Shown here: one piece after another, positions 1 to 64,000 of the stretch | Layout: each line of letters starts with the position of its first letter | Numbering within the stretch: the stretch's first letter is position 1 | Assembly (NCBI GenBank): GCA_945874535.1 | Contig: CAMCGZ010000003.1 | Span: 1-64,000 of the forward strand | DNA: 64,000 bases | Direction: 5' to 3' | From: Bdellovibrio sp. ZAP7 | GTDB lineage: Bacteria > Bdellovibrionota > UBA1018 > CAIMNF01 | Position numbers and translations under genes: made by a program | The notes under the pieces: model-generated | Databases searched by the model: none | The model's input: the letters and a program-made list of their open reading frames with translations, nothing else | Told to the model about the DNA's origin: nothing

Positions 1-33
1 AATCAAAAGAATCAGAAAGAGAAGAGCCTTCAT
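1..33 (-). CDS. N-terminus of an exported protein, cut by window edge
   Basis: Reading leftwards from an ATG at 33, eleven codons remain and give MKALLFLILLI. A lysine followed by a hydrophobic run is what the start of a Sec signal peptide looks like. It lies 28 nt behind the stop of the next gene on the same strand, so it could be its operon partner. The Shine-Dalgarno match is weak and nothing more of the protein is visible, so function cannot be stated. Confidence 0.35.
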   Translation of the reverse strand, partial: MKALLFLILLI

Positions 34-61
34 ACTGGTCTGATCATCTCATAAAACAGGC

Positions 62-613
62 TTATTTTGATTTTTTTGAACTCGACCGGAGGGGCCTCGG
101 CTTCGTCTTTCTCACAAACCCTTTTTCGTCCCCGTCGTAGCGAAACACCCCGTAGCCGGTCTTGTGGTAAACTCGCCCGAACTCCTCGCCCGAAAGGCGG
201 ATCAGCAGATCCGGACACACCCCGGGCTTGGCTTTCACCCGTTTCACCGGCTGATCGGCATAACCCAGTATGCCGAGACGCTGCGGGTTGACATAGCCCA
301 CACTCGGGGTTTCCATTTCCCAGCTCCCGGCAGTGGTGACGCCCCAACACCCCTTCACCTGCTTGCGCTTGAATACGATCACGCCTTTGCAAGCGAGCAG
401 CTTCTGGTATTCGATCACTTCGTATTCATCGCACGGGTATTCCGGGGGACCGAGGCGGGTCTCGGTGCGAAAACTCCCTTTGGATTGAAGCTCAGAATAC
501 AAGAATGCCGGTTCGAACTTCTGAACCTCGGCATGAGTGGGAGCCCAGGCTAAAAGCCCGGTAGTGAATCCAAACAATCGAAACCCGATTCGAAGCCCAC
601 GCCACGAATGCAT
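62..613 (-). CDS. Secreted hypothetical protein, four cysteines
   Basis: This 183-residue protein opens with a basic N-terminus and a hydrophobic stretch ending WAPTHA, a likely signal peptide with cleavage near residue 28. The mature part holds four cysteines (PCDEY, ACKG, GCWG, VCPD), enough for two disulfides, and a very basic tail ending SSSKKSK. I recognise no family. The reading frame is open further upstream, but the ATG at 613 is preferred because the signal peptide starts there and a TAGAAT hexamer ends 7 nt before it. There is no clear Shine-Dalgarno sequence. Confidence 0.7.
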   Translation of the reverse strand: MHSWRGLRIGFRLFGFTTGLLAWAPTHAEVQKFEPAFLYSELQSKGSFRTETRLGPPEYPCDEYEVIEYQKLLACKGVIVFKRKQVKGCWGVTTAGSWEMETPSVGYVNPQRLGILGYADQPVKRVKAKPGVCPDLLIRLSGEEFGRVYHKTGYGVFRYDGDEKGFVRKTKPRPLRSSSKKSK

Positions 614-620
614 GAGCCTT

Positions 621-626
621 ATTCTA
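621..626 (-). promoter_or_regulatory. -10 hexamer, possible leaderless start
   Basis: TAGAAT (minus strand) lies 7 nt before the ATG at 613. No good -35 is seen at 16-18 bp. The transcript would begin at or next to the start codon. Confidence 0.4.
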
Positions 627-704
627 GCCGGACTCAACCCCGACCGGAGAAAAAAGATCAACGAAGTTGGTTGACGATAAGTGCTTGAAATTACTCTATT
701 TTTA

Positions 705-733
705 TTGACGCAATCTAGAGATGGGGGTAAGAT
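705..733 (+). promoter_or_regulatory. Sigma-70 promoter of the 772 gene
   Basis: TTGACG at 705-710 and TAAGAT at 728-733 are separated by exactly 17 bp. This is a near-consensus housekeeping promoter placing the start of transcription about 32 nt before the ATG at 772. Confidence 0.75.
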
Positions 734-771
734 CTGTGCTTCCAAAATTTGAAACGTGAAAGGACCCCTCC

Positions 772-1095
772 ATGAAAACCCTCATTCTGTTTGCCCTCGC
801 CCTCCTTCCCCTCACCTCTGCCTTTGCAGAAGACTGCAAGACCGACGCCCTCGAAATCGCCAAATTGAATCTCGATCAGGTGGCACGCAAATACGGATTT
901 GATGCTTCCGAGATCGGCGGCATCCGTTCGAGCGAAACCATCCGTGCCCAACCTAAAAACCCCAATAGCGAGAAGCTCTTGGCCTTCACCATCGACGGGT
1001 CCATTTACAAGGGTCTCTATACCGTGACCGTGGTGACGGACCTCTCGTGCGCCACCCGGAGCGTGAAGATCGTCGACGATCTCGCCGCTCATTGA
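772..1095 (+). CDS. Small exported hypothetical protein
   Basis: This 107-residue protein begins MKTLILFALALLPLTSAFA, a textbook signal peptide with an AFA/ED cleavage site. The mature protein is about 88 residues with one cysteine near its start (EDCKTD) and one near its end (LSCATR), which could form a disulfide. The ATG is preceded by AAAGGA at about 12 nt and by a strong promoter at 705-733, so it heads its own transcript. No family is recognised; a periplasmic or secreted location is inferred from the signal peptide only. Confidence 0.7.
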   Translation: MKTLILFALALLPLTSAFAEDCKTDALEIAKLNLDQVARKYGFDASEIGGIRSSETIRAQPKNPNSEKLLAFTIDGSIYKGLYTVTVVTDLSCATRSVKIVDDLAAH

Positions 1096-1158
1096 TTCCG
1101 GACTCCATCCGGGCTCAACTGTCACAGTTGACACATTTTCGAAGCGACCGCTTTCCCC

Positions 1159-1164
1159 TAGAAT
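1159..1164 (+). promoter_or_regulatory. -10 hexamer, possible leaderless start
   Basis: TAGAAT ends 6 nt before the ATG at 1171, so the predicted +1 is the A of the start codon. The only purine-rich stretch (GAGGA) touches the ATG directly and is too close to act as a Shine-Dalgarno. A TTGACA at 1128-1133 is 25 bp away, too far for a standard -35. Confidence 0.45.
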
Positions 1165-1170
1165 TGAGGA

Positions 1171-1572
1171 ATGCGGTCGCTTTTTACATTCCTGTTCCTG
1201 GTCGCCACTTCGAGCACCCTGCAGTCCTGGGCCGATCCGATCGAAGAAACTTCGGCTCTTTTGCAGGACCCATCCGCCCGACAAGCGGTGATCCAGCAAG
1301 ATCCCGAGGCCCGGAAGGCGGACGCCCGAGTCAAGCAGCTTGGCCTCTCACCGGGGGGTGAGGCGCGAGTTTACGGGTTGAGTACCGGAATCTTCGAGAA
1401 CCTCGCCAAAGAAAGTCCCGGCGATACTGAAAAACTGACCCGGACAGTGAATGAGCTGGTCCGGAATCCGGCTTCTTTGGAGCAAAAGCTGTCACCGGAA
1501 CAGAAGCGCGAGATCGAAGAACTCTCGAAAGAAATCGATACACTGGGCAAAACCCCTCTGATGGCTCCATGA
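1171..1572 (+). CDS. Exported hypothetical protein, helical
   Basis: This 133-residue protein has a signal peptide (MRSLFTFLFLVATSSTLQSWA) followed by a highly charged, probably alpha-helical sequence with an acidic/lysine heptad-like C-terminus (SPEQKREIEELSKEID). No enzyme motif is visible. Its last four bases overlap the start of the BASS transporter gene (ATGA), so the two are translationally coupled. No family is recognised. Confidence 0.65.
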   Translation: MRSLFTFLFLVATSSTLQSWADPIEETSALLQDPSARQAVIQQDPEARKADARVKQLGLSPGGEARVYGLSTGIFENLAKESPGDTEKLTRTVNELVRNPASLEQKLSPEQKREIEELSKEIDTLGKTPLMAP

Positions 1573-2465
1573 CCACAGAAACCATCATCCAGACGCTCTT
1601 GCCCGCTGCCCTGGCCCTGATCATGTTTTCGCTCGGGGTCACGCTCTCCCGAGAAGACTTCCGGCGCTTCCTGATGGCACCGAAAGCCGTGCTCACCGGA
1701 CTTTTTGTTCAAATCATTCTGATCCCCTGCTTTGCCTACCTGCTCACCCGGGTTTTCAGACTCGACCCCGAACTCTCCGTGGGCCTGATGCTTTTGGCCG
1801 CCAGCCCGGGGGGCGTTTCTGCGAATCTGTTCTCGCATTTCTCGGGGGGCGATGTGGCTCTCAACATCACCCTGACTGCCATCAATAGCGTGCTGGCCGC
1901 TTTCACCATCCCGGCTTTGGTTTATTTCTCACTCCGTCACTTCATGAATCAAAGCCAGTTCATCGGCTTCCAGTTCGGAAAGATGATCGAGGTTTTTTTG
2001 ATTGTCCTGATCCCGGTGGTGATCGGCATGATCGTGAATGAACGCTTTCCCAAGTTCAAGGAGAGCATCGAAAAGCCCTTCAATGTTTTCGCCATCACTT
2101 TTTTGGTCTTCATTGTCATCGTCGCGATCAAAAAAGAGTTCACCTTGATTTCTCAATCCTTCGTCGAGATCGGCATCATGACCCTGATTTTCAATCTCGG
2201 GTCATTGGGTCTGGGATATGCGGCAGGAAAGGCCTTGAAGCTGACCGAGGCCCAGGCAATCGGAATCGGCTTTGAAATCGGCATCCACAACGTCACGCTC
2301 GGGCTCTTCCTCGCGTACAGCATTCTCGGCAATACGCGTTTTGCCGTGCCCGGAGCGTGCTATGCGGTCATGATGTATGTCGTGGCCGGAGCTGTGACTC
2401 TTTTGCTCCGCATGCGCAAACGCTCCGGACTCACTCCTGCGGAAGCGACTGCCCCGAAATTTTGA
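1569..2465 (+). CDS. Bile acid:sodium symporter (BASS) family transporter
   Basis: This 298-residue polytopic membrane protein has about nine to ten hydrophobic segments. The family signature is visible in LLAASPGGVSANLFSHFSGG (around residues 76-95), the substrate/sodium-binding crossover region of BASS proteins, and in the C-terminal half GFEIGIHNVTLGLFLA. Members import organic anions (bile acids, pantothenate, pyruvate or other keto acids) with sodium; the substrate here cannot be told from sequence. It is coupled to the small exported protein in front. The downstream junction with the convergent AAA gene carries a strong hairpin. Confidence 0.85.
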   Translation: MTTETIIQTLLPAALALIMFSLGVTLSREDFRRFLMAPKAVLTGLFVQIILIPCFAYLLTRVFRLDPELSVGLMLLAASPGGVSANLFSHFSGGDVALNITLTAINSVLAAFTIPALVYFSLRHFMNQSQFIGFQFGKMIEVFLIVLIPVVIGMIVNERFPKFKESIEKPFNVFAITFLVFIVIVAIKKEFTLISQSFVEIGIMTLIFNLGSLGLGYAAGKALKLTEAQAIGIGFEIGIHNVTLGLFLAYSILGNTRFAVPGACYAVMMYVVAGAVTLLLRMRKRSGLTPAEATAPKF

Positions 2466-2490
2466 GCACTCAAGTCGATTCAAAAAGAAA

Positions 2491-2519
2491 GACCCCGTCT
2501 CGGGCTTCGAGACGGGGTC
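2491..2519 (-). terminator. Rho-independent terminator
   Basis: A perfect 12-bp stem (GACCCCGTCTCG / CGAGACGGGGTC) with a 5-nt loop is followed on the minus strand by TTTCTTTTTG. It terminates the AAA-protein gene and could also stop transcription from the BASS gene. Confidence 0.85.
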
Positions 2520-2560
2520 CTTCAGGTAAAACCGAACCCACGGTTGGATGGATTAGGAGC

Positions 2561-3493
2561 TTATTCGTTGTGGCCGTTCATGTTGCCACGGAAGTCCTGA
2601 TTGGACTTCAGCGGAGTGATCATGCCACGCTTACGGAGCTTCTCGACCAGGGTGGTGCGATTCAGTCCGAGAAGCATGGAGGCACGGTTCTTGTTGCCGC
2701 TGGTGCGGGCAAGAGCCTGATCCACGAGGTGATTTTCGAAAGCGGTCACGACAGCCTTCAGATCCACGCCCTTTTCTGAGAGGAACATGCGTGGGAAATC
2801 CACTTCAGAAGTGGCACCTGCATTGTTCTGGGTGAACTGGGTGGCTTGAGCGATCTTGGCAGGCAGGTCATTCGCCTGAACGGTGCCTTGGCCTTTGGTG
2901 ATCACGATACGCTCGATCACGTTCTCGAGCTCACGGATGTTTCCGGGCCAGCCGTAGCTGGTCAGAGCGTCGAGAGCTTCAGGGGACGGGGTCGAGTTCA
3001 CGCTGGAACCGGTCAGTTTGTTGTATTTTTCGATGTAAGCAGTGACCAGCATCGGGATTTGTCCGACGCGCTCACGGAGAGCGGGAATGGTCACAGCCAC
3101 GTAGGAGATCTTCGAGAACAGGTCTGAACGGAACAGTTTCTCGGCCACAGATTCCTGGATCGAGCCATCCGCGGAAGCGATCATGCGGAAAGAGGCTGGA
3201 GTCTGAACGAGCTTCGCCTGCAGGTGCAGAGGAAGGTCATTGATGCTCTCGAGGAACAGGGTTCCACCGTTAGCGGATTCGATCTTCGCCTGGAACTCGG
3301 ACTCGAGCACCTCACCGGTGAGAGAACAATTCATGACGACGAAATTTCCATTGGAGCGTGAAGAACGGCTGTGAATGATCCGTGCGATCAGTTCTTTTCC
3401 GGTACCGTTTTCACCGCTGATCAGTACACCTTGTTCGGTTTGAGCAGCCTTCTCGATCAGGTCAGATTGAATAGGGAATTGGGTCTCTAACAT
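2561..3493 (-). CDS. NtrC-like AAA+ regulator lacking GAFTGA
   Basis: This 310-residue protein is related to sigma-54 enhancer-binding proteins but has no N-terminal receiver domain. Walker A is GENGTGKE (around residues 29-36). Where the family has ELFGHEKGAFTGA, this protein runs directly from LESEF to QAKIESANGG, so the GAFTGA loop that contacts sigma-54 is missing. Walker B reads GGTLFLESIND instead of GGTLFLDEI. Arginine-finger (FRSDLFSKISYV) and sensor-2 regions (YGWPGNIRELENV) remain, and the C-terminus is a Fis-type helix-turn-helix (NKNRASMLLGLNRTTLVEKLRKRG). The ATG at 3493 is chosen because AAGGAG sits 7 nt before it. It likely binds DNA but not as a classical activator; a repressor or modulator role is inference. 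Confidence 0.85.
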   Translation of the reverse strand: MLETQFPIQSDLIEKAAQTEQGVLISGENGTGKELIARIIHSRSSRSNGNFVVMNCSLTGEVLESEFQAKIESANGGTLFLESINDLPLHLQAKLVQTPASFRMIASADGSIQESVAEKLFRSDLFSKISYVAVTIPALRERVGQIPMLVTAYIEKYNKLTGSSVNSTPSPEALDALTSYGWPGNIRELENVIERIVITKGQGTVQANDLPAKIAQATQFTQNNAGATSEVDFPRMFLSEKGVDLKAVVTAFENHLVDQALARTSGNKNRASMLLGLNRTTLVEKLRKRGMITPLKSNQDFRGNMNGHNE

Positions 3494-3567
3494 TGTAACT
3501 CCTTCCGTGAGTTTCAGTTTCAGGAGTACGTCCATCCTTACGACTCCAGAGCTTCTTAGCCATAAAC

Positions 3568-3597
3568 AGGGTAAGGGGGAATTTGTCGCACTGTCAA
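3568..3597 (-). promoter_or_regulatory. Probable promoter of the AAA regulator
   Basis: On the minus strand TTGACA (3592-3597) and TACCCT (3568-3573) are 18 bp apart, giving a leader of roughly 70 nt before the ATG at 3493. Confidence 0.45.
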
Positions 3598-3620
3598 AAA
3601 CTTTTCTGAAAAAATTCGGA

Positions 3621-3675
3621 TTTTGACGGAGTCAAAAATCGACCCCTGTTTTTATGCATTCATTTCAAGCGCTTG
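3621..3675. promoter_or_regulatory. Inverted repeats upstream of the AAA regulator
   Basis: TTTTGAC-gga-GTCAAAA (3621-3637) is a perfect 7-bp inverted repeat, and the GTCAAAAA half recurs at 3593. A second perfect palindrome, CAAGCGCTTG, is at 3666-3675. Both lie just upstream of the TTGACA promoter and are candidate operators, possibly for the Fis-type domain of the AAA protein itself. The rest of 3494-3739 holds no gene that I can see. Confidence 0.4.
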
Positions 3676-3739
3676 TGTAATTTTTCAGTAAGGCGCGTTT
3701 AAAGTGACGGCCGGGCGTGCCAAAAAGGCACCGGGTTCC

Positions 3740-3982
3740 TCAATTCACTTTCCCGACCCCGAGCCATTCCACCAGTCGGGCGAACCACAAGTCGGCATTC
3801 CGGTCACCGCGGAAAACCACCCAAATCACCGTTGAAGCGAAAAAAATGAGCCCGAAGGCCACCATGCCGATCCAAGCTTTGTTTGCGCGCCTTTTGAAAC
3901 TGCGTGCGAGGTCCACACACAGAAAGGTCAGTGCGATCCCGAAGAACGGATACAGCTTCAGGAAAAAAAAGACGATCGACAT
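3740..3982 (-). CDS. Small two-helix inner-membrane protein
   Basis: The 80-residue product begins MSIVFFFLKLYPFFGIALTFLCVDLA, a first membrane helix, followed by a basic turn (RSFKRRANK) and a second helix (IGMVAFGLIFFASTVIWVVF). The positive-inside rule places the loop in the cytoplasm. It starts 10 nt after the metK stop and is probably the last gene of that operon. The frame is open further upstream, but inside metK; the ATG at 3982 is the natural start. No family is recognised. Confidence 0.65.
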   Translation of the reverse strand: MSIVFFFLKLYPFFGIALTFLCVDLARSFKRRANKAWIGMVAFGLIFFASTVIWVVFRGDRNADLWFARLVEWLGVGKVN

Positions 3983-3992
3983 GATTCCGGAC

Positions 3993-5159
3993 TCAGACGC
4001 CCGCTTTGAGATCGGAAACGCGATCGGTGCGCTCCCAAGTGAAGCCCGGCTCATTCCGACCGAAGTGCCCGTAAGCAGCAGTCGGGGAATAGATCGGCTT
4101 CAGGAGATCGAGTGACTCGATGATTCCGCCCGGAGTGAGACGGAAGCTCTTCTTGACGGCTTCCTCGATCCGATGGAGCGGGGCCTTTTCGGTCCCGTAG
4201 GCGTTCACATGAACACTGACCGGTTCGGCCACGCCGATGGCATAGGCCAATTGAACCAGGCAACGTTCCGCCAGGCCGGCTGCAACGATGTTCTTGGCCA
4301 CGTAGCGGGCCATGTAGCAAGCTGAGCGGTCGACTTTGGATGGATCCTTGCCGGAGAAGGCTCCCCCGCCGTGAGCTCCGTGCCCGCCGTAGGTGTCGAC
4401 AATGATCTTCCGGCCGGTGAGACCGCAATCTCCCATCGGTCCACCGATCACAAAGCGCCCGGTAGGGTTAATGAAGTATTTGGTCCGGGAATCGAGCAAG
4501 GATCCGGGAATGGTCTTCTTGATGACCTCTTCCATCACCGCTTCGACGATCTGGGCGTGAGAAATGGACTCTTCGTGCTGGGTGGAGACCACCACGGCGT
4601 CGATCCGGGTCGGCTTTCCATCCACGTACTGCGCGGTGACCTGGGTTTTTCCGTCCGGGCGCAGCCACGGCAGCTTGCCGTTCTTACGGACCTCGGACAA
4701 CTGGCGGGCCAGCTTCTGAGACAGCGCGATCGTCAGCGGCATGAGCTCGGGAGTCTCGTTCACCGCGTATCCGAACATGATGCCTTGGTCGCCCGCACCC
4801 TGTTCCTTTTGATTGTGCATGCCCTGCCCGGTGGTCACGCCTTGGGCGATATCCGGGCTCTGGCGGTCGAGAGTGACCATCACGCCACAGGTATTCGCGT
4901 CGAAGCCCTTGTCGGAATGGTCATAACCGATCCGACGGATGGTTTCGCGGGCAACGTGGGCATAGTCCACTCGGGCGTTCGTGGTCACCTCTCCGGCAAT
5001 CACGACGAGACCTGTGGTCACGAGAGTTTCACAAGCAACCCGGCCTCTTGGATCCTGGGAAAGGATCGAGTCCAAGACCGCGTCCGAGACTTGATCTGCG
5101 ATCTTGTCCGGATGGCCTTCAGTTACGGATTCGGAGGTGAACAGTGTCTCGTGCGCCAT
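3993..5159 (-). CDS. metK: S-adenosylmethionine synthetase
   Basis: This 388-residue cytosolic enzyme makes S-adenosylmethionine from methionine and ATP. Diagnostic motifs are present: [13 protein letters not shown] near the N-terminus (methionine/ATP-binding), [12 protein letters not shown] (the family signature around residues 121-132) and [16 protein letters not shown] (the phosphate loop, around 265-280). The length matches the family. It follows a 41-residue basic protein gene by 25 nt, and a small membrane protein gene follows it. No SAM riboswitch fits in the short upstream region, so any feedback control must lie elsewhere. Confidence 0.97.
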
Positions 5160-5184
5160 GAAAGGTCCCCTGAGGTGGGTGGTT

Positions 5185-5310
5185 TTACTTCTTATGGACA
5201 GGGAATTTCGGGGTCGTGCCCTTGTTTTGCTCGCGACGCTTGCGGGCTTTGCCCTTGCGAGCCTGTTTCACTTTGCGGGCCATGCGGGTTTTTCCTGTAC
5301 GGGATGCCAT
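5185..5310 (-). CDS. 41-residue highly basic protein
   Basis: The ORF runs from an ATG at 5310 to a TAA at 5185-5187. It begins [20 protein letters not shown] and ends [10 protein letters not shown]. Seventeen of 41 residues are Lys or Arg and only one is acidic. AAGGAG lies 8 nt before the ATG, among the best Shine-Dalgarno sequences in the window, which argues strongly that it is translated. The composition resembles small ribosomal proteins and other RNA-binding peptides (compare the Thx type), but I do not recognise the family. It is 25 nt upstream of metK and probably co-transcribed with it. Confidence 0.75.
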
Positions 5311-5435
5311 GAGTCTGCTCCTTGATAAAAATCTGGTTTTGAACCCTAGTGGTTCGCACTCCCGACCGAAAAAGTCAATTCAAATCCTGCCGGTCAAAGA
5401 GGCCCCCTGGCACTCCCTTTGCTCTGCATGAGGAC

Positions 5436-6836
5436 ATGAAACCGTTCTGGATCCTGCCATTCCTGTTGCCTGGAGCCCTCCCTCTGGCCGGTGGTGCGCC
5501 TTCCCTGGAAGGTTCGCCGATTTATCTGGAGCCCGGAGAACAACGATCCCTCGGGATTCCCGCCCTCCGGCGCTTTTCGGTCAGCGGCGAATCGATCCGT
5601 TACCATCGAGTCCAAGGGACTGACCGACTCCTGATCAAAGCAGTCAAGAGCGGGATTTCCACGCTCTTTGTCGAAACCCTGACAGGGGGTCAAAGGACGC
5701 ACACCATCCGGGTCGAGACACCGAAGACCCCCCTCCTCCCAACCGACCTCCTGCGTGCCCTGAACCGTCTGACCGAAACCGAGGTGGTCCATGCAGGGAG
5801 GCTCCTGCTGCTTCGAGGGACCGTCACAGATCGAGACGAGGCCGAATCCATTCGTTTGCTCCGCGAGACTTTCCCGTCATGGATTGTCGACCAGACCCGG
5901 ATCGAAGAATCCTGGCTCGGGGCCTGCCTACAAGAACTTCGCCCCCTTCTGGCTCTTCACCCGGACCTGCGGTTCCAAAGTGGGGAGGGCCTGCTTCAAA
6001 TCGAAGGAAGCGCCCCCGACGAGCCCGGGCGGGAAATCCTTTTGCGAAAAATCAGAAGAATCCAGCCGCTGGCCCGGGTCCTGCTCGCGGTCGGAAAAGA
6101 AAGCGAGCCGACCCTTTATTTCAAAGTGTTTCTGCTCGAAACCCGCAAAGACCTGAATGGAACCTGGGGTGCCGAGTGGCCCGCTCTCTTCAGTGCCCGG
6201 GAACCCTTGCGGCCCTTGGACCTCACTTTGCGAGCCCTTTCAGAACAGGGGCGGGTCCGCATCCTGTCCTCGCCCGAGATCACCGTGAAATCACCCGGTA
6301 AAGCAGAGCTTTTTGCCGGAGGCGAAATCCCGATCCGTCAGCGGATCCGCTTCAATGATACGGTTCAGTGGAAAACCGTGGGACTGACTCTCAAACTCGA
6401 GGTACTGGAATTCCTGGGCAACCGTGTCCGGATCCGGGTCGAGACCGAAATGAGCCACTTGGCCGGCGAGCTCGATCACGACCAGATTCCAGGATTGAAG
6501 AGCAATCGCATTCGAACCGAAATCGAAGGCCAGCTCGATCGACCGGTGCTTTTGTCAGGCCTCCTTCAAGAAGACTTCCGCGAAACCGCACGCGGACTCC
6601 CCGGCTTGGCATCATTGCCCTGGATTGGAAAACTGTTCGGGAGTTCGGATTACCTCGAGCGCAAGTCCGAGCTGCACGCCGTACTCCTGCCACGAAAAGC
6701 CCTACCGCCCTCACCTCTGAAAAGTGTGGACCACGATGCTCCGGAAGGATGGATTCCTCCGCCCCGGAACCGGATTCCGCATGAAGAGCTCGAACGACTG
6801 AAGTCCGATCCGGAGTACCCGTGGAACCTGCTCTGA
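5436..6836 (+). CDS. Secretin of a Tad/type II-like secretion system (CpaC/RcpA-like)
   Basis: This 466-residue outer-membrane channel protein has a signal peptide (MKPFWILPFLLPGALPLAGGA). An N-terminal pilus-assembly/BON-like region (YLEPGEQRSLGIP ... IRYHRVQGTDRLLIKAVKSG) is typical of CpaC. The secretin core follows from about residue 250 (YFKVFLLETRKDL, LRALSEQGRVRILSSPEITVKSPGKAELFAGGEIP, LLSGLLQEDF, LPWIGKLFGS). It would form the ring through which Tad pilin or substrate passes. The ATG at 5436 is chosen for the signal peptide. It overlaps the ATPase gene by 16 nt, so the two are coupled. Confidence 0.88.
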   Translation: MKPFWILPFLLPGALPLAGGAPSLEGSPIYLEPGEQRSLGIPALRRFSVSGESIRYHRVQGTDRLLIKAVKSGISTLFVETLTGGQRTHTIRVETPKTPLLPTDLLRALNRLTETEVVHAGRLLLLRGTVTDRDEAESIRLLRETFPSWIVDQTRIEESWLGACLQELRPLLALHPDLRFQSGEGLLQIEGSAPDEPGREILLRKIRRIQPLARVLLAVGKESEPTLYFKVFLLETRKDLNGTWGAEWPALFSAREPLRPLDLTLRALSEQGRVRILSSPEITVKSPGKAELFAGGEIPIRQRIRFNDTVQWKTVGLTLKLEVLEFLGNRVRIRVETEMSHLAGELDHDQIPGLKSNRIRTEIEGQLDRPVLLSGLLQEDFRETARGLPGLASLPWIGKLFGSSDYLERKSELHAVLLPRKALPPSPLKSVDHDAPEGWIPPPRNRIPHEELERLKSDPEYPWNLL

Positions 6837-7777
6837 AGCTGAGTCCCTATCTCGAAGATCCGAGGGTCACCGATCTCTGCCTGAACGGACCCGCCCGACT
6901 CTTCATCGACCAAGGAAACGGAATGGAGCAGGTTCCGGAGTGGCAGGGATTTTCTGATGAATCCGATTTCCGGAGATTCATCCTCGATCAACTCTCGTCG
7001 ATCGGAAGATCCTGGGATGCGAAGCTCCCTTTTGTGGACGGGGTTTTCTTCGGCACCCACCGCGCACACGTGGCCTTTCCACCGATCGCAGCGGGAGGCA
7101 TTCACCTCTCGCTCCGGCGGCTTCCACGGGCGGAGGCGCTCGAGATCAGTCGCGCTCAGGCCCGCGCCCGTTGGCAGTTGGATCAAGTGGCGTGGGATCT
7201 CCTGGTTCATGGCGTCAGAGCGAGCGAGACCATCCTGATTTCGGGTAGCACCGGATCGGGAAAAACCACCTTGCTTTCGGATCTACTCGGACTCATTCCG
7301 GAACCCGAGCGGTTGATTGCCCTTGAAGACACAGCCGAAATTCGACCGGGGCATCCCCACTTCATCGGACTCCTGGCGCGTCCACCGAATGCAGACGGAT
7401 GCGGGGAGGTCACCATCAGGGACCTGCTCCGGCAGACCTTGCGAATGCGACCTGACCGGATTCTGCTCGGGGAATGCAGGGGAGAAGAAGTGCTCGATCT
7501 GCTTCAAGCATTGAACTCGGGGCACCGGGGAACCTTGGCCACACTGCACGCAAACTCGGCTCGAGACGCCCTTCGAAGGATCGAGCTCCTGGCCCTCCTG
7601 AATTCGCGCAGCGGAGTTTCTCCTGGCTGGATCCGCGAACTCCTCGCAAACGGCATTCAATGGGTGGCTCACCTTGACCGGATCGGTGGCATCCGCAGGA
7701 TCCGTAGCCTCATCCGGGTCGAGGGGATCGAGCGCGAGACCCTTTGTTGCCGGCCGGTTTACTCCGCTCTTCCTTGA
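6821..7777 (+). CDS. CpaF/TadA-family secretion ATPase
   Basis: This 318-residue cytoplasmic ATPase powers pilus or Tad-type secretion. Walker A is ISGSTGSGKTTLL (around residues 139-151), the Asp box is LIALEDTAEI, Walker B is RPDRILLGECRGEE and the His box is GHRGTLATLHANSA. It is shorter than typical CpaF (about 450) because the N-terminal extension is nearly absent. The start is GTG at 6821 with GGAG 5 nt upstream, inside the secretin tail. The end overlaps the convergent 59-residue gene by 68 nt. Confidence 0.9.
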   Translation: MEPALKLSPYLEDPRVTDLCLNGPARLFIDQGNGMEQVPEWQGFSDESDFRRFILDQLSSIGRSWDAKLPFVDGVFFGTHRAHVAFPPIAAGGIHLSLRRLPRAEALEISRAQARARWQLDQVAWDLLVHGVRASETILISGSTGSGKTTLLSDLLGLIPEPERLIALEDTAEIRPGHPHFIGLLARPPNADGCGEVTIRDLLRQTLRMRPDRILLGECRGEEVLDLLQALNSGHRGTLATLHANSARDALRRIELLALLNSRSGVSPGWIRELLANGIQWVAHLDRIGGIRRIRSLIRVEGIERETLCCRPVYSALP

Positions 7778-7889
7778 TTCGCACTTCTTCGATCGCCTGA
7801 CGGAAACCACGTGGAAAATGCCAGATTCGACCCCCAATCACGAGGGTGAACACAAGAAACAGCGCTGCCTTCTTGAAGAACAGGTCCAT
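7710..7889 (-). CDS. 59-residue single-helix membrane protein
   Basis: The start ATG overlaps the TGA of the TadB/TadC-like gene by one base (TGATG), a hallmark of translational coupling. The product begins MDLFFKKAALFLVFTLVIGG, one membrane helix, and continues as a charged, mostly basic tail (QAIEEVRIKEERSK, then Gly/Arg/Pro-rich). It could be an accessory subunit of the secretion apparatus or a divergent pilin-like protein, but it lacks the Flp pilin cleavage motif. Its last 68 nt are antisense to the end of the ATPase gene. Confidence 0.55.
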   Translation of the reverse strand: MDLFFKKAALFLVFTLVIGGRIWHFPRGFRQAIEEVRIKEERSKPAGNKGSRARSPRPG

Positions 7890-8905
7890 CACGATTCGAT
7901 TTCCCGGAGTGCATGAAGTAAAGCGGCCGCAAGAAGAACGAATACCGGAGGAAGCACGAAGAGAAACAGCGGCAGCAGGCAGCGGTTCGGGAGCGCTTCG
8001 AGTCGCTCCCTGATCTTGAGTCGGACCTCTTGCTGGTGGGATTTCGAGATCGACTCGATCCGGTCCAGGCAAGACCTTCCTTCGAGCAGTGCGAGCTGAA
8101 TGGATTTTTTCACTTCCCTTCCCACGCGGATCACCAGACCGGAAACCGTCTCATCGCCTGCGACGGAATCGTGCGTCTCGGATTGCCAGACTTCGGCTCC
8201 CCAAAGTGAGGCCAATGAGGGATCTCTGAACGCAAGCTCTTCGTGTTGCTTTCTCCATGCGAGATCGGGGGGCAATCCTCCCGAAACCAGAGACAGCATG
8301 CGCTCAAGAGCGGCCGGTGCCGACAAGAGCCACTGTCGTTGAGTGAACGGCAATCCGCCGTATCGAGCCTCTTCCGCCAAATTCAGAATCCAAACCGCCG
8401 AGAAGGAGGCGTAAACACTTCCACCTGCGATCAAGAGCAAGAACCCCGATCCGCCGGAGCCGATTCCGGGCATCATTTCGTACAGGGCGAAGCCGAACAA
8501 AGGGACCAGCCCCATCCCGGTCAGCGCCTGACTGAAGGCTTGGGTGGTCCGGGCACGGGCCTCCATCAAGCCATCGGCCTGGGCAAGTAAGGTCTCCTCC
8601 ATTCTCTTCAGCGTCGGGAGCACCGCCGAACCCGATTCCCTCAGATCACGGATTCCAGTGGCAATCAGAATTCCCCAAGGGGCGGGAAAGCCTCGAAGCC
8701 GGTCCCAATCCTTCTGCTCCGGGACGATTCCTCCTTCGAGTGTCTCTCCCAGGGTCTTCAAGACCGATGCGGCCGATCGAAGCTCCCGGGCCTGTTCGCC
8801 CCACTTCCATCCACTGAAAATCCGCTCCAGAAACGGAGTCAGATCCACCCATGAACGCTGAAGCACCCACAAACCGAGCCCCCATTGCCACCCGTTCGAG
8901 ATCAT
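7889..8905 (-). CDS. Tad inner-membrane platform protein, apparent TadB-TadC fusion
   Basis: This 338-residue protein has two GSPII_F-like halves. The first (residues about 35-170) runs from an amphipathic region (LKTLGETLEGGI) to EARARTTQAFSQALTGMGLVPLFGFAL, the TadB pattern. The second (about 205-335) starts LERMLSLVSGGLPPDLAW and ends RLEALPNRCLLPLFLFVLPPVFVLLAAALL, the TadC pattern. Tad systems usually encode TadB and TadC separately at about 300 residues each; here both halves are compressed. It would anchor the CpaF-type ATPase at the inner membrane. It is convergent with the secretin-ATPase pair and coupled to the 59-residue gene. The fusion is my reading of the repeat, not an alignment. 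Confidence 0.7.
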   Translation of the reverse strand: MISNGWQWGLGLWVLQRSWVDLTPFLERIFSGWKWGEQARELRSAASVLKTLGETLEGGIVPEQKDWDRLRGFPAPWGILIATGIRDLRESGSAVLPTLKRMEETLLAQADGLMEARARTTQAFSQALTGMGLVPLFGFALYEMMPGIGSGGSGFLLLIAGGSVYASFSAVWILNLAEEARYGGLPFTQRQWLLSAPAALERMLSLVSGGLPPDLAWRKQHEELAFRDPSLASLWGAEVWQSETHDSVAGDETVSGLVIRVGREVKKSIQLALLEGRSCLDRIESISKSHQQEVRLKIRERLEALPNRCLLPLFLFVLPPVFVLLAAALLHALREIES

Positions 8906-8935
8906 TCCCGGTAACAGAGCAATTCAAGTGCCAGG

Positions 8936-9175
8936 TCAGTTTCTTGACGGGGCTTGATCAAGGATTTCTACCATCGCACCCAGCGACTTCAACACGGCAT
9001 CGAGATCGGCGAGCGCCGACTCCGGGACCAACAGTTCGAGCTCGCGAGTCTGCGCATGATGCACGTGAGGAAGAGTCGAGTAGGCCACCAGACCCTCCTG
9101 AGCTTCAAGAACCGCGTAAACAAAAGCAGAATCACGCTTGTGAGTGCTAATAAAAATCTTGTGTGCGCGAGACAT
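8936..9175 (-). CDS. Small DUF4911-like protein
   Basis: This soluble 79-residue protein has an alternating pattern (KIFISTHKRDSAFVYAVLEAQEGL ... LELLVPESALADLDAVLKSL) suggesting a small alpha/beta fold. It resembles DUF4911, short proteins common in deltaproteobacteria, but that is from memory. It lies 30 nt upstream of the Tad platform gene on the same strand and is divergent from the CpoB-like gene by 21 nt. Function unknown. Confidence 0.6.
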   Translation of the reverse strand: MSRAHKIFISTHKRDSAFVYAVLEAQEGLVAYSTLPHVHHAQTRELELLVPESALADLDAVLKSLGAMVEILDQAPSRN

Positions 9176-9188
9176 ATCCTACTAAACT
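9159..9188 (+). promoter_or_regulatory. Possible promoter of the CpoB-like gene
   Basis: TTGTGT (9159-9164) and TAAACT (9183-9188) are 18 bp apart, and the -10 ends 8 nt before the ATG at 9197, giving a leader of at most about two bases. It lies inside the divergent DUF4911-like gene start. Confidence 0.35.
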
Positions 9189-9196
9189 GTAGCAGT

Positions 9197-10093
9197 ATGG
9201 CGTCAAACTGTACACCACGTCGTCTTCTCTTGATCGGACTCGGGTGTTGGCTCGGGACGCTTTCCTCTTGTGCGCACAAAGCCCCTGTGGCCGCACCCCT
9301 GACTCCGTCCGACCCTCTCCCCCCTCCACCGGTTGAAAGTGTCGAAGTCCGGATTTCCAGACTCCAAGACCGGATCATGGACCTCGAGACACGGATCTCA
9401 GCCCTGAATGACAAGATCAACCTGACCCAAGGTGTTCCACCGACTCCAACGGGCACGGTAGCAGACAAGCAGGCATTGGAGGTCGTTTCCACACCGGCCG
9501 CTCATGCCCTGATGATCCCCCAGTCCAAGGCCGCGCCCAAAGCACTCCCGAAAAAAGCGCCTGTGACCCCTGCTGCACATCCGGCCACCCGCAAAGCTTC
9601 ATTTGCCAGCGACCCTTCATTGGATCGGTTCCGCGAAGCCAAGATTCTTTTTGATACCCGCCGCTATTCGGATGCGATCGTGGAGTTCTCGGACTTCATC
9701 AAGAATGAGCCAGATCATCCTTTGGCTCCCTCGGCCCAGTACCATTTGGCCATGGGCTATCTGGAACAAAAAGAGTACAAATTAGCAGAAGACGAGTTCA
9801 ACCGGGTTCTGCTCTCGTACCCTCATTCAAGCCATGTCCCGGATACCCTGCTCGCACTCCACCGGGTCTCCGAGGCTCTGAAGAAGGCCCCTCGAGCCAC
9901 CTATTTCAAGGAAAAACTTCTTTCCCAGTTTCCGAATTCTCCCCAAGCCAAGGCTTTCTCGGCAACCCGTCCGTTACCCACAGAAAAGCCCGAGTCCGGA
10001 TTCGAATCTTCTGAAGAGCCCAAGCTGATTGAAAAGCCGGTCACACCGACCGCACCCGAACCTCCCGCCCACGGAGACGCTGCGCACTCATGA
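9197..10093 (+). CDS. CpoB/YbgF-like lipoprotein with TPR repeats
   Basis: The 298-residue precursor has a lipobox (LGTLSSC, Cys at about residue 19), so it is a lipoprotein. A coiled coil follows (VEVRISRLQDRIMDLETRISALNDKIN), then a Pro/Ala/Lys linker, then TPR repeats (FREAKILFDTRRYSDAIVEFSDFIKNEPDHPLAPSAQYHLAMGYLEQKEYKLAEDEF and onward). This coiled coil plus TPR order is that of CpoB/YbgF, which links the Tol-Pal machine to septal peptidoglycan synthesis. No tol or pal gene is adjacent, so the role is inferred. It overlaps the LysM gene by 4 nt. The ATG at 9197 is chosen for the lipoprotein signal. Confidence 0.82.
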   Translation: MASNCTPRRLLLIGLGCWLGTLSSCAHKAPVAAPLTPSDPLPPPPVESVEVRISRLQDRIMDLETRISALNDKINLTQGVPPTPTGTVADKQALEVVSTPAAHALMIPQSKAAPKALPKKAPVTPAAHPATRKASFASDPSLDRFREAKILFDTRRYSDAIVEFSDFIKNEPDHPLAPSAQYHLAMGYLEQKEYKLAEDEFNRVLLSYPHSSHVPDTLLALHRVSEALKKAPRATYFKEKLLSQFPNSPQAKAFSATRPLPTEKPESGFESSEEPKLIEKPVTPTAPEPPAHGDAAHS

Positions 10094-11640
10094 TGAAACA
10101 CCCGCTCATGGTGACTCTCATCGGACTTGCCGCTCTGAAGGCGCATGCGGAATACGAAATCCGGCCGGGCGATACGCTCTCCGGTTTGGCCAAGTCGCAG
10201 TACGGGAGTATCGAGAAGTGGAAAGAACTCTACGATTTGAACAAGCCGCAGATCCGGAATCCGGACCTGATCTTTCCCGGACAGCGCCTCAAGCTACTCG
10301 AGGGTGACGCTGCCGAAATGATCGCGGCAGCCGCCCCCTTGGCTGAAACCGCCGGGGGCACAAAATCGGACGTCTCACGGACTCCGGTCTCGTCTTCTTC
10401 CAAGAAGAGAAAGCTCTCAGAAGAATGGCGCCTTTTACCCCTCCAGAACTGGGAAAAGTTCGTGTTCAAGAGCGATCCTGCGATCGATCCGGACGGTTTT
10501 GACCGGAGGAGTCGGGTGGCTCAAGTGATTGTCGACAAGACCCATGCCGGCTCCACCATCTCGGGTGATCGGATTCCGATCCAAGGTGAGATCGTGGGCG
10601 CACGGACCGACTTCAGTGGGATCGCCATCGGTGATCAGGTTTTCATCCGGCAGGATGAGAACCTCCAGATCGGAAAGACTTACTCGATCACCACCGGCCC
10701 CGAGAAAATCGAATCGGAACGCGATGGAAGAGTCGGCTTCGTATACCCCCTCCAGGGAACTGTCCGCTTGGTCGGAGTGCGGGACGGGGTTTTTATCGGA
10801 ACCGTGGTGTCGATGTCGGGCATGGTTTACCGGAACCAATTGCTCATCCCTGAAGTCAAACACCTCCAAATCGGGAATCCGATTGCCGCAGGCGGAGCCA
10901 TCGAAGCCACCGTCATCACTCCCGAGGCCGACCAGGAAAAAATGCTCGGCTCTCAACAACTCCTCTTTCTGGATGTCGGACAGTCGGACGGGGTCAAAAA
11001 TGGCATGGTGTTCAGAAACTTCGTGCATGAGGACCCTCTCTCCAAAGAGGAGATCTCATCGAAGGACTTTCTGATCGAATCGGAGATTCAGGTTCTGGAA
11101 TCTTACGATCGCTTTTCGGCCGCGATGGTGATCCGGAGCCGCTCACACCTGATGTCGGGTGATACAGTCGTGGCTCTGACGGACCTGAAGGATCTGAACC
11201 GCCACCAAGGCATGCAGACGATCATCCAAGACAAGGCAACCACGGACGAGATCAACGAACTCGATCAGATGGACAGCGCAGACGGTCTCGGTGAGAAAGA
11301 GCGTCAGGACCTGAAACAGCTCGAGAGCTGGACTCAGCCGGTGCCTTCCGATTCCGCCTCTACCCTCGAGGGTGGAGAAGATATCCAGAAGGTCGATCTG
11401 AACTCCGGAAGGAAGCCCCCGACCATTGGCGAAGAGCTCGCTCCCAATGACGGTACGGACAAAGACCAACCCAAGAAGCCAAAAGAGGCACCCGAACCGG
11501 AAACCGCTCCGACCGAAGAGCTTCCTCCTTCAGAAGAGCTTCCGCCCAGCCCCGAAGTTGACGTTGCAGAACCGACTGCCACTCCAGCTCCCTCCCCGGC
11601 TCCCGAAAGCGAACTTCCTCCCTCGCCGGAGACAGAGTAA
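10090..11640 (+). CDS. Exported LysM peptidoglycan-binding protein
   Basis: This 516-residue protein has a signal peptide ending AHA. A single LysM domain follows immediately (YEIRPGDTLSGLAKSQYGSIEKWKELYDLNKPQIRNPDLIFPGQRLKL, residues about 22-70). The 300-residue middle is unfamiliar, with repeated beta-rich segments (GDRIPIQGEIVGAR, RLVGVRDGVFIGTVVSM). The last 80 residues are a Pro/Glu-rich low-complexity tail. The start overlaps the CpoB-like stop (ATGATG), so the pair is coupled. Both probably act in the periplasm at the cell wall. Confidence 0.85.
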   Translation: MMKHPLMVTLIGLAALKAHAEYEIRPGDTLSGLAKSQYGSIEKWKELYDLNKPQIRNPDLIFPGQRLKLLEGDAAEMIAAAAPLAETAGGTKSDVSRTPVSSSSKKRKLSEEWRLLPLQNWEKFVFKSDPAIDPDGFDRRSRVAQVIVDKTHAGSTISGDRIPIQGEIVGARTDFSGIAIGDQVFIRQDENLQIGKTYSITTGPEKIESERDGRVGFVYPLQGTVRLVGVRDGVFIGTVVSMSGMVYRNQLLIPEVKHLQIGNPIAAGGAIEATVITPEADQEKMLGSQQLLFLDVGQSDGVKNGMVFRNFVHEDPLSKEEISSKDFLIESEIQVLESYDRFSAAMVIRSRSHLMSGDTVVALTDLKDLNRHQGMQTIIQDKATTDEINELDQMDSADGLGEKERQDLKQLESWTQPVPSDSASTLEGGEDIQKVDLNSGRKPPTIGEELAPNDGTDKDQPKKPKEAPEPETAPTEELPPSEELPPSPEVDVAEPTATPAPSPAPESELPPSPETE

Positions 11641-11723
11641 ATTCATCAGCATTTACAAGGCATTGAACCAGAACCACTTGAAAGGTACTCAAGTTTTGGC
11701 CAATCCCGACCGAAACGCTCGGC

Positions 11724-13436
11724 ATGAGCCTGAAGACCCTTTCATTCACCTCTTTCCTTTTGGTCCTGATCTCAACATCGGCGATGGCAGAAGATCCTCC
11801 TTCGAGCTACCAACGCCCCCGTTGGAGAAAAGCGATGCGCGTCACCCACGGAGACTGGGAAGAGGCGAAATCGAAATATGAAGAAGGCATGGCGAACTAC
11901 TATTACGCCGGCTACGTCTACGACCTTTATGCCGCAAAGGTGAAGAATCTGGTGGTTCGAGAGGATCAGATCAAAACGGAGCTTTCCAAACCGAAACCCC
12001 CGGGACTGAATGCCACCACGGACGAAGCATGGAACCGTAAAATCAATAACCTCAAACTGGAACTTGCCAAAGTCGAGGGTGAGCGAAAAAGCCAAGAAGG
12101 GGTCCTGAAGCAGGCCGAGGGGACCTTTATGGCCAACTCTCCTGAAACTCTCCGTAAAGACCTCGACGCAGCCGCGAAAACCGCCCGCTACAACGCCGAG
12201 AATAACGATAAAAAAGATATCCGGAAAGGCCGGAGGATCTTAAACGAAACCCACCCCTCGGGTGAGGCTGGCGCGTTGGCCACGAATCAGATCACCCTGG
12301 AAGCCAACCGGAGAGCTCGCGAAGAGTTCACCTTGCGCTATCCTGATGAGCAGGTTCCCGGATCAAGAAGACAACTGGCAGTTGTTTCTTCTTCGGATGG
12401 TAGCGCATCAGGCAATGGCACCGTTTCAGGCCTGAAAACCTACACCGGACTCTTATCAGACTACCGCAGAACCGGTGTTGCCGGGGCCAATGTTGCGTCC
12501 CCTTCCCCTTCCCCTTCCCCTTCCCCAATCGCCACTCCGACTCCCGCACCGACCGTGGCTCCAGTTGTCGCCTCGGGTGAGGCCGGAAAAGGTCCGGTTT
12601 GCGATCAGGCTTACGCGGAAATTGTGAAACTCCTGCTTTCGAAGGATCATCACCCGAAAGCATTCGCAGACATGATCCACCTGGCCCAATTGAAACTCGC
12701 CTACCGGATGACCGATCCGAAGATGGACGTGAAAACGATCGAGGCATATGTCAAAAAAGCCAAGCTCCACACCTCGGTAAAAGACGGTCTCTCGGATGCA
12801 CAATCCGAATTCAGTAAATCCCTCGGTGCGATCTATTCGAAGTTCGGAGTCGAGGGAGACGCCGGTCTGATCAAGAGTTTCGAGCATGAACCGGGCTACA
12901 TCAAGGCCCGATTGAACAATGAATCGACTTCTGCGGTATTGCTCTATCTTTCTAAAAACGAGAAAGACGCGACACTGCCGATTCAAGAAAGCGATGCAGC
13001 TGCGGTTTGGGCCATGAAAAGCCTGATGAAAAACAAGAAACCGGGCAGTGCGGACTACAACTTGCTCAGTTTCTCCACGCGCCTTTGCCAGTACTTCAAA
13101 GACTCTTCTTGTGGCAGCGGCACGCGGACTCCGGCCAGCATCGATCAAATCAAAAGGGATCACGAAACCCTAGATCAGGCCTTCTCCGAGAAACTTTCCA
13201 AGGCCTCAGAGAAATGGGCGCGCGACCCGGCCTACAAGGTGTGTTTCGAAAAAGAGTATTGCAACCTGAACGCACCCGTCACACTCGGAATGAAGGATCT
13301 CGAAAAACTGAAATCCAAATTGGCCGAAGTGGTTGCCAAATCCACTGTCGATGGCGTTGATGGCAAAGTGGAAGTCGACCCCGCTCGCACTGTTTCCAAG
13401 GGCGGAGACCTGACCATTTACCTCAAAGAAAAATGA
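11724..13436 (+). CDS. Large secreted hypothetical protein with Ser-Pro linker
   Basis: The 570-residue protein has a signal peptide (MSLKTLSFTSFLLVLISTSAMA). Residues 25-240 are charged and helical (KLELAKVEGERKSQEGVLKQAEG). A linker SPSPSPSPSPIATPTPAPT (around 258-276) is encoded by a hexanucleotide repeat. A C-terminal domain of about 280 residues has paired cysteines (RLCQYFKDSSCG; YKVCFEKEYCN). No known domain is recognised. It lies 83 nt after the LysM gene and may extend that exported-protein operon; no good Shine-Dalgarno is seen. The stop is 3 nt from the convergent methyltransferase stop. Confidence 0.75.
   Translation: MSLKTLSFTSFLLVLISTSAMAEDPPSSYQRPRWRKAMRVTHGDWEEAKSKYEEGMANYYYAGYVYDLYAAKVKNLVVREDQIKTELSKPKPPGLNATTDEAWNRKINNLKLELAKVEGERKSQEGVLKQAEGTFMANSPETLRKDLDAAAKTARYNAENNDKKDIRKGRRILNETHPSGEAGALATNQITLEANRRAREEFTLRYPDEQVPGSRRQLAVVSSSDGSASGNGTVSGLKTYTGLLSDYRRTGVAGANVASPSPSPSPSPIATPTPAPTVAPVVASGEAGKGPVCDQAYAEIVKLLLSKDHHPKAFADMIHLAQLKLAYRMTDPKMDVKTIEAYVKKAKLHTSVKDGLSDAQSEFSKSLGAIYSKFGVEGDAGLIKSFEHEPGYIKARLNNESTSAVLLYLSKNEKDATLPIQESDAAAVWAMKSLMKNKKPGSADYNLLSFSTRLCQYFKDSSCGSGTRTPASIDQIKRDHETLDQAFSEKLSKASEKWARDPAYKVCFEKEYCNLNAPVTLGMKDLEKLKSKLAEVVAKSTVDGVDGKVEVDPARTVSKGGDLTIYLKEK
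12498..12526 (+). repeat. Hexanucleotide repeat (TCCCCT)n
   Basis: Four exact TCCCCT units plus a partial fifth encode Ser-Pro repeats in the linker of the secreted protein. Gain or loss of units would keep the reading frame and change linker length. Confidence 0.8.
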
Positions 13437-13439
13437 GGG

Positions 13440-14810
13440 TCACCCCGCCGGAGTTTCTCCGACCTGGGCGATCTGGCACTTGAGATAGTGCCCTTCCTGG
13501 AATTCCAACCTCGAAAAATGATCGATGGACGGAGCCCCTTGGGCGATCCAGCGCACCGTCCGCTTTGATCTGCGGGTGGCTTTTCCGAGGACCTCGAAAA
13601 AGTCCTCGTTCGAGAGCAATTGGGAACAAGAACAGCACGCCACAATCCCACCCGGACGGGCCTTCATCAAAGCAGTCTGGTACAAGGATGCATAAGCCTG
13701 CTTTCCTTGAGGGATGCTCTTCCGGTTCTTGATAAACGCCGGTGGGTCCGCAATGACCACGTCATAACCGCCATCGTTCAGACCGGGAATCGGATCGAGA
13801 ACATCCGCTTTCAGACACTCCACCCGGACAAGATCGGCGATTCCAAGCTGCTTGGCCGCTTCCATCAGATTCTTCTCTGCAAATCGAAGTGCCGGCTCAG
13901 AAGCATCCACGCAAGTGATCACCGCAGGCAAGGCCTTCCTTTCGGCCAACACCTGGAGCAAATGAGTCCCCCACTGCCCGACATAAGAACAAAGATCGAG
14001 AATCCTCGTTTCTTTACGCGATGTCCCTGACTCGAGCCTCCACTTCCTGAGAAGCAGTGTCTCGAGCAAGCGGATATTCTGAAGTTGGTCGAAGAAAAAC
14101 CCAGTCTTCTGGCCTGACAGGAGATCGGCCGAGAGATCGAGAGTCGATCCCATCACGCCAGGGACCGAGAAACGGAAGGATTTGAGTGCTTCGATGAAGG
14201 ATGGATCGACTTCGTCTTTTCCATCCTGAAGACGAATCACGCGAACCGGCTCCCGGGTCATCCCCTCGCGCTCCCGCGAAGAAGCATCCCGACGCAACAC
14301 GATCCAACTTTGCGCAGGTTCCTGATTCTGAGCTCCGAGCTGGACGATGGCATCGATGATCGCAGGCAGACTCCGGTCCATCCCGGCACTGTGGGGCTGA
14401 ATCACATACACGGTCTGCCCGGAATTGCAAAAACGGTCGATCACGAGCCCGGACAAACCATCGGCTTCTCCGTAAATGAGGCGCATGCTTTGCCGGCCCT
14501 GGAACCAACTCTTCCGGAACGCCCAAGCGGTACGAAAGCGATCCAGGAAAAAGCGACCTTCGACCCCCGAAGGAGAAATCCCGTGTGCCTCCGCATCGCG
14601 ACTGAGTTCTCGAAAAGAAATCAAGGATCCGGGATGACCGAATCCATAGGCGCAGAAATTCCCCCCGGCATCGTGCAAGGAGACGAGTTCTCCCGGCTCC
14701 ATGCCCTTCGGCACTTCTTGCAACTCATTGGAGTAAACCCAAGGGTGCCCCTGTTTGAAACGACGTTCTTCTTTCGACTTCAGGCGGATCTGCCTCATCT
14801 TTTCGGCCAT
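13440..14810 (-). CDS. RlmI-like class I rRNA methyltransferase
   Basis: This 456-residue protein has an N-terminal PUA domain (KSKEERRFKQGHPWVYSNEL ... GELVSLHDAGGNFCAYGFGHPGS) and a C-terminal Rossmann methyltransferase domain with motif I ILDLCSYVGQWGTHLLQ, an acidic motif (VDASEPALRFAEKN), DPPAF (VIADPPAFIKNRK) and a Cys loop (VACCSCSQLL). The family (RlmI/RlmO) makes 5-methylcytosine in 23S rRNA using SAM. The ATG at 14810 is chosen because GGGAGGA lies just upstream. It overlaps the small membrane gene in front by 16 nt. It is longer than E. coli RlmI (396), mostly in the linker between the domains. Confidence 0.88.
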   Translation of the reverse strand: MAEKMRQIRLKSKEERRFKQGHPWVYSNELQEVPKGMEPGELVSLHDAGGNFCAYGFGHPGSLISFRELSRDAEAHGISPSGVEGRFFLDRFRTAWAFRKSWFQGRQSMRLIYGEADGLSGLVIDRFCNSGQTVYVIQPHSAGMDRSLPAIIDAIVQLGAQNQEPAQSWIVLRRDASSREREGMTREPVRVIRLQDGKDEVDPSFIEALKSFRFSVPGVMGSTLDLSADLLSGQKTGFFFDQLQNIRLLETLLLRKWRLESGTSRKETRILDLCSYVGQWGTHLLQVLAERKALPAVITCVDASEPALRFAEKNLMEAAKQLGIADLVRVECLKADVLDPIPGLNDGGYDVVIADPPAFIKNRKSIPQGKQAYASLYQTALMKARPGGIVACCSCSQLLSNEDFFEVLGKATRRSKRTVRWIAQGAPSIDHFSRLEFQEGHYLKCQIAQVGETPAG

Positions 14811-15037
14811 GGCATCTTCCTCCCGAAGATCATTAAAGGAACCAACAACACAAAAAACAACACCAGGATCAAAGGTAACAAAACGGGCAAGATCAACCAT
14901 GCAGCTGGGCCGCCACGGATGATCCGTACCCCGCCCCAATGGAACGTGCCCTCACCCGCCGACTTGGGCGTCAGGGACTCTCCGGTCCGGTCCAAAACCT
15001 CAATCTGCGAAGCATCGATCTTCTTCAAAGCGGACAC
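14795..15037 (-). CDS. Small membrane-anchored hypothetical protein
   Basis: The probable start is GTG at 15037, giving an 80-residue protein. The first half is soluble (KKIDASQIEVLDRTGESL). The second half is one or two membrane segments (AAWLILPVLLPLILVLFFVLLVPLMIF) with a basic end (GRKMPWPKR). It overlaps both neighbours, the aminopeptidase stop and the methyltransferase start, as expected in a tight operon. The start is uncertain because the frame is open upstream. Function unknown. Confidence 0.6.
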   Translation of the reverse strand: MSALKKIDASQIEVLDRTGESLTPKSAGEGTFHWGGVRIIRGGPAAWLILPVLLPLILVLFFVLLVPLMIFGRKMPWPKR

Positions 15038-16869
15038 TCCGTTAACGCGGTTCCGAGTTCGCGGCATCTGGCTTCATAGGCTTTCAAGAGATCTTTCTCG
15101 GGGTCGGTGAGCTTTGAAATATCGATCAGATCCCAGTCGTAGCCGACATGCACGAGATTCTCATAGCGGTAGAAGCCGTCAGGCCCGGGAATCAAGAAGA
15201 CCACATTCTCGACTCGTACGCCTCCGCGATCCTTGAGATAAATGCCCGGTTCGACACTCACGCAGGCATAAGGTGATTGCGCATAGGTCGAAAGGGTTGA
15301 AAAGCGGATCCCCTCCTCATGGACATGAATCCCGATTCCGTGTCCCGTCCCGTGAAGGTAGTCGTATCCGGCGGCCTTGACCCTGCTTCTGACGAACTCA
15401 TCCACTTGTTTCCCGCTCAATGCGGGATCCATGGGCGCGAGAAACACGCTGATCGCAGCCTTGAGTGTCGCCGTATAGATCTCCTTCTGCCAAGGTTCGG
15501 GCTGAATACCGCTCTTCCCGCCTCCTGCAAAAAAGCCCCGGGTGCAATCGGTGCAATAGCCTTCCTCGTAATAAGCTCCGGAATCCAAAAGTGCGAGCTT
15601 TCCGGGCTCAAAAGCGTGCTCACGGGAGGGTGTATTGTAATGGACAACCGCGCTGTTCGCGCCTGCTCCGGAAATGGTCTTGAAAGAAAGCGCCACAGCC
15701 CCCTCTTCCGCATAGTTCCGGTAGAGGGTCTCAGCCAGTTCCACTTCGGTCAGACGCCTCTTGGCGCTTTCGGCTTTACCGAAACGGAGCGTCCGGGCGA
15801 TTGCTCGCGAACTCCTGATGAATGCGGCACGGATCGAAATCATTTCTTCGACTGTTTTGCGCGCGCGGGTTTCAAGAACCCAGCGAAAATTAGAATCGAC
15901 CGTGGCATCCGGGAACAGCTCGCGGGTCAAAGCGGGCAATAATCCGTTCATGGCCGATCCGTTGTAAAACACACTGGATACTTTGTGGGCAGAGAGGATT
16001 CGTTTCAATTCGGGCAATGAATCGCGGACCACATGAACATGAAACTCTCCGTATTGCATGGGATCAAGACGGACTTCGCTTTCCTTCGAGGAAGCCGGAA
16101 GAAACAGGATGAGCTCGTTCTTAACGAGGAAAGTGTAGGCCAGCATCGATGCAGTATGGGGCAGATGATAGGCACGGGCGTTCAACAAGAAGGCGGCATC
16201 ATCTGTCGTCGCAGTCAGGTGCAGTGTTTCGCCGTTTAAGGATTTCTCGCGCATGTTCAGAGTCAGTGCACGTAGATTTTTGGCAAGGGTCCTCCCTGAG
16301 TGGTCCTCTTGCACCGAAAACAAGGGCCGGTTCACACTCCAGCCCGGGAGTCCCAGAACCTGCAGGGTCCGGGTCCCGTCGACATGGGTCAGCGTCCCGC
16401 CCTTCGAGGCGATCACCTCTTCCAAACGGATCAGGCCCGCAGCAGAAGTGCGCTCGAAATCGGCACCCACCCGGAGTCCTGTGAAGCCTGCCAGAGTCTT
16501 CATCACTCCGCCTTCGATGTTCGGCTCGACATCCAACTTGACCACCTCGACAAAAGCAGGATTCGTCTCCTGATCGGCCTGGAGGTGGTAGCGTCCATCG
16601 ACAAACAAGGCGACGGGTTTGGCGCCCGGATTCCGGTCGCGGAATCGTTGGGTGAAGTAAATCGCATCACCCACCGAACCGGTGAAACGGGTGGCTCCGA
16701 ATCTCGGATTGTTCTCGAGCGGTACGTACTCGGAAAGGAAGGGGTCCTTCGAGGTCAGGATCACCGCATCGAAGTCAGAATAAATCCGCTCCAGTCCCTT
16801 CAGACTTTCCTCAAGGGGAACATGAATGCGTCGGGTATGATCCGGTGCGAAGTCGTATTTCAAAATCAT
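15025..16869 (-). CDS. pepP: Xaa-Pro aminopeptidase, M24B family
   Basis: This 614-residue metallopeptidase removes an N-terminal residue in front of proline. It has two creatinase-like N-terminal domains and a pita-bread catalytic domain. Metal ligands are visible in LLDSGAYYEEGYCTDCTRGFF, HGTGHGIGIHVHEEG and VSVEPGIYLKDRGGVRVENVVFL. The length matches the long eukaryote-like form rather than the 440-residue E. coli PepP. No signal peptide, so cytosolic. It is the first gene of the operon with the small membrane protein and methyltransferase; its promoter sits 6 nt before the ATG. Confidence 0.92.
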   Translation of the reverse strand: MILKYDFAPDHTRRIHVPLEESLKGLERIYSDFDAVILTSKDPFLSEYVPLENNPRFGATRFTGSVGDAIYFTQRFRDRNPGAKPVALFVDGRYHLQADQETNPAFVEVVKLDVEPNIEGGVMKTLAGFTGLRVGADFERTSAAGLIRLEEVIASKGGTLTHVDGTRTLQVLGLPGWSVNRPLFSVQEDHSGRTLAKNLRALTLNMREKSLNGETLHLTATTDDAAFLLNARAYHLPHTASMLAYTFLVKNELILFLPASSKESEVRLDPMQYGEFHVHVVRDSLPELKRILSAHKVSSVFYNGSAMNGLLPALTRELFPDATVDSNFRWVLETRARKTVEEMISIRAAFIRSSRAIARTLRFGKAESAKRRLTEVELAETLYRNYAEEGAVALSFKTISGAGANSAVVHYNTPSREHAFEPGKLALLDSGAYYEEGYCTDCTRGFFAGGGKSGIQPEPWQKEIYTATLKAAISVFLAPMDPALSGKQVDEFVRSRVKAAGYDYLHGTGHGIGIHVHEEGIRFSTLSTYAQSPYACVSVEPGIYLKDRGGVRVENVVFLIPGPDGFYRYENLVHVGYDWDLIDISKLTDPEKDLLKAYEARCRELGTALTECPL

Positions 16870-16875
16870 GGGCAG

Positions 16876-16904
16876 ATCCTACCTTTTTTTCGTGACTTTG
16901 CCAA
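16876..16904 (-). promoter_or_regulatory. Promoter of pepP, leaderless architecture
   Basis: On the minus strand TTGGCA (16899-16904), 17 bp, TAGGAT (16876-16881), 6 nt, then the ATG at 16869. Transcription would start at the A of the start codon. Confidence 0.6.
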
Positions 16905-16920
16905 TGCGCACTCCCATTCT
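16892..16920 (+). promoter_or_regulatory. Possible promoter of the NFACT gene
   Basis: GTGACT (16892-16897), 17 bp, CATTCT (16915-16920), then 8 nt to the ATG at 16929. It overlaps the oppositely directed pepP promoter, so RNA polymerase could occupy only one at a time. The match is moderate. Confidence 0.35.
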
Positions 16921-16928
16921 GTTGCGGT

Positions 16929-18335
16929 ATGGAGCGCCCGGACAAAGAGTCTCTCCCTCCGCCTGTCTTGAGCCATTCCGAATTGGCTCTTTGGGCGGAA
17001 AAAACGGAATCCCGGCTCATCGGAGCGCGGGTCCAGAGGGTGTTCGTGCCGGGCTGGCCGGAGCATCCCGAAGGCTTCTTCAAAAAGCTCTGGGCAATCG
17101 ACCTCGATACGCACGAAGGCCCCTACCAGATGGTGGTCTCACTCATGAATCCGGCAAGTGGCGTGTTCCTGGTCCGGGGCAAACCCCTGAAGGTCGCACC
17201 CACCGCCACACGCTCGGGTTTTGATCTCGTCCTGCACAAAGAACTCACCTCGAAAAAGATCATTTCAGTCAAAGCGGTTCCCTATGACCGTATCCTCCAG
17301 ATCCGATTCAATGGGCCCGCGCCCTCCCTCCTCGAACTGCACCTGATCCCTGCGAGACCTAAAGGACTCTGGATCGGACCGGAGTCCGGACTAACCCCTT
17401 CGTCTGCCCGCGATCCGTCCTCCTTCAATCAAAAAAACATCCCCCACCGCCCGGAACGTGCCGAAGATCCGGATCGCCATGCCACGGAATGGCTCCGGGC
17501 ACTCCGTTCTGAAGCGACAAATTTAGCCCGGAAACGGGTTGAATCCGGTATCCGCTCCAGATTGGGCACACTCGAAGACAGGATCCGGTCTCTCAGTGAG
17601 CAACTCAAACGGAGCCTCGAAGAACCGGATTGGGCCTTCCAGGCGGTCCTGCTTCAAAGCCAACTCCACGAAAACCCCGTGCCGGTGGAGGGGCACTATA
17701 TCCTCACTGACTGGAACACCGGTTCCGGAGTCCGGATGCGAGCCGATCCGGGCCTGGAACCGAAAGGCCAGATGGAACGCTGGTTCCAGCTCGCCAAACG
17801 GAAAAAGAGGAGGATCGAGGAATCGGAATCCCGCCTGAACGAACTCGGGGCAGAGAAGATCCGTTGCTTGGATCGACTAGAACGCCGGGACTTCGGTTCC
17901 TCGGGATCGGCACTCCCGACCCTTCCAAAAAAGGAAGAAAAGCGCCTCCAGGGATTCTCCGGAAAACAATACCGTTCGCATGAAGGATACCCCATTCTGG
18001 TGGGACGAAACCGCACCGAAAATCTCGAGCTCACCTTCAAAGTCGCACGTGGAAACGACGTCTGGCTCCATGTGAGGGGCCGGCCGGGGGCCCACGCAGC
18101 AGTGCTCCTCCCGCCCGGTAAATCAGCTTCACTCGACACACTGATCGACGCGGCCCAACTCTGCCTCCTTCACAGCGGAGGTAAGGATTGGGGAAAAACC
18201 GAGGTCGATTACACCTTCAGGAAGCATGTGAAAAAGATCAAGAACTCACAAGAAGTCAGCTACACCCAGAGCAAGAGTCTGAACGTCTCGGTCGAAGAAG
18301 ACCGCATCGGTACGATCATTTCACGTAGCGATTGA
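16929..18335 (+). CDS. NFACT / RqcH-like ribosome quality control protein
   Basis: This 468-residue protein belongs to the Rqc2/RqcH (FbpA) family, which binds stalled 50S subunits and adds alanine tails to nascent chains. The N-terminal NFACT-N domain keeps an Asp-Arg pair (PYDRILQIRF, D120-R121) like the pair needed for activity in RqcH. A coiled coil follows (residues about 180-310), then the NFACT-R domain (KQYRSHEGYPILVGRNRTENLELTFKVARGNDVWLHVRGRPGAHA, VDYTFRKHVKK). It is shorter than the typical 560-570 residues. There is no Shine-Dalgarno. Its 3' end overlaps the convergent nucleotidyltransferase by 20 nt. Confidence 0.85.
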   Translation: MERPDKESLPPPVLSHSELALWAEKTESRLIGARVQRVFVPGWPEHPEGFFKKLWAIDLDTHEGPYQMVVSLMNPASGVFLVRGKPLKVAPTATRSGFDLVLHKELTSKKIISVKAVPYDRILQIRFNGPAPSLLELHLIPARPKGLWIGPESGLTPSSARDPSSFNQKNIPHRPERAEDPDRHATEWLRALRSEATNLARKRVESGIRSRLGTLEDRIRSLSEQLKRSLEEPDWAFQAVLLQSQLHENPVPVEGHYILTDWNTGSGVRMRADPGLEPKGQMERWFQLAKRKKRRIEESESRLNELGAEKIRCLDRLERRDFGSSGSALPTLPKKEEKRLQGFSGKQYRSHEGYPILVGRNRTENLELTFKVARGNDVWLHVRGRPGAHAAVLLPPGKSASLDTLIDAAQLCLLHSGGKDWGKTEVDYTFRKHVKKIKNSQEVSYTQSKSLNVSVEEDRIGTIISRSD

Positions 18336-19608
18336 GCACGAACTCGAGCGCTTCCTGTTCGGTCGACAAGGCACCCTCGAGAGCCAGATCCTCCACTGCA
18401 CGCAGGATTTCGGAGAATCTGGGCCCCGGAACCATTCCAAGACCCACGAGCGCCTCACCGGTGAGCAGGGGCTTGCGTTCGAAACGTTTTCTGGCCTCTG
18501 GATAGACGGATCTCACAAACTCCAGGCCCGCAAGATTTCCATCATAAGAAACCGCATCGAGCTCGTGGAATCTCATCAGCATTTCGAAATCCGGGTGCCG
18601 CATCCATCTGAGCAAGGTCGCCTCCCGCATCGAGAATGCCTCGCGGAATTTCGGTGTTTCGCGAACCAGGTAAGCCATGAGCTCTTCGTCCTCGTTCGAA
18701 AACTTCAGGCGCTTGGAGACTTTTCTCGACTCCGCCTCGCGTTTTTCGATGGGATGAAGACGGAAGGTCGGGAGAAGGAGCAAGGACCAGTAGAACACAG
18801 GGCGCTCGTGCCTCGGTGTCCGGGAAAGAACTCCGAGCACACGGAGGGTCTGATCTCGAACCTTCTTCTGTTCGATTTTTGCGGTACAAATTTCGGGTAG
18901 GACGAACTCGAGAAGACCGGTTTCCTCAAGGTCGAGCCAGGCCTGCCTCGGACTCGGATCGAGCCACATTTTCTCGAGTTCTTCGCGAATCCTCTCCACA
19001 CTCACCTTCTTGATCAAAGAAGCATGAAGAGCGATCGCACTCCGGGTCGATTCTTCAATCCGGAATCCGAGTCTCCCCGCAAACCGGATGGCGCGAAGAA
19101 GGCGGAGTGCGTCCTCCTTGAAGCGCTGGCCAGGATCCCCGACCGCACGCATGACCTTGTCCCTGAGGTCGCGGATTCCGTCATGCAAGTCGAGAATCTG
19201 TTGGGACTTCAGGTCAATGTAAAGAGCGTTCACCGTGAAGTCCCGGCGGCTGGCATCCTCCTCGACACCGGAATACTCGACCCGGTCGGGATGACGGTGA
19301 TCCTGATATCCCGACTCCTTGCGGAACGTCGCCACCTCAACCCCGGACTCACCTTCCCCGGTCAATACCCGAACGACTCCGAAGTTCTTGCCGGTTTCGA
19401 CGGTCCTCGGAAAAAGCTTCACCACCTCTTCCGGCAAAGCGCTCGTGGCCACATCGTAATCTTTCACGGGCCGGTTCAGCAGATGATCGCGGACACAACC
19501 ACCCACGAGATAAGCTTCGTATCCGGCGCTGTAAAGCGCGTTCAGGACACCTCGCACCTCAGGAGGAACTTGCGGTATGCTGAGCGGTTTCTCAATCCGT
19601 GTCCACAT
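18316..19608 (-). CDS. tRNA nucleotidyltransferase / poly(A) polymerase family
   Basis: This 430-residue class II enzyme has the nucleotidyltransferase head (AYLVGGCVRDHLLNRPVKDYDVATSA, with the catalytic DYD), motif EEDASRRDFTVNALYID and the neck motif RLLRAIRFAGRLGF. It either completes the tRNA CCA end or polyadenylates RNA; family motifs alone do not decide. No HD domain is seen. An ATG at 19608 is chosen, overlapping the preceding small gene by 17 nt; a GTG 10 codons earlier is an alternative. It is at the end of the ftsK operon. Confidence 0.88.
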   Translation of the reverse strand: MWTRIEKPLSIPQVPPEVRGVLNALYSAGYEAYLVGGCVRDHLLNRPVKDYDVATSALPEEVVKLFPRTVETGKNFGVVRVLTGEGESGVEVATFRKESGYQDHRHPDRVEYSGVEEDASRRDFTVNALYIDLKSQQILDLHDGIRDLRDKVMRAVGDPGQRFKEDALRLLRAIRFAGRLGFRIEESTRSAIALHASLIKKVSVERIREELEKMWLDPSPRQAWLDLEETGLLEFVLPEICTAKIEQKKVRDQTLRVLGVLSRTPRHERPVFYWSLLLLPTFRLHPIEKREAESRKVSKRLKFSNEDEELMAYLVRETPKFREAFSMREATLLRWMRHPDFEMLMRFHELDAVSYDGNLAGLEFVRSVYPEARKRFERKPLLTGEALVGLGMVPGPRFSEILRAVEDLALEGALSTEQEALEFVLNRYVK

Positions 19609-19918
19609 CGAGAGTCTTCCCGTCTTTCTTGTAAACACTCCGGGTCTCCGATTTCAAGATCGGAGCGAAGCGGTTCTTTGCCCGGGAACCTTGAACGGCC
19701 GGACCTCCACCCCCCACCTTGCCTCCGACCTTGGCACGAGCAGGAGTTTTGGAAGACTTGGCAGGAAGCGCTTCCTCCTCGGTGGGTTCAGTTTCCTCGG
19801 ATTCTTCTTCGTAATCGATCTCGTAGGCGCCCTCTTCGGCACTCCCGGCCGCCCAGGCTAGATCATATCCGCCCGGGCAAACGCCTGCGACCAGGATGAG
19901 AAAAAGAAACCCCTTCAC
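19592..19918 (-). CDS. Exported acidic hypothetical protein
   Basis: The 108-residue protein has a signal peptide (MKGFLFLILVAGVCPGGYDLAWA), then a strongly acidic stretch (YEIDYEEESEETEPTEEEALP), then a basic Gly-rich stretch (KTPARAKVGGKVGGGG). This suggests an unstructured periplasmic protein. It overlaps the ftsK stop by four bases (ATGA) and the nucleotidyltransferase start by 17. No family is recognised. Confidence 0.65.
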   Translation of the reverse strand: MKGFLFLILVAGVCPGGYDLAWAAGSAEEGAYEIDYEEESEETEPTEEEALPAKSSKTPARAKVGGKVGGGGPAVQGSRAKNRFAPILKSETRSVYKKDGKTLDVDTD

Positions 19919-22401
19919 GGGATGAGAATCTCCCGGGGCCTGGCCCCATCGGCCGGACCGACAATCCCGCGGGACTCCATCATTTCGATGATCCGCGCAG
20001 CGCGGTTGTAGCCGATTTCGAGCCTGCGTTGAAGAAAAGAAGCAGAGGCACTGCGCGAAGTCCGGACAATCATCAAAGCCTCTTCGAACAGAGGGTCGAC
20101 CTTTTCCTCATGCAAGCCATCTTCACCGCCTTCTTCCGGATCCACGAGGATCTCGTTGCGGTACTGAGGCGCGCCCTGTTCTCGCAAAAAGTCGGTGACC
20201 TTGTTGAGCTCACCATCATCGATGAAAGCTCCTTGCAATCTTACCGGCTCGCTTTGTCCGGGCGGGATGAACAGCATGTCACCCTGCCCGAGCAGGCGCT
20301 CGGCACCTTGGCAATCGAGGATGGTGCGTGAGTCGATCTGCGAGCGGAGCGAGAAAGAAACCCGGGTCGGCATATTCGCCTTGATGATCCCCGTCACCAC
20401 ATCGGTCGAAGGACGCTGGGTCGCGATCACGAGGTGGATCCCCGAGGCCCGGGCCTTCTGGGCAATCCGGGCAATCGATCCCTCGACGTCTTTTTTCACG
20501 GTCATCATCAGGTCGGCCAACTCGTCGATGATGATCACGATGTACGGTAGTTTGCCGATGATGGGGTTACCGGTCTCGTCTTTTTCAAAAGCTTCGATCC
20601 AGTCGCCACCGGTGAGGAGCCCACCCGATTGCTCTTGGGCCTGGGCCTCGGCCTGAAGGGTCTCGGCCATGGCCTTCGCTCCGTTTTGCTCGACCATCTC
20701 GTTGTAACCCTGCAGGTTCCGAACACCGGCCGCTTCAAGGATGCGGTAGCGACGCTCCATCTCACGAACCGCCCACTTCAATGCACTCGAGGCATTCTTC
20801 GGGTCATCGACCACTGGAAGAAGAAGGTGCGGGATATCGTGGTAAAAACTGAACTCGATGAACTTCGGATCAACGAGGATCATCCGGAGCTCATCCGGAG
20901 TGAATCGGTACAGGAGCGAGCAAATGAGCCCGTTCATGAACACCGACTTTCCGGATCCGGTGGTGCCTGACACGAGCAAGTGAGGCATCTTGGCGAGATC
21001 GGCAAAGATCGAGTTCCCCGAGATGTCTTTTCCCATCACGATCGGCAGTTGGTACTTCGGGTCTTGGAATGCACCGGTCTGGAGGAATTCCCGGATCAGG
21101 ACCTGCTCCCGGGTATCGGAGGGAATCTCGATCCCGACCACGGATTTTCCCGGAAGAGGAGCGAGGATCCGAACGGACTTCGAAGAGAGGGCCATCGAAA
21201 GGTCTTCGACCAGGTTCGAGATTCTCGAGACCTTGATTCCAGGACCCGGCTTGAATTCATAAAGAGTGATCACGGGCCCCACCTTGGTGGCCGTGACCTG
21301 CCCGTCGATGCCGAACTCCGCGAGTTTGTCGGTGATACTCGCTGCACGCAGAGTCAGGCGTTCCTTGTCGATCGCAGTTTCCACCCGGGTCACTTTACGG
21401 AGAAAATCGATCACCGGGAGCTTCCACTTGCCTCGCTTTTTGTCGATTTTGAATTTGGGCTTGGTGGATTCGGGGTCGGAGACCGCTTTTTCGATGACCG
21501 GACCTTCCTCGAAGAAATCCTGCTGCTTCTTCAGGTCTGCAACACTGATCACGCTCTTCTTCGGTTCCTCCACCACGGAAAGAATGCCCTCCTCATCGAG
21601 GGTGGAAGCCTCCGGCGCGGAGACCACCGTTGTCTGGGTTTCCCGGGCGACCCCTGTCTCCTCCATCACGACGGCATCTTCGACCGTTTCAACAGGGATT
21701 GCGGCCTTGGCCTCGATCCGGGCTTGGCGGTAGGCTTCGGCCCGGTCGCGGATCTGATCGAAACTCTTCTTGGCCTGCATGCCGATGAATTGGGCGGTCT
21801 TATTGAGTGCGATCGCTGAATAATAAGCCAGGTAAGTCAGGGCCAAGCGTCCGAAGCGGTAGGACACCACTCCGAGCGCATGGATGCATTTGGAAATGAA
21901 GTGAGCCACTCCGATGGGAGTCGAAATCACCAGGGCCCCGAGAAACAGTGCCAGAGCCGCAATGGAGGCTCCGGTCCGGTTGAGTAAGCGCTCAAGAGGA
22001 ACCGAGAGCCAAGCCCCGAACACCCCACCCGTCATGAGCTCGGTCTGATCCCAACGCCAGTTCTTCCAGTGGAGCGAAAGAAAAATCGTCAACGCGATGA
22101 CGGAAACACTCAATCCGGCGAGCGAGGACAAAGCCCGTGCAGCCGAGTCCTTGGAGTGGAGATGCGCTGCAACAAAAAGAAAACCCACCGGGACAAGAAA
22201 GGCTCCGATCCCGAAGAACTGGAGAATCAGGGAGGAGAGGTAAGCTCCCACCATACCGCAGGAGTTCAGAACCGACTCGGTAGACTGGGTGAAGAGCGAA
22301 GGATCCTGGGAGTGATAGGTGAACACCGCGATCCAGAGGAACAACCCGAAAGCACTCATTCCGATCGTGCTGAGTTCGATGCTCATACCCTTTTTCGCCA
22401 T
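19915..22401 (-). CDS. ftsK: DNA translocase FtsK/SpoIIIE
   Basis: This 828-residue septal DNA pump has four or five N-terminal membrane helices (residues about 8-200), a short linker (about 200-330, much shorter than in E. coli) and the motor. Walker A is SGTTGSGKSVFMN (around 480-492) and Walker B is KLPYIVIIIDELADLMM. ARASGIHLVIATQRPSTDVVTG is conserved in the family. The C-terminal gamma winged helix (SASASFLQRRLEIGYNRAARIIEMMESRGIVGPADG) reads chromosome polarity sequences (KOPS). AGGAGGGG lies 6 nt before the ATG, a strong Shine-Dalgarno. It is divergent from ileS. Confidence 0.97.
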   Translation of the reverse strand: MAKKGMSIELSTIGMSAFGLFLWIAVFTYHSQDPSLFTQSTESVLNSCGMVGAYLSSLILQFFGIGAFLVPVGFLFVAAHLHSKDSAARALSSLAGLSVSVIALTIFLSLHWKNWRWDQTELMTGGVFGAWLSVPLERLLNRTGASIAALALFLGALVISTPIGVAHFISKCIHALGVVSYRFGRLALTYLAYYSAIALNKTAQFIGMQAKKSFDQIRDRAEAYRQARIEAKAAIPVETVEDAVVMEETGVARETQTTVVSAPEASTLDEEGILSVVEEPKKSVISVADLKKQQDFFEEGPVIEKAVSDPESTKPKFKIDKKRGKWKLPVIDFLRKVTRVETAIDKERLTLRAASITDKLAEFGIDGQVTATKVGPVITLYEFKPGPGIKVSRISNLVEDLSMALSSKSVRILAPLPGKSVVGIEIPSDTREQVLIREFLQTGAFQDPKYQLPIVMGKDISGNSIFADLAKMPHLLVSGTTGSGKSVFMNGLICSLLYRFTPDELRMILVDPKFIEFSFYHDIPHLLLPVVDDPKNASSALKWAVREMERRYRILEAAGVRNLQGYNEMVEQNGAKAMAETLQAEAQAQEQSGGLLTGGDWIEAFEKDETGNPIIGKLPYIVIIIDELADLMMTVKKDVEGSIARIAQKARASGIHLVIATQRPSTDVVTGIIKANMPTRVSFSLRSQIDSRTILDCQGAERLLGQGDMLFIPPGQSEPVRLQGAFIDDGELNKVTDFLREQGAPQYRNEILVDPEEGGEDGLHEEKVDPLFEEALMIVRTSRSASASFLQRRLEIGYNRAARIIEMMESRGIVGPADGARPREILIP

Positions 22402-22497
22402 ACACCCCTCCTGGTTGAACTACCTTGCGATAGAAAAATTGTACGGTGTTTTTTAGGGATAGGAAAGGCCTCTTTGATCGGTTAAAACTGACCCCAT

Positions 22498-25400
22498 ATG
22501 ACAGCGAAAACCGCCCGATCCAGCCGCTTCAAAGCGGTGAAGCCCGACGTGAACTTCCCCTCCCTCGAGGAGAAGCAACTGCACTTCTGGGACGAAGGCG
22601 GGATTTTCGAAAAGTCCATGAACGAAAAAGAGGGCGCCAAGCCCTACAGTTTCTACGACGGCCCTCCGTTTGCGACCGGTCTTCCGCATTATGGCCACCT
22701 GCTCGCCGGGACCTTGAAGGATATTGTTCCTCGCTACTGGACCATGAAGGGCTACCGGGTCAAACGCCGGTTTGGCTGGGATTGCCACGGGGTCCCCGTC
22801 GAATTCGAAATCAACAAGACACTCAATTTGCACTCGCGTGCCGAGATCCTCGAATACGGGGTCGATCGCTACAATGCCGCTTGCCGCGGGATCGTGGACC
22901 GGTATTCGAACGAGTGGAAAAAGAGTGTGAAACGCATCGGTCGCTGGGTCGACATGGAAAACGCCTACTTCACCATGCAACCGGAATTCATGCAGAGTGT
23001 TTGGTGGGTGTTCCAAACTCTGTACAAAAAAGGCCTGATTTACGATGGACTGAAAGTGGTTCCGTATTCGACCGGGGTCTCGACCCCGCTTTCGAATTTC
23101 GAAGCCAACCTCGATTACCGCGAAGTCCAAGATCCTGCCGTCACGGTCAGTTTCCCCCTCCTTCCCGCTTCTGCCGCGAAGATCGGCGCACCAGAAGGAA
23201 CGGCTGTCTTGGCCTGGACCACCACCCCCTGGACCCTCCCCTCGAACCTGGGCCTCGCAGTCGGAAATGAAATCGACTACGTCATCGCGCGCGAAGTGGC
23301 GACCGGCAAGCACCTGGTCTTGGCTGAAGCTCGCATGGGTGCCTACTCGAAGAAACCTGCCGAGGACTTTGAAGTCCTGAAGACTTTGAAAGGGCAAGCC
23401 CTGCTCGATCTCGAATACGAAGCCCTTTTGCCCTACTACTCTACGAAGCGTGCAGAGGGTGCCTTCAGAATCATTCCTTCCGACCACGTCACCACCGACA
23501 GCGGAACGGGCGTGGTGCACATGGCTCCGGCCTTCGGTGAAGAAGACTTTTATGCCTGCCAAAAGGCGGGAATCCCGGTGGTTTGCCCCGTCGACGATGA
23601 CGGGAAATTCATGGCCCCGGTGAGTGACTTCATCGGACGCAAAGTGAAGGATGCCGACAAGGACATCATTGCAAAACTGAAGGAGCAGGGTCGGCTTTAC
23701 AAACAAGATACCCTGGTTCACTCCTACCCTTACTGTTACCGCTCCGGTACGCCTCTCATTTATCGCGCCGTCTCGAGCTGGTATGTCGCGGTGGAAAAGA
23801 TCAAATCCGATATCCTGGGCGCAAACGCAACGACGAACTGGGTTCCCGAAACCCTCCGAGACGGCCGTTTTGGAAACTGGCTCGAGAACGCGCGCGATTG
23901 GTCGGTTTCCAGAAGTCGTTTCTGGGGCACGCCGCTTCCGATCTGGAAGAACAAAGAAGGCGAGATCCTTTGCATCGGTTCCCGTGAGGAGCTCGAGAAG
24001 CTCTCCGGCAAAAGGGTGGACGACCTCCACAAAGAGTACGTCGACAAGATCGAAATCCCCTCTCCGACAGGTAAGTCTCCACTGAAGCGCATCGACGAGG
24101 TGCTCGATTGCTGGTTCGAATCAGGCTCCATGCCTTACGCTCAATGGGGTTATCCGTTCCAGAACCAGGCCGAATTCGAAAAGAACTTTCCAGCTGATTT
24201 CATCGCCGAAGGGCTCGACCAGACCCGGGGCTGGTTTTACACCCTCATGGTGATCGGAGCGGGACTTTTTGGAAAGGCGCCCTTCCGGAACGTGATCGTC
24301 AACGGACTCATTCTGGCGGAAGACGGCAAGAAGATGTCAAAGAGCCTGAAGAACTACCCCGATCCGATGAACGTGCTGAACGAGCACGGCGCGGATGCGC
24401 TCCGACTCTACCTGATCGATTCACCGGCAGTGAAGGCCGAGGAACTCCGCTTCTCGGAGAAGGGAGTGCGTGAAATCGTGCGCCGGATCCTGCTTCGCTG
24501 GTGGAATGCCTATTCGTTCTTTACGAGCTACGGCAGCATCGAGGGCTTCGAGCCGAAAGGCGATTTCGCAAAATCCCCGAACCTGCTCGACCAGTGGATC
24601 CTATCGAAGTTGCACTCGCTCATTGAAAACACCAACCGCGAGATGGCGGGCTACCGCCTCTACAATGTGGTGCCGAAGCTCCTCGACTTCATCGAAGCGC
24701 TCACGAACACCTACATCCGTTTCAATCGTCCGCACTTTTGGGCAAACGGAGATTCGGAAGAAAAACGCTATGCCTACGAGACGCTTTATCATGTGCTCGT
24801 GACGCTCTCAAAAGTGATGGCGCCTTTCGCGCCGTTCTTGAGCGAGGAAATTTACCTGAATCTTTCTCAGGCCCTGCCGGCTGGCGCGGGCAAGGAGAGC
24901 GTGCACCTCGAGGCCTTCCCGGAAGCCGAGGCCGCCTTCATCCGCCCCGATCTCGAGCAGGCGGTGGCCCGAATGGATGCTCTGGTGATGCTCGGACGGA
25001 ATCTCCGTGAGAAAATCAAAATCAAAGCGAAGATCCCGCTCAAAACCTTGCGCATCATCCATCGCGATCCGAAGGCTCTTGCGGATTTGAAACGATTGGA
25101 AGCCTATTTCCAGGACGAACTCAACATCCGTGCCTTCGAGTACCTCACCAAGGAAGAGGACTTTGTGCAGGTGAAGGCCAAAGCGAATTTCCCGGTGCTC
25201 GGGAAACGAGTGGGACCGAAGATGAAGCTCGTGGCCGCTGGCATCGATCGCTTGTCACTTGCCGATCTTGAAGCACTCGAAGCTGGCAAAACCCTCACCG
25301 TCGAGGGCGAGACCATCACCATCTCGGATGTGGAGATCCGTCGTGCCTCGAAGGGAGACAATCCGAATCTCGTGGCCCATCAACTGGTGTCGATCGAGGT

Positions 25401-25698
25401 CGATCCTTCGCTTTCAGAAGAGCAGATTCTCGAGGGGCTCTCACGGGAAGTGATGCGGAAGATCCAGCAGGCGCGCAAGAACGCCGACCTGAACCTCGAT
25501 TCCCGCATCGAACTCACTCTCTGGGTGGAAGGCAAGCTCCTGCAAGCCGCTCAAGCGCACGAAGCGACCCTCAAGGCCGAAACCCTGTGCGCGAAGCTCA
25601 CCTATGTGAGCTCGAAAGACGCCTTGAAGGGCCAGCATGTCGAAGTGGCCGAGGATGTCGAAGAGGGCTTAGTCGGAGTGGGCCTCACTCCGGTTTGA
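22498..25698 (+). CDS. ileS: Isoleucyl-tRNA synthetase, eukaryote-like (IleS2) type
   Basis: This 1066-residue class I synthetase has a HIGH-type motif PHYGH (residues 63-67) and KMSKS (612-616), a CP1 editing domain and an anticodon-binding domain. The local sequence ([72 protein letters not shown]) follows human cytosolic IARS far more closely than E. coli IleS. There is no C-terminal zinc knuckle. IleS2-type enzymes are known to be resistant to mupirocin. There is no Shine-Dalgarno; an A/T-rich TTAAAAC sits about 9 nt before the ATG. The stop is 2 nt from the convergent gene. Confidence 0.95.
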   Translation: [1066 protein letters not shown]

Positions 25699-25700
25699 AC

Positions 25701-26087
25701 TCACTTCCCGTTGCCACTGCCCGACACAACTCCCGCACCAGAGCCGGTGGTGGGAGCAGTCCCAGTCCCTTTGGACGGCGAGGTCGTCGCACCAGAGGAT
25801 TTCTTGGGTGCAACCGAGTGATTCATGTTTTGCGAAGAGAAGTACTTCAATAATTTTTCTTCAGACGCCTTGCAGTGAATCGTCCAGATGATGTGGTTGG
25901 TGGCGATCGTTTCCTTCAGCTTGGCGATCTGCTCTTTAGCCTCTTTGAGAGTCGTCGGGTCTTTGAACTGAGGGTTATCGATTTGAGGTTGGGTGCCGAT
26001 CACAATCGGATCTCCCTGCACCTTGCCCTGAGCATGGATAGACAGAATTAGAATCAGAAGCAAAGCGGCGCCGATCATTTTGAACAT
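25701..26087 (-). CDS. Exported hypothetical protein with Ser/Thr/Gly tail
   Basis: The 128-residue product starts with a signal peptide (MFKMIGAALLLILILSIHAQG). A short helical domain with one cysteine follows (LKEAKEQIAKLKETIATNHIIWTIHCKASEEKLLKYF), and the last 35 residues are low-complexity (TSPSKGTGTAPTTGSGAG). AGGGA precedes the ATG. No family is recognised. It stands alone, divergent from trmO. Confidence 0.65.
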   Translation of the reverse strand: MFKMIGAALLLILILSIHAQGKVQGDPIVIGTQPQIDNPQFKDPTTLKEAKEQIAKLKETIATNHIIWTIHCKASEEKLLKYFSSQNMNHSVAPKKSSGATTSPSKGTGTAPTTGSGAGVVSGSGNGK

Positions 26088-26133
26088 GGGTGGTTCCCTC
26101 TCTTTTACTCGATCGGCAAATCGGGCCCCGGAC

Positions 26134-26162
26134 TTGAGGAAGCAGGTTCACCGTGTTAGCTC
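26134..26162 (+). promoter_or_regulatory. Promoter of trmO, near-leaderless
   Basis: TTGAGG (26134-26139), 17 bp, TAGCTC (26157-26162), then 8 nt to the ATG at 26171. No Shine-Dalgarno is present. Confidence 0.45.
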
Positions 26163-26170
26163 TTTGACGC

Positions 26171-26932
26171 ATGGACTACCATTTCCCGCCAATCGCCGTG
26201 ATCCGGACACCCTTCACCCAGCGATTCGGAATCCCGAGACAGCCTGGACTCGTCCCCGAGGCCAGGGGGGTCGTCAAATTCGGTCCGGATCCCGACTTCC
26301 AACACGCACTGAAGGGAATCGAGCAATTCTCCCACCTCTGGCTCGTGTTTGTGTTTCACTCACACGGCGGCAACAAGTGGAAACCCACCATCCGTCCCCC
26401 CCGTCTGGGCGGTAAAGCCAAAATGGGAGTCCTCGCCTCGCGTTCCCCTCACCGCCCGAATCCGATCGGGCTTTCGGTCGTGAAGATCCGCAAGATCGAC
26501 CTGAATGCCAAAGGAGGCCCCGAGATCGAGGTCGAGGGAGTGGACCTGATGGACGGAACTCCGATTCTGGACATCAAGCCCTACATTCCTTATGCGGATT
26601 CGGTCCCCGAGGCCAACCCAGGCTGGGCCCACGAGGAAATTATCAAAACCCCCGTCAAATTCCTGCCCGAAGCGGATGCGAAAATCGGGGACGCTGAAGC
26701 AAAGGGACACGCGGGACTGCGCGCTCTGATCGAACAACTCCTGACCATCGACCCCCGTCCGGGGTTTCAACGTCGCGAACTTCCCCCCGATGCGGAGCAC
26801 GCCCAAGGCAAGGATTTCGGACTTCTGGTCGGGACCCACGATGTGCATTGGCGGATCGAAGACCGGCAATTTGTGGTTTACGACCTCATCCCGATGATGG
26901 GGAAACCGAAGCCGCGGCCGGATCAAACCTAA
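26171..26932 (+). CDS. trmO: tRNA m6t6A37 methyltransferase TrmO (TsaA/YaeB family)
   Basis: The 253-residue protein has the TrmO beta-barrel start (PIAVIRTPFTQRFGIPRQPGL) and the SAM-binding signatures QFSHLWLVFVFH and GVLASRSPHRPNPIGLSVVK. DLMDGTPILDIKPYIPYAD is also conserved. It methylates N6-threonylcarbamoyladenosine at position 37 of certain tRNAs, mainly tRNA-Thr. The C-terminal 80 residues are the usual variable domain. Its end overlaps the convergent tetR by 47 nt. Confidence 0.92.
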   Translation: MDYHFPPIAVIRTPFTQRFGIPRQPGLVPEARGVVKFGPDPDFQHALKGIEQFSHLWLVFVFHSHGGNKWKPTIRPPRLGGKAKMGVLASRSPHRPNPIGLSVVKIRKIDLNAKGGPEIEVEGVDLMDGTPILDIKPYIPYADSVPEANPGWAHEEIIKTPVKFLPEADAKIGDAEAKGHAGLRALIEQLLTIDPRPGFQRRELPPDAEHAQGKDFGLLVGTHDVHWRIEDRQFVVYDLIPMMGKPKPRPDQT

Positions 26933-27515
26933 GACTCAGGACTTCGGTCAGCAGATCGAACACGCGCTCGATCTTTTCGTCAGGCATGTGGTGCACCTTG
27001 CGAACGATGAAGTTGAAGGTGTGGTTCACAGCCCCCACCAACATGGCACAAGCCTCCACATCCTCCGAGCTGACCCCGTTTGCAGCCAGACGCGTCTCGA
27101 GCCCCTTCACCAGCAATTCCATTTGCCGATCGATGATCTTTTCACGGACTGCCACAGCCAATTCCGGCTGAAACAAGGAGCGGGACATGGCAATCCGCAT
27201 GAAGGACTCGCGCTCCTCGATCATCCGCCGCCCCTGTTCGAAGTACTTCCGAAGGGCCAGTCGCAAATCCGGGATTTCGGGATCGAGCCCCTCGATCCGG
27301 ACAAAATCTCCCGTTCCGGTCCCTTGAAGGACCGACATCAGCAAGCCTTCTTTGCCGCCGAAATAGCGATTGATCAGAGCCTCATTGACTCCGGCCTCCC
27401 GGGCGATCTCGAGCGTCCGGGTGTTTTCGTAACCCTTCAGTGCGAACAATCGCGCTGCAGCACCTAGGAGTGCCGCCTCTCTTGCTTTTCGGTCTCGTTT
27501 TGAACAAAAAACCAT
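26886..27515 (-). CDS. TetR-family repressor of the efflux operon
   Basis: This 209-residue regulator has an N-terminal helix-turn-helix (AALLGAAARLFALKGYENTRTLEIAREAGVNEALINRYFGGKEGLL, residues about 13-57) and a helical ligand-binding domain. It is divergent from the TolC-RND operon with 46 bp between starts, and a palindrome in that gap overlaps the operon's -35. The usual arrangement is repression of both genes, released by a pumped compound. The ATG at 27515 has no Shine-Dalgarno. Confidence 0.85.
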   Translation of the reverse strand: MVFCSKRDRKAREAALLGAAARLFALKGYENTRTLEIAREAGVNEALINRYFGGKEGLLMSVLQGTGTGDFVRIEGLDPEIPDLRLALRKYFEQGRRMIEERESFMRIAMSRSLFQPELAVAVREKIIDRQMELLVKGLETRLAANGVSSEDVEACAMLVGAVNHTFNFIVRKVHHMPDEKIERVFDLLTEVLSLRFDPAAASVSPSSG

Positions 27516-27517
27516 AA

Positions 27518-27552
27518 ATGTAATTGACTGCTTACATCACCCGTTTTAAGTC
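27518..27552 (+). promoter_or_regulatory. TetR operator over the efflux-operon promoter
   Basis: ATGTAA-N8-TTACAT (27518-27537) is a perfect 6-bp inverted repeat in 20 bp, typical of a TetR-dimer site. It covers TTGACT (27524-27529), the -35 of the efflux operon; the -10 (TAAGTC, 27547-27552) follows at 17 bp. Binding would block transcription and also cover the tetR start region. Confidence 0.7.
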
Positions 27553-27561
27553 TGAATGCAA

Positions 27562-29004
27562 ATGAAAACCACTCCGATTTGGTTCACACTCATAAAAACT
27601 TGTGCTTTTTCACTTTTGATTCTGATCACTTCTACCGCCACCGGTTTTGCAGCTCCCATGAGCCTCGAAGTCTACCTGAATCAGGTTTTAGGGGACTCGG
27701 CTGCAGTGAAGTCGAGTCGGTTTCAAATCGAGGGAGCGGCTCTCACTGCCAAAGAAGGTGGCCTCCCCACCATGGCTCGCCTCACCCTCCAGGGATCTTT
27801 CACGGACGACCGCCGCCAGTTTCCGAACCCCTTTCAAATCAGCACCCGATCCCGCGCACTGGGGCTCGGATTTGAAAAACAGTTCGACTTCGGCTTGGCC
27901 AGCAAAGTTTCTTACAATCTGGCATCGCTGAACTACGGCGCCCCTTCCAGCTTTCTCAGGGACTACCTCGGAGCCCAGACTCAGATCGACCTCAATCAAT
28001 CCCTGTGGCGGAACGCATTCGGAAAAGAAACCCGCGCCTCGGCGGACCTGGCTGAAGCCGGATCGAAAGCGGCTGAATATGCCGAGAAATTCAAACTCAA
28101 ACAAACCATTGCCCAGGCCGAAAACGCCTACACCCGCCTGGCCATCGCCCTCGAATCGGTGAAGCTCGAGCGCGAACTCCTCGATCGCTCCAAACGCATT
28201 CTCGAATGGACCGAAAAGCGGGTCAAAAACCATCTTTCCGACCGGATCGACATGCTCCAGACCCGTTCGGCCTACCAGATGCGTCTGATGGCCCTGAAGG
28301 CAGCCGAGCAGGAACTCACTTCGGCAAAAATCGCCTTCAACCAGATGCGGAATCTCCCGGCAGATGATGCGTCCATGGCCAACACGGAAGAACCCGAGCT
28401 GATTCCGACCGAGCGGGTGCTGAATCTTTCGGTGCCTGTACGGGCCACCGAGACTCTCGATGTCAAAGCGGCCAAAGAGGGCGAGCGGGTCACGAAAGCC
28501 TCAAACGAGCTTTCACTTCAGAAGGTCCAACCCGATCTTTCCATCTTTGCCAGTGCCGGCTTCAACGGGATCGACTTCGCAGGCCAGCAAGGGGCCCTCA
28601 CCCGGGCTCTCACTACCCAGAACCCCATTTATACCGCCGGACTCAAATTGAACTTCGCTCTCGACTTGGCCGAAACGGCGGACATCCGCGCAGGACGGGC
28701 CAAACAACAGATGGCGGCGGAGCACCTGACCCGCCAGAAAGAACTCGAGAGCGAATCGACATTCCGGGATCTGAGCCAGAAATTCAATGAAGCCAGATTG
28801 CGCCTGAAGATGGCCGATGAATTGGTGGCGATGCAAAAAGAGAAGCTCGAATACGAGAAGTACCGCTTCAATCTCGGTAGAACCACGACCTACCAGGTCC
28901 TGACCTTCGAACAGGACTACGCCCAATCCCTGATTTCCAGACTCCGGATCGAGAACGAGATCCTCGCTCTCCACGCTCAACTCAAAACCTACACTCAAGA
29001 CTGA
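27562..29004 (+). CDS. TolC-family outer-membrane efflux protein
   Basis: The 480-residue protein has a signal peptide ending TGFA. Two TolC-like halves show long helical hairpins (KQTIAQAENAYTRLAIALESVKLERELLDRSKRILEWTEKRV; ESTFRDLSQKFNEARLRLKMADELVAMQKEKLEYEKYRFNLGRTTTYQVLTFEQDY). It forms the outer-membrane tunnel for the RND pump encoded 22 nt downstream. ATG at 27556 and 27562 are both possible; the second gives the cleaner signal peptide. It is regulated by the divergent TetR. Confidence 0.9.
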   Translation: MKTTPIWFTLIKTCAFSLLILITSTATGFAAPMSLEVYLNQVLGDSAAVKSSRFQIEGAALTAKEGGLPTMARLTLQGSFTDDRRQFPNPFQISTRSRALGLGFEKQFDFGLASKVSYNLASLNYGAPSSFLRDYLGAQTQIDLNQSLWRNAFGKETRASADLAEAGSKAAEYAEKFKLKQTIAQAENAYTRLAIALESVKLERELLDRSKRILEWTEKRVKNHLSDRIDMLQTRSAYQMRLMALKAAEQELTSAKIAFNQMRNLPADDASMANTEEPELIPTERVLNLSVPVRATETLDVKAAKEGERVTKASNELSLQKVQPDLSIFASAGFNGIDFAGQQGALTRALTTQNPIYTAGLKLNFALDLAETADIRAGRAKQQMAAEHLTRQKELESESTFRDLSQKFNEARLRLKMADELVAMQKEKLEYEKYRFNLGRTTTYQVLTFEQDYAQSLISRLRIENEILALHAQLKTYTQD

Positions 29005-29026
29005 ACCTGAAAAGGAAACCTCGACC

Positions 29027-32000
29027 ATGACGCTCGCAGATCTTTCCGTAAAACGCCCCACCTTCATCACCTGTATCGTCCTGCTCATGCTGGCGGTAGG
29101 GGCCTTCTCAATTTCCAAACTCGGGGTCGACCTCTTCCCTGAAGTGAACTTCCCCGTGATCTTTGTCAGCACTCCTTACCAGGGCGCGGGCCCGGCCGAG
29201 ATCGAAACCCTGGTCTCGAAGCCGCTCGAAGATGAACTCTCGACCCTGCAAGGCATCAAGCGCCTGACCTCGGTCAGCATGGAGGGTGTGAGCCAGGTGA
29301 TCGCCGAGTTCACACTCGAAACCGACATCAAGTTCGCCGAGCAACAGGTCCGTGACCGGGTGGGTGCGGTGAAGTTCCTGCTACCGAAAGATGTGAAGGA
29401 ATCCGTGATCCGCCGGCTCGATCCGTCCGACCAGCCGATCGTGATCCTGTCGCTCACTGCAAAAGACAAGATGAGCGAATCCGAGCTCTACGACATCGCC
29501 AACGAAATCATCCGGCCCAAGATCGAGCAAGTCGACAAGGTGGGACAAGTGTATGCGCTCGGTGCGCGGAAGCGTCAGATCAAGGTGGCTTTCGACGCCA
29601 AGAAGCTGAAAGAACGCGAGCTCAGCCTCACCTACCTGAACAGCCGCCTCGCCCAATCGGGTGAGAACATCCCCGCCGGAAAAAACGAGGACTCCAAGCA
29701 GGAATCCATCGTCCGGACCGTGGGCCAGTTCGACTCCCTCGAATCCATCGGAAACACCATTGTCAGCTTCTTTGGCGGTGAGCGTTCGCTCCGCATCAAA
29801 GACCTCGGTAAGGTCGAGGATTCACTCGAAGACGAAAAATCGAGGACCTATTTGAACGGGAAACGCTCGCTCTTCCTGTTTGTGTTCAAGCAAAGCGGTG
29901 CCAACACCGTTGCAGTCGTGGACAATGTCCTGAAGCGGATCAACCAGATGGGGCCCGAACTCTCCCGGATCAAGGGGCAGCCCGAGATCAACGTGATCCG
30001 TGACGGATCCGTCTACATCCGTGCAAACGTCACCGACATGAAAGAATCCATCATGATCGGGATCGCACTGGCTGTGGTGGTGGTGTTTTTCTTCCTCCAG
30101 AACGCCCGTTCGACCCTGATCACCGCCCTCGCCCTTCCGAACTCGCTTCTGGGTGCTTTCTTGCTGATGTGGGCCTCGGGTTACACGATCAACCTGATGA
30201 CGCTCCTCGCCCTGTCTCTCTCGGTCGGTCTCCTGATTGACGATGCCATCGTGGTCCGCGAGAATATTTTCCGCCACATCGAGATGGGCAAAACACCTCT
30301 CCAGGCGGCCCTCGAAGGGACCAAGGAGGTCACTCTGGCGGTGGTCGCCACCACCCTCACCGTGATCGCGGTGTTCGGACCGGTGGCTTTCCTGAAAGGC
30401 GTTGTCGGACAATTCTTCAAACAGTTCGGCTTCGTGATCTGCTTCGCCATGCTGATCTCACTCTTCGATGCCCTCACCATCGCCCCGATGCTCTCGGCTT
30501 ACTTCGCCGGTAAAAGCGGCCATGGCAACAAAGGGTTTTTCGAACGGATCTTCGCACCCCTGCTCGACCGCTTCGAGCGCGTTCAGCGCAAACTCGAGGA
30601 CTATTACGAAAACCTCCTGAAAACCGTGATCGCCCGTCCAGGACGCTCCATCGGGATCAGTGTGGCGATCTTCGTCCTGTGCATGTACACCGGAAAATTC
30701 GTACCGAAAACCTTCCTCCCACCGCAAGATGCGGGTGAGTTCTCGGTCGACTACGATCTCCCCCCCGGAACCTCCATCGAAGCCACCGACGAAACCGGAC
30801 AAAAGATCTATGCGGCACTCAGTTCCAATCCTGAAGTCGCGGTGGCTGCGCTCACCATTGGAAACCGGAACGGAGAGGCCAACGTTGGAAGTTTCTATGT
30901 GAAACTCGTTCCCACCAAAGAGCGGAAAATGAACACCTCCCAGTTCAAAGAGAAGATCAGGGAGCAAATGAAGGATTTTGCCTCCGCAAATCCGAAAGTG
31001 AAGGACTACGACGCCGTCGGCGGCGGACAGCGGCCTTTCAACCTCAATATCGTGAGCTCGGATCAGGCGGCCCTCGAGACTTTCACACTGAAAGTCGTCG
31101 AGCGTCTCCGTGCCAACAAGGGGCTCAAGGATGTGGACATCAATTTCCGTCCCGGAAAACCTGAGGTCCAGTTCGAGATCAAGACCTCCCGGGCGTCAGA
31201 ACTCGGTGTCACGCCCACTTCGATCGGATTCGAAATGCGCAATCTCATCGAGGGTACGGATGTGGCCAAGTACCGCACGGGCGGCGTGGAATACGACATC
31301 AGGACCCGTCTCGACGAGAGTCAGAGGGTCGTCAAGGACAACTTCAGCCGCTACTATGTGCCGAACCTGAACGGAACGCTTGTGAAGCTGTCTGACGTCG
31401 CCGGAAAAGTCGAGAAAACCGGGCCCTCGAAAGTGAACCGTCAGGACCGGGCCCGCTACATCCAGATCCAGGCCGACATCACTCCGGGCGCCGGCATGGG
31501 AGATGTCATGAAGGAGATCGATACGATGTTCGCGTCGGATCCTGAATTGAAACTCCCCACCGGGTTCCGTTATGCTTACGTGGGTCAGGCCGAGAACTTC
31601 AAAGAGCTTGGCGAAAGCATGGTGACGGCTCTCATCTTCGGGATCTTGTTCATCTTCCTCGTGCTGGCGAGCCTCTACGAGTCCTTTGTGACTCCGCTCA
31701 CCATCATGTTGGCCTTGCCACTGGCCTTCTGCGGCTCACTCGTGGCCTTGGCGATCACGCGTGAATCGCTCAACATCTTCTCGATGATCGGGGTGATCAT
31801 GCTTCTCGGGGTGGCCGTGAAGAACTCCATCCTGCTGGTGGATTACGCCAACCAGCTCATCCAAGGCGGCATGGACCGGACCAACGCCATGATTCAGGCC
31901 GGCCGGACCCGCTTGCGCCCCATCCTGATGACGTCACTCGCACTGATTGCAGGAACGATTCCGATCGCAGTCGGCCTGAACGAAGCGTCCCGGCAACGCA

Positions 32001-32143
32001 CCTCGATGGGTGTGGCGATCATCGGCGGTCTGGTGAGCTCCACCCTGCTGACCCTGATTGTCGTTCCAGCGGCGTTCTCGTTCATCGACCGTTTCCGGAT
32101 CTGGTCGAACGCGAAGGTCAAGCGTGTGTTCGGGGTGAGCTGA
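29027..32143 (+). CDS. HAE1-family RND multidrug efflux permease
   Basis: The 1038-residue inner-membrane pump has twelve membrane helices and two large periplasmic loops. It starts TLADLSVKRPTFITCIVLLM and keeps GVDLFPEVNFPV, the TM4 proton-relay aspartates (LLIDDAIVVREN, about D405/D406) and the C-terminal repeat GVAVKNSILLVDYANQL. It exports hydrophobic compounds using the proton gradient. Unusually, no membrane-fusion (adaptor) gene lies in the operon. AAGGAAA precedes the ATG. The 3' end overlaps the convergent tcdA by 26 nt. Confidence 0.95.
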   Translation: MTLADLSVKRPTFITCIVLLMLAVGAFSISKLGVDLFPEVNFPVIFVSTPYQGAGPAEIETLVSKPLEDELSTLQGIKRLTSVSMEGVSQVIAEFTLETDIKFAEQQVRDRVGAVKFLLPKDVKESVIRRLDPSDQPIVILSLTAKDKMSESELYDIANEIIRPKIEQVDKVGQVYALGARKRQIKVAFDAKKLKERELSLTYLNSRLAQSGENIPAGKNEDSKQESIVRTVGQFDSLESIGNTIVSFFGGERSLRIKDLGKVEDSLEDEKSRTYLNGKRSLFLFVFKQSGANTVAVVDNVLKRINQMGPELSRIKGQPEINVIRDGSVYIRANVTDMKESIMIGIALAVVVVFFFLQNARSTLITALALPNSLLGAFLLMWASGYTINLMTLLALSLSVGLLIDDAIVVRENIFRHIEMGKTPLQAALEGTKEVTLAVVATTLTVIAVFGPVAFLKGVVGQFFKQFGFVICFAMLISLFDALTIAPMLSAYFAGKSGHGNKGFFERIFAPLLDRFERVQRKLEDYYENLLKTVIARPGRSIGISVAIFVLCMYTGKFVPKTFLPPQDAGEFSVDYDLPPGTSIEATDETGQKIYAALSSNPEVAVAALTIGNRNGEANVGSFYVKLVPTKERKMNTSQFKEKIREQMKDFASANPKVKDYDAVGGGQRPFNLNIVSSDQAALETFTLKVVERLRANKGLKDVDINFRPGKPEVQFEIKTSRASELGVTPTSIGFEMRNLIEGTDVAKYRTGGVEYDIRTRLDESQRVVKDNFSRYYVPNLNGTLVKLSDVAGKVEKTGPSKVNRQDRARYIQIQADITPGAGMGDVMKEIDTMFASDPELKLPTGFRYAYVGQAENFKELGESMVTALIFGILFIFLVLASLYESFVTPLTIMLALPLAFCGSLVALAITRESLNIFSMIGVIMLLGVAVKNSILLVDYANQLIQGGMDRTNAMIQAGRTRLRPILMTSLALIAGTIPIAVGLNEASRQRTSMGVAIIGGLVSSTLLTLIVVPAAFSFIDRFRIWSNAKVKRVFGVS

Positions 32144-32999
32144 GCGAGCCCAGCTCGACCAGGGCATTCACCACTTGTGAGGCGCAAGCCAAGCCGAAAG
32201 CACCTGTGACATAGCTCGCGTTCCCGAGGATCACGTTACGGTTGTCACAGTTGAAGAACTCATTCTGCCCTTGGGGGCAGACGCAACGGAATCCTTTGCC
32301 GTTGTCGTAATTGAGTTCCATCGGAGCTTTGGCAGGTTCTTCAGAATAAATGGCTGGAATCCCGAATTCGCCCGTTTCCGGGAACCCGTGCTGGTCGCGC
32401 AAAATGCGGCGAAGGGCCTTGGCCAGCGGGTCGACCGTGGTGAGCCCGAGATCCTTCACACGGATCCGGGTCGGATCCATCTTTCCTCCGGAGCCGGTCG
32501 AGGTCACCACCCGGATTCCCTCGTTCCGGCACTTCGCAAGCAAGTGGCACTTCGGCGTCACGCTATCGATCGCATCGATGACAAAATCCGGCATCCGCCC
32601 CTGTACCTGAACGCACTCTTCGAAGATCTCGGTGCTCAGGCGTTCATTGTAAAACTTGGGAATCGCGTGAACCTTGGCCTGCGGATTCACCTTACGGAGG
32701 CGCTCTGCCATCACTTCGACTTTTTTCTCTCCGACCAAACCATTGAGCGAATGAAGCTGCCGGTTAAAATTGGTGATGCAGATCTCGTCAAAATCCACGA
32801 GAGTGATCTTACCGACACCCGAACGGGCGATCGCTTCAGCTGCAAAGGAGCCTACCCCGCCGATGCCGACAATGAGGACGTGCGCGCGGAACAGACTCTC
32901 CATGGCAGGATCTCCCACCAGTCGCCCCATCCGGTCAAACCGGCGGTGCAAACGGTACTGTTCCAATTCTCCTTCGTTCATCGGTAAGATTTCATTCAT
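32118..32999 (-). CDS. tcdA: tRNA threonylcarbamoyladenosine dehydratase TcdA (ThiF/E1-like)
   Basis: The 293-residue E1-like enzyme has the ATP-binding loop VLIVGIGGVGSFAAEAIARSGVGKITLVDFDEICITNFNRQ and DFVIDAIDSVTPKCHLLAKC, matching TcdA/CsdL, which cyclises t6A37 to ct6A in tRNA. GGAG lies 5 nt before the ATG at 32999; an ATG six codons later is also possible. TrmO, nearby at 26 kb, modifies the same t6A base. tatD follows. Confidence 0.9.
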   Translation of the reverse strand: MNEILPMNEGELEQYRLHRRFDRMGRLVGDPAMESLFRAHVLIVGIGGVGSFAAEAIARSGVGKITLVDFDEICITNFNRQLHSLNGLVGEKKVEVMAERLRKVNPQAKVHAIPKFYNERLSTEIFEECVQVQGRMPDFVIDAIDSVTPKCHLLAKCRNEGIRVVTSTGSGGKMDPTRIRVKDLGLTTVDPLAKALRRILRDQHGFPETGEFGIPAIYSEEPAKAPMELNYDNGKGFRCVCPQGQNEFFNCDNRNVILGNASYVTGAFGLACASQVVNALVELGSLSSPRTHA

Positions 33000-33013
33000 G
33001 ACGGCTCCGGATC

Positions 33014-33787
33014 TTACCCGAAGTTTCTGAAATTCTCATCCAATTTCTGAGTCAAAAACTCAAGCTTCCAAGACCTGAGGGCTGCCACGCCCCGGTAGAG
33101 CTCGGGAATACAAGCAGGTTCGTTGATTCCGTCCGGTCTCCAGGCCTGATCGGGTGAGTCGGTCTCGAGCAGCAGATGCTCGATGGGAATCCACTCAAGA
33201 ATCTTCCGCGCCCGCTCGTATTTCCCCGGGATGAGAAACCCCCCACTGAAGGAAAGCAAGGCGCCACGTTTGACCCACTCCTTCGCTTCCTCGATCGAAC
33301 CCGAAAAACTGTGCACCATCATCCTTCCGCTGTAACCCGCTGAATCGAGTTCACGGATGGAATCTCCATGCGAGCGAACCACATGCAAGACCAAGGGCTT
33401 TCGAGCGTCTTGCGCCATCCGGATCTGGGCACGGAAGGCTTGAAGCTGAAGACCGAATTGAGCCGGATCCCGGCGCGGATGATAATCCAGTCCCGTTTCT
33501 CCGAGCGCATCCGCCTCTCCGAGGCGTGCCCCGAGATCCGCAAGTGCGGCCTTCATTCGGGCGGAATCGCACTGCTCGACCCGCCAAGGATGCAGGCCGA
33601 AGGAAGTCCGGATCCAATCTCCGTATCGGGATTTCAAGATTCTCTGTCGGGACCAGTCTCCTGCATCGAGGCCTCCGATCATCACGCGGGTGACTCCAGC
33701 CTCCTGCGCCCGCAAAACGAGCCCCTCGGCGCGATCGACAACGCGCTCATCGCTTAAGTGGCAATGAGAATCGATGAACGCCACCAC
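33014..33787 (-). CDS. tatD: TatD-family metal-dependent hydrolase
   Basis: This 257-residue TIM-barrel protein has the metal ligands FIDSHCHLSD, GETGLDYH and LHVVRSHGD, and the C-terminal LLLETDSP. The family acts as 3'-5' exonuclease or deacylase on DNA/tRNA. The start is GTG at 33787, 4 nt after the folE stop, with AGGGGC about 12 nt upstream, so it is coupled to folE. Confidence 0.88.
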   Translation of the reverse strand: MVAFIDSHCHLSDERVVDRAEGLVLRAQEAGVTRVMIGGLDAGDWSRQRILKSRYGDWIRTSFGLHPWRVEQCDSARMKAALADLGARLGEADALGETGLDYHPRRDPAQFGLQLQAFRAQIRMAQDARKPLVLHVVRSHGDSIRELDSAGYSGRMMVHSFSGSIEEAKEWVKRGALLSFSGGFLIPGKYERARKILEWIPIEHLLLETDSPDQAWRPDGINEPACIPELYRGVAALRSWKLEFLTQKLDENFRNFG

Positions 33788-33791
33788 CCGT

Positions 33792-34412
33792 TCAGCCCCT
33801 GAGGAGGGTCAGAAACTCTTTCCTCGTGGTGGCATCGGTGAAGAAATCGCCCCGCATGGCGGAGGTGATGGTCTTTGAGTTCTGCTTCTCCACTCCACGC
33901 ATCATCATGCAAAAATGGGCAGCCTCGATCACCACTGCGACCCCGAGCGGATTCAATACTTCCATCAAGGCATCGGCCACTTGGGCTGTGAGGCGCTCCT
34001 GAACCTGGAGGCGCCTGGCAAACACATCGACAATGCGCGGGATCTTGGAAAGTCCGATGATCTTTTTGTCGGGAATATAGGCAATGTGTGCTTTGCCGAA
34101 GAACGGCAGCATGTGGTGTTCACACAATGAATACAGCTCGATGTCCTTTACGATCACCATCTCGCTCGATTCGGCCTGGAAGAGTGCGGTTCCGACCACG
34201 TTCTCGACGGAAGTCTCATAGCCCGAAGTCAGAAACTGCATCGACTTCGCAAAACGCTTAGGAGTATCGAGAAGTCCCTCGCGGGAGGGATCCTCACTCA
34301 GCGCCCCGAGGATTTCAGCCACTCGCGGCTCGATGAAATCAGGAGACTCACGACGGACAGGACCCTGCTTCTTTTTGCTACCGGCCGACTTCATACCTTT
34401 TTTGAGAATCAT
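33792..34412 (-). CDS. folE: GTP cyclohydrolase I
   Basis: This 206-residue enzyme opens the GTP ring to dihydroneopterin triphosphate, the first step of folate (and queuosine) synthesis. Zinc and substrate residues are visible in [39 protein letters not shown] and [12 protein letters not shown]. The start is unresolved: a GTG at 34439 sits on the tail of the upstream terminator, so ATG at 34412 or 34394 is more plausible. No clear Shine-Dalgarno is present at any of them. tatD follows. Confidence 0.93.
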
Positions 34413-34452
34413 GCTGATGAACTTATCGATGAGACGCACTCAAGACAAACAA

Positions 34453-34482
34453 AAAGGGCCCGCCGTTGCCGGCAGGCCCTTT
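34453..34482 (-). terminator. Rho-independent terminator of the Ala-rich protein gene
   Basis: On the minus strand AAAGGGCCTGCCG-GCAA-CGGCGGGCCCTTT forms a 13-bp stem (one G-U pair) with a GNRA-type GCAA loop, followed by TTGTTTGTCTT. It lies 22 nt after the stop at 34505. Confidence 0.85.
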
Positions 34483-34504
34483 CCACGAGTTTGACTCGAA
34501 ACGC

Positions 34505-34756
34505 TTAGTGTCCAGCAGGCTGAGCAGCAGGAGCTTCAGCGGCAGGAGCAGCTGGAGCATGCTCTTCAGCTTTGTGCTCTTTCTTAGCTTTCTTGCCTTT
34601 TTTAGCTTTTTTAGCAGGCTTCTCAGCATGAGCTTCAGCGGCAGGAGCAGCATGCTCAGCAGCAGGAGCAGCAGCAGCTGGAGCTGCGTGGTCGTTTGCG
34701 AAAGAAACGGTGGAGAGAGCGAATACTGCAACGAGTGCAACGATGATGTTTTTCAT
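34505..34756 (-). CDS. Exported Ala/Lys/His-rich low-complexity protein
   Basis: The 83-residue precursor has a signal peptide (MKNIIVALVAVFALSTVSFA). The mature 63 residues are almost all Ala, Pro, Lys, Glu and His: HAAPAAAAPAAEHAAPAAEA, then a lysine block (KPAKKAKKGKKAKKEHK), then another Ala/Pro block ending in His. It has its own strong terminator and AAAGGA before the ATG, so it is probably well expressed. It may be a periplasmic polycation or a wall- or DNA-binding protein; this is composition only. Confidence 0.7.
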   Translation of the reverse strand: MKNIIVALVAVFALSTVSFANDHAAPAAAAPAAEHAAPAAEAHAEKPAKKAKKGKKAKKEHKAEEHAPAAPAAEAPAAQPAGH

Positions 34757-34829
34757 GTGAATTATTCCTTTCAATGAATAATGGTTATGGGTCAAGATTT
34801 CCATTTTTCGGGACAAGGATCAAGCAGAT

Positions 34830-36020
34830 TCAAAGGGATCTTAACAAAACGGCAAAACCTTGACCCCCGCTTACGCAGAGTGTCGCCAGTCCGAGCGAAC
34901 CGGGCTTGCCCTTCAGGATATGCGTCAAAGTCACGAGGATCCGCGTGCCGGTCGCGCCGATCGGGTGTCCGATGGCAATCGCTCCGCCTCGCACATTCAA
35001 CCGGTCTTCCGGGATTCCGAGTTCACGGTTGCAAGCCAGTACCTGGGCTGCAAACGCCTCGTTCAGCTCGACGGCCTCCAAATCACCGATCTGAAGTCCC
35101 TGACGGGCCAAGAGTCGACGGGTGGCTTCAATGGGCCCGAGCCCCATGCGTCGCGGATCGAGGCCGACCATTTCGTAGTCGAGCAACTCCGCCTCCATTC
35201 CTGAGTCCCGCACGTCACTGAGACGTACAAATGCCGCTCCGTCTGTGATCCCGCTCGAGTTCCCGGCGGTGACGGTCCCCGTCTTGCGATCGAATACCGG
35301 TGGCAGCTTGCCTAGGCTCTCGAGAGTGGTCGCTCCCCGACGGTGTTCATCCTCGTGGAGGCCCGGGAGTTTCGCATCGCCCGGAATGGTGAAGGTCTCG
35401 GCCGAAAACAGTCCGTTCTTCCACGAATGCTCCGCGCGCTGTTGTGAAAGGAGCGCATAGGCATCCTGCTCCTGACGGGAAATCCCCGACTCCTGTGCCA
35501 AATAGGTGTCGACAGTGGCGCCCATCAGCATGTCGGCCATCGGGCAATGGAATCCGTCACGCGTCATCCCGTCGATCACTTCACTGTGCCCCATCCGGAG
35601 CCCCCAACGCCCTTCCATCAAATAATAAGGAGTGTTGGACATGCTTTCGACTCCTCCTGCGAACACAGTGCGGGCGCGTCCGAGAGCGATCTTCTCGGCA
35701 CCGAAAATCACAGAAGCCAAACCTGAAGCGCAGGCCTGATTCAGGGTGATGGCAGGAACAGTATCGGGTAAACCCGCAAAAAGGGTCGCTTGGCGGGCAG
35801 GATTCGGTCGTGCTCCAGCCTGGCGAGCATGTCCCAAAACCACCAAATCGGTAGCAGGCCCGCTCGCAATTGACGCGCGTTGCAATGACTCTTTCAGACA
35901 CAAGGTGGCCAACTCAGGCGCTGAAAAGCGTTTCAATGACCCGCCGAAGCGTCCAATCGGGGTCCGGACCGAGGACCCGAGGAAAACCGGTTTTGGAAAT
36001 ATCGAGTGGATTTTTGACAT
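34830..36020 (-). CDS. Thiolase (acetyl-CoA C-acetyltransferase family)
   Basis: This 396-residue thiolase has the nucleophile Cys97 (NQACASGL), the catalytic His ([12 protein letters not shown], around residue 353) and the second Cys (LCVSGGQG, around 383). Such enzymes either condense two acetyl-CoA or cleave 3-ketoacyl-CoA. There is no 3-hydroxyacyl-CoA dehydrogenase next door. It is divergent from the MFS gene with 15 bp between the starts, so the two promoters interleave with coding sequence. Confidence 0.93.
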
Positions 36021-36028
36021 GGTATATT
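36020..36028 (+). promoter_or_regulatory. Extended -10 promoter of the MFS gene
   Basis: TGGTATATT fits the extended -10 pattern (TGn plus hexamer) and ends 7 nt before the ATG at 36036, in a gene start that lacks a Shine-Dalgarno. It overlaps the start codon of the divergent thiolase. Confidence 0.5.
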
Positions 36029-36035
36029 CGCTATC

Positions 36036-37307
36036 ATGCCAGACCCGTCACCACAACCGAGGGAACCGAACCCCTCGCGCTTGGGTGCCATGAATGAAGT
36101 CCCGCCCCAGCTCCGGATCGACCCTCGCCACAAACGATGGGTGGTGATCCTGCTGACTCTCATGATGTTCACGGCGACGATGGACTTCATGGTGCTGATG
36201 CCCCTCGGCCCGAAACTGATGGCACTGTTTTCGCTGAGCCCGAAGAAATTTTCTTTTCTGGTCTCGAGCTATTCCTTTGCTGCCGGCATCTTCGGGTTTT
36301 TAGGTTCCTTCTTTTTCGACCGTATGGACCGGAAGCAAGCACTGATCGGAGCATACATCGGCTTCATCCTCGGGACCCTGGTCTGCGCCTTCGCTCCTGA
36401 TTTTCACACGCTACTCGTGGCCAGAGCAATTTCGGGCGCCTTCGGGGGGCTGCTCTCGGGGATCAGTTTCGCGATCATCGGAGACTTGTTCTCGATATCA
36501 GAACGCGGACTCGCCACTGGCAAACTGCTCACTTCGTACTCACTGGCCAGTATCCTCGGGGTTCCGGTCGGTCTGATTGTAGCAGAACGCTTCGGGTGGC
36601 ACGCCACTTTCGGGTCGATCGCACTCGTCGGAACCCTCGCTCTGTTCGGCGCCCAGAAGTTCATTCCGAGCGCTCGCTGGCACCTCGAGCAGGGTCCCGC
36701 ACCGATGTTCTCCGGGCTCACTGAGAACCTGCGTGATCCGAATGCAAGAATGGCCCTCCTCACCACCCTGCTCATGGTTCATTCTCAATTTGTGGTGATT
36801 CCCTTCATCAGCGCTTACATCGTTTCGAACACCGGGTTTCCGGCCTTCCGCCTTCCTCATGTTTACCTGGTCGGCGGCGCGCTTACGGTGATCACCGGCA
36901 TCAAAATGGGACGGATCTGTGATCAATTCGGGGCACGACGGGTGTTCACACTCACAGGCTTGCTTTTTCTGGTACCCATCTATTTCATCACCCACCTCGG
37001 TCATGTGGAGTACTGGATCACCCTGTTGACCACTACGGCCATCTTCGTTCTTTCGAGCCTGCGGAGCGTCCCGGCAGTGACCCTGATCTCTTCGAGCATC
37101 CCTGCCAAACGCCGCGGAAGCTTCATGAGCCTGAACTCCTGCATCCACCAGGTCGGCGCGGCTTCGGCCACCTTCCTGTCGGGCTGGTTTGTGACCCAGA
37201 GTGGAGCGGGTGACGAGATGAAAGGCTTTGCCGACACCGCCTGGCTCTCGATCGGTTTCGGAATTGTGGCCTACATCCTCGGGCAAAGGATCAAGGTGGT
37301 GTCATGA
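36036..37307 (+). CDS. MFS transporter, drug/metabolite type
   Basis: This 423-residue protein has twelve predicted membrane helices. After a 30-residue soluble N-terminus comes VVILLTLMMFTATMDFMVLMPLGPKLM, then the loop 2-3 signature as SFFFDRMDRKQALI and helix-5 type motif ILGVPVGLIVAERFGWHATF. It fits the DHA1-like branch; substrate unknown. It overlaps the following lipoprotein gene by four bases. An internal ATG at codon 19 is a possible alternative start. Confidence 0.85.
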   Translation: MPDPSPQPREPNPSRLGAMNEVPPQLRIDPRHKRWVVILLTLMMFTATMDFMVLMPLGPKLMALFSLSPKKFSFLVSSYSFAAGIFGFLGSFFFDRMDRKQALIGAYIGFILGTLVCAFAPDFHTLLVARAISGAFGGLLSGISFAIIGDLFSISERGLATGKLLTSYSLASILGVPVGLIVAERFGWHATFGSIALVGTLALFGAQKFIPSARWHLEQGPAPMFSGLTENLRDPNARMALLTTLLMVHSQFVVIPFISAYIVSNTGFPAFRLPHVYLVGGALTVITGIKMGRICDQFGARRVFTLTGLLFLVPIYFITHLGHVEYWITLLTTTAIFVLSSLRSVPAVTLISSSIPAKRRGSFMSLNSCIHQVGAASATFLSGWFVTQSGAGDEMKGFADTAWLSIGFGIVAYILGQRIKVVS

Positions 37308-38464
37308 AGCGGATTTTGATTTCCCTCATTGCATGTGCCCTTACCGGTTGCGGAGCGGATACGGTGAATATCACCCTCCTCACCCCCATTCCAGTGGCCA
37401 ACCCGACCCGGAATCTGGCCGAGACTCTGTTGATCCAAGGCGGAACATCAAACGCGGTGGTGGCGGCCATCACCGGCCCGAGTTGCAAGCAGATGGACCT
37501 ACGTGCGGGGTTCAAAGCGCCGGGGTTGAATTCCCCTTGGATACCCGTCGCACTCGATACTGAAATCAACAACTATACTTCGACCGAACTAACGAATTCC
37601 ATCGGGGACACTTCCAGCAGGCCACCTGGAGGTCCCACTCCACTCAACATACCGGCTTCTCTTTATTTGAATCAGAAGTCAGCACTCAGACGGCCGATTG
37701 TGATTCCAGTTCCGAAAGGTATCATCGGGGAGTTGAGCTTCCAGGGAATGATGGTGGAGCCGGTCGACTCGATAGCAGGAGGGACCGTGAACGAGAATGC
37801 GACCCCTTGCAAACGGCTGGACCCAAATTTGAAGCCGGTCAAGTCTTTCGCAATTTATGGTGCGAAACCCTTCAAAGCCATTAATGCCGAAACAACTTCT
37901 CTCGACATCAACGTGGTTCAAAGCCTTCGGCCCACCTCCTACGGTTATACTCCCGGATTTTACTCTCTCCCATTATTGTCACCTCTTGATTTCTCAAACT
38001 CTGATTTCAAGTGCCGGATCCCGAATGACCCTAGGAGCTGTGGAAACAGAAACCTGTTCAGGCTAAAAATTGATTTTGCCATCAGTCCCCAATTTCTCAT
38101 TCAACATCCGCCCCCTCCTAGCAACGAATCACTCACGATGTTCATGGGATTGCCCTACATGCCTACCTTCGGGCAGAGTAACACCTTTTATTTACCTAAA
38201 GTGTCTCCACTGCTTTTGACTTACACTTCCGGAAGCGCAGAGCAGAATATCCTCGTGCAATTCAATCAAAAACAATTGAGCTATTTCGTAAACGGGGTCA
38301 GAGTCAATCAGCCCCTTCTTGACTGCGCAACTCTGGGAGCACCCGGAAAAGGCTTAGTGGGAAACCTTCCGACAGATGTAAATCCAGCACCCACTCCGTC
38401 TGTAGGTTGCGGAACTAGCGATTTCACCTTCTCAATTGCCGATCAAGGCTCAGGATTCGACTAA
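37304..38464 (+). CDS. Lipoprotein of unknown function
   Basis: The 386-residue precursor has a lipobox (ISLIACALTGC, Cys17). The mature chain is rich in Ser, Asn, Pro and Thr, beta-like, with several Cys (GPSCKQ, TPCKR, FKCRIPNDPRSCG, LLDCATLG, VGCGTS) that could pair. No domain is recognised. It is coupled to the MFS gene. Its second half looks about 45-50% G+C, lower than its neighbours, with A/T-ending codons. Surface location is inferred from the lipid anchor. Confidence 0.7.
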   Translation: MKRILISLIACALTGCGADTVNITLLTPIPVANPTRNLAETLLIQGGTSNAVVAAITGPSCKQMDLRAGFKAPGLNSPWIPVALDTEINNYTSTELTNSIGDTSSRPPGGPTPLNIPASLYLNQKSALRRPIVIPVPKGIIGELSFQGMMVEPVDSIAGGTVNENATPCKRLDPNLKPVKSFAIYGAKPFKAINAETTSLDINVVQSLRPTSYGYTPGFYSLPLLSPLDFSNSDFKCRIPNDPRSCGNRNLFRLKIDFAISPQFLIQHPPPPSNESLTMFMGLPYMPTFGQSNTFYLPKVSPLLLTYTSGSAEQNILVQFNQKQLSYFVNGVRVNQPLLDCATLGAPGKGLVGNLPTDVNPAPTPSVGCGTSDFTFSIADQGSGFD

Positions 38465-38484
38465 ACCACGAAACGAAATTAAAC

Positions 38485-39861
38485 ATGAAACACACCCTCC
38501 ACTATCCAGACGGCCATACCTTACTGAGAAATTTAAACAAGACCTACCCGATTGTCAGCCATGGCAAGGGCGTGCACCTCTTTGACGAAACCGGGAAGCG
38601 GTACTTCGACGCCTCTGGCGGAGCGCTCGTTGTGAATCTCGGACACGGCCACGCGGAGTTGGCCACTGCCATCGCTGAACAGATGGGCAAAGTGGCCTAT
38701 GTGAACGGCATGCAATTCGCCTCGCGCGCAATGGAAGAACTTTCGGACCGCCTCGCCAAACTGGCGGCTCCTTTGGGGCTGGATCGAGTCACCTTGCTCG
38801 CCTCGGGATCCGAAGCGGTCGAGGCCGCCATCAAATTCGCACGTCAACTCTGGGTGGATCGCGGCTACCCGAACAAACACAAAATCATCTCACGGACCCC
38901 CGGCTACCACGGCAACACGTTGTATGCCCTCTCGGCCTCAGGAAGGCCCCATTACAAGAAAGTCTACGGACCACTCCTCTCACCGGTCCTGACGGTTAGC
39001 ACCCCCTATGGCTACCGTTTACCGCTTTCGAGGAGCAATGATCCGGACGAGATTTTGCGCGAGTATCACGAACAAGGTGCGGAATTTTATGCCCAAGAGC
39101 TCGAAAGCCTGATCGAGCGCGAGGGTGCGTCGACTATCAGCTCCTTCATTTTTGAAACCGTGAGCGGGTCTTCGACCGGTGCTTGGGTCCCACCCAAGGG
39201 CTACTTCGACCGGATCCAAAGCATTTGCAAAAAGCATGAGATTCTCCTGATCGCGGATGAAGTGCTGTGCGGCTCCGGGCGGACCGGGAAATTCTTCGCC
39301 GCCGAACACTACGGACTCAAGCCCGACCTCCTTGTTCTCGGAAAGGGCCTGAACGCCGGACTGATGCCGGTCGCCGCGGTGCTGGTGAAGAAGAGCGATG
39401 TCGACACCATGAAAGCGGCCTCCCAAGGGTTCCTGCACGCCCAGACCTACATGCTCGCTCCCTCGATGGCTGCGACGGCTTTGGCTGTGCTCCGCACCTT
39501 CGAGAAAGAGAAGGTACTGGAACGCGCGGCACCCGTATCCGTTCACTTCCTTTCTGAATTGAAACACCACCTGCACTCCCTGCCGTACGTGGGTTCGGTC
39601 ACCGGAATCGGCCACATGGCCGGGATCGAATTTGTCGAAGACAAAGCGCAAAAGAAACCTTTCCCAGTTTCTAAAAAATTCGCGCCCAAATTCGTCCAAC
39701 ATGCCCAAGACCGCGGACTGATTCTTTGGCCCAACTACGGACAAGCCGATGGCGTAAACGGTGACCTGGTCATCCTGGGCCCGTCACTCCTGATGACAAG
39801 CGGAGAATCCGACGAGTGCGTCGCGCTCCTGAAATCGGCCATCGAAACTTTTGAAATTTGA
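38485..39861 (+). CDS. Class III aminotransferase (first)
   Basis: This 458-residue PLP enzyme has a class III fold: ASGSEAVEAAIKFARQ, IADEVLCGSGRTGKFFAAEHYGLKPDLLVLGKGLNAG with the Schiff-base Lys287. Such enzymes move the terminal amino group of omega-amino acids (GABA, beta-alanine, lysine, ornithine) or act as racemases. It is 20 nt after the lipoprotein gene and 10 nt before the aldehyde dehydrogenase gene. No Shine-Dalgarno is seen. The exact substrate is unknown. Confidence 0.88.
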   Translation: MKHTLHYPDGHTLLRNLNKTYPIVSHGKGVHLFDETGKRYFDASGGALVVNLGHGHAELATAIAEQMGKVAYVNGMQFASRAMEELSDRLAKLAAPLGLDRVTLLASGSEAVEAAIKFARQLWVDRGYPNKHKIISRTPGYHGNTLYALSASGRPHYKKVYGPLLSPVLTVSTPYGYRLPLSRSNDPDEILREYHEQGAEFYAQELESLIEREGASTISSFIFETVSGSSTGAWVPPKGYFDRIQSICKKHEILLIADEVLCGSGRTGKFFAAEHYGLKPDLLVLGKGLNAGLMPVAAVLVKKSDVDTMKAASQGFLHAQTYMLAPSMAATALAVLRTFEKEKVLERAAPVSVHFLSELKHHLHSLPYVGSVTGIGHMAGIEFVEDKAQKKPFPVSKKFAPKFVQHAQDRGLILWPNYGQADGVNGDLVILGPSLLMTSGESDECVALLKSAIETFEI

Positions 39862-39871
39862 GGAGAAACCC

Positions 39872-41443
39872 ATGTCAAAGCCATTCAAAATCACCTACTC
39901 CGCCCTGAATGCCAATATGGACCAGATCCATGCCGAGTTCGATCAGGCCTACCAGTCGCTGAGGTCGGAGTTGGGCTGGACCACTCCCTCGATCATCAAC
40001 GGTAAAGCCTACCAAGGCGACCGGATGAACCGGAAGATGAGCCCCACCCACACGGGCGAACTGGTTGCCCAGTACGCGGTGGTGAACGACTCCGTTCTGA
40101 ATGAGGCATTTCAGGCCTCCAAGATTGCTCAAAAGAATTGGGGATCCACCCCCTGGCAAGAACGTGTGGCGATCACCCGGAAGGCGGCCGGAATCATGCG
40201 GGATCGCCGGATGAAGATCGCAGCTCTGATGACTCTCGAAGTCGGCAAAAACCGGATGGAGTCATTGGGCGATGCAGAAGAATCGGCCGATTTGCTCGAC
40301 TACTATGCGGCTCAAATGGAACAGGCAAACGGATTCATCCAACCGCTCGGAAAGCTTTCTCCGAACGAGCGTACCCAGGATATTTTGCGGCCTTATGGCG
40401 TATTTTCCGTGATCGCACCCTTCAATTTTCCGATGGCGCTCGGAGCAGGAATGACCTCAGCTGCTCTTCTTGGAGGAAACTCGGTGATCCTGAAGCCGAG
40501 CGATGACGCGCCCGGAACCGCCTATGAGATCTACCTCGCCTACCGGGATGCCGGACTTCCTGAAGGCGTCCTTCAGGTGGTCTTCGGGAACGGCCCGGCT
40601 CTGGGTGAGTCGATGGTCAAGCATCCATGGTGCGACGGAGTGGCCTTCACCGGCAGCCGGACGGTCGGTATGAGCATCATCCGGACGCTCAATAGTGGGA
40701 ATTATTCGAAGCCGGCGCTGGTCGAACTCGGCGGAAAAAACGCAGCATTTGTTTGTGAGTCCGCCGACCTCGAAAAAGCCGCGTCCGGCTGTGTCCGGAG
40801 TGCCTTCGGCCTCTCAGGACAAAAATGCAGCGCTCTGTCCCGGCTGTACGTGCACGAGTCCGTTTATGGCGCTTTTCTCGAAAAGCTGGTGGCCACGGCC
40901 AAAGCGCTCGTCAGCGTCGGTGATGCTTCCAAAAAAGAAACCTACATGGGGCCGGTGATCAATCAAAAAGCGGTCGAACGTCACCTCCAGGCGATCAACG
41001 AGGCGAAAGCTTTGGGCAAGATCGTTTTCGGTGGAACCGATCTGAGAGAGCGTCCGGAATTCAAGAACGGTCACTTCGCTGATCCGACCATCGTCGAGCT
41101 CCCGTCTACCGCTCGCCATTTCAAGGACGAGTTCTTCTCGCCTTTTCTGGCGGTCACCCGGTTCAGCTCACTGGCGGATGCGATTCAGGATGCCAACAAG
41201 GCCGACTATGGTCTGACGTCCGGGATCTTCACTGCAAAGACCGAGGAGATCGACCTGTTCATGGATCGGATCGAAGCGGGAGTACTCTATGCGAATCGCG
41301 CCACGGGTGCCACCACTGGTGCCTGGCCGGGCGTCCAATCCTTCTGCGGCTGGAAGGGATCGGGAGCTTCGGGCAAGGGGGGCTGCGGCCCGTATTATGT
41401 CTCGCAATTCATGAGGGAACAGTCCCGGACGATCATGGAGTAG
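39872..41443 (+). CDS. Aldehyde dehydrogenase, 1-pyrroline-5-carboxylate dehydrogenase-like
   Basis: This 523-residue NAD(P) enzyme has the fold motif VIAPFNFPMALGAGM, the general base in LVELGGKNAAF and the nucleophile Cys319 (LSGQKCSALSR). The C-terminus (NRATGATTGAWPGVQSFCGWKGSGASGKGGCGPYYVSQFMREQSR) resembles RocA/PutA-type pyrroline-5-carboxylate dehydrogenases. It would oxidise a semialdehyde made by one of the adjacent aminotransferases. The ATG at 39872 is chosen because AGGAG is 7 nt upstream; a start inside the aminotransferase gene is less likely. Confidence 0.9.
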   Translation: MSKPFKITYSALNANMDQIHAEFDQAYQSLRSELGWTTPSIINGKAYQGDRMNRKMSPTHTGELVAQYAVVNDSVLNEAFQASKIAQKNWGSTPWQERVAITRKAAGIMRDRRMKIAALMTLEVGKNRMESLGDAEESADLLDYYAAQMEQANGFIQPLGKLSPNERTQDILRPYGVFSVIAPFNFPMALGAGMTSAALLGGNSVILKPSDDAPGTAYEIYLAYRDAGLPEGVLQVVFGNGPALGESMVKHPWCDGVAFTGSRTVGMSIIRTLNSGNYSKPALVELGGKNAAFVCESADLEKAASGCVRSAFGLSGQKCSALSRLYVHESVYGAFLEKLVATAKALVSVGDASKKETYMGPVINQKAVERHLQAINEAKALGKIVFGGTDLRERPEFKNGHFADPTIVELPSTARHFKDEFFSPFLAVTRFSSLADAIQDANKADYGLTSGIFTAKTEEIDLFMDRIEAGVLYANRATGATTGAWPGVQSFCGWKGSGASGKGGCGPYYVSQFMREQSRTIME

Positions 41444-41479
41444 GCGGGATTTTCCCTTTTTTAACAAGGCTTTTTGCGG

Positions 41480-41485
41480 TAGATT
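41480..41485 (+). promoter_or_regulatory. -10 hexamer, possible leaderless start
   Basis: TAGATT ends 6 nt before the ATG at 41492, in the 48-bp gap after the dehydrogenase gene. The -35 region is only a T-run. There is no Shine-Dalgarno. Confidence 0.45.
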
Positions 41486-41491
41486 TCAGGC

Positions 41492-42829
41492 ATGAACACC
41501 CAGAAGCGTCCTGAGATCAAGGTGGCCCCTCCGGGCCCTAAAGCCAAAGCTCTGATCGATCGTGACCACGCTGTCACGTCGCCCTCCTACATCAAGGAAT
41601 ACCCCCTCGTGGTTTCTCATGGTGAGGGCATGTACGTCTACGATGTCGACGGCAACAGCTACCTCGACTTCATGGCCGGGATCGCCGTCACTTCGACCGG
41701 ACACGCTCACCCTGAAGTGGTGAAGGCCGTCCAGGATTCAGCCGGCAAATTCCTGCACATTTGCGGCACCGACTTTTACTACGAGTCCATGATCACGCTG
41801 TGCGAGAATCTCTCGAATTCGGTCAAATCCTACATGGGCGAGACCAAGGTGTTCCTCACCAACTCGGGAACCGAAGCGGTTGAGGGAGCGATCAAACTGG
41901 CCCGCTACCACACGCGCCGGACCAAGATCGTCGCATTCAAGGGCGCCTTCCACGGGCGGACCATGGGCGCGATCACACTCAACTCTTCTAAACCGACCCA
42001 GAAGGCCCACTTCGGACCCTTACTTCCAGAAATTTACCATCTGCCTTACTCCTACCCCTACCGCTGCGCCTACAAAAACGAAAAGACCTGGTGCGAGCAG
42101 AACTGTGTGTGCGCCCGGAAGCTCGAGGACGATTGGTTCACCTCCCACTTTGCACCCGACGAAGTGGCCGCAATTTTCGTTGAGCCCATTCAGGGTGAAG
42201 GCGGATACATCATGCCTTCCATCAAATTCCTGAAGGACTTGCGCGCCATTTGTGACAAGTACGGCATTGTGCTCGTATTCGACGAAGTCCAGTCCGGAGT
42301 CGGCCGCACCGGCGACATGTTCGCCGCAGAAACTCTGGGCGTCACACCAGATGTCATCCTCTCTGCTAAAGGAATCGCTTCCGGGATGCCGATCGGTGCC
42401 ATCATCGCCAAAACTTCGAAGATGACCTGGGGCCGTGGAACTCATGGTTCGACGTACGGCGGAAACCCTGTGTGCTGTGCCGCTGCGAACGCCACTCTCG
42501 ACATCATCGGAAAACGATTGCCCGAGATCCGGAAGGTGGGAGCTTTCTTCATCGAGGAGCTCCAGAAGCTCCAGAAGAAACACCCCGTAATCGGCGATAT
42601 CCGTGGCGTGGGTCTCATGATCGGAGCCGAGTTCATTCAAAAGGATGGATCGCCCGCGACCGAATATGTGGGCAAACTCGAGCAGCTGGCATTCCGTAAG
42701 GGACTCCTGCTCCTTTCTTGCGGTAAATCCACGATCCGTTTCGCACCGCCACTCATCATCACCGAGCACGATGTGAAGGTCGGACTTGAAATCTTCGATC
42801 AATGCTTGACGGAACTGGGCCATGCGTAA
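41492..42829 (+). CDS. Class III aminotransferase (second), GABA/5-aminovalerate type
   Basis: The 445-residue PLP enzyme has SGTEAVEGAIKLARYHTRRTKIVAFKGAFHGRTMGA, VLVFDEVQSGVGRTGDMFAAE and LSAKGIASGMPIGAI with Schiff-base Lys293. FVEPIQGEGGY also fits 4-aminobutyrate aminotransferases. An unusual insertion carries four cysteines (YRCAYKNEKTWCEQNCVCA, around residues 190-208). It overlaps the first CoA-transferase gene by 8 nt. It likely supplies a semialdehyde to the dehydrogenase upstream. Confidence 0.9.
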   Translation: MNTQKRPEIKVAPPGPKAKALIDRDHAVTSPSYIKEYPLVVSHGEGMYVYDVDGNSYLDFMAGIAVTSTGHAHPEVVKAVQDSAGKFLHICGTDFYYESMITLCENLSNSVKSYMGETKVFLTNSGTEAVEGAIKLARYHTRRTKIVAFKGAFHGRTMGAITLNSSKPTQKAHFGPLLPEIYHLPYSYPYRCAYKNEKTWCEQNCVCARKLEDDWFTSHFAPDEVAAIFVEPIQGEGGYIMPSIKFLKDLRAICDKYGIVLVFDEVQSGVGRTGDMFAAETLGVTPDVILSAKGIASGMPIGAIIAKTSKMTWGRGTHGSTYGGNPVCCAAANATLDIIGKRLPEIRKVGAFFIEELQKLQKKHPVIGDIRGVGLMIGAEFIQKDGSPATEYVGKLEQLAFRKGLLLLSCGKSTIRFAPPLIITEHDVKVGLEIFDQCLTELGHA

Positions 42830-43751
42830 GCCGAAGCTGAACCCCGACAAACTGGTTTCGATGCGGGAGGCGATCCAAGAGAACGTCAAGCCGGGTTCGG
42901 AACTGTATCTTGAGGGCTTCACTCACTTGATCTCATTCGCAGCCGCTCACGAGATCATCCGGCAAGACATCCGCGACCTGACCGCGATCCGACTCACCCC
43001 TGACCTGGTCTATGATCAGCTGATCGAAGCGGGATTGGTGAAAAAACTCGTATTCAGTTGGGCCGGGAATCCGGGAGTCGGCAGCCTACACGCACTCCGT
43101 CGGCGCTCGCAGAAAGACTCGGTCTCCAAGATCGAGCTCGAAGAGTATTCCCACTTCGGCATGGTGGCCCGGACCCTGGCCGGAAGCGCGGGACTCCCCT
43201 TTTGGACCCTGAAGAACTTCGAAGGCACCCACATTGAAGAAGCGAACCCGAAGATCAAGTCGGTGATCTGCCCCTACACCGGACAGCGCTTCGCCACCGT
43301 TCCAGCGGTCCATCCCGATGTGGCCATCATCCACGTCCAACGCGCGGACAAGGAAGGCAACTCCCAAGTGTGGGGACTGATGGGTACCCAGAAAGAAGTG
43401 GCCTTCGCCTCGAAGCGGGTCATCATTGTCGCGGAAGAGATCGTGGAAACCTCGGTGATCCGTAGCGACCCGAACCGGACTCTGATTCCAGGCATTCTGG
43501 TAGACCATGTGGTGCACGAACCTTGGGGATGTCACCCGTCTTATGCTCAGGGGTATTACGATCGGGACAATGACTTCTATGTGAAGTGGGAAGAAATCTC
43601 CCGCGATCCGAAAACCTACCAAGACTACCTGAATGAGTTCGTGTTCGGAGTGAAAGATCGGAAGGGCTACTTGCAAAAGGCAGGATCGGGATTGATCGAT
43701 CGACTGCGCGCCAAACCCCGGAAGTGCGAAGGGGTGGACTATGGATATTAA
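42822..43751 (+). CDS. CoA-transferase subunit A (glutaconate CoA-transferase-like)
   Basis: This 309-residue subunit of a two-chain CoA-transferase has LYLEGFTHLISFAAAHEIIRQ, LVFSWAGNPGVGSLHALRR, HPDVAIIHVQRADKEGNSQVWG and ASKRVIIVAEEIV. These resemble GctA of glutaconate CoA-transferase. With subunit B it would move CoA from a donor (acetyl- or succinyl-CoA) to a carboxylic acid. It overlaps the genes on both sides (8 and 11 nt). Confidence 0.85.
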   Translation: MRKPKLNPDKLVSMREAIQENVKPGSELYLEGFTHLISFAAAHEIIRQDIRDLTAIRLTPDLVYDQLIEAGLVKKLVFSWAGNPGVGSLHALRRRSQKDSVSKIELEEYSHFGMVARTLAGSAGLPFWTLKNFEGTHIEEANPKIKSVICPYTGQRFATVPAVHPDVAIIHVQRADKEGNSQVWGLMGTQKEVAFASKRVIIVAEEIVETSVIRSDPNRTLIPGILVDHVVHEPWGCHPSYAQGYYDRDNDFYVKWEEISRDPKTYQDYLNEFVFGVKDRKGYLQKAGSGLIDRLRAKPRKCEGVDYGY

Positions 43752-44523
43752 AATCAAGCCCTCGGAACGCATGGCGATCCGGGCTTCTCAGGAACTTCAA
43801 AATCGTGAAGTGGTTTTTGTCGGGATCGGTTTGCCGAATCTCGCGTGCAATCTGGCTCGGGCCACACACGCTCCCGAACTCTACATGATTTACGAGAGTG
43901 GTACCATCGGCACCCTGCCCGCCCGGCTTCCCGTTTCCATCGGGGATCCCACCCTGGTGACAGACTCTCTGGCCATCGTGTCCCAAGCGGACATCTTCCA
44001 GAGCTACCTCCAGGGAGGTCTGATCGAAGTCGGATTCCTCGGCGGCGCCCAACTCGATCGTTACGGGAATATCAACACCACCGTGATCGGTGACTACGAT
44101 AATCCGAAGATCCGGCTCCCCGGTTCGGGAGGGGCTTGCGAAATCGCGACCCACTCCCAGCGAGTTCTCCTCATGATGAGGATGTCTCCGAAGAGCTTTG
44201 TGGAGAAGTGTGACTTTGTCACCTCTCCCGGTTCCCGGATGGCCTCATCAAGACCTTCCCGTTACCTCGGAAAAACCCGGTCCGAACTCGGACTCCCAGG
44301 TGGCGGTCCCACGAAGGCCATCACTGACCTCGGAGTTCTTGAAGTGATCGATGGTGAGCTCACTCTCACCGAGGTGTACGAGGGAGTCACCATCGACCAA
44401 GTCAAACAGAACTGCGGTTGGGACATTAGGATCGCGACCAATCTGTCAGTGACACCTGACCCCGATCCTAAACTTGTTGCTTTACTGAGAACGAAGATCG
44501 ACCCGGAGAATCTTTATCTCTAG
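43741..44523 (+). CDS. CoA-transferase subunit B
   Basis: The 260-residue partner subunit carries a candidate catalytic Glu52 in LYMIYESGTIGTLP, in the place where GctB/SCOT-type enzymes form the glutamyl-CoA thioester. Further conserved parts are QGGLIEVGFLGGAQLDRYGNINTT and LPGSGGACEIA. It closes the catabolic block; a hairpin follows. A dicarboxylate or other product of the adjacent dehydrogenase is the expected substrate. Confidence 0.87.
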   Translation: MDIKIKPSERMAIRASQELQNREVVFVGIGLPNLACNLARATHAPELYMIYESGTIGTLPARLPVSIGDPTLVTDSLAIVSQADIFQSYLQGGLIEVGFLGGAQLDRYGNINTTVIGDYDNPKIRLPGSGGACEIATHSQRVLLMMRMSPKSFVEKCDFVTSPGSRMASSRPSRYLGKTRSELGLPGGGPTKAITDLGVLEVIDGELTLTEVYEGVTIDQVKQNCGWDIRIATNLSVTPDPDPKLVALLRTKIDPENLYL

Positions 44524-44524
44524 G

Positions 44525-44542
44525 TGAGGGTTTTACCCCTCA
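44525..44542. terminator. Small hairpin between convergent genes
   Basis: TGAGGG-TTTTAC-CCCTCA is a 6-bp perfect hairpin immediately after the CoA-transferase stop, in the 36-bp gap to the flagellin stop. It has only AAAA after it on the plus strand and no T-run on the minus strand, so it is at best a weak or Rho-assisted terminator. Confidence 0.35.
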
Positions 44543-44559
44543 AAATTCACTGCCCGGTA

Positions 44560-45393
44560 TCAGCCGAGGAGCTTGAGAGCCATTTGAGCATTGCTGTTCG
44601 CTTGAGAAAGAACCGAGGTTCCTGCCTGGGACAGAATGCTGTTCTTGGTCATCTCGGAGCTCTCAGATGCCATATCGACATCGTAGATCCGGCTGCGAGC
44701 AGCAGAAAGGTTTTCTTCATAGATCGCGAGGTTCTGCACCGAGGATCCGAGGCGGTTCTGAAGGGCGCCAATCTCGGAACGGTTTTCAGAAAGAGAAGTG
44801 ATGGCTGAGTCGATCTTGGCCAGATTCGTCTGAGCGGCCTCTTTGCTCTCGGTGTTGATATCTGTGAGTCCGAGGGCTTCGAGGCTGGTCTTCATCTTCT
44901 GAGTATCGAACACGAAACGGTCGTTTTCAGGAGAGTTGTTGAGACCGACTTGGATCTCGAGCTTCTCACCTTGACCGGCGAGGAGTTTGTGTCCGTTGAA
45001 TTCAGTGGTCGCCGAGATCCGGTCGACTTCGGCGCGGAGCTGCTGGACTTCCTTGTTGATGAAGCCGCGTTCCTTATCACCGATGGTGTCCGATGCGGCC
45101 TGGATCGACAGTTCACGGAAACGGGTGAGGATGTTCCCCACTTCGTTCATACCGCCTTCAGCCACCTGCACCAGAGAGATACCGTCGTTGGCGTTACGGC
45201 TGTCCTGACGGAGGGAGCGAATGTCCGCTCTCATCTTTTCGGAGATCGCCAAGCCTGCAGAGTCGTCTGCTGCCTTAGAGATCCGGGTTCCAGAAGCCAT
45301 CTTCTCGAGAGAGCTCTGCTGCCTCAGGTTAGAAACACCGAGGTTCCGTTGAGCTGCCAATGCCTGCACGTTAGTGTTAATACGAAGTCCCAT
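44560..45393 (-). CDS. fliC: Flagellin
   Basis: This 277-residue filament protein has the D0/D1 helices at both ends: MGLRINTNVQALAAQRNLGVSNLRQQSSLEKMASGTRISKAADDSAGLAISEKMRADIRSL and the C-terminal NLAIYEENLSAARSRIYDVDMASESSEMTKNSILSQAGTSVLSQANSNAQMALKLLG. The central exposed domain is very short, a minimal flagellin. It is the only flagellar gene in the window. The ATG at 45393 is chosen since flagellins start at this point and AGGA lies 5 nt upstream. It has a sigma-28-type promoter and a hairpin leader. Confidence 0.96.
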   Translation of the reverse strand: MGLRINTNVQALAAQRNLGVSNLRQQSSLEKMASGTRISKAADDSAGLAISEKMRADIRSLRQDSRNANDGISLVQVAEGGMNEVGNILTRFRELSIQAASDTIGDKERGFINKEVQQLRAEVDRISATTEFNGHKLLAGQGEKLEIQVGLNNSPENDRFVFDTQKMKTSLEALGLTDINTESKEAAQTNLAKIDSAITSLSENRSEIGALQNRLGSSVQNLAIYEENLSAARSRIYDVDMASESSEMTKNSILSQAGTSVLSQANSNAQMALKLLG

Positions 45394-45430
45394 ACCATCC
45401 TGCTTTCTCCCCGCTGTTGTCGGGGCGTTT

Positions 45431-45451
45431 AGTGGACCGTTCCGATCCACT
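45431..45451 (-). other. Hairpin in the flagellin mRNA leader
   Basis: On the minus strand AGTGGATCG-GAA-CGGTCCACT forms a 9-bp stem (one G-U) inside the roughly 70-nt leader. Such leader hairpins can stabilise flagellin mRNA or tune translation. Confidence 0.5.
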
Positions 45452-45469
45452 GTTGTTCTGTTGTTGAAC

Positions 45470-45495
45470 ATATCGGTCAGGTATGGAAAAGCTTA
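45470..45495 (-). promoter_or_regulatory. Sigma-28 (FliA)-type flagellin promoter
   Basis: On the minus strand TAAGCTTT (45488-45495), 10 bp, ACCGATAT (45470-45477) is close to the FliA consensus TAAAGTTT-N11-GCCGATAA. The region further upstream is very A/T rich and may act as an UP element. Confidence 0.65.
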
Positions 45496-45561
45496 AGCAA
45501 AATAGTTTAGTATTCTGATATTTTCTAAAGAATTCTTAAAAAACTCAAATATAACAAATAT

Positions 45562-46926
45562 TTAAAATATGCGATTCAAGTGCCGAGAGAAGGCTCGCAT
45601 CACCCAAACATGAATCAAAGCCTGAGAAAATCGATAAATGACCCAGGGCAAGGCCGGAACAAAGTCATGGAGGGCCGCCAGAATCACCCTCCCCTCGAGC
45701 GCCTCGCGGAACTCCAGTCGCCCTCGAGGCACCCCTGAGGATGCCAACAAGCCCCCCCGGACGTACAGCAACTGGCGGTCAGAGGTGGAACGCTCCACAC
45801 TCTTCTCGAGCCTGAGCAAAAGCAAGCGGGGGGTCAGAAGATAGAAAGAGCACTCAACACCGGTCACCCTGACCCGGACCACAAAAAACAAGAACCGGGG
45901 CAGCCACCGGAAATACTCATCGGCAACCCTTTCGGCATTCCAATTTGAGGGAAGAGGCAATCGTTGCACGGAACGAACCACCCTGGACTCCGGCGCAGAA
46001 GGCGCAGCGGAAGTCCGTCCGGGTCCGATCGAAGTCGAAACCGACTCAAGTAGCGCACTCCCCACCTCGATCCGCTCCCGGCTCCAGTCGGCCCACTCCT
46101 GACCGGCTCGAGCGACCATCGGGTGCTTGAGGGAAAGGACCAGGGGATAAACGAGATCCCTGGGGGACCCGGTGATCAATGACACCCACAATCTCGAGAG
46201 TCCAAGAGGGATCAAGTTAAAAGAATACAACCTCCGCTGAACCCCGAGAACCTCGGCCGTTTTCATGAGCAATTCTTGATAGGTCATCACCTGCGGACCG
46301 CCGAGATCGTACACTTGACCACGGTGTTTCGGATCCGAAAGGCTACGCAGGAGAGCATCGATCACTTCCTCTAAAGCGATCGGTTGGGAGACCGTGCGGG
46401 TCCATGCCGGACACACCATCCAAGGCAGGCGCTTGACCAACTTCATCAGGATGTCAAACGAGGAACCGCCCCGCCCCAGAATGAGACCTGCACGGAGTAC
46501 TGTGCATGGAATACCACTCTGACGGAGAACGGTTTCCACTTCCAAACGGCTCTTCAAGTGCCAAGAGAGTTCTTCTTGCTCGGGAATCATCCCCCCCAGG
46601 TAAACGATATGGGTGACACCCGCGACCCGCGCGCACCGTGCGAAATTATCGGCAAGAATGAGATCGAAATCATAAAATGAGCCCTGGTCCAAAGCAGCGG
46701 TCGGAAGCATGGAATGGACGAGATAAAAAGCGCGGTCACACCCGACCATCGCCTCTCCCAACTGCTTCATCGAAAAAAGATCGCACTGGCGCCATTGGAG
46801 ACGAGGGTGATTGCTGATCTGAGAACGGCGCGATAGGGCCACCACCTCGCATTCCGGATCTGCGAGGAGACGGTCGATCAAAGTGCGGCCGATGAATCCG
46901 CTGGCCCCAGCGATCAGGACTCTCAC
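45562..46926 (-). CDS. YbjT-like SDR reductase with C-terminal DUF2867-type domain
   Basis: The 454-residue protein has an N-terminal Rossmann NAD(P)-binding domain (MRVLIAGASGFIGRTLIDRLL; YLVHSM; ITHIVYLGGM) of the atypical SDR type. A C-terminal domain (around 330-454) ends RLEFREALEGRVILAALHDFVPALPWVIYRFSQALIHVWVMRAFSRHL, which I recognise as the DUF2867 pattern. Reaction unknown. The start is GTG at 46926 without a Shine-Dalgarno; TACTCT ends 7 nt upstream. It is divergent from oxyR, with an OxyR-like site between. Confidence 0.8.
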   Translation of the reverse strand: MRVLIAGASGFIGRTLIDRLLADPECEVVALSRRSQISNHPRLQWRQCDLFSMKQLGEAMVGCDRAFYLVHSMLPTAALDQGSFYDFDLILADNFARCARVAGVTHIVYLGGMIPEQEELSWHLKSRLEVETVLRQSGIPCTVLRAGLILGRGGSSFDILMKLVKRLPWMVCPAWTRTVSQPIALEEVIDALLRSLSDPKHRGQVYDLGGPQVMTYQELLMKTAEVLGVQRRLYSFNLIPLGLSRLWVSLITGSPRDLVYPLVLSLKHPMVARAGQEWADWSRERIEVGSALLESVSTSIGPGRTSAAPSAPESRVVRSVQRLPLPSNWNAERVADEYFRWLPRFLFFVVRVRVTGVECSFYLLTPRLLLLRLEKSVERSTSDRQLLYVRGGLLASSGVPRGRLEFREALEGRVILAALHDFVPALPWVIYRFSQALIHVWVMRAFSRHLNRIF

Positions 46927-46933
46927 GATCGCC

Positions 46934-46963
46934 AGAGTAACCGGAGGACATCTGGACGATCAA
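46934..46963 (-). promoter_or_regulatory. Promoter of the YbjT-like gene, leaderless type
   Basis: On the minus strand TTGATC (46958-46963), 18 bp, TACTCT (46934-46939), then 7 nt to the GTG at 46926. Confidence 0.5.
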
Positions 46964-46979
46964 TCAAAAACGAGTTACC

Positions 46980-46994
46980 ATAGATAAAAATTAT
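46980..46994. promoter_or_regulatory. oxyR: OxyR-type operator
   Basis: ATAGATAAAAATTAT matches the OxyR half-site ATAGnTnnnAnCTAT at every fixed position but one. It lies 12 nt before the oxyR start and upstream of the -35 of the divergent reductase, where OxyR could repress itself and activate the neighbour. Confidence 0.6.
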
Positions 46995-47005
46995 CGGAGA
47001 CTCCC

Positions 47006-47953
47006 ATGGCCTCATTGACCCAACTCGAATACCTGGTCGCAGTCGACAAACACCGCCACTTCGGAAAGGCTGCGGCGGCCTGTCATGTCTCCCAACCCAC
47101 ACTCTCGATGCAGCTTCACAAACTGGAAGAGGAGTACGGGGTCACCTTCTTCGACCGGTCCAAACAACCGATCCTTCCGAATCCGGAAGCCATTCCCCTG
47201 ATCGAGCAGGCCAAAACCATCCTCCGGGAATATGCCAAGCTCGAGCATCTCACCACCGACCGAAGCCTCGAACCCAGCGGCGACTTCAAGATCGGCGTCA
47301 TTCCAACCGTCGCCCCTTACCTCCTTCCGCTGTTTTTGGGGGATTTCGCATCGGCTCTTCCCAAAGTGAACCTCAGCATCCGTGAAATCACCACACGCGA
47401 GATCATCGATGCTCTCGACCGGGATGAAATCGACGTCGGGATTCTCGCCACGCCACTCGACATCCCGACCCTAGACGAGCGTCCGCTCTATTACGAGCCA
47501 TTCCAAGTCTACACTTCGGCCGACCATCCGCTGGCGCGCCTGAAAGCGGTGACCGAGGATCAACTCACATCGAATGGGATCTGGCTCCTCTCGGAGGGAC
47601 ACTGCTTCAGAACCCAGGTGGTCAAACTCTGCTCGGCCCGGAAAACCTCGGCCGTCTTCAAAAATGTGAGCTTTGAAAGTGGAAGCATGGAAACCCTCCT
47701 CTCGCTCATCGATCAAGGGCACGGGTACACCCTGCTGCCGGCCCTGGCTGGAGCCCGAATTACGGGTACGCGTAGACAACAACTGAAGGACATCAAGAGC
47801 CCGGTGCCCACACGCGAGATTTCACTTGTTTTCAGGCGTTCGCAATACAAGCAGAATTTACTCAAAAAACTAGCGGAGACGATCAAGGCCACACTGCCAA
47901 AAGAGGTCTTCCAGAAGAGGGGACCTCACCTGAGCGTCATCCAGATCAAATAG
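47006..47953 (+). CDS. oxyR: OxyR, peroxide-sensing LysR-family regulator
   Basis: The 315-residue LysR-type regulator has an N-terminal winged helix (LTQLEYLVAVDKHRHFGKAAAACHVSQPTLSMQLHKLEEEYG). In the effector domain, SEGHCFRTQVVKLC carries Cys200 and Cys209, nine residues apart, exactly as Cys199/Cys208 of E. coli OxyR, which form the peroxide-induced disulfide. The GHC context is also kept. GGAG is 6 nt before the ATG. The 3' end overlaps the convergent kinase gene by 8 nt. Confidence 0.92.
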   Translation: MASLTQLEYLVAVDKHRHFGKAAAACHVSQPTLSMQLHKLEEEYGVTFFDRSKQPILPNPEAIPLIEQAKTILREYAKLEHLTTDRSLEPSGDFKIGVIPTVAPYLLPLFLGDFASALPKVNLSIREITTREIIDALDRDEIDVGILATPLDIPTLDERPLYYEPFQVYTSADHPLARLKAVTEDQLTSNGIWLLSEGHCFRTQVVKLCSARKTSAVFKNVSFESGSMETLLSLIDQGHGYTLLPALAGARITGTRRQQLKDIKSPVPTREISLVFRRSQYKQNLLKKLAETIKATLPKEVFQKRGPHLSVIQIK

Positions 47954-49436
47954 CGTCCACCGGCACCAGAGGCAATCTGAAAACAAAGGTGGTGTCGGAC
48001 TCCCTGTCGTCGAGATGCAATCCTCCGCCATGCGCCACCAGAATGCTCTTGCTGATGCTGAGCCCGAGTCCGGTCCCCTCACCCGGCGCTTTGGTCGTGA
48101 AAAACGGATCCATGATCCTCGAACGCAACTCTCCTGGCACCCCGGGTCCCGAATCGATCACGGAAACAATCAAATGGTCCGCTTCAATTCTCGACAACAG
48201 ACGGATCCACTTCACCTCCTGGTGTGAAATGGCGTGATATGAGTTATTGAGCAAATTCAGAAACACCTGTGAAATTGCCACCGGATTGCAGCAGATGCGA
48301 GCAGACCGATCGACATCGATTGCCACGTGCACCCCTGAAGACTTGAATCGCTCGAGACAAATCGAGAGCGCATCATCGAGAATTTCCCCGATCTCATGCA
48401 CCCGGAAATCGGACTCCTGGGACTCGCGTGACAGATTTTTCAAGCCCTGGATGATCCGGGAGATCCGACTCGAAGTTTCGCTGATTTGTCTGGCCATCCG
48501 GATCACTTCGTCGTTCCCGATCGCACCTTTATGGACCTGGAGCGAAATCAAATCGGCATAGCCCTTGATGATGGTGAGCGGATTGTTGATTTCATGGGCG
48601 ATTCCACCGGCCATTTCACCGAGGGCGACCATCTTCGAGCTGTTGATGAGTTTTTCCTGTATGCTCTTGAGCTCATTGATCGCCGTAACAGCCCCGATAG
48701 AACGAAGCGGAGCCCCCTCTTCAGTCCACTCTGCGACCAAGCCTCTGAGAATCACCCAGAACCATCCCGATCTACGGTTCTTCACCCGGAGTTCGATATT
48801 GAATGGAACCGCCCCCCGGCTGTCGACATGCGCCTTGTACCGCAACGAGACCTCGGCCAGATCCTCTTCGTGGACATGCCTGTACAAATCGGCCACGGTC
48901 ACCTGTTCGGGAGCATCGTACCCCACCATCTCCCAAAAACGGGGCGTGACAGTCACCTCACCCGTGGAATGATGGTAGTCCCAGAATGCATCCCGGGAGG
49001 CGATCGCTCTTGCGCTCAGACGCGCTTCGCTTTCCATCAGAGCCGTAGTGGCTCGCTTCATCTCGGTGATGTTCTGAATCTGCAACACAAAAAATTTGAA
49101 CTGGTTCAATTTCGACCAAACCGAAGTCACATGAGTGATCGCCCAGATGACCTCACCGCTCTTACTGATGTAGCGCTTCTCCATCCGGGGTAAAACCCCC
49201 CTGTTTTCAAGCAAAGCCTCACGATGCCGGTCGGTGGCATCGCGATCGTCCGGGTGAGTCAGGACCCGGTTGCTGAGACCGATCAACTCATCGCGGGAAT
49301 ACCCGAATGTATTTAAAAAAGTAGGGTTCGCATCGATGTACCGACCCTCGGAATCGATGGCTGCCATGGCAATCGGCGAATACTCGAAAACGTTCAGCAA
49401 ATCCTCGCCGAACGCGCTCGCGAAGAGCGATTCCAT
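47946..49436 (-). CDS. PAS-PAS sensor histidine kinase
   Basis: This protein of about 496 residues has two PAS domains (residues about 10-125 and 145-255), HisKA with the phosphorylated His281 (GEMAGGIAHEINNPLTIIKGYADL) and HATPase_c (QVFLNLLNNSYHAIS, DSGPGVPGELRSRIMDPFFTTKAPGEGTGLGLSIS). There is no membrane helix, so it senses a cytoplasmic signal. No response regulator is adjacent. The rpoD stop is directly in front (TGA GTG ATG), so it is probably the last gene of the rpsU-dnaG-rpoD operon. Confidence 0.9.
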   Translation of the reverse strand: MESLFASAFGEDLLNVFEYSPIAMAAIDSEGRYIDANPTFLNTFGYSRDELIGLSNRVLTHPDDRDATDRHREALLENRGVLPRMEKRYISKSGEVIWAITHVTSVWSKLNQFKFFVLQIQNITEMKRATTALMESEARLSARAIASRDAFWDYHHSTGEVTVTPRFWEMVGYDAPEQVTVADLYRHVHEEDLAEVSLRYKAHVDSRGAVPFNIELRVKNRRSGWFWVILRGLVAEWTEEGAPLRSIGAVTAINELKSIQEKLINSSKMVALGEMAGGIAHEINNPLTIIKGYADLISLQVHKGAIGNDEVIRMARQISETSSRISRIIQGLKNLSRESQESDFRVHEIGEILDDALSICLERFKSSGVHVAIDVDRSARICCNPVAISQVFLNLLNNSYHAISHQEVKWIRLLSRIEADHLIVSVIDSGPGVPGELRSRIMDPFFTTKAPGEGTGLGLSISKSILVAHGGGLHLDDRESDTTFVFRLPLVPVDAI

Positions 49437-49439
49437 CAC

Positions 49440-51272
49440 TCAGTCCGTAAATGCCTTCAGGAGTTTGGCACGGCTCGGATGACGCAATTTCCGGAGGGCC
49501 TTGGCTTCGATCTGCCGGATCCGCTCACGGGTCACGAAGAAGTCCTGCCCTACTTCCTCAAGGGTGTGATCCGACTTCTCACCGATCCCGAACCGCATCC
49601 GAAGGACCTTTTCTTCTCTCGGAGTGAGCGTGGAAAGCACCTTACGGGTCTGCTCGGAGAGGTTGAGATTGATCACGGCCTCGGCCGGATTGATGATGTT
49701 CTTGTCCTCGATAAAATCTCCGAGCGAAGAATCCTCTTCCTCACCGATCGGGGTCTCGAGGGAGATCGGCTCCTTGGCGATTTTGAGCACCTTGCGGACC
49801 TTGTCCACAGGCATTTCCATTTTGGTCGCGATTTCCTCGGGCTGAGGCTCACGGCCGAGTTGTTGCATCAAGGTCCGCTGGGTACGGACCAGCTTATTGA
49901 TCGTTTCGATCATGTGCACCGGAATCCGGATGGTGCGTGCCTGATCCGCGATCGCACGGGTGATCGCCTGACGGATCCACCAGGTTGCGTAAGTCGAGAA
50001 TTTGTAACCTCGACGGTATTCGAATTTATCCACGGCTTTCATGAGGCCGATGTTGCCTTCCTGGATCAGATCCAGGAATTGGAGTCCGCGATTGGTGTAC
50101 TTCTTGGCAATCGACACCACGAGACGGAGATTCGCCTCCACCAATTCGCTCTTCGCAGTGTCGGCACTGCGCTCACCGATCATGAGACTCTCATTGATCC
50201 GCTTGAGCTCCTCGACGGTCACGCCGGACTCACTCTCCAGACGGAGCAGGCGCTTCACCACGTCGTCTTCTTGCGCCATGAGCTGCACCAGCTTGGCTTC
50301 GGGCAGATCGTACTTCTTGGCGATTCCCTGAAGTTTAGTGGCGTCTTTGGAATCTTCGATCACACCGACAAACTCATCCTGGCTCTTCACCCCGAGGTAT
50401 TCATAAACCCTCTGGCGTTCACTCTGGGCTTCACGTCCGCGGTTCCAATATTCCTTAATTTGCGCCGAAAGGAAGTTGATCGTCTTCCGGTTGAAAGCGA
50501 TGTTCTGGAACGCGGTTTCCACCTGACGCTCCTTCTTTTTGATCTCGACTCGAATCGATTCTTTTTCTTTGGCTGGAGTCTTACGGGCTTCGGGGCCCAC
50601 CAGCTTGGAGTCCATTTTCTCCTGGAAACTGAGGAGTGACTTCACCTTGGAGACCGCACGGATCACCCGATCGAGATATTCTTTCTCGTCTTCAGGAGAA
50701 ACTTCGTCTTCCACCCCGCGAATGACATCCTTCACCTTGGTCTTCGCAGTCTCGAGACGCTCCCCAAGGTCCACAATCGCCATAGTTCCGAGCCTCGACG
50801 CCAACAAGGCGCGCAGGATCTCGAGCTCACCCTCTTCGATCCGCTTGGCGATGGCCACTTCCCCTTCACGGGTCAGCAGGGAAACGGATCCCATTTTCTT
50901 CAAGTAGAGTTTTACAGGGTCGGTGCCCTTGGCGTACTCGGCAGTCGAGACCAGATCACCGGATTCATCCGATTGAAGCTCTTCCTCTTGAGGTGCGGGA
51001 GCCTCGGTCCCGACTTCCTCGAGAAAGCCTTCTTCCTTTTCCTCTCCGTCTTCGGGGCGGCGACGTCCATCGGTGATCTCGATTTCATTCTCCGCGAGGA
51101 GAGCCATCACTTCATCGATTTCTTCCGGAGTGACCATTTCCACAGGAAGCAACTCATGCACTTCAACATAAGAAAGAAAGCCTCGCTGGACTCCGAGGTC
51201 CATCAGCTTTTTGATATCTTTGTGATTCCGGTTCACTTTCCCCGAAGCATTAGTCGTTTTTTCCTGAGACAT
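49440..51272 (-). CDS. rpoD: Primary sigma factor RpoD (sigma-70)
   Basis: This 610-residue vegetative sigma factor has region 1.1 at the N-terminus, region 1.2 ([29 protein letters not shown]), a non-conserved insert (about residues 165-350), region 2 ([65 protein letters not shown]), region 3 and region 4 ([31 protein letters not shown]). These explain the TTGACA/TATAAT-like promoters in the window. The ATG at 51272 with GAAGAG upstream is preferred over a TTG four codons earlier. It overlaps dnaG by 23 nt. Confidence 0.97.
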
Positions 51273-53181
51273 AAGACTCTTCAAATTCCTTTAATTTCCT
51301 CTGTAGGTCAAGGAATTGTTGGGATAATTCCTTAAATTTTTCCATATCTTGGGCCTGCTCAACCCGAACCATCTCCTCACGGATTCTATGCGAAAACCGT
51401 GCCCAGGATTTATAAACGCCCCGTCGGAGCAGGGCACGAAGCTGAGCCTCATCTCCCTGAACCCGATCTTGAAGCAAGCCCTCCATAATAACTGACTGTA
51501 ACTCCAACGAAACATGCCCTTGAACCCAGGACTCGGGAGCCTGCTTGAGCCGTTCCATTCCTGCGGGATCCTCGAGAATGGTTCGAACCCAATTTTGGAC
51601 TTCGGTGTCATCAAACAGTTCCGGGAATGAATCTTTTTCATGCATTTGGCGACGGGCTTCGACAAAAAAAGCGCCGAATTCCTGCGCTTTCACGAAATAT
51701 TGCAACAACTGCCTGTCATAGGGGGTCAAGGGGGCGCGTTTTTTTGAACCGGGAGTTTGGGGGCGCCTGGCATCGACCGGAGCTACCGGCAAGGGCCTCC
51801 GAGGCGGTCCACCTGCCCTTCCATCGAGGTCCCTGGCCAGAGGTCCGAGCGCTGCCGGCGGAACGTCCCAACGTTTGACCAGATCGGAAACCCGGATGGC
51901 CCGCCCCACGGGATCCGTGTACTGGCTCAGCCATTGAACAGCCTGCTTCACCGCGGCAGAGCGGCGTTCGACCTGGCCTTCACTTTCGCGAAACAGCCGA
52001 TCGAGCTCGCGATCGAGGAGCGGTGTGGCTTCCCGGATCCATTGCCGGAGCAACTTCAAGTGTTCCACCGGATTCTCGAGCAGAAACTCATCCGGATCGA
52101 GCTTGCTGGCAAAAGAAATCCCGTAGAGCAATTGCCCCATCCTGAGGCCAAGTTCCATGGACTTCACCGTGGCCTGAATCCCCGCCTCATCCTGATCGAA
52201 AAATACGATCACCCGGGGACCGAGCCGCGTGAGTGTTTTCAAATGATCCTCGGTCAAGGCGGTCCCGCAAGGAGCCACCGCATTCTCGACCCCAGCCTGA
52301 TGAAGGGCGATCACATCGAAGTAACCCTCCACCACGATTGAAACTTCTTCTTCTCGAATGGCCCGCTTGGCCTGGGTCAGACCGAACAGGAACCGGGACT
52401 TCTGGAACAATTCACTCTCTGCGCTGTTCAAATACTTGGGGAGCTTGAACTCGGACGGTTTCTTCTCGACCGAAGGCAGAACCCGCCCACCGAATCCGAG
52501 AATCCTGCCGCGGGGGTCGATCAGCGGAAACAGCAGGCGCTCCCTGAAAAAATCGTAATCGCCCTGGGTTTTCTGCGACGCCCGGATGAGTCCGAAATCA
52601 CGGGCGATGTCGAGCGGCGCCCGGGCCCGGGTCAGGTACTGGACCAAACCATCGGACTGCGCCCCAGCGACACCGATCTGGAACTTCTCGACGGTTTCGG
52701 AACTGATTCCGCGCTTTTTCAGATACTCGCGGGCCTCGATGAACAAAGGGGATCCAGAGCCTCGAAGCAAGTTCTCATGGTAAAACTGCAACGAAGAGAA
52801 ATAATTCAAGCGGACAGCCTTCTGCGTACGTTCCCGCTTGATCCGGATGGCGCGCTCTTCTTCGCTCGAAAGCGCCTCCCCTCCTTCCGGGAGCGGAACT
52901 TTCGCCTTTTCGGCAAGATCCTCACAGGCCTCCTCGAAGCTGAGCCCGTGGAGCTGCATCACGAACTTGATGAGATCACCCGTTTCTTTGCAACCGAAGC
53001 AGTAATAAAACTCACGATTCACGGAAAACGACGGAGACCTGTCCCCGTGAAACGGACAACGTCCCATGAAGCGTGCACCGCTTTTACGCAATTCAACGTT
53101 TTCGGAAACCACCTCGTGCAAAGGCAAAGCCGCCTTCAACGACTGGATCCATTCGGGAGTGAAACGCGTCCTGAGTTTCAA
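51250..53181 (-). CDS. dnaG: DNA primase
   Basis: The 643-residue replication primase has a CHC2 zinc finger ([27 protein letters not shown]), a TOPRIM domain ([52 protein letters not shown]) and a C-terminal helicase-binding region. A Pro/Arg-rich linker (residues about 455-490) separates core and C-terminus. It sits in the macromolecular-synthesis operon, 7 nt after yqeY and overlapping rpoD, so replication priming and transcription initiation are co-expressed. Confidence 0.97.
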
Positions 53182-53188
53182 AGCTGAC

Positions 53189-53638
53189 TCAGCCGCCCAA
53201 AGCTTCCCGCACGAGCTGATTCACGAGTTTGCCATCGGCACGCCCTTGAATCTTGGGAAGGAGGACCTTCATCACCTTGCCGAGATCTTTGGCGTCCTTG
53301 GCTCCGGCTTCGGCAACTGCCGCCACCACGATGGGCTTCAGCTCATCAGCACTCATCTGGGCGGGCATGAACTGACGCAAGTACTTGGCTTCCGCTTCCT
53401 CAGCAGCGACCAGATCTTCCCTTCCACCGGACCTGAACTGGGTGATCGACTCTTCGCGTTGTTTGAGGAGGGTCGAAATCAACTTCAGGGTCTCTGCGTC
53501 GTCCAGATCCTTCCGCTCATCCACTTCGCGCTTCCGAATGGCGGCATGCAGGGTCCTGGCAAATTGAGTCGTGGTCTTGTCCCCCGACTTCATTGCGGTT
53601 TTCATGTTCTCCTGGTTGATCTCTTTGATGCTGGGCAT
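53189..53638 (-). CDS. yqeY: GatB/YqeY domain protein
   Basis: The 149-residue protein is a stand-alone YqeY domain, related to the tail of GatB (MPSIKEINQENMKTAMKSGDKTTTQFARTLHAAIRKREVDERK; LRQFMPAQMSADELKPIVVAAVAEAG; GKVMKVLLPKIQGRADGKLVNQLVREAL). Its biochemical role is not established; a tRNA-related one is presumed. It is encoded between rpsU and dnaG, an arrangement known from several phyla. The rpsU terminator lies just upstream of its start. Confidence 0.92.
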   Translation of the reverse strand: MPSIKEINQENMKTAMKSGDKTTTQFARTLHAAIRKREVDERKDLDDAETLKLISTLLKQREESITQFRSGGREDLVAAEEAEAKYLRQFMPAQMSADELKPIVVAAVAEAGAKDAKDLGKVMKVLLPKIQGRADGKLVNQLVREALGG

Positions 53639-53656
53639 GGGCCCTACCCTAGCAGA

Positions 53657-53690
53657 AAAAAAGGCCCTTTTGCCAGTGGCAAAGGGCCCT
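53657..53690 (-). terminator. Terminator between rpsU and yqeY
   Basis: GGCCCTTTTGCC-AGT-GGCAAAGGGCC (stem with one bulge) is followed on the minus strand by seven T residues. It would trim expression of yqeY-dnaG-rpoD relative to rpsU. Confidence 0.8.
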
Positions 53691-53719
53691 TTTGAAACAA
53701 ATTCACTCCCGAAAAATCC

Positions 53720-53929
53720 TCAGTAGGACTTCTTAGGACGGCTGCTGAATCCGCGTTTTCCGCGATTCTTACGCGCCGCGATGTCTTTCTTTTTGCGCTT
53801 CACGGAAGGCTTTTCAAATGCCTCACGCTTGCGGACTTCGGCCAAAACGCCGGCTTTCTCGACTTGCTTCTTAAAACGCTTGAGGGCCGCTTCGAACGAA
53901 TCCCCTTCACGAATGACGATTCCTGGCAT
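53720..53929 (-). CDS. rpsU: 30S ribosomal protein S21
   Basis: The 69-residue basic protein has the S21 pattern [54 protein letters not shown]. The ATG at 53929 has a perfect AGGAGGTG Shine-Dalgarno. S21 helps base-pairing of mRNA leaders with 16S rRNA, which is of interest beside the many leaderless starts here. It is the first gene of the macromolecular-synthesis operon. Confidence 0.97.
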
Positions 53930-53965
53930 GATTTCACCTCCTTCCACGAAATGGACAGGCTCTCA

Positions 53966-53994
53966 GGGATACACCTTGGCGCGGAAAGATGCAA
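53966..53994 (-). promoter_or_regulatory. rpsU promoter
   Basis: On the minus strand TTGCAT (53989-53994), 17 bp, TATCCC (53966-53971). Transcription would start about 30 nt before the rpsU ATG, leaving room for its strong Shine-Dalgarno. Confidence 0.55.
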
Positions 53995-54017
53995 TACTGA
54001 AGGAAGTGTCCAATTCT

Positions 54018-55067
54018 GTGAAATGGTCGAGACAGTCTCCACTCCAGTCCGTACTCCTGGCGGGTCTGGTGCTTTTTTTTGTCAGCCATTTCGTCCTTTT
54101 GTCTCCTTCCTCGCTCGAAGACGACTTCGGAGGAATGCGGGTGATCCATCCCCGGGACCTGCTCGGACTGCTTCAGAACGAGCCCGAGACCCTCGCCGTC
54201 AGCGAACTGCCCGGAAACACGCCTCCTTCCTATAGCTTACGCGACCTCAGGATCGCCTCCTCCCATCAGCGCTCTCCGGAATTCCTGCTTTCAGCGAGGA
54301 AATCCGTGAGCTTCCAAAAAGAGGAACTCACTCACTTCAGGGACCTGGAAGTGACCACCGTGGACCGGATGGTCATCCTTTCCAAAGAAGCCCTCTACCG
54401 GCAAAAGGAAAATGTGATCCATTTCCTCGGAGATGTCAGGGTTCGCCTCCCCGGAGGTGCTGAGATCCAGACCGAAACCGCCGAACTCGTGACCCGCCCC
54501 GCCCTGCACATCCGGGTGCCGGTATCGGTGCGAGTCCAAGGTCGTCACATCAAAGGCAAGAACCAGGTGACTTTTTCGGCCAACGGCCTCGATTACCTCG
54601 CCGATGACCCCGAGCACCTGAAGTTGCTCCAGCGGGTCGAGGTCAAGACCCGAAGCGCAAGGGAACTCGCCATCTATTCGGACTCAGCCGATTACTCCGA
54701 AAATTTGGGTCGTCTCGCATTCACCATGTCCGAGAAGCGTCCGATTCAGGAGCAATTCGTCCGCCTGATCGAACCCGCCTTCGAGCTGAAGGCGAGGAAT
54801 CTTGAACTCGACCTTTCTGGCGAGAAAGAACTCCAGACCGTTCGGGCAGAAAAAGACGTCTGGTTCGAAGAGTCGGCTGAAACCGGTCGAAAAACGAGCG
54901 GAACCGGTGGCCGTGGGACCTACTCGGTCGAAAGCGGACGGGTCACACTCTCCGAATTTCCGCAACTCTACCAGGACCGTGATACCATCACGGGCGAGAT
55001 CATTTTGTTCCACCGGGACTCCGACACCATCGAAGTGAGACAAAGCAATGCAAGTTACGGGAACTGA
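54018..55067 (+). CDS. LptC-LptA fusion, LPS transport bridge protein
   Basis: A single N-terminal membrane helix ([20 protein letters not shown]) is followed by a periplasmic LptC-like beta region (residues about 75-225, including [33 protein letters not shown]). A second, LptA/OstA-like stretch follows (about 250-345: [31 protein letters not shown] ... [42 protein letters not shown]). At 349 residues it is about LptC plus LptA in length, and no separate lptA is seen. The start is uncertain (GTG at 54018 or 54006). It overlaps lptB by 20 nt. Confidence 0.75.
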
Positions 55068-55791
55068 ATCCAAGAAACTCCGGGCAACCGGACTGATCAA
55101 ATCGTATCAAGAGCGGAAGGTGGTCAAAGGGGTCAGTCTCGAAGTCGCCTCCGGTCAGGTGGTCGGGCTTCTTGGATTGAACGGTGCCGGAAAAACCACG
55201 ACATTCTACATGATCACCGGACTCATCATGCCGGATGAGGGTGAGGTCCATCTCGGCGATCGGGACATCACCCGGCTCCCGATGCACGAACGCGCCAAGT
55301 GCGGTTTGGCTTATTTGCCGCAAGAGCCCTCTGTCTTCCGGAAACTCACCGTCGAAGAGAACATCATGGCGACACTCGAGACCCTGAAGATCCCCCATGA
55401 CGAGCGGAAGAAGCGCCTCAGGAAGCTACTCGACGAATTCACTCTCAACCATGTATCAAAACAACCCGCATACACGCTTTCAGGCGGTGAGCGCAGACGC
55501 GTCGAGGTTGCGCGAGCGCTCGCGCTGAACCCGTCTTTCATTCTGCTCGATGAACCCTTCGCGGGAGTCGACCCCTTGGCTGTGGCGGACATCCAGAAGA
55601 TGATCCTCACTTTGAAGGCACGGGGCATCGGTGTCTTGATCACGGACCACAATGTCCGCGAAACTCTTTCCATTTGTGACTGGGGACTCATCCTGTCGGA
55701 AGGAGTCATTTTCGTGCAGGGCACGCCCGAACAGATTGCGAACTCGAAGGCAGCCCGTGAGAAGTATCTCGGTGAGAATTTCAAATTCTAA
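55048..55791 (+). CDS. lptB: LPS export ABC transporter ATPase LptB
   Basis: The 247-residue ATPase has Walker [13 protein letters not shown]-loop [18 protein letters not shown], signature [15 protein letters not shown], Walker [14 protein letters not shown] and the H-loop [10 protein letters not shown]. The sequence is characteristic of LptB, which with LptF/LptG drives lipopolysaccharide from the inner membrane onto the LptC-LptA bridge. It is coupled to the LptC-LptA gene and followed by rpoN, the classic order. Confidence 0.96.
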
Positions 55792-55850
55792 ACTGAATTG
55801 ATTGAATAAATAAAAACCATTTTTTTCTGCAATTTCCGGGCCTGAACCAT

Positions 55851-55856
55851 TAGAAT
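55851..55856 (+). promoter_or_regulatory. -10 hexamer of rpoN, possible leaderless start
   Basis: TAGAAT ends 6 nt before the rpoN ATG at 55863, so +1 would be the start codon. No convincing -35 lies at 16-18 bp. A weak GGAA precedes the ATG. Confidence 0.45.
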
Positions 55857-55862
55857 GGAAAC

Positions 55863-57368
55863 ATGGGCATTCAGCTAAAGCAGGGCCTGCGACAACAACA
55901 GAATCTGGTGATGACCCCCCAACTGCAACAGGCGATCAAGCTGTTGCAATTGAACCACATGGAACTGGCGGAACTCATCAACCAGGAACTGACCGAAAAT
56001 CCGGTTCTGGAAGAGGCTGCCGAGAATGAGGCGCCCGAGGACAATCTCGCCACGGCAGCAGGCGATGAAACCTTCGACCCTGCAATCCAGCAGCAAACCG
56101 ACGAAGCCTCCCAGGTTCAAGAACCGAAACCCGAAGAACAGTCGCTTGCTGGCAAAGACGATGTGAATTGGGATGCCTACCTGGAGGATTACAACGAGGG
56201 TTCCGGAAGTGCTCCTTCCATGAAGGAAACACCGGACGAGACCCCGACCTATGAAAACACCCTGACCAAGACCACCTCCCTCGAGGAGCACCTCCAATGG
56301 CAGTTGTCGATGCTGAATCTCATGGAAAACGAGCAGCGACTCGCCTCCTTGATCATCGCGGGCCTGAACGACGACGGTTATTTCGAAGGCGATCTCGCCT
56401 CGATCGCGACGCAGGCGGGAATTGAATTCGAGGACGCCGAAGAAATTCTGAAAATGATCCAACTTTTCGATCCGATCGGGATCGGGGCCCGCAATCTCAA
56501 AGAATGTCTGCTCATCCAGGCCCGCCTCCTCCAGCCCCGCGTTCCGGAGGTCGAGACCATCATCGAACACCACATGGTGGAGCTCGAGAAGCACAACATC
56601 CCTGCGATCGCGAAGGCGCTCAATATCCCCATTGAGAAAGCCGCCGAGGCTCAACGGATCATCCATGAATTCGAACCCCGCCCGGGCCATGTGTTCACCG
56701 AGCCCGATACCCAGTACATTCAACCCGACATCTTCATCCAGAAGGTGGGCGAGCAGTACGTGATCCACATGAACGACGACGGGATACCGAGACTCCGGGT
56801 TTCGAATTACTACAAGTCGATCGTCCAAAAAGAGAATGCCGCGACAGCTGCCGGTAAAGAAACCGGAGGCAAAGCCAAGGAATACGTCCAGGACAAGCTC
56901 CGTGCGGCACTTTGGCTGATCCGTTCCATTCAGAACCGACAAAAGACCATCTACAAAGTGACCGAGGCGATCTTGGCAAGGCAGCGTGACTTTTTTGAAA
57001 AAGGGGCACGCTACCTGAAGCCCATGGTGCTGAAAGACATCGCAGCCGATGTGGGGATGCACGAGTCGACCATCTCACGGGTCACCACCAATAAGTACGT
57101 GCACACTCCGGTCGGCACCTTCGAGCTCAAGTACTTCTTCAACTCGAGCATCGCCTCGAGTGACGGGGGCGAGGCTGTTGCGAGTTCAGCAGTCAAAGAA
57201 CGGATCAAGCAGATGATCTCGAAAGAGGACCCGAAGCGTCCCCTTTCGGACCAACAACTGGTGGATCTTCTGGCCAAAGAGAACGTGGACATCGCCCGTA
57301 GAACGGTCGCGAAGTACCGCGAGATGCTCCACATCCTTCCGTCATCGAAACGCAAGCGGGCTTTCTGA
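55863..57368 (+). CDS. rpoN: Sigma-54 factor RpoN
   Basis: The 501-residue factor has region I (MGIQLKQGLRQQQNLVMTPQLQQAIKLLQLNHMELAELINQELTENPVLEE), an acidic Gln-rich region II (about 60-130), the core-binding and HTH regions (VADVGMHESTISRVTTNKY-like segment DIAADVGMHESTISRVTTNKYV) and the RpoN box ARRTVAKYREML near the C-terminus. It directs transcription from -24/-12 promoters with AAA+ activators. The AAA protein at 2.5-3.5 kb has lost the loop that contacts this factor. Confidence 0.97.
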   Translation: MGIQLKQGLRQQQNLVMTPQLQQAIKLLQLNHMELAELINQELTENPVLEEAAENEAPEDNLATAAGDETFDPAIQQQTDEASQVQEPKPEEQSLAGKDDVNWDAYLEDYNEGSGSAPSMKETPDETPTYENTLTKTTSLEEHLQWQLSMLNLMENEQRLASLIIAGLNDDGYFEGDLASIATQAGIEFEDAEEILKMIQLFDPIGIGARNLKECLLIQARLLQPRVPEVETIIEHHMVELEKHNIPAIAKALNIPIEKAAEAQRIIHEFEPRPGHVFTEPDTQYIQPDIFIQKVGEQYVIHMNDDGIPRLRVSNYYKSIVQKENAATAAGKETGGKAKEYVQDKLRAALWLIRSIQNRQKTIYKVTEAILARQRDFFEKGARYLKPMVLKDIAADVGMHESTISRVTTNKYVHTPVGTFELKYFFNSSIASSDGGEAVASSAVKERIKQMISKEDPKRPLSDQQLVDLLAKENVDIARRTVAKYREMLHILPSSKRKRAF

Positions 57369-57380
57369 GCTCAGTGAGTC

Positions 57381-58550
57381 TCAGGCTTCCTTCATCGACC
57401 AGTTGAACTCGAATCCACGGGTTTGAATGAGTTCGAAGAAAGGCAGCTTCGGCACTCCCAATTCAGGTGGAAGAACCCCTTTTGCCGTGAGCTGTCCGTT
57501 CACAATCATCTGCCCCACGATCGAGGCCGTGAAACCGGTGGTACGCTGCATGGAGGTCAGGCCGGTTTTTTCGTCGGAATAGTCGCAGATCCAGTGCTCG
57601 ATCGTGACCTTCTTCCCGCTCTTGGTGCCTTCCGAAATGGTCTGGATGAAGGACACATCCTTCTCTCCGCCCTTCGGCATCAGGAACTTCTCCATCACAG
57701 CCTTGGTCATGGCGCGCGGCTGGAACGGACCGTTCTCCGTCTGGAGGGTTTCGCGAGAGAAGAATCCCACATCACGGAGGGTCTTCAAAAAGGTCAGGTG
57801 GCCGGGATAGCGCACGAATTTGTTTTCAAGGTTCTTCACACGGCCTTCGTAGGTCCAAGGGAGTGTCGAGAGCATTCCCATGCCATGGGTGGCTTCGACT
57901 TTCCCCACGACCGGCAGATCGCAATGTTCGATTTCGGTCATCGGAGCGATCTCGATCATTTTTCCGTTCCGCATCTGGGTGGTCATGCCGGTGTACTCGT
58001 TAGTGAGGGTCTCAATGGCGAATACGAGATGATAAAACAGAGGAGGTTTGGGATTCATGGGGATGCCACCATCCCGGGTGATGATGGTTTCGGCGGTATC
58101 GAGGATCTCCATGGCATGACCCACAGTGATGTTGGTCATGCCGGGTCCCATTCCACAATCAGGAATGATGGTGATTCCCGCGGCTTTGGCCTGCTCCGAG
58201 AGCGCCAACTGTTTCAGGACCATATCGGTGTCGCCACCGAGATCGACCATGGGAACCTTCGCGCGGATCGCAGCGTGCGTGATGTCGACCGCATACTTGT
58301 AGGGCGCGGTGTTCAGAATGAGATCGCAACCCTGAGCGGCCCGGGCAGTGGCCTCGATGTCACCGGCATCGAGCTGGAGAGCGGAAAGCTTTTTGGGCGA
58401 AGCGTGCTTCTGGAGAAAAGCAGTGAGCTTCGTGATCATTTCGGGAAAGGCATCGGCCAACACCAGTTCCTCGGGCTTCCCGAAAGTCAGAAGATCCAAA
58501 GCAGCCCCGTAGGCCTGCATCCCGCAACCGATCAAAAGTACTTTTTTCAT
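57381..58550 (-). CDS. Saccharopine dehydrogenase-like oxidoreductase
   Basis: The 389-residue protein starts with a Rossmann loop (KKVLLIGCGMQAYGAALDLL) and has LILNTAPYKYAVDITHAAIRAKVPMVDLGGDTDMV and IIPDCGMGPGMTNI, typical of saccharopine dehydrogenase (LYS9-type) and the related carboxynorspermidine or lysine-catabolic enzymes. It is NAD(P)-dependent and cytosolic. The substrate is not determined. It stands alone, 12 nt from the convergent rpoN stop. A role in lysine breakdown with the 38-44 kb block is speculative. Confidence 0.85.
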   Translation of the reverse strand: MKKVLLIGCGMQAYGAALDLLTFGKPEELVLADAFPEMITKLTAFLQKHASPKKLSALQLDAGDIEATARAAQGCDLILNTAPYKYAVDITHAAIRAKVPMVDLGGDTDMVLKQLALSEQAKAAGITIIPDCGMGPGMTNITVGHAMEILDTAETIITRDGGIPMNPKPPLFYHLVFAIETLTNEYTGMTTQMRNGKMIEIAPMTEIEHCDLPVVGKVEATHGMGMLSTLPWTYEGRVKNLENKFVRYPGHLTFLKTLRDVGFFSRETLQTENGPFQPRAMTKAVMEKFLMPKGGEKDVSFIQTISEGTKSGKKVTIEHWICDYSDEKTGLTSMQRTTGFTASIVGQMIVNGQLTAKGVLPPELGVPKLPFFELIQTRGFEFNWSMKEA

Positions 58551-58610
58551 GGTGGAGGGAGGCTAACCCGAGAATTCGCCCCCCCGCAACCCCCTCCAAG
58601 AGATTGGCCC

Positions 58611-58639
58611 TTGACTCAGTAATGCGGTGCACATAAATG
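58611..58639 (+). promoter_or_regulatory. Sigma-70 promoter with leaderless start
   Basis: TTGACT (58611-58616), 17 bp, TAAATG (58634-58639), then 6 nt to the ATG at 58646. The -10 itself contains an in-frame ATG (58637), which would not be transcribed. Confidence 0.65.
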
Positions 58640-58645
58640 AACCTC

Positions 58646-59038
58646 ATGATCCAGACTTTGGCCTTTGTTTGTCTTTCTTTGAGTCCGTTGAACGGCAAAG
58701 CCGACCTCGAAGTGAGCGTCATTGCCGGAGAAGACTGGCGAAGCCTGAATGTGTTTCCTTATCTGGCCGGCACCCAAAAGCCCCTTTCAGATGGAATCGG
58801 AGATCCTCCAGCCCGGACTCGGGTCAGCCGGGATGGTTCCCGAATCGTAGTGCGAGGCCGTTCGGGCATCGAGGTCCAGATTCAGACGGGCAGGCGTGCC
58901 CGCCTCCCCCGCGATTCAGCCGCCCTCCCCGGAATGGATCAGAAGGCTCGAGGAGTCTATGAAGGCATGCTGACCATCCGTGGAAATGGCGCTTGGGACG
59001 GCCAAGTCGCTCTCGCCTGCGCGGCTCTCGAGAACTGA
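58646..59038 (+). CDS. Exported hypothetical protein
   Basis: The 130-residue protein has a signal peptide (MIQTLAFVCLSLSPLNGKA) and a beta-rich mature part (LEVSVIAGEDWRSLNVFPYL; GSRIVVRGRSGIEVQIQTG). The ATG at 58646 is preferred over one three codons earlier because the earlier one lies inside the -10 box. It is 49 nt upstream of the FHS permease and may lead that operon. No family is recognised. Confidence 0.65.
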   Translation: MIQTLAFVCLSLSPLNGKADLEVSVIAGEDWRSLNVFPYLAGTQKPLSDGIGDPPARTRVSRDGSRIVVRGRSGIEVQIQTGRRARLPRDSAALPGMDQKARGVYEGMLTIRGNGAWDGQVALACAALEN

Positions 59039-59087
59039 GATTTTTGGATGCCGGAGGACTCGGGATCGGGTATGACCATGGGCACCC

Positions 59088-60305
59088 ATGAATACCACCC
59101 GTCGCCCTCTGATCTTCGTCACTTCTCTGTTTTTCCTGTTCGGATTCATTACCTGTCTCAATGACATCCTGATCCCTCACCTGAAGGCTCTCTTCGAGCT
59201 CGATTTCACCCGCGCCATGCTGGTGCAGGTGTGCTTTTTCTCGGCTTACTTTTTCATGTCGATCCCCTCCGGAAGGATCACTCACGCACGGGGCTACCGT
59301 TTTGGAATCGTGGCAGGACTCTCGACCGCGGCATTCGGAACGCTCGGCTTCATTCCAGCTGCACAATGGGGGTCCTTTCCCGTATTCCTCGGGTCTCTGT
59401 TTGTGCTCGCCTCGGGGATCACCCTCCTTCAGGTCGCAGTGAATCCCTACGTGACCTTGCTCGGCTCACCGGAAGGGGCGGCATTCCGTCTCAACTTGGT
59501 CCAGGCATTCAACTCGCTCGGGACAACACTCGCCCCACTGGCCGGGAGCCTGCTCATTCTTGAAAACTCGGACAAGATCCGCGCGATCCAAGTCCCCTAC
59601 CTGATCCTCACTCTGTCCTTGATCACTGTGGCAGTGGTTTTCTCACGGATCCCACTCCCCTCGATGAGCGACTACTCCAACCAGGAAATCCCCGAAGACG
59701 AGGGCTCGTTTGGCGACTCGCTCCGCCGCTACGGTCAAACCATCCAAGAACACCCGCGTCTGGTGCTCGGCATGCTCGCCATCTTCTTCTATGTGGGTGC
59801 AGAGGTATCGATTGGAAGCTTTTTGGTGTCTTGGCTCGGGGATGCCTCGGTGGCTGGCATGAGCCCGGAACAAGCAGGACGCTACGTGGCGTTTTATTGG
59901 GGCGGGGCCATGGTCGGAAGGTTCCTCGGAAGCGTCCTCACCGCACAAATGAAACCCGAGAAAGTCCTGATGGGCTCGGTCTTCTTTTGTCTCATCCTGA
60001 TTCTGGTTGGAATCACATCGGGGAACTCCGCGATCGCCACCTGGGCCATCATCCTGATCGGTCTCTTCAACTCGATTCAATTCCCCACCATCTTCTCATT
60101 GAGTGTGAGCGGCCTCGGAAAGGCCACCCCTTACGCATCCGGGCTGCTCTGCACTTGCATCGTGGGCGGAGCCCTGATTCCACTTTTGCAAGGCGTGATG
60201 GCTGACCACTTGTCACTCCGGTGGTCGTATGCGGTGCCATTCCTGAGCTACCTTTATATCCTGTTCACATCTCGCAAACTTTCGAGCGAGGGAGGCCTAA
60301 AATGA
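59088..60305 (+). CDS. FHS-family sugar:proton symporter (FucP/GluP-like)
   Basis: This 405-residue, twelve-helix MFS permease carries FHS family hallmarks: FFLFGFITCLNDILIPHLKALFELDF, FFSAYFFMSIPSGRI and LLQVAVNPYVTLLGSPEGAAFRLNLVQAFNSLGTTLAPLAG. Members import fucose, glucose, galactose or mannose with protons. The coupled kinase (ATGA overlap) and the GH5 hydrolase suggest mannose or glucose as substrate. Inner membrane. Confidence 0.9.
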   Translation: MNTTRRPLIFVTSLFFLFGFITCLNDILIPHLKALFELDFTRAMLVQVCFFSAYFFMSIPSGRITHARGYRFGIVAGLSTAAFGTLGFIPAAQWGSFPVFLGSLFVLASGITLLQVAVNPYVTLLGSPEGAAFRLNLVQAFNSLGTTLAPLAGSLLILENSDKIRAIQVPYLILTLSLITVAVVFSRIPLPSMSDYSNQEIPEDEGSFGDSLRRYGQTIQEHPRLVLGMLAIFFYVGAEVSIGSFLVSWLGDASVAGMSPEQAGRYVAFYWGGAMVGRFLGSVLTAQMKPEKVLMGSVFFCLILILVGITSGNSAIATWAIILIGLFNSIQFPTIFSLSVSGLGKATPYASGLLCTCIVGGALIPLLQGVMADHLSLRWSYAVPFLSYLYILFTSRKLSSEGGLK

Positions 60306-61156
60306 TCCTGGTAGCGGATAGCGGCTCCACCAAAGCCGATTGGGCACTCATCAAAAAAGACGGATCTGTGATTCAGTCCCACACCATGGGGCTCAATCCT
60401 TATTTTCATGGCCCCGACAAGGTGGTCGCTGTATTGAACGCACCTGAGTTTCTGGAATGGATCCCGACCGAAGAGATCCAGGCCCTGCATTTTTACGGAG
60501 CCGGCTGCCCGGACGATCACTTTTGTTCGATCATGCGGGCGGGGCTCGAACGGGTGTTCACCCGAGCCAAGATCGAGGTCGAGCATGACCTGCTCGGAGC
60601 GGCCCGGGCCACTTGCGGAAGGAAGCCCGGGATTTCTGGAATTCTCGGAACCGGATCGAACTCCTGCCGTTACGACGGAAACCGCGTGGTGGACAATATC
60701 CCCGCCCTGGGCCACGTGCTCGGGGATGACGGGGGTGGCGTGCACTTAGGCCGATTGATCCTCCGCGCTTGGTACTACCGGGAGCTTCCACTGGAGCTCG
60801 AACAGGACTTCCATGCCACTTGGCCTGAAGGTAAGGACGCCGTCATGCACCGGATCTACGGGGGCGAGGGGCAGAATGTTCACATCGCAAAATTCGCCGG
60901 ATTTTTGGTGAAGCACAAGGAACACCCCTTTGCACGCAAGTTGATTGACTCCGCCTTCAGGGAGTTCGCCGTCCGCCAACTCAAGAAATACCAAGGCTGG
61001 CAGGAAACCGAAGTGAACCTCGTGGGTTCGATCGCGGATCTGCTCTCGAATGAATTGCGTGAAGTCTTCACCTCGGAGGGACTCCGTACGGGGCGCATCA
61101 TCAGGAAGCCGATCGACAGCCTCGTCGAGTTTCACAGGGGGGAAACCCGGGCATGA
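60302..61156 (+). CDS. BadF/BadG-type sugar kinase (N-acetylglucosamine kinase-like)
   Basis: The 284-residue ASKHA-fold kinase has phosphate 1 motif MILVADSGSTKADWALIKKDG, GISGILGTGSNSCRYDG and LGHVLGDDGGGVHLGRLIL. This family phosphorylates GlcNAc or related hexoses in bacteria. It is translationally coupled to the permease before it and the hydrolase after it (both ATGA overlaps), so it probably traps the imported sugar. The ATG at 60302 is chosen; the upstream frame is inside the permease gene. Confidence 0.87.
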   Translation: MILVADSGSTKADWALIKKDGSVIQSHTMGLNPYFHGPDKVVAVLNAPEFLEWIPTEEIQALHFYGAGCPDDHFCSIMRAGLERVFTRAKIEVEHDLLGAARATCGRKPGISGILGTGSNSCRYDGNRVVDNIPALGHVLGDDGGGVHLGRLILRAWYYRELPLELEQDFHATWPEGKDAVMHRIYGGEGQNVHIAKFAGFLVKHKEHPFARKLIDSAFREFAVRQLKKYQGWQETEVNLVGSIADLLSNELREVFTSEGLRTGRIIRKPIDSLVEFHRGETRA

Positions 61157-62433
61157 ACACGCGCTCATGGATCTGCCTCATGGTGGCACTGTTCTCCAGT
61201 CACCCCGCATTCGCGGGGCCTTCGTCGATCGTTAAAATCCAAAACGGACTCTTCGAGCGGAACGGGAAGCCCTATGTGTTCGTGGGCACAAACTTCTGGC
61301 AAGGGATGAACCTGGGCTCAAAAGGTCCGGGGGGAGACCGACCACGTCTGATCCGTGAGTTGGACCGCCTCCAAAATGCAGGGATCAAGAACCTCCGGAT
61401 TGTCGCATTGACGGAAGGACCGGACACTTCCCCTTACCGGGTCACCCCTTCGAATCAGCCCTCTCCGGGGCAGTTCGATGAATCCTTGCTCGAGGGACTC
61501 GACTTTTTGCTGGTCGAGATGGGCAAGCGCGATCTCACGGCAGTCATCTGCCTTGGGAACTTCTGGCCCTGGTCCGGAGGCTTTGCCCAGTATGTTTCAT
61601 GGGCAGAAGGCAGTTCGATTCCTTACCCGCCCCCCCATCCGGGAGGCAGCTGGTCCGGGTTTCAGGAATACTCCTCTCGGTTTTACACCCTTCCAAAGGC
61701 CCGCAAGCTCCATGCTGAAGCGGTGAAGCGGATTGTCAGCCGGGTGAACACCGTCAGCGGGATTCCCTACGCAAAAGACCCGACCATTCTTTCGTGGCAG
61801 CTCGCCAATGAACCTCGGGGTGGCAGGTATAGAACAGCATTCCTGGACTGGATGGGTTCGACAGCGGGACTGATCAAACAACTCGACCCGCTTCATTTGG
61901 TCACCACTGGCAGCGAAGGTGACACACTCAATCCGGTCGATGCCGGTAATGATTTTGTACAGGATCACTCCGTGAAGGGCATCGACTACGCCACCTTGCA
62001 CGTATGGGTCGAAAACTGGGGGGTCTACGATCCTAAGCAACCTGTCACCCTCACAAAATCCATGGCATTGATGAGCCAAATGATCCAGTCGCACACCGAG
62101 CGTGCAGCCAGGATGAAAAAGCCCCTGGTCCTGGAGGAGTTTGGCCTCGCCCGCGATCAACGCTCGATGGATCCTCGCTCCCCGACTCTCAATCGGGATC
62201 GCTACTTTGCGCACACTTTTGCAGAAGTCACGCGCATCCGCCATCTCACCGGTTACCTCACAGGAGTGGCCTTCTGGGCTTGGTCCGGAGAATCCCGCCC
62301 CACGGTTCCGGGAGGACTCTGGAAGCACGGACAACCCCTACTCGGCGACCCACCCCATGAAGAACAGGGCTGGTACGGGATCTACGACACCGATGACAGC
62401 ACGATGTCCGTGATCAAAAGAGCATCTGAGTGA
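61153..62433 (+). CDS. Exported GH5-type glycoside hydrolase, probable beta-mannanase
   Basis: The 426-residue enzyme has a signal peptide (MNTRSWICLMVALFSSHPAFA). GTNFWQGMNLG, IKNLRIVALTEG, the acid/base Glu220 (SWQLANEPRG), ATLHVWVENWGVYD and the nucleophile Glu329 (PLVLEEFGLARD) match the clan GH-A family 5, closest in pattern to endo-beta-mannanases. It would release sugars outside the inner membrane for the coupled permease and kinase. The substrate assignment is by pattern only. Confidence 0.87.
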   Translation: MNTRSWICLMVALFSSHPAFAGPSSIVKIQNGLFERNGKPYVFVGTNFWQGMNLGSKGPGGDRPRLIRELDRLQNAGIKNLRIVALTEGPDTSPYRVTPSNQPSPGQFDESLLEGLDFLLVEMGKRDLTAVICLGNFWPWSGGFAQYVSWAEGSSIPYPPPHPGGSWSGFQEYSSRFYTLPKARKLHAEAVKRIVSRVNTVSGIPYAKDPTILSWQLANEPRGGRYRTAFLDWMGSTAGLIKQLDPLHLVTTGSEGDTLNPVDAGNDFVQDHSVKGIDYATLHVWVENWGVYDPKQPVTLTKSMALMSQMIQSHTERAARMKKPLVLEEFGLARDQRSMDPRSPTLNRDRYFAHTFAEVTRIRHLTGYLTGVAFWAWSGESRPTVPGGLWKHGQPLLGDPPHEEQGWYGIYDTDDSTMSVIKRASE

Positions 62434-62454
62434 AGTGAATTCAGGAAGAAAAAA

Positions 62455-62530
<76 letters not shown>

Positions 62531-62580
62531 ACATTTTTTAAGAGTCGTCAGCTTAAACCCTATCCCCGCCCCGGTGCAAG

Positions 62581-63345
62581 TCATTTCGGTTCGAGCCCGT
62601 CGAATCGGTGGTGCTTTCTCCACCCTTTGCGCCTGAAGGAGGCATAAATCAAAGATGATTTCCCGGTGTCCCAGTCCTGCTGGGAGCGGCTGAGCAACTG
62701 CCCCAAGGCCGGAAAGGCTGATGCCAAGCGGACCTCCATCGCCTCAGCATTCCACTCACGGGAGCCTGCTTTTCCGCCGTCCTTTTGCTTCACAATGTAG
62801 GTCTGCCGCCCGTAGGGAACCTCGGACGACTTGAGCTTCACCTCGCCCCGGATCACATAGAGCTCGGTCTTTCCCCTGTGTGCGCCGAGCCAAAACTCTG
62901 AATCTGTGGCTTCAATTTGTTCCTCCGGGGTCGTGATCCGGATCCGGGGCTTCATCTTCCCGGGCTTGATCCAAATCTTCATCCAACCACGACCCAATGC
63001 GACATCGTGGGTCCGGTCGTCTTCCGCCCAGGCCGACTTCAAGATCTGACCCTGGAAGGCGCCTCCACCGATCCATTTGACCGACTCCTGGTGAATGACT
63101 TCGAATGCACGGTTCTCGCTCAGGCTGACCCGGTCTCCCGGATCGAACCATTCTCCGGCAACGGCAAATCTCTTGTGCTTCTTCAATGAGACGACATTCA
63201 CTCCGGGTGCCGCACTCCCCTGGGCGCTGGCAATCTGACTGAACAAGGGGGGAAGCGCCGCTTCATCACCGGGAAGGTAAATGGGGACGCCCGAACACGG
63301 GAACGAGACCAACAGCGCCATGAGGATCAGCGATCGGGAGCTCAC
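62581..63345 (-). CDS. Exported FecR-domain protein
   Basis: The 254-residue precursor starts at GTG 63345 (ATG at 63321 is possible) with a signal peptide (SLILMALLVSFPCSGVP). A FecR-like beta domain is visible: VALGRGWMKIWIKPGKMKPRIRITTPEEQIEATDSEFWLGAHRGKTELYVIRGEVKLKSSE. Many deltaproteobacterial FecR proteins are not linked to iron uptake; no sigma factor or TonB receptor is nearby. The C-terminus (SFRRKGWRKHHRF) is basic. Confidence 0.78.
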   Translation of the reverse strand: MSSRSLILMALLVSFPCSGVPIYLPGDEAALPPLFSQIASAQGSAAPGVNVVSLKKHKRFAVAGEWFDPGDRVSLSENRAFEVIHQESVKWIGGGAFQGQILKSAWAEDDRTHDVALGRGWMKIWIKPGKMKPRIRITTPEEQIEATDSEFWLGAHRGKTELYVIRGEVKLKSSEVPYGRQTYIVKQKDGGKAGSREWNAEAMEVRLASAFPALGQLLSRSQQDWDTGKSSLIYASFRRKGWRKHHRFDGLEPK

Positions 63346-63348
63346 TTG

Positions 63349-63377
63349 TTTACAATCCTAACACGAGCCGATACTCT
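63349..63377 (+). promoter_or_regulatory. Promoter of the 63389 gene
   Basis: TTTACA (63349-63354), 17 bp, TACTCT (63372-63377), then 11 nt to the ATG at 63389. The leader would be about 5 nt with no Shine-Dalgarno. Confidence 0.5.
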
Positions 63378-63388
63378 GAAAAACATCT

Positions 63389-63598
63389 ATGGATACCACC
63401 GCCTTCAAGAAAGAAAAGTATCTCGAGATCGCCCGCAGTCAGGGACCCGAGAGGGCTGTGAACGAACTGCACCAGGACCTCTGGACCCTCGAGCAGGAAT
63501 GTTTCGACACCCCTGAAGGATACCGTTCCGAAGTCTGGAAACAGCTCAATGAGCTTCGACTGTTTTCGAGGGAGCTGTGGGATCTGAATCTCGGTTGA
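63389..63598 (+). CDS. Small helical hypothetical protein
   Basis: The 69-residue protein (MDTTAFKKEKYLEIARSQGP ... RLFSRELWDLNLG) is charged and probably all-helical, with one cysteine. There is no signal peptide, so cytosolic. It has a good promoter but no Shine-Dalgarno. The last 53 nt overlap the RDD gene on the other strand. No family is recognised. Confidence 0.6.
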   Translation: MDTTAFKKEKYLEIARSQGPERAVNELHQDLWTLEQECFDTPEGYRSEVWKQLNELRLFSRELWDLNLG

Positions 63599-64000
63599 CC
63601 CGCATCCGCCCGGAGCGGATGCTGTGAGTTCCTGAGATCCATTCGTGCAACCCCCTTTTTTGAGGGTGGAAAGCCACCATCAAGAATCCGCACCCCAGTA
63701 GTGCATAAGAAATCAGGTAAGCATACAGGCGGCGGACAGCTTGGCTCCGGGTCATCGGTGATCCCGTGGCACTATCGACCACCCGGATTCCCAACCAGGA
63801 CTTTCCTATCGTCGTCCCTTTCCGGATGGGCCATTCGACGTAATACAGGTAGGGAATCACCAGCGTGGCGATGACTGAAATCACCTGTTGCCAGACGGTA
63901 TTCAGGTTCAATGGCCAGGTGATGCCGTACTCGATTGCTAGCTCGAGCACATTCCATATGAAAAAATCAATCAAGTGAGCCAGGGCCCGGATCCAGAAAC
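63546..64000 (-). CDS. RDD-family membrane protein, 5' end outside window
   Basis: The frame is open to the window edge and reads FWIRALAHLIDFFIWN, which holds the Arg and Asp of the RDD signature in helix 1. Further helices are VISVIATLVIPYLYYVEWPIRKGTTIGKSWLGIRVVDSATG (with the conserved GKxxLGIRVVD) and RRLYAYLISYALLGCGFLMVAF. RDD proteins are inner-membrane, often transport- or stress-related. A TTG start at 63974 would remove the RDD residues, so the true start lies beyond 64000. Confidence 0.82.
   Translation of the reverse strand, partial: FWIRALAHLIDFFIWNVLELAIEYGITWPLNLNTVWQQVISVIATLVIPYLYYVEWPIRKGTTIGKSWLGIRVVDSATGSPMTRSQAVRRLYAYLISYALLGCGFLMVAFHPQKRGLHEWISGTHSIRSGRMRVNRDSDPTAPSKTVEAH

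Follow-up and report, generated by a model that had tools for sequence, protein, structure and literature searches.

How could a Tad-type machine work from a locus that encodes a secretin, a motor and a platform, yet nothing for the platform to assemble? Tad machines belong to the type IV filament family (reviewed in PMC10191384), and published accounts give them two platform proteins (PMC6668835). At positions 5436-8905 of the 64,000-nucleotide stretch of DNA analysed here (the window), a CpaC/RcpA-type secretin and a CpaF-family ATPase lie on the forward strand, opposite a single 338-residue platform protein and one small membrane gene. The earlier note had described a secretin and a short CpaF-type ATPase with a platform tail to tail, smaller than any standard tad locus and with no pilin, TadZ, TadE/F, TadG or prepilin peptidase adjacent. 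Pfam and TIGR domain matches bear out the three main assignments, the locus is indeed more compact than a standard one, several tad genes being absent from it, and a domain search of the locus proteins returned no pilin, TadZ/CpaE, TadE/F/G, CpaB/RcpC or prepilin peptidase domain. The question is whether such a module is a pilus-free exporter or depends on parts encoded elsewhere.

The secretin (466 aa, 5436-6836, forward strand; Pfam Secretin 2.8e-24) starts with a signal-peptide-like N-terminus, followed by a beta N-domain, two alpha/beta domains and the secretin domain, and matches the profile of canonical CpaC across 408 columns (E 6.5e-19). RcpA (8odn) is the second best solved structure for it; in the structure model the N-domains are well predicted and the pore poorly, and Foldseek matched this model to secretins from several systems. 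The conserved C-terminal tail (6744-6833, forward strand) ends in a PWN-type motif (PWN, PWS or PWT), which 27 of 31 orthologues have and the phylum's canonical CpaC proteins lack. Since the C-terminus of RcpA binds the TPR pilotin TadD in P. aeruginosa (PMC10499894), the tail may, by analogy, be a pilotin signal. A neighbouring gene (9197-10093, forward strand) encodes a putative TPR lipoprotein of the YbgF/CpoB-like type (TIGR02795 4.7e-22, below the model cut-off), with a lipobox read from the sequence and a gene position that is syntenic in relatives; on the same analogy it is a candidate pilotin, and we take it as nothing beyond that.

The ATPase gene (318 aa, 6821-7777, forward strand) has a GTG start and overlaps the secretin stop. 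Its product matches T2SSE (7.8e-39) and the TadA family (TIGR03819 3.4e-78, below the cut-off of that model), has intact Walker A, Asp box, Walker B and His box motifs, and is closest to CpaF among solved structures; the score of only 1.2e-9 as GspE, against the TadA value, does not sustain a type II (GspE-type) assignment. The genomes checked, 27 in number, hold two to four CpaF-family ATPases each, and a TadZ-CpaF is found in nearly all of them, the frame being truncated or at a contig edge in a few. In a tree of CpaF/TadA sequences only, with long branches and bootstrap values that are not fully settled, the short ATPases of the window's order form a single clade (support 100/100) apart from the TadZ-CpaF clade (100/99).

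The platform (7889-8905, reverse strand) is one open frame of 338 codons, and the orthologues aligned are fused likewise. The earlier note had proposed that it contains a TadB-like and a TadC-like half, each to be checked by HMM search. Pfam proved too weak to decide the matter: the whole protein matches T2SSF at E=4.1e-4, below the curated cut-off and in two stretches, and of the single halves the C-terminal one reaches 0.011 and the N-terminal one has no match (0.014 for the N-terminal half of one relative). The separate halves thus being beyond Pfam for a domain count, profile-profile comparison was used, with half profiles built from orthologues of the order, and TadB and TadC profiles built from annotated plasmid tad loci and the canonical tad loci of the phylum; the plasmid loci have cpaF followed by two T2SSF genes, which were taken as tadB and tadC. 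The N-terminal half (residues 1-186; 8348-8905, reverse strand) matches TadB with E 1.2e-8 (probability 95.6) versus a probability of only 0.8% for TadC, and the C-terminal half (residues 187-338; 7889-8347, reverse strand) matches TadC with E 5.7e-6 (probability 85.5) versus only 0.5% for TadB. Because the TadB and TadC profiles match each other at 4e-22, this one-to-one pattern is informative; it persists with plasmid-only and phylum-only profile sets, the match of the C-terminal half to the four sequences of the phylum-only TadC set being weak (E 0.001). The AlphaFold2 model (mean pLDDT 84.6) agrees, with two repeats that each consist of a helical bundle plus membrane helix. Profiles and model together support two domains, which the profiles identify as a TadB-TadC fusion with TadB first, and the prospect of a single GSPII_F domain, which would have spoken against a fusion, has given way to two platform domains. 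A Foldseek search of the PDB with the model yielded only unrelated helical proteins and nothing at E<=0.001, no solved structure matched the platform by sequence, and the platform was not found on plasmids.

The order of the halves bears on the origin of the fusion. Archaeal type IV pilus platforms likewise have two T2SSF domains in one polypeptide, and TadB and TadC have been argued to stem from fission of a two-domain archaeal gene in which the N-terminal domain resembles TadC and the C-terminal domain TadB (PMC6668835). The order seen here, TadB then TadC, reverses the archaeal one, as given in that published description, and equals operon order, which favours an origin of the fused platform by joining of adjacent tadB and tadC. 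In other families of the phylum a matching pair is encoded by neighbouring genes that mostly overlap, a TadB-like one of about 245 aa followed by a short TadC-like one of about 145 aa. This split pair has the same half-domains as the fused platform but in two genes; there is no CpaF within about 10 kb of it, and its neighbours differ from those of the fused locus.

A further gene, overlooked in the earlier note, is coupled to the platform: it encodes a 59-aa single-pass membrane protein (7710-7889, reverse strand), and its start overlaps the platform stop (TGATG). One membrane-like stretch is followed by a GG..W.FP motif; of 35 loci, 25 have a frame with such a motif immediately after the platform gene, and the two often overlap at the platform stop. 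Change in the gene is mostly synonymous (pN/pS 0.26-0.38, a figure blurred by the partial overlap of the frame with the 3' end of the ATPase gene). We infer a candidate role for the protein as a small subunit of the module.

Upstream of the platform lies a gene for a DUF4911-like protein (8936-9175, reverse strand; PF16256 1.6e-4, below cut-off), which adjoins the platform in family f1 and is often kilobases away from it in family f2. Since the CpoB-like and LysM genes stay with the DUF4911 gene at loci where kilobases separate them from the platform, they, like the DUF4911 gene, are regarded as neighbours; domain matches agree with the earlier note on the nature of all three.

The gene set is conserved and syntenic across the order. 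In a profile search, full-length platforms were confined to the order, with partial or weak matches elsewhere in the phylum; in 32 of the 34 order loci sampled, the ATPase and platform genes are found together, mostly beside metK, and the usual surroundings are metK and the genes for the secretin and the DUF4911, TPR and LysM proteins. Divergent platforms were also seen in family f3 and, within the same class, in f7 and f8, again next to metK together with a secretin and an ATPase. In one genome (G016) the secretin and ATPase remain with metK and the platform is located elsewhere, and the platform has the opposite orientation at two loci (L158 and L159), so a tail-to-tail arrangement is not required. 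The three main genes are under purifying selection (pN/pS 0.14-0.35). Named relatives nearest to the window's genome are mostly labelled Bdellovibrionales/Bdellovibrionota.

At the module locus, no pilin, TadE/F or peptidase gene was found in any genome examined. A regular expression for Flp/TadE-type signatures had no match in the 64-kb window and none at most relatives' module loci; the same expression recovered the pilins of the canonical locus described below. In family f2, further genes separate the platform from the ATPase; they were considered as possible pilins and, judged by eye, look unrelated.

The remainder of the genome (G000, a 2.42-Mb assembly, 96% complete) was searched for pilins and a second Tad locus, and both were found. 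At about C5:46.6-60.8k lies a canonical Tad locus with separate genes for a secretin, CpaF, TadB, TadC, Flp and TadE-like proteins; read from the sequence, its CpaF protein has a ParA-like N-terminal part before CpaF, and a CpaB-like protein is present. Two orphan CpaFs are encoded on C7 and C24, and C6 and C8 carry T2SS/T4P-type secretin, GspE/PilB-like ATPase and two-domain T2SSF platform genes. One A24 prepilin peptidase was detected in the genome (C8:102.3k). A family search for Flp pointed to a single place, C8:63.5k (E 0.007); it is not a sensitive search, since it missed the C5 pilins. Here, at C8:62.1-63.7k, tightly packed frames form an orphan operon upstream of a pfkB-family gene. 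They comprise a 58-aa Flp (SGQGLSEYIILVMLIA...), a TadE-like protein with the sequence SGQSLIEF... and a probable CTG start codon, a further two pilin-like frames, and a protein with one TM. Pfam matches to these pilins are weak (Flp_Fap 0.0014, none for the others). All 24 genomes checked from the order, among them that of the window, have the Flp signature upstream of pfkB; none of six genomes outside the order does. One genome (G013, 97% complete) keeps both operon and module with the short ATPase and a TadZ-CpaF as its only CpaF-family ATPases, and the orphan CpaFs are therefore not needed to explain the operon. The module also occurs in families f7 and f8, where the position examined, upstream of pfkB, lacks the operon.

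With a probability of roughly 0.6, we favour a second, dispersed Tad-type machine that has its core at this locus and receives its pilins from the C8 operon; that the two loci serve one machine, and that it makes a filament or pseudopilus, we infer from their co-occurrence. The CpaF-like ATPase would drive the fused TadB-TadC platform of the inner membrane, and the platform would assemble small Flp-type subunits, added from the membrane, into a filament that it might also retract. The filament would pass the CpaC/RcpA-type secretin; its subunits would be supplied by the orphan operon on the other contig and probably be matured by the one A24 peptidase detected. There is a precedent in the same phylum: B. 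bacteriovorus carries two flp genes away from its tad operon, one of which, flp4, is required for predation, and the flp genes tested, inside and outside the operon, are not interchangeable (PMC5430801). The passages on the non-TAD flp3 and flp4 of Bdellovibrio and like organisms mention no second motor or secretin core linked to them (PMC5430801). Against the dispersed machine stand the nature of the link between module and operon, a co-occurrence within one order that might reflect just shared ancestry, the module of f7 and f8 without the operon upstream of pfkB, the lack of a CpaB/RcpC or TadZ dedicated to the module, and the weak Pfam support for the orphan pilins; the operon could also serve the canonical machine instead.

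The same parts might alternatively form a Tad-derived secretion system, in which the fused core and the small membrane subunit would drive a short, separately encoded Flp pseudopilus that pushes a substrate through its own secretin. Export of this kind would resemble a type II system, in place of a surface pilus, and is a possible if unlikely outcome. Less likely than this is that the module is a second motor and exit for the canonical C5 pilins, contributing to the same filament: nearly all genomes with the module also have a canonical locus that includes Flp and TadE genes, and the prepilin peptidase would be shared in any case, but that locus already owns a secretin, CpaF, TadB and TadC, the module ATPase belongs to a long-separated clade, and the C8 operon offers a further set of pilins.

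The exporter proposed in the earlier note, which would here move a substrate by means of the secretin, the ATPase, the fused platform and the 59-aa protein with no pilin or pseudopilus at all, we rank lower again. It would fit the locus, which is devoid of pilin, TadE/F and peptidase genes in every genome examined and includes a new small subunit, but the co-occurring orphan pilin operon speaks against it. To our knowledge, the characterised machines of the type IV filament family all work through pilins or pseudopilins, a point that also weighs against this reading. Parts encoded elsewhere, the other option in that note, have come to light (the C5 locus, the C8 peptidase and the co-occurring C8 operon), the exporter has gained no positive support, and a dispersed pilus-type machine is probably the better description. 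It is improbable, and more so than the exporter, that the operon serves the canonical machine or an orphan CpaF while the module uses pilins that have so far gone unrecognised. The canonical machine is also found in operon-bearing genomes, orphan CpaFs are found in most of them, and in f7 and f8 the module is present while the operon is missing upstream of pfkB; however, G013 has the operon and no orphan CpaF, and the regular expression gave no other pilin candidates near the module. Finally, the absence of several standard tad genes could suggest a decayed remnant or, as the earlier note had considered, recent strays of a full tad locus. This is very improbable and was rejected on the order-wide synteny, the separate ATPase clade, the intact ATPase motifs and the purifying selection on the three main genes.

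The dispersed machine favoured here resembles Tad/Flp (type IVc) systems in its CpaF-clade ATPase, its TadB- and TadC-like domains and its CpaC/RcpA-type secretin with N-domain; it differs in that TadB and TadC are one protein, in the extra 59-aa membrane protein, and in a locus without pilin, TadZ, TadE/F, CpaB or peptidase, the pilin genes being apparently elsewhere. The Kil system of Myxococcus, a predatory bacterium, is likewise a Tad-like machine from more than one gene cluster (two), but with separate platform proteins, KilG and KilH, plus a CpaB homologue and pilins (PMC8460266). Among the titles and abstracts of open-licence papers listed by a search for TadB-TadC fusions, none was relevant, which is weak evidence of novelty. 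Throughout the order, one short polypeptide appears to serve for both platform proteins, with the split version elsewhere in the phylum, and the way in which a TadB/TadC platform is driven by its CpaF motor could be studied on this minimal, naturally occurring construct. For those Flp pilins of Bdellovibrio-like bacteria whose genes lie outside tad loci, the module is also a candidate for the machine that assembles them; as core and pilin genes would be dispersed, searches for complete loci are likely to miss such systems.

An orphan operon encoding a Flp pilin and pilin-like proteins lies on the minus strand upstream of a pfkB-family gene (contig C8 of the window's own assembly, 62.1-63.7k, corresponding to locus L272:5087-6659), and this place, 5' of the pfkB-family gene, is the same in all genomes of the order that were checked. 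The assembly also encodes two orphan CpaF ATPases, outside both the compact module and the canonical TadZ-CpaF Tad locus (L020:4444-5823 and L021:4101-5255, both on the minus strand), and no platform or secretin was recognised adjoining either of them; one or two orphan CpaFs are also frequent in the genomes of relatives. An orphan CpaF lies ~6 kb away from a weak TadE-family match within a long frame on contig C7 (L270, ~8.9k; 4.1e-4, below the cut-off), which may be due to chance because the locus looks like a BMP-type lipoprotein region encoded on the opposite strand.

Other families of the phylum have the compact TadB/TadC pair in split form (L182-L189, L191, L192 and L197-L201); several of these loci adjoin Mla-type transporter genes, and no CpaF was found within about 10 kb of the split pairs. 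A 917-residue frame that matches both CpaF and TadB queries (L243:13625-16378) is possibly a TadZ-CpaF-TadB fusion or an assembly error.

In the window, a short, very basic frame (~5192-5309, minus strand) is located between metK and the secretin gene. In family f2 (L145-L147, L151-L153), a ~340-aa protein is encoded between ATPase and platform, joined there in some loci by a small membrane protein, and both are apparently unrelated to pili.
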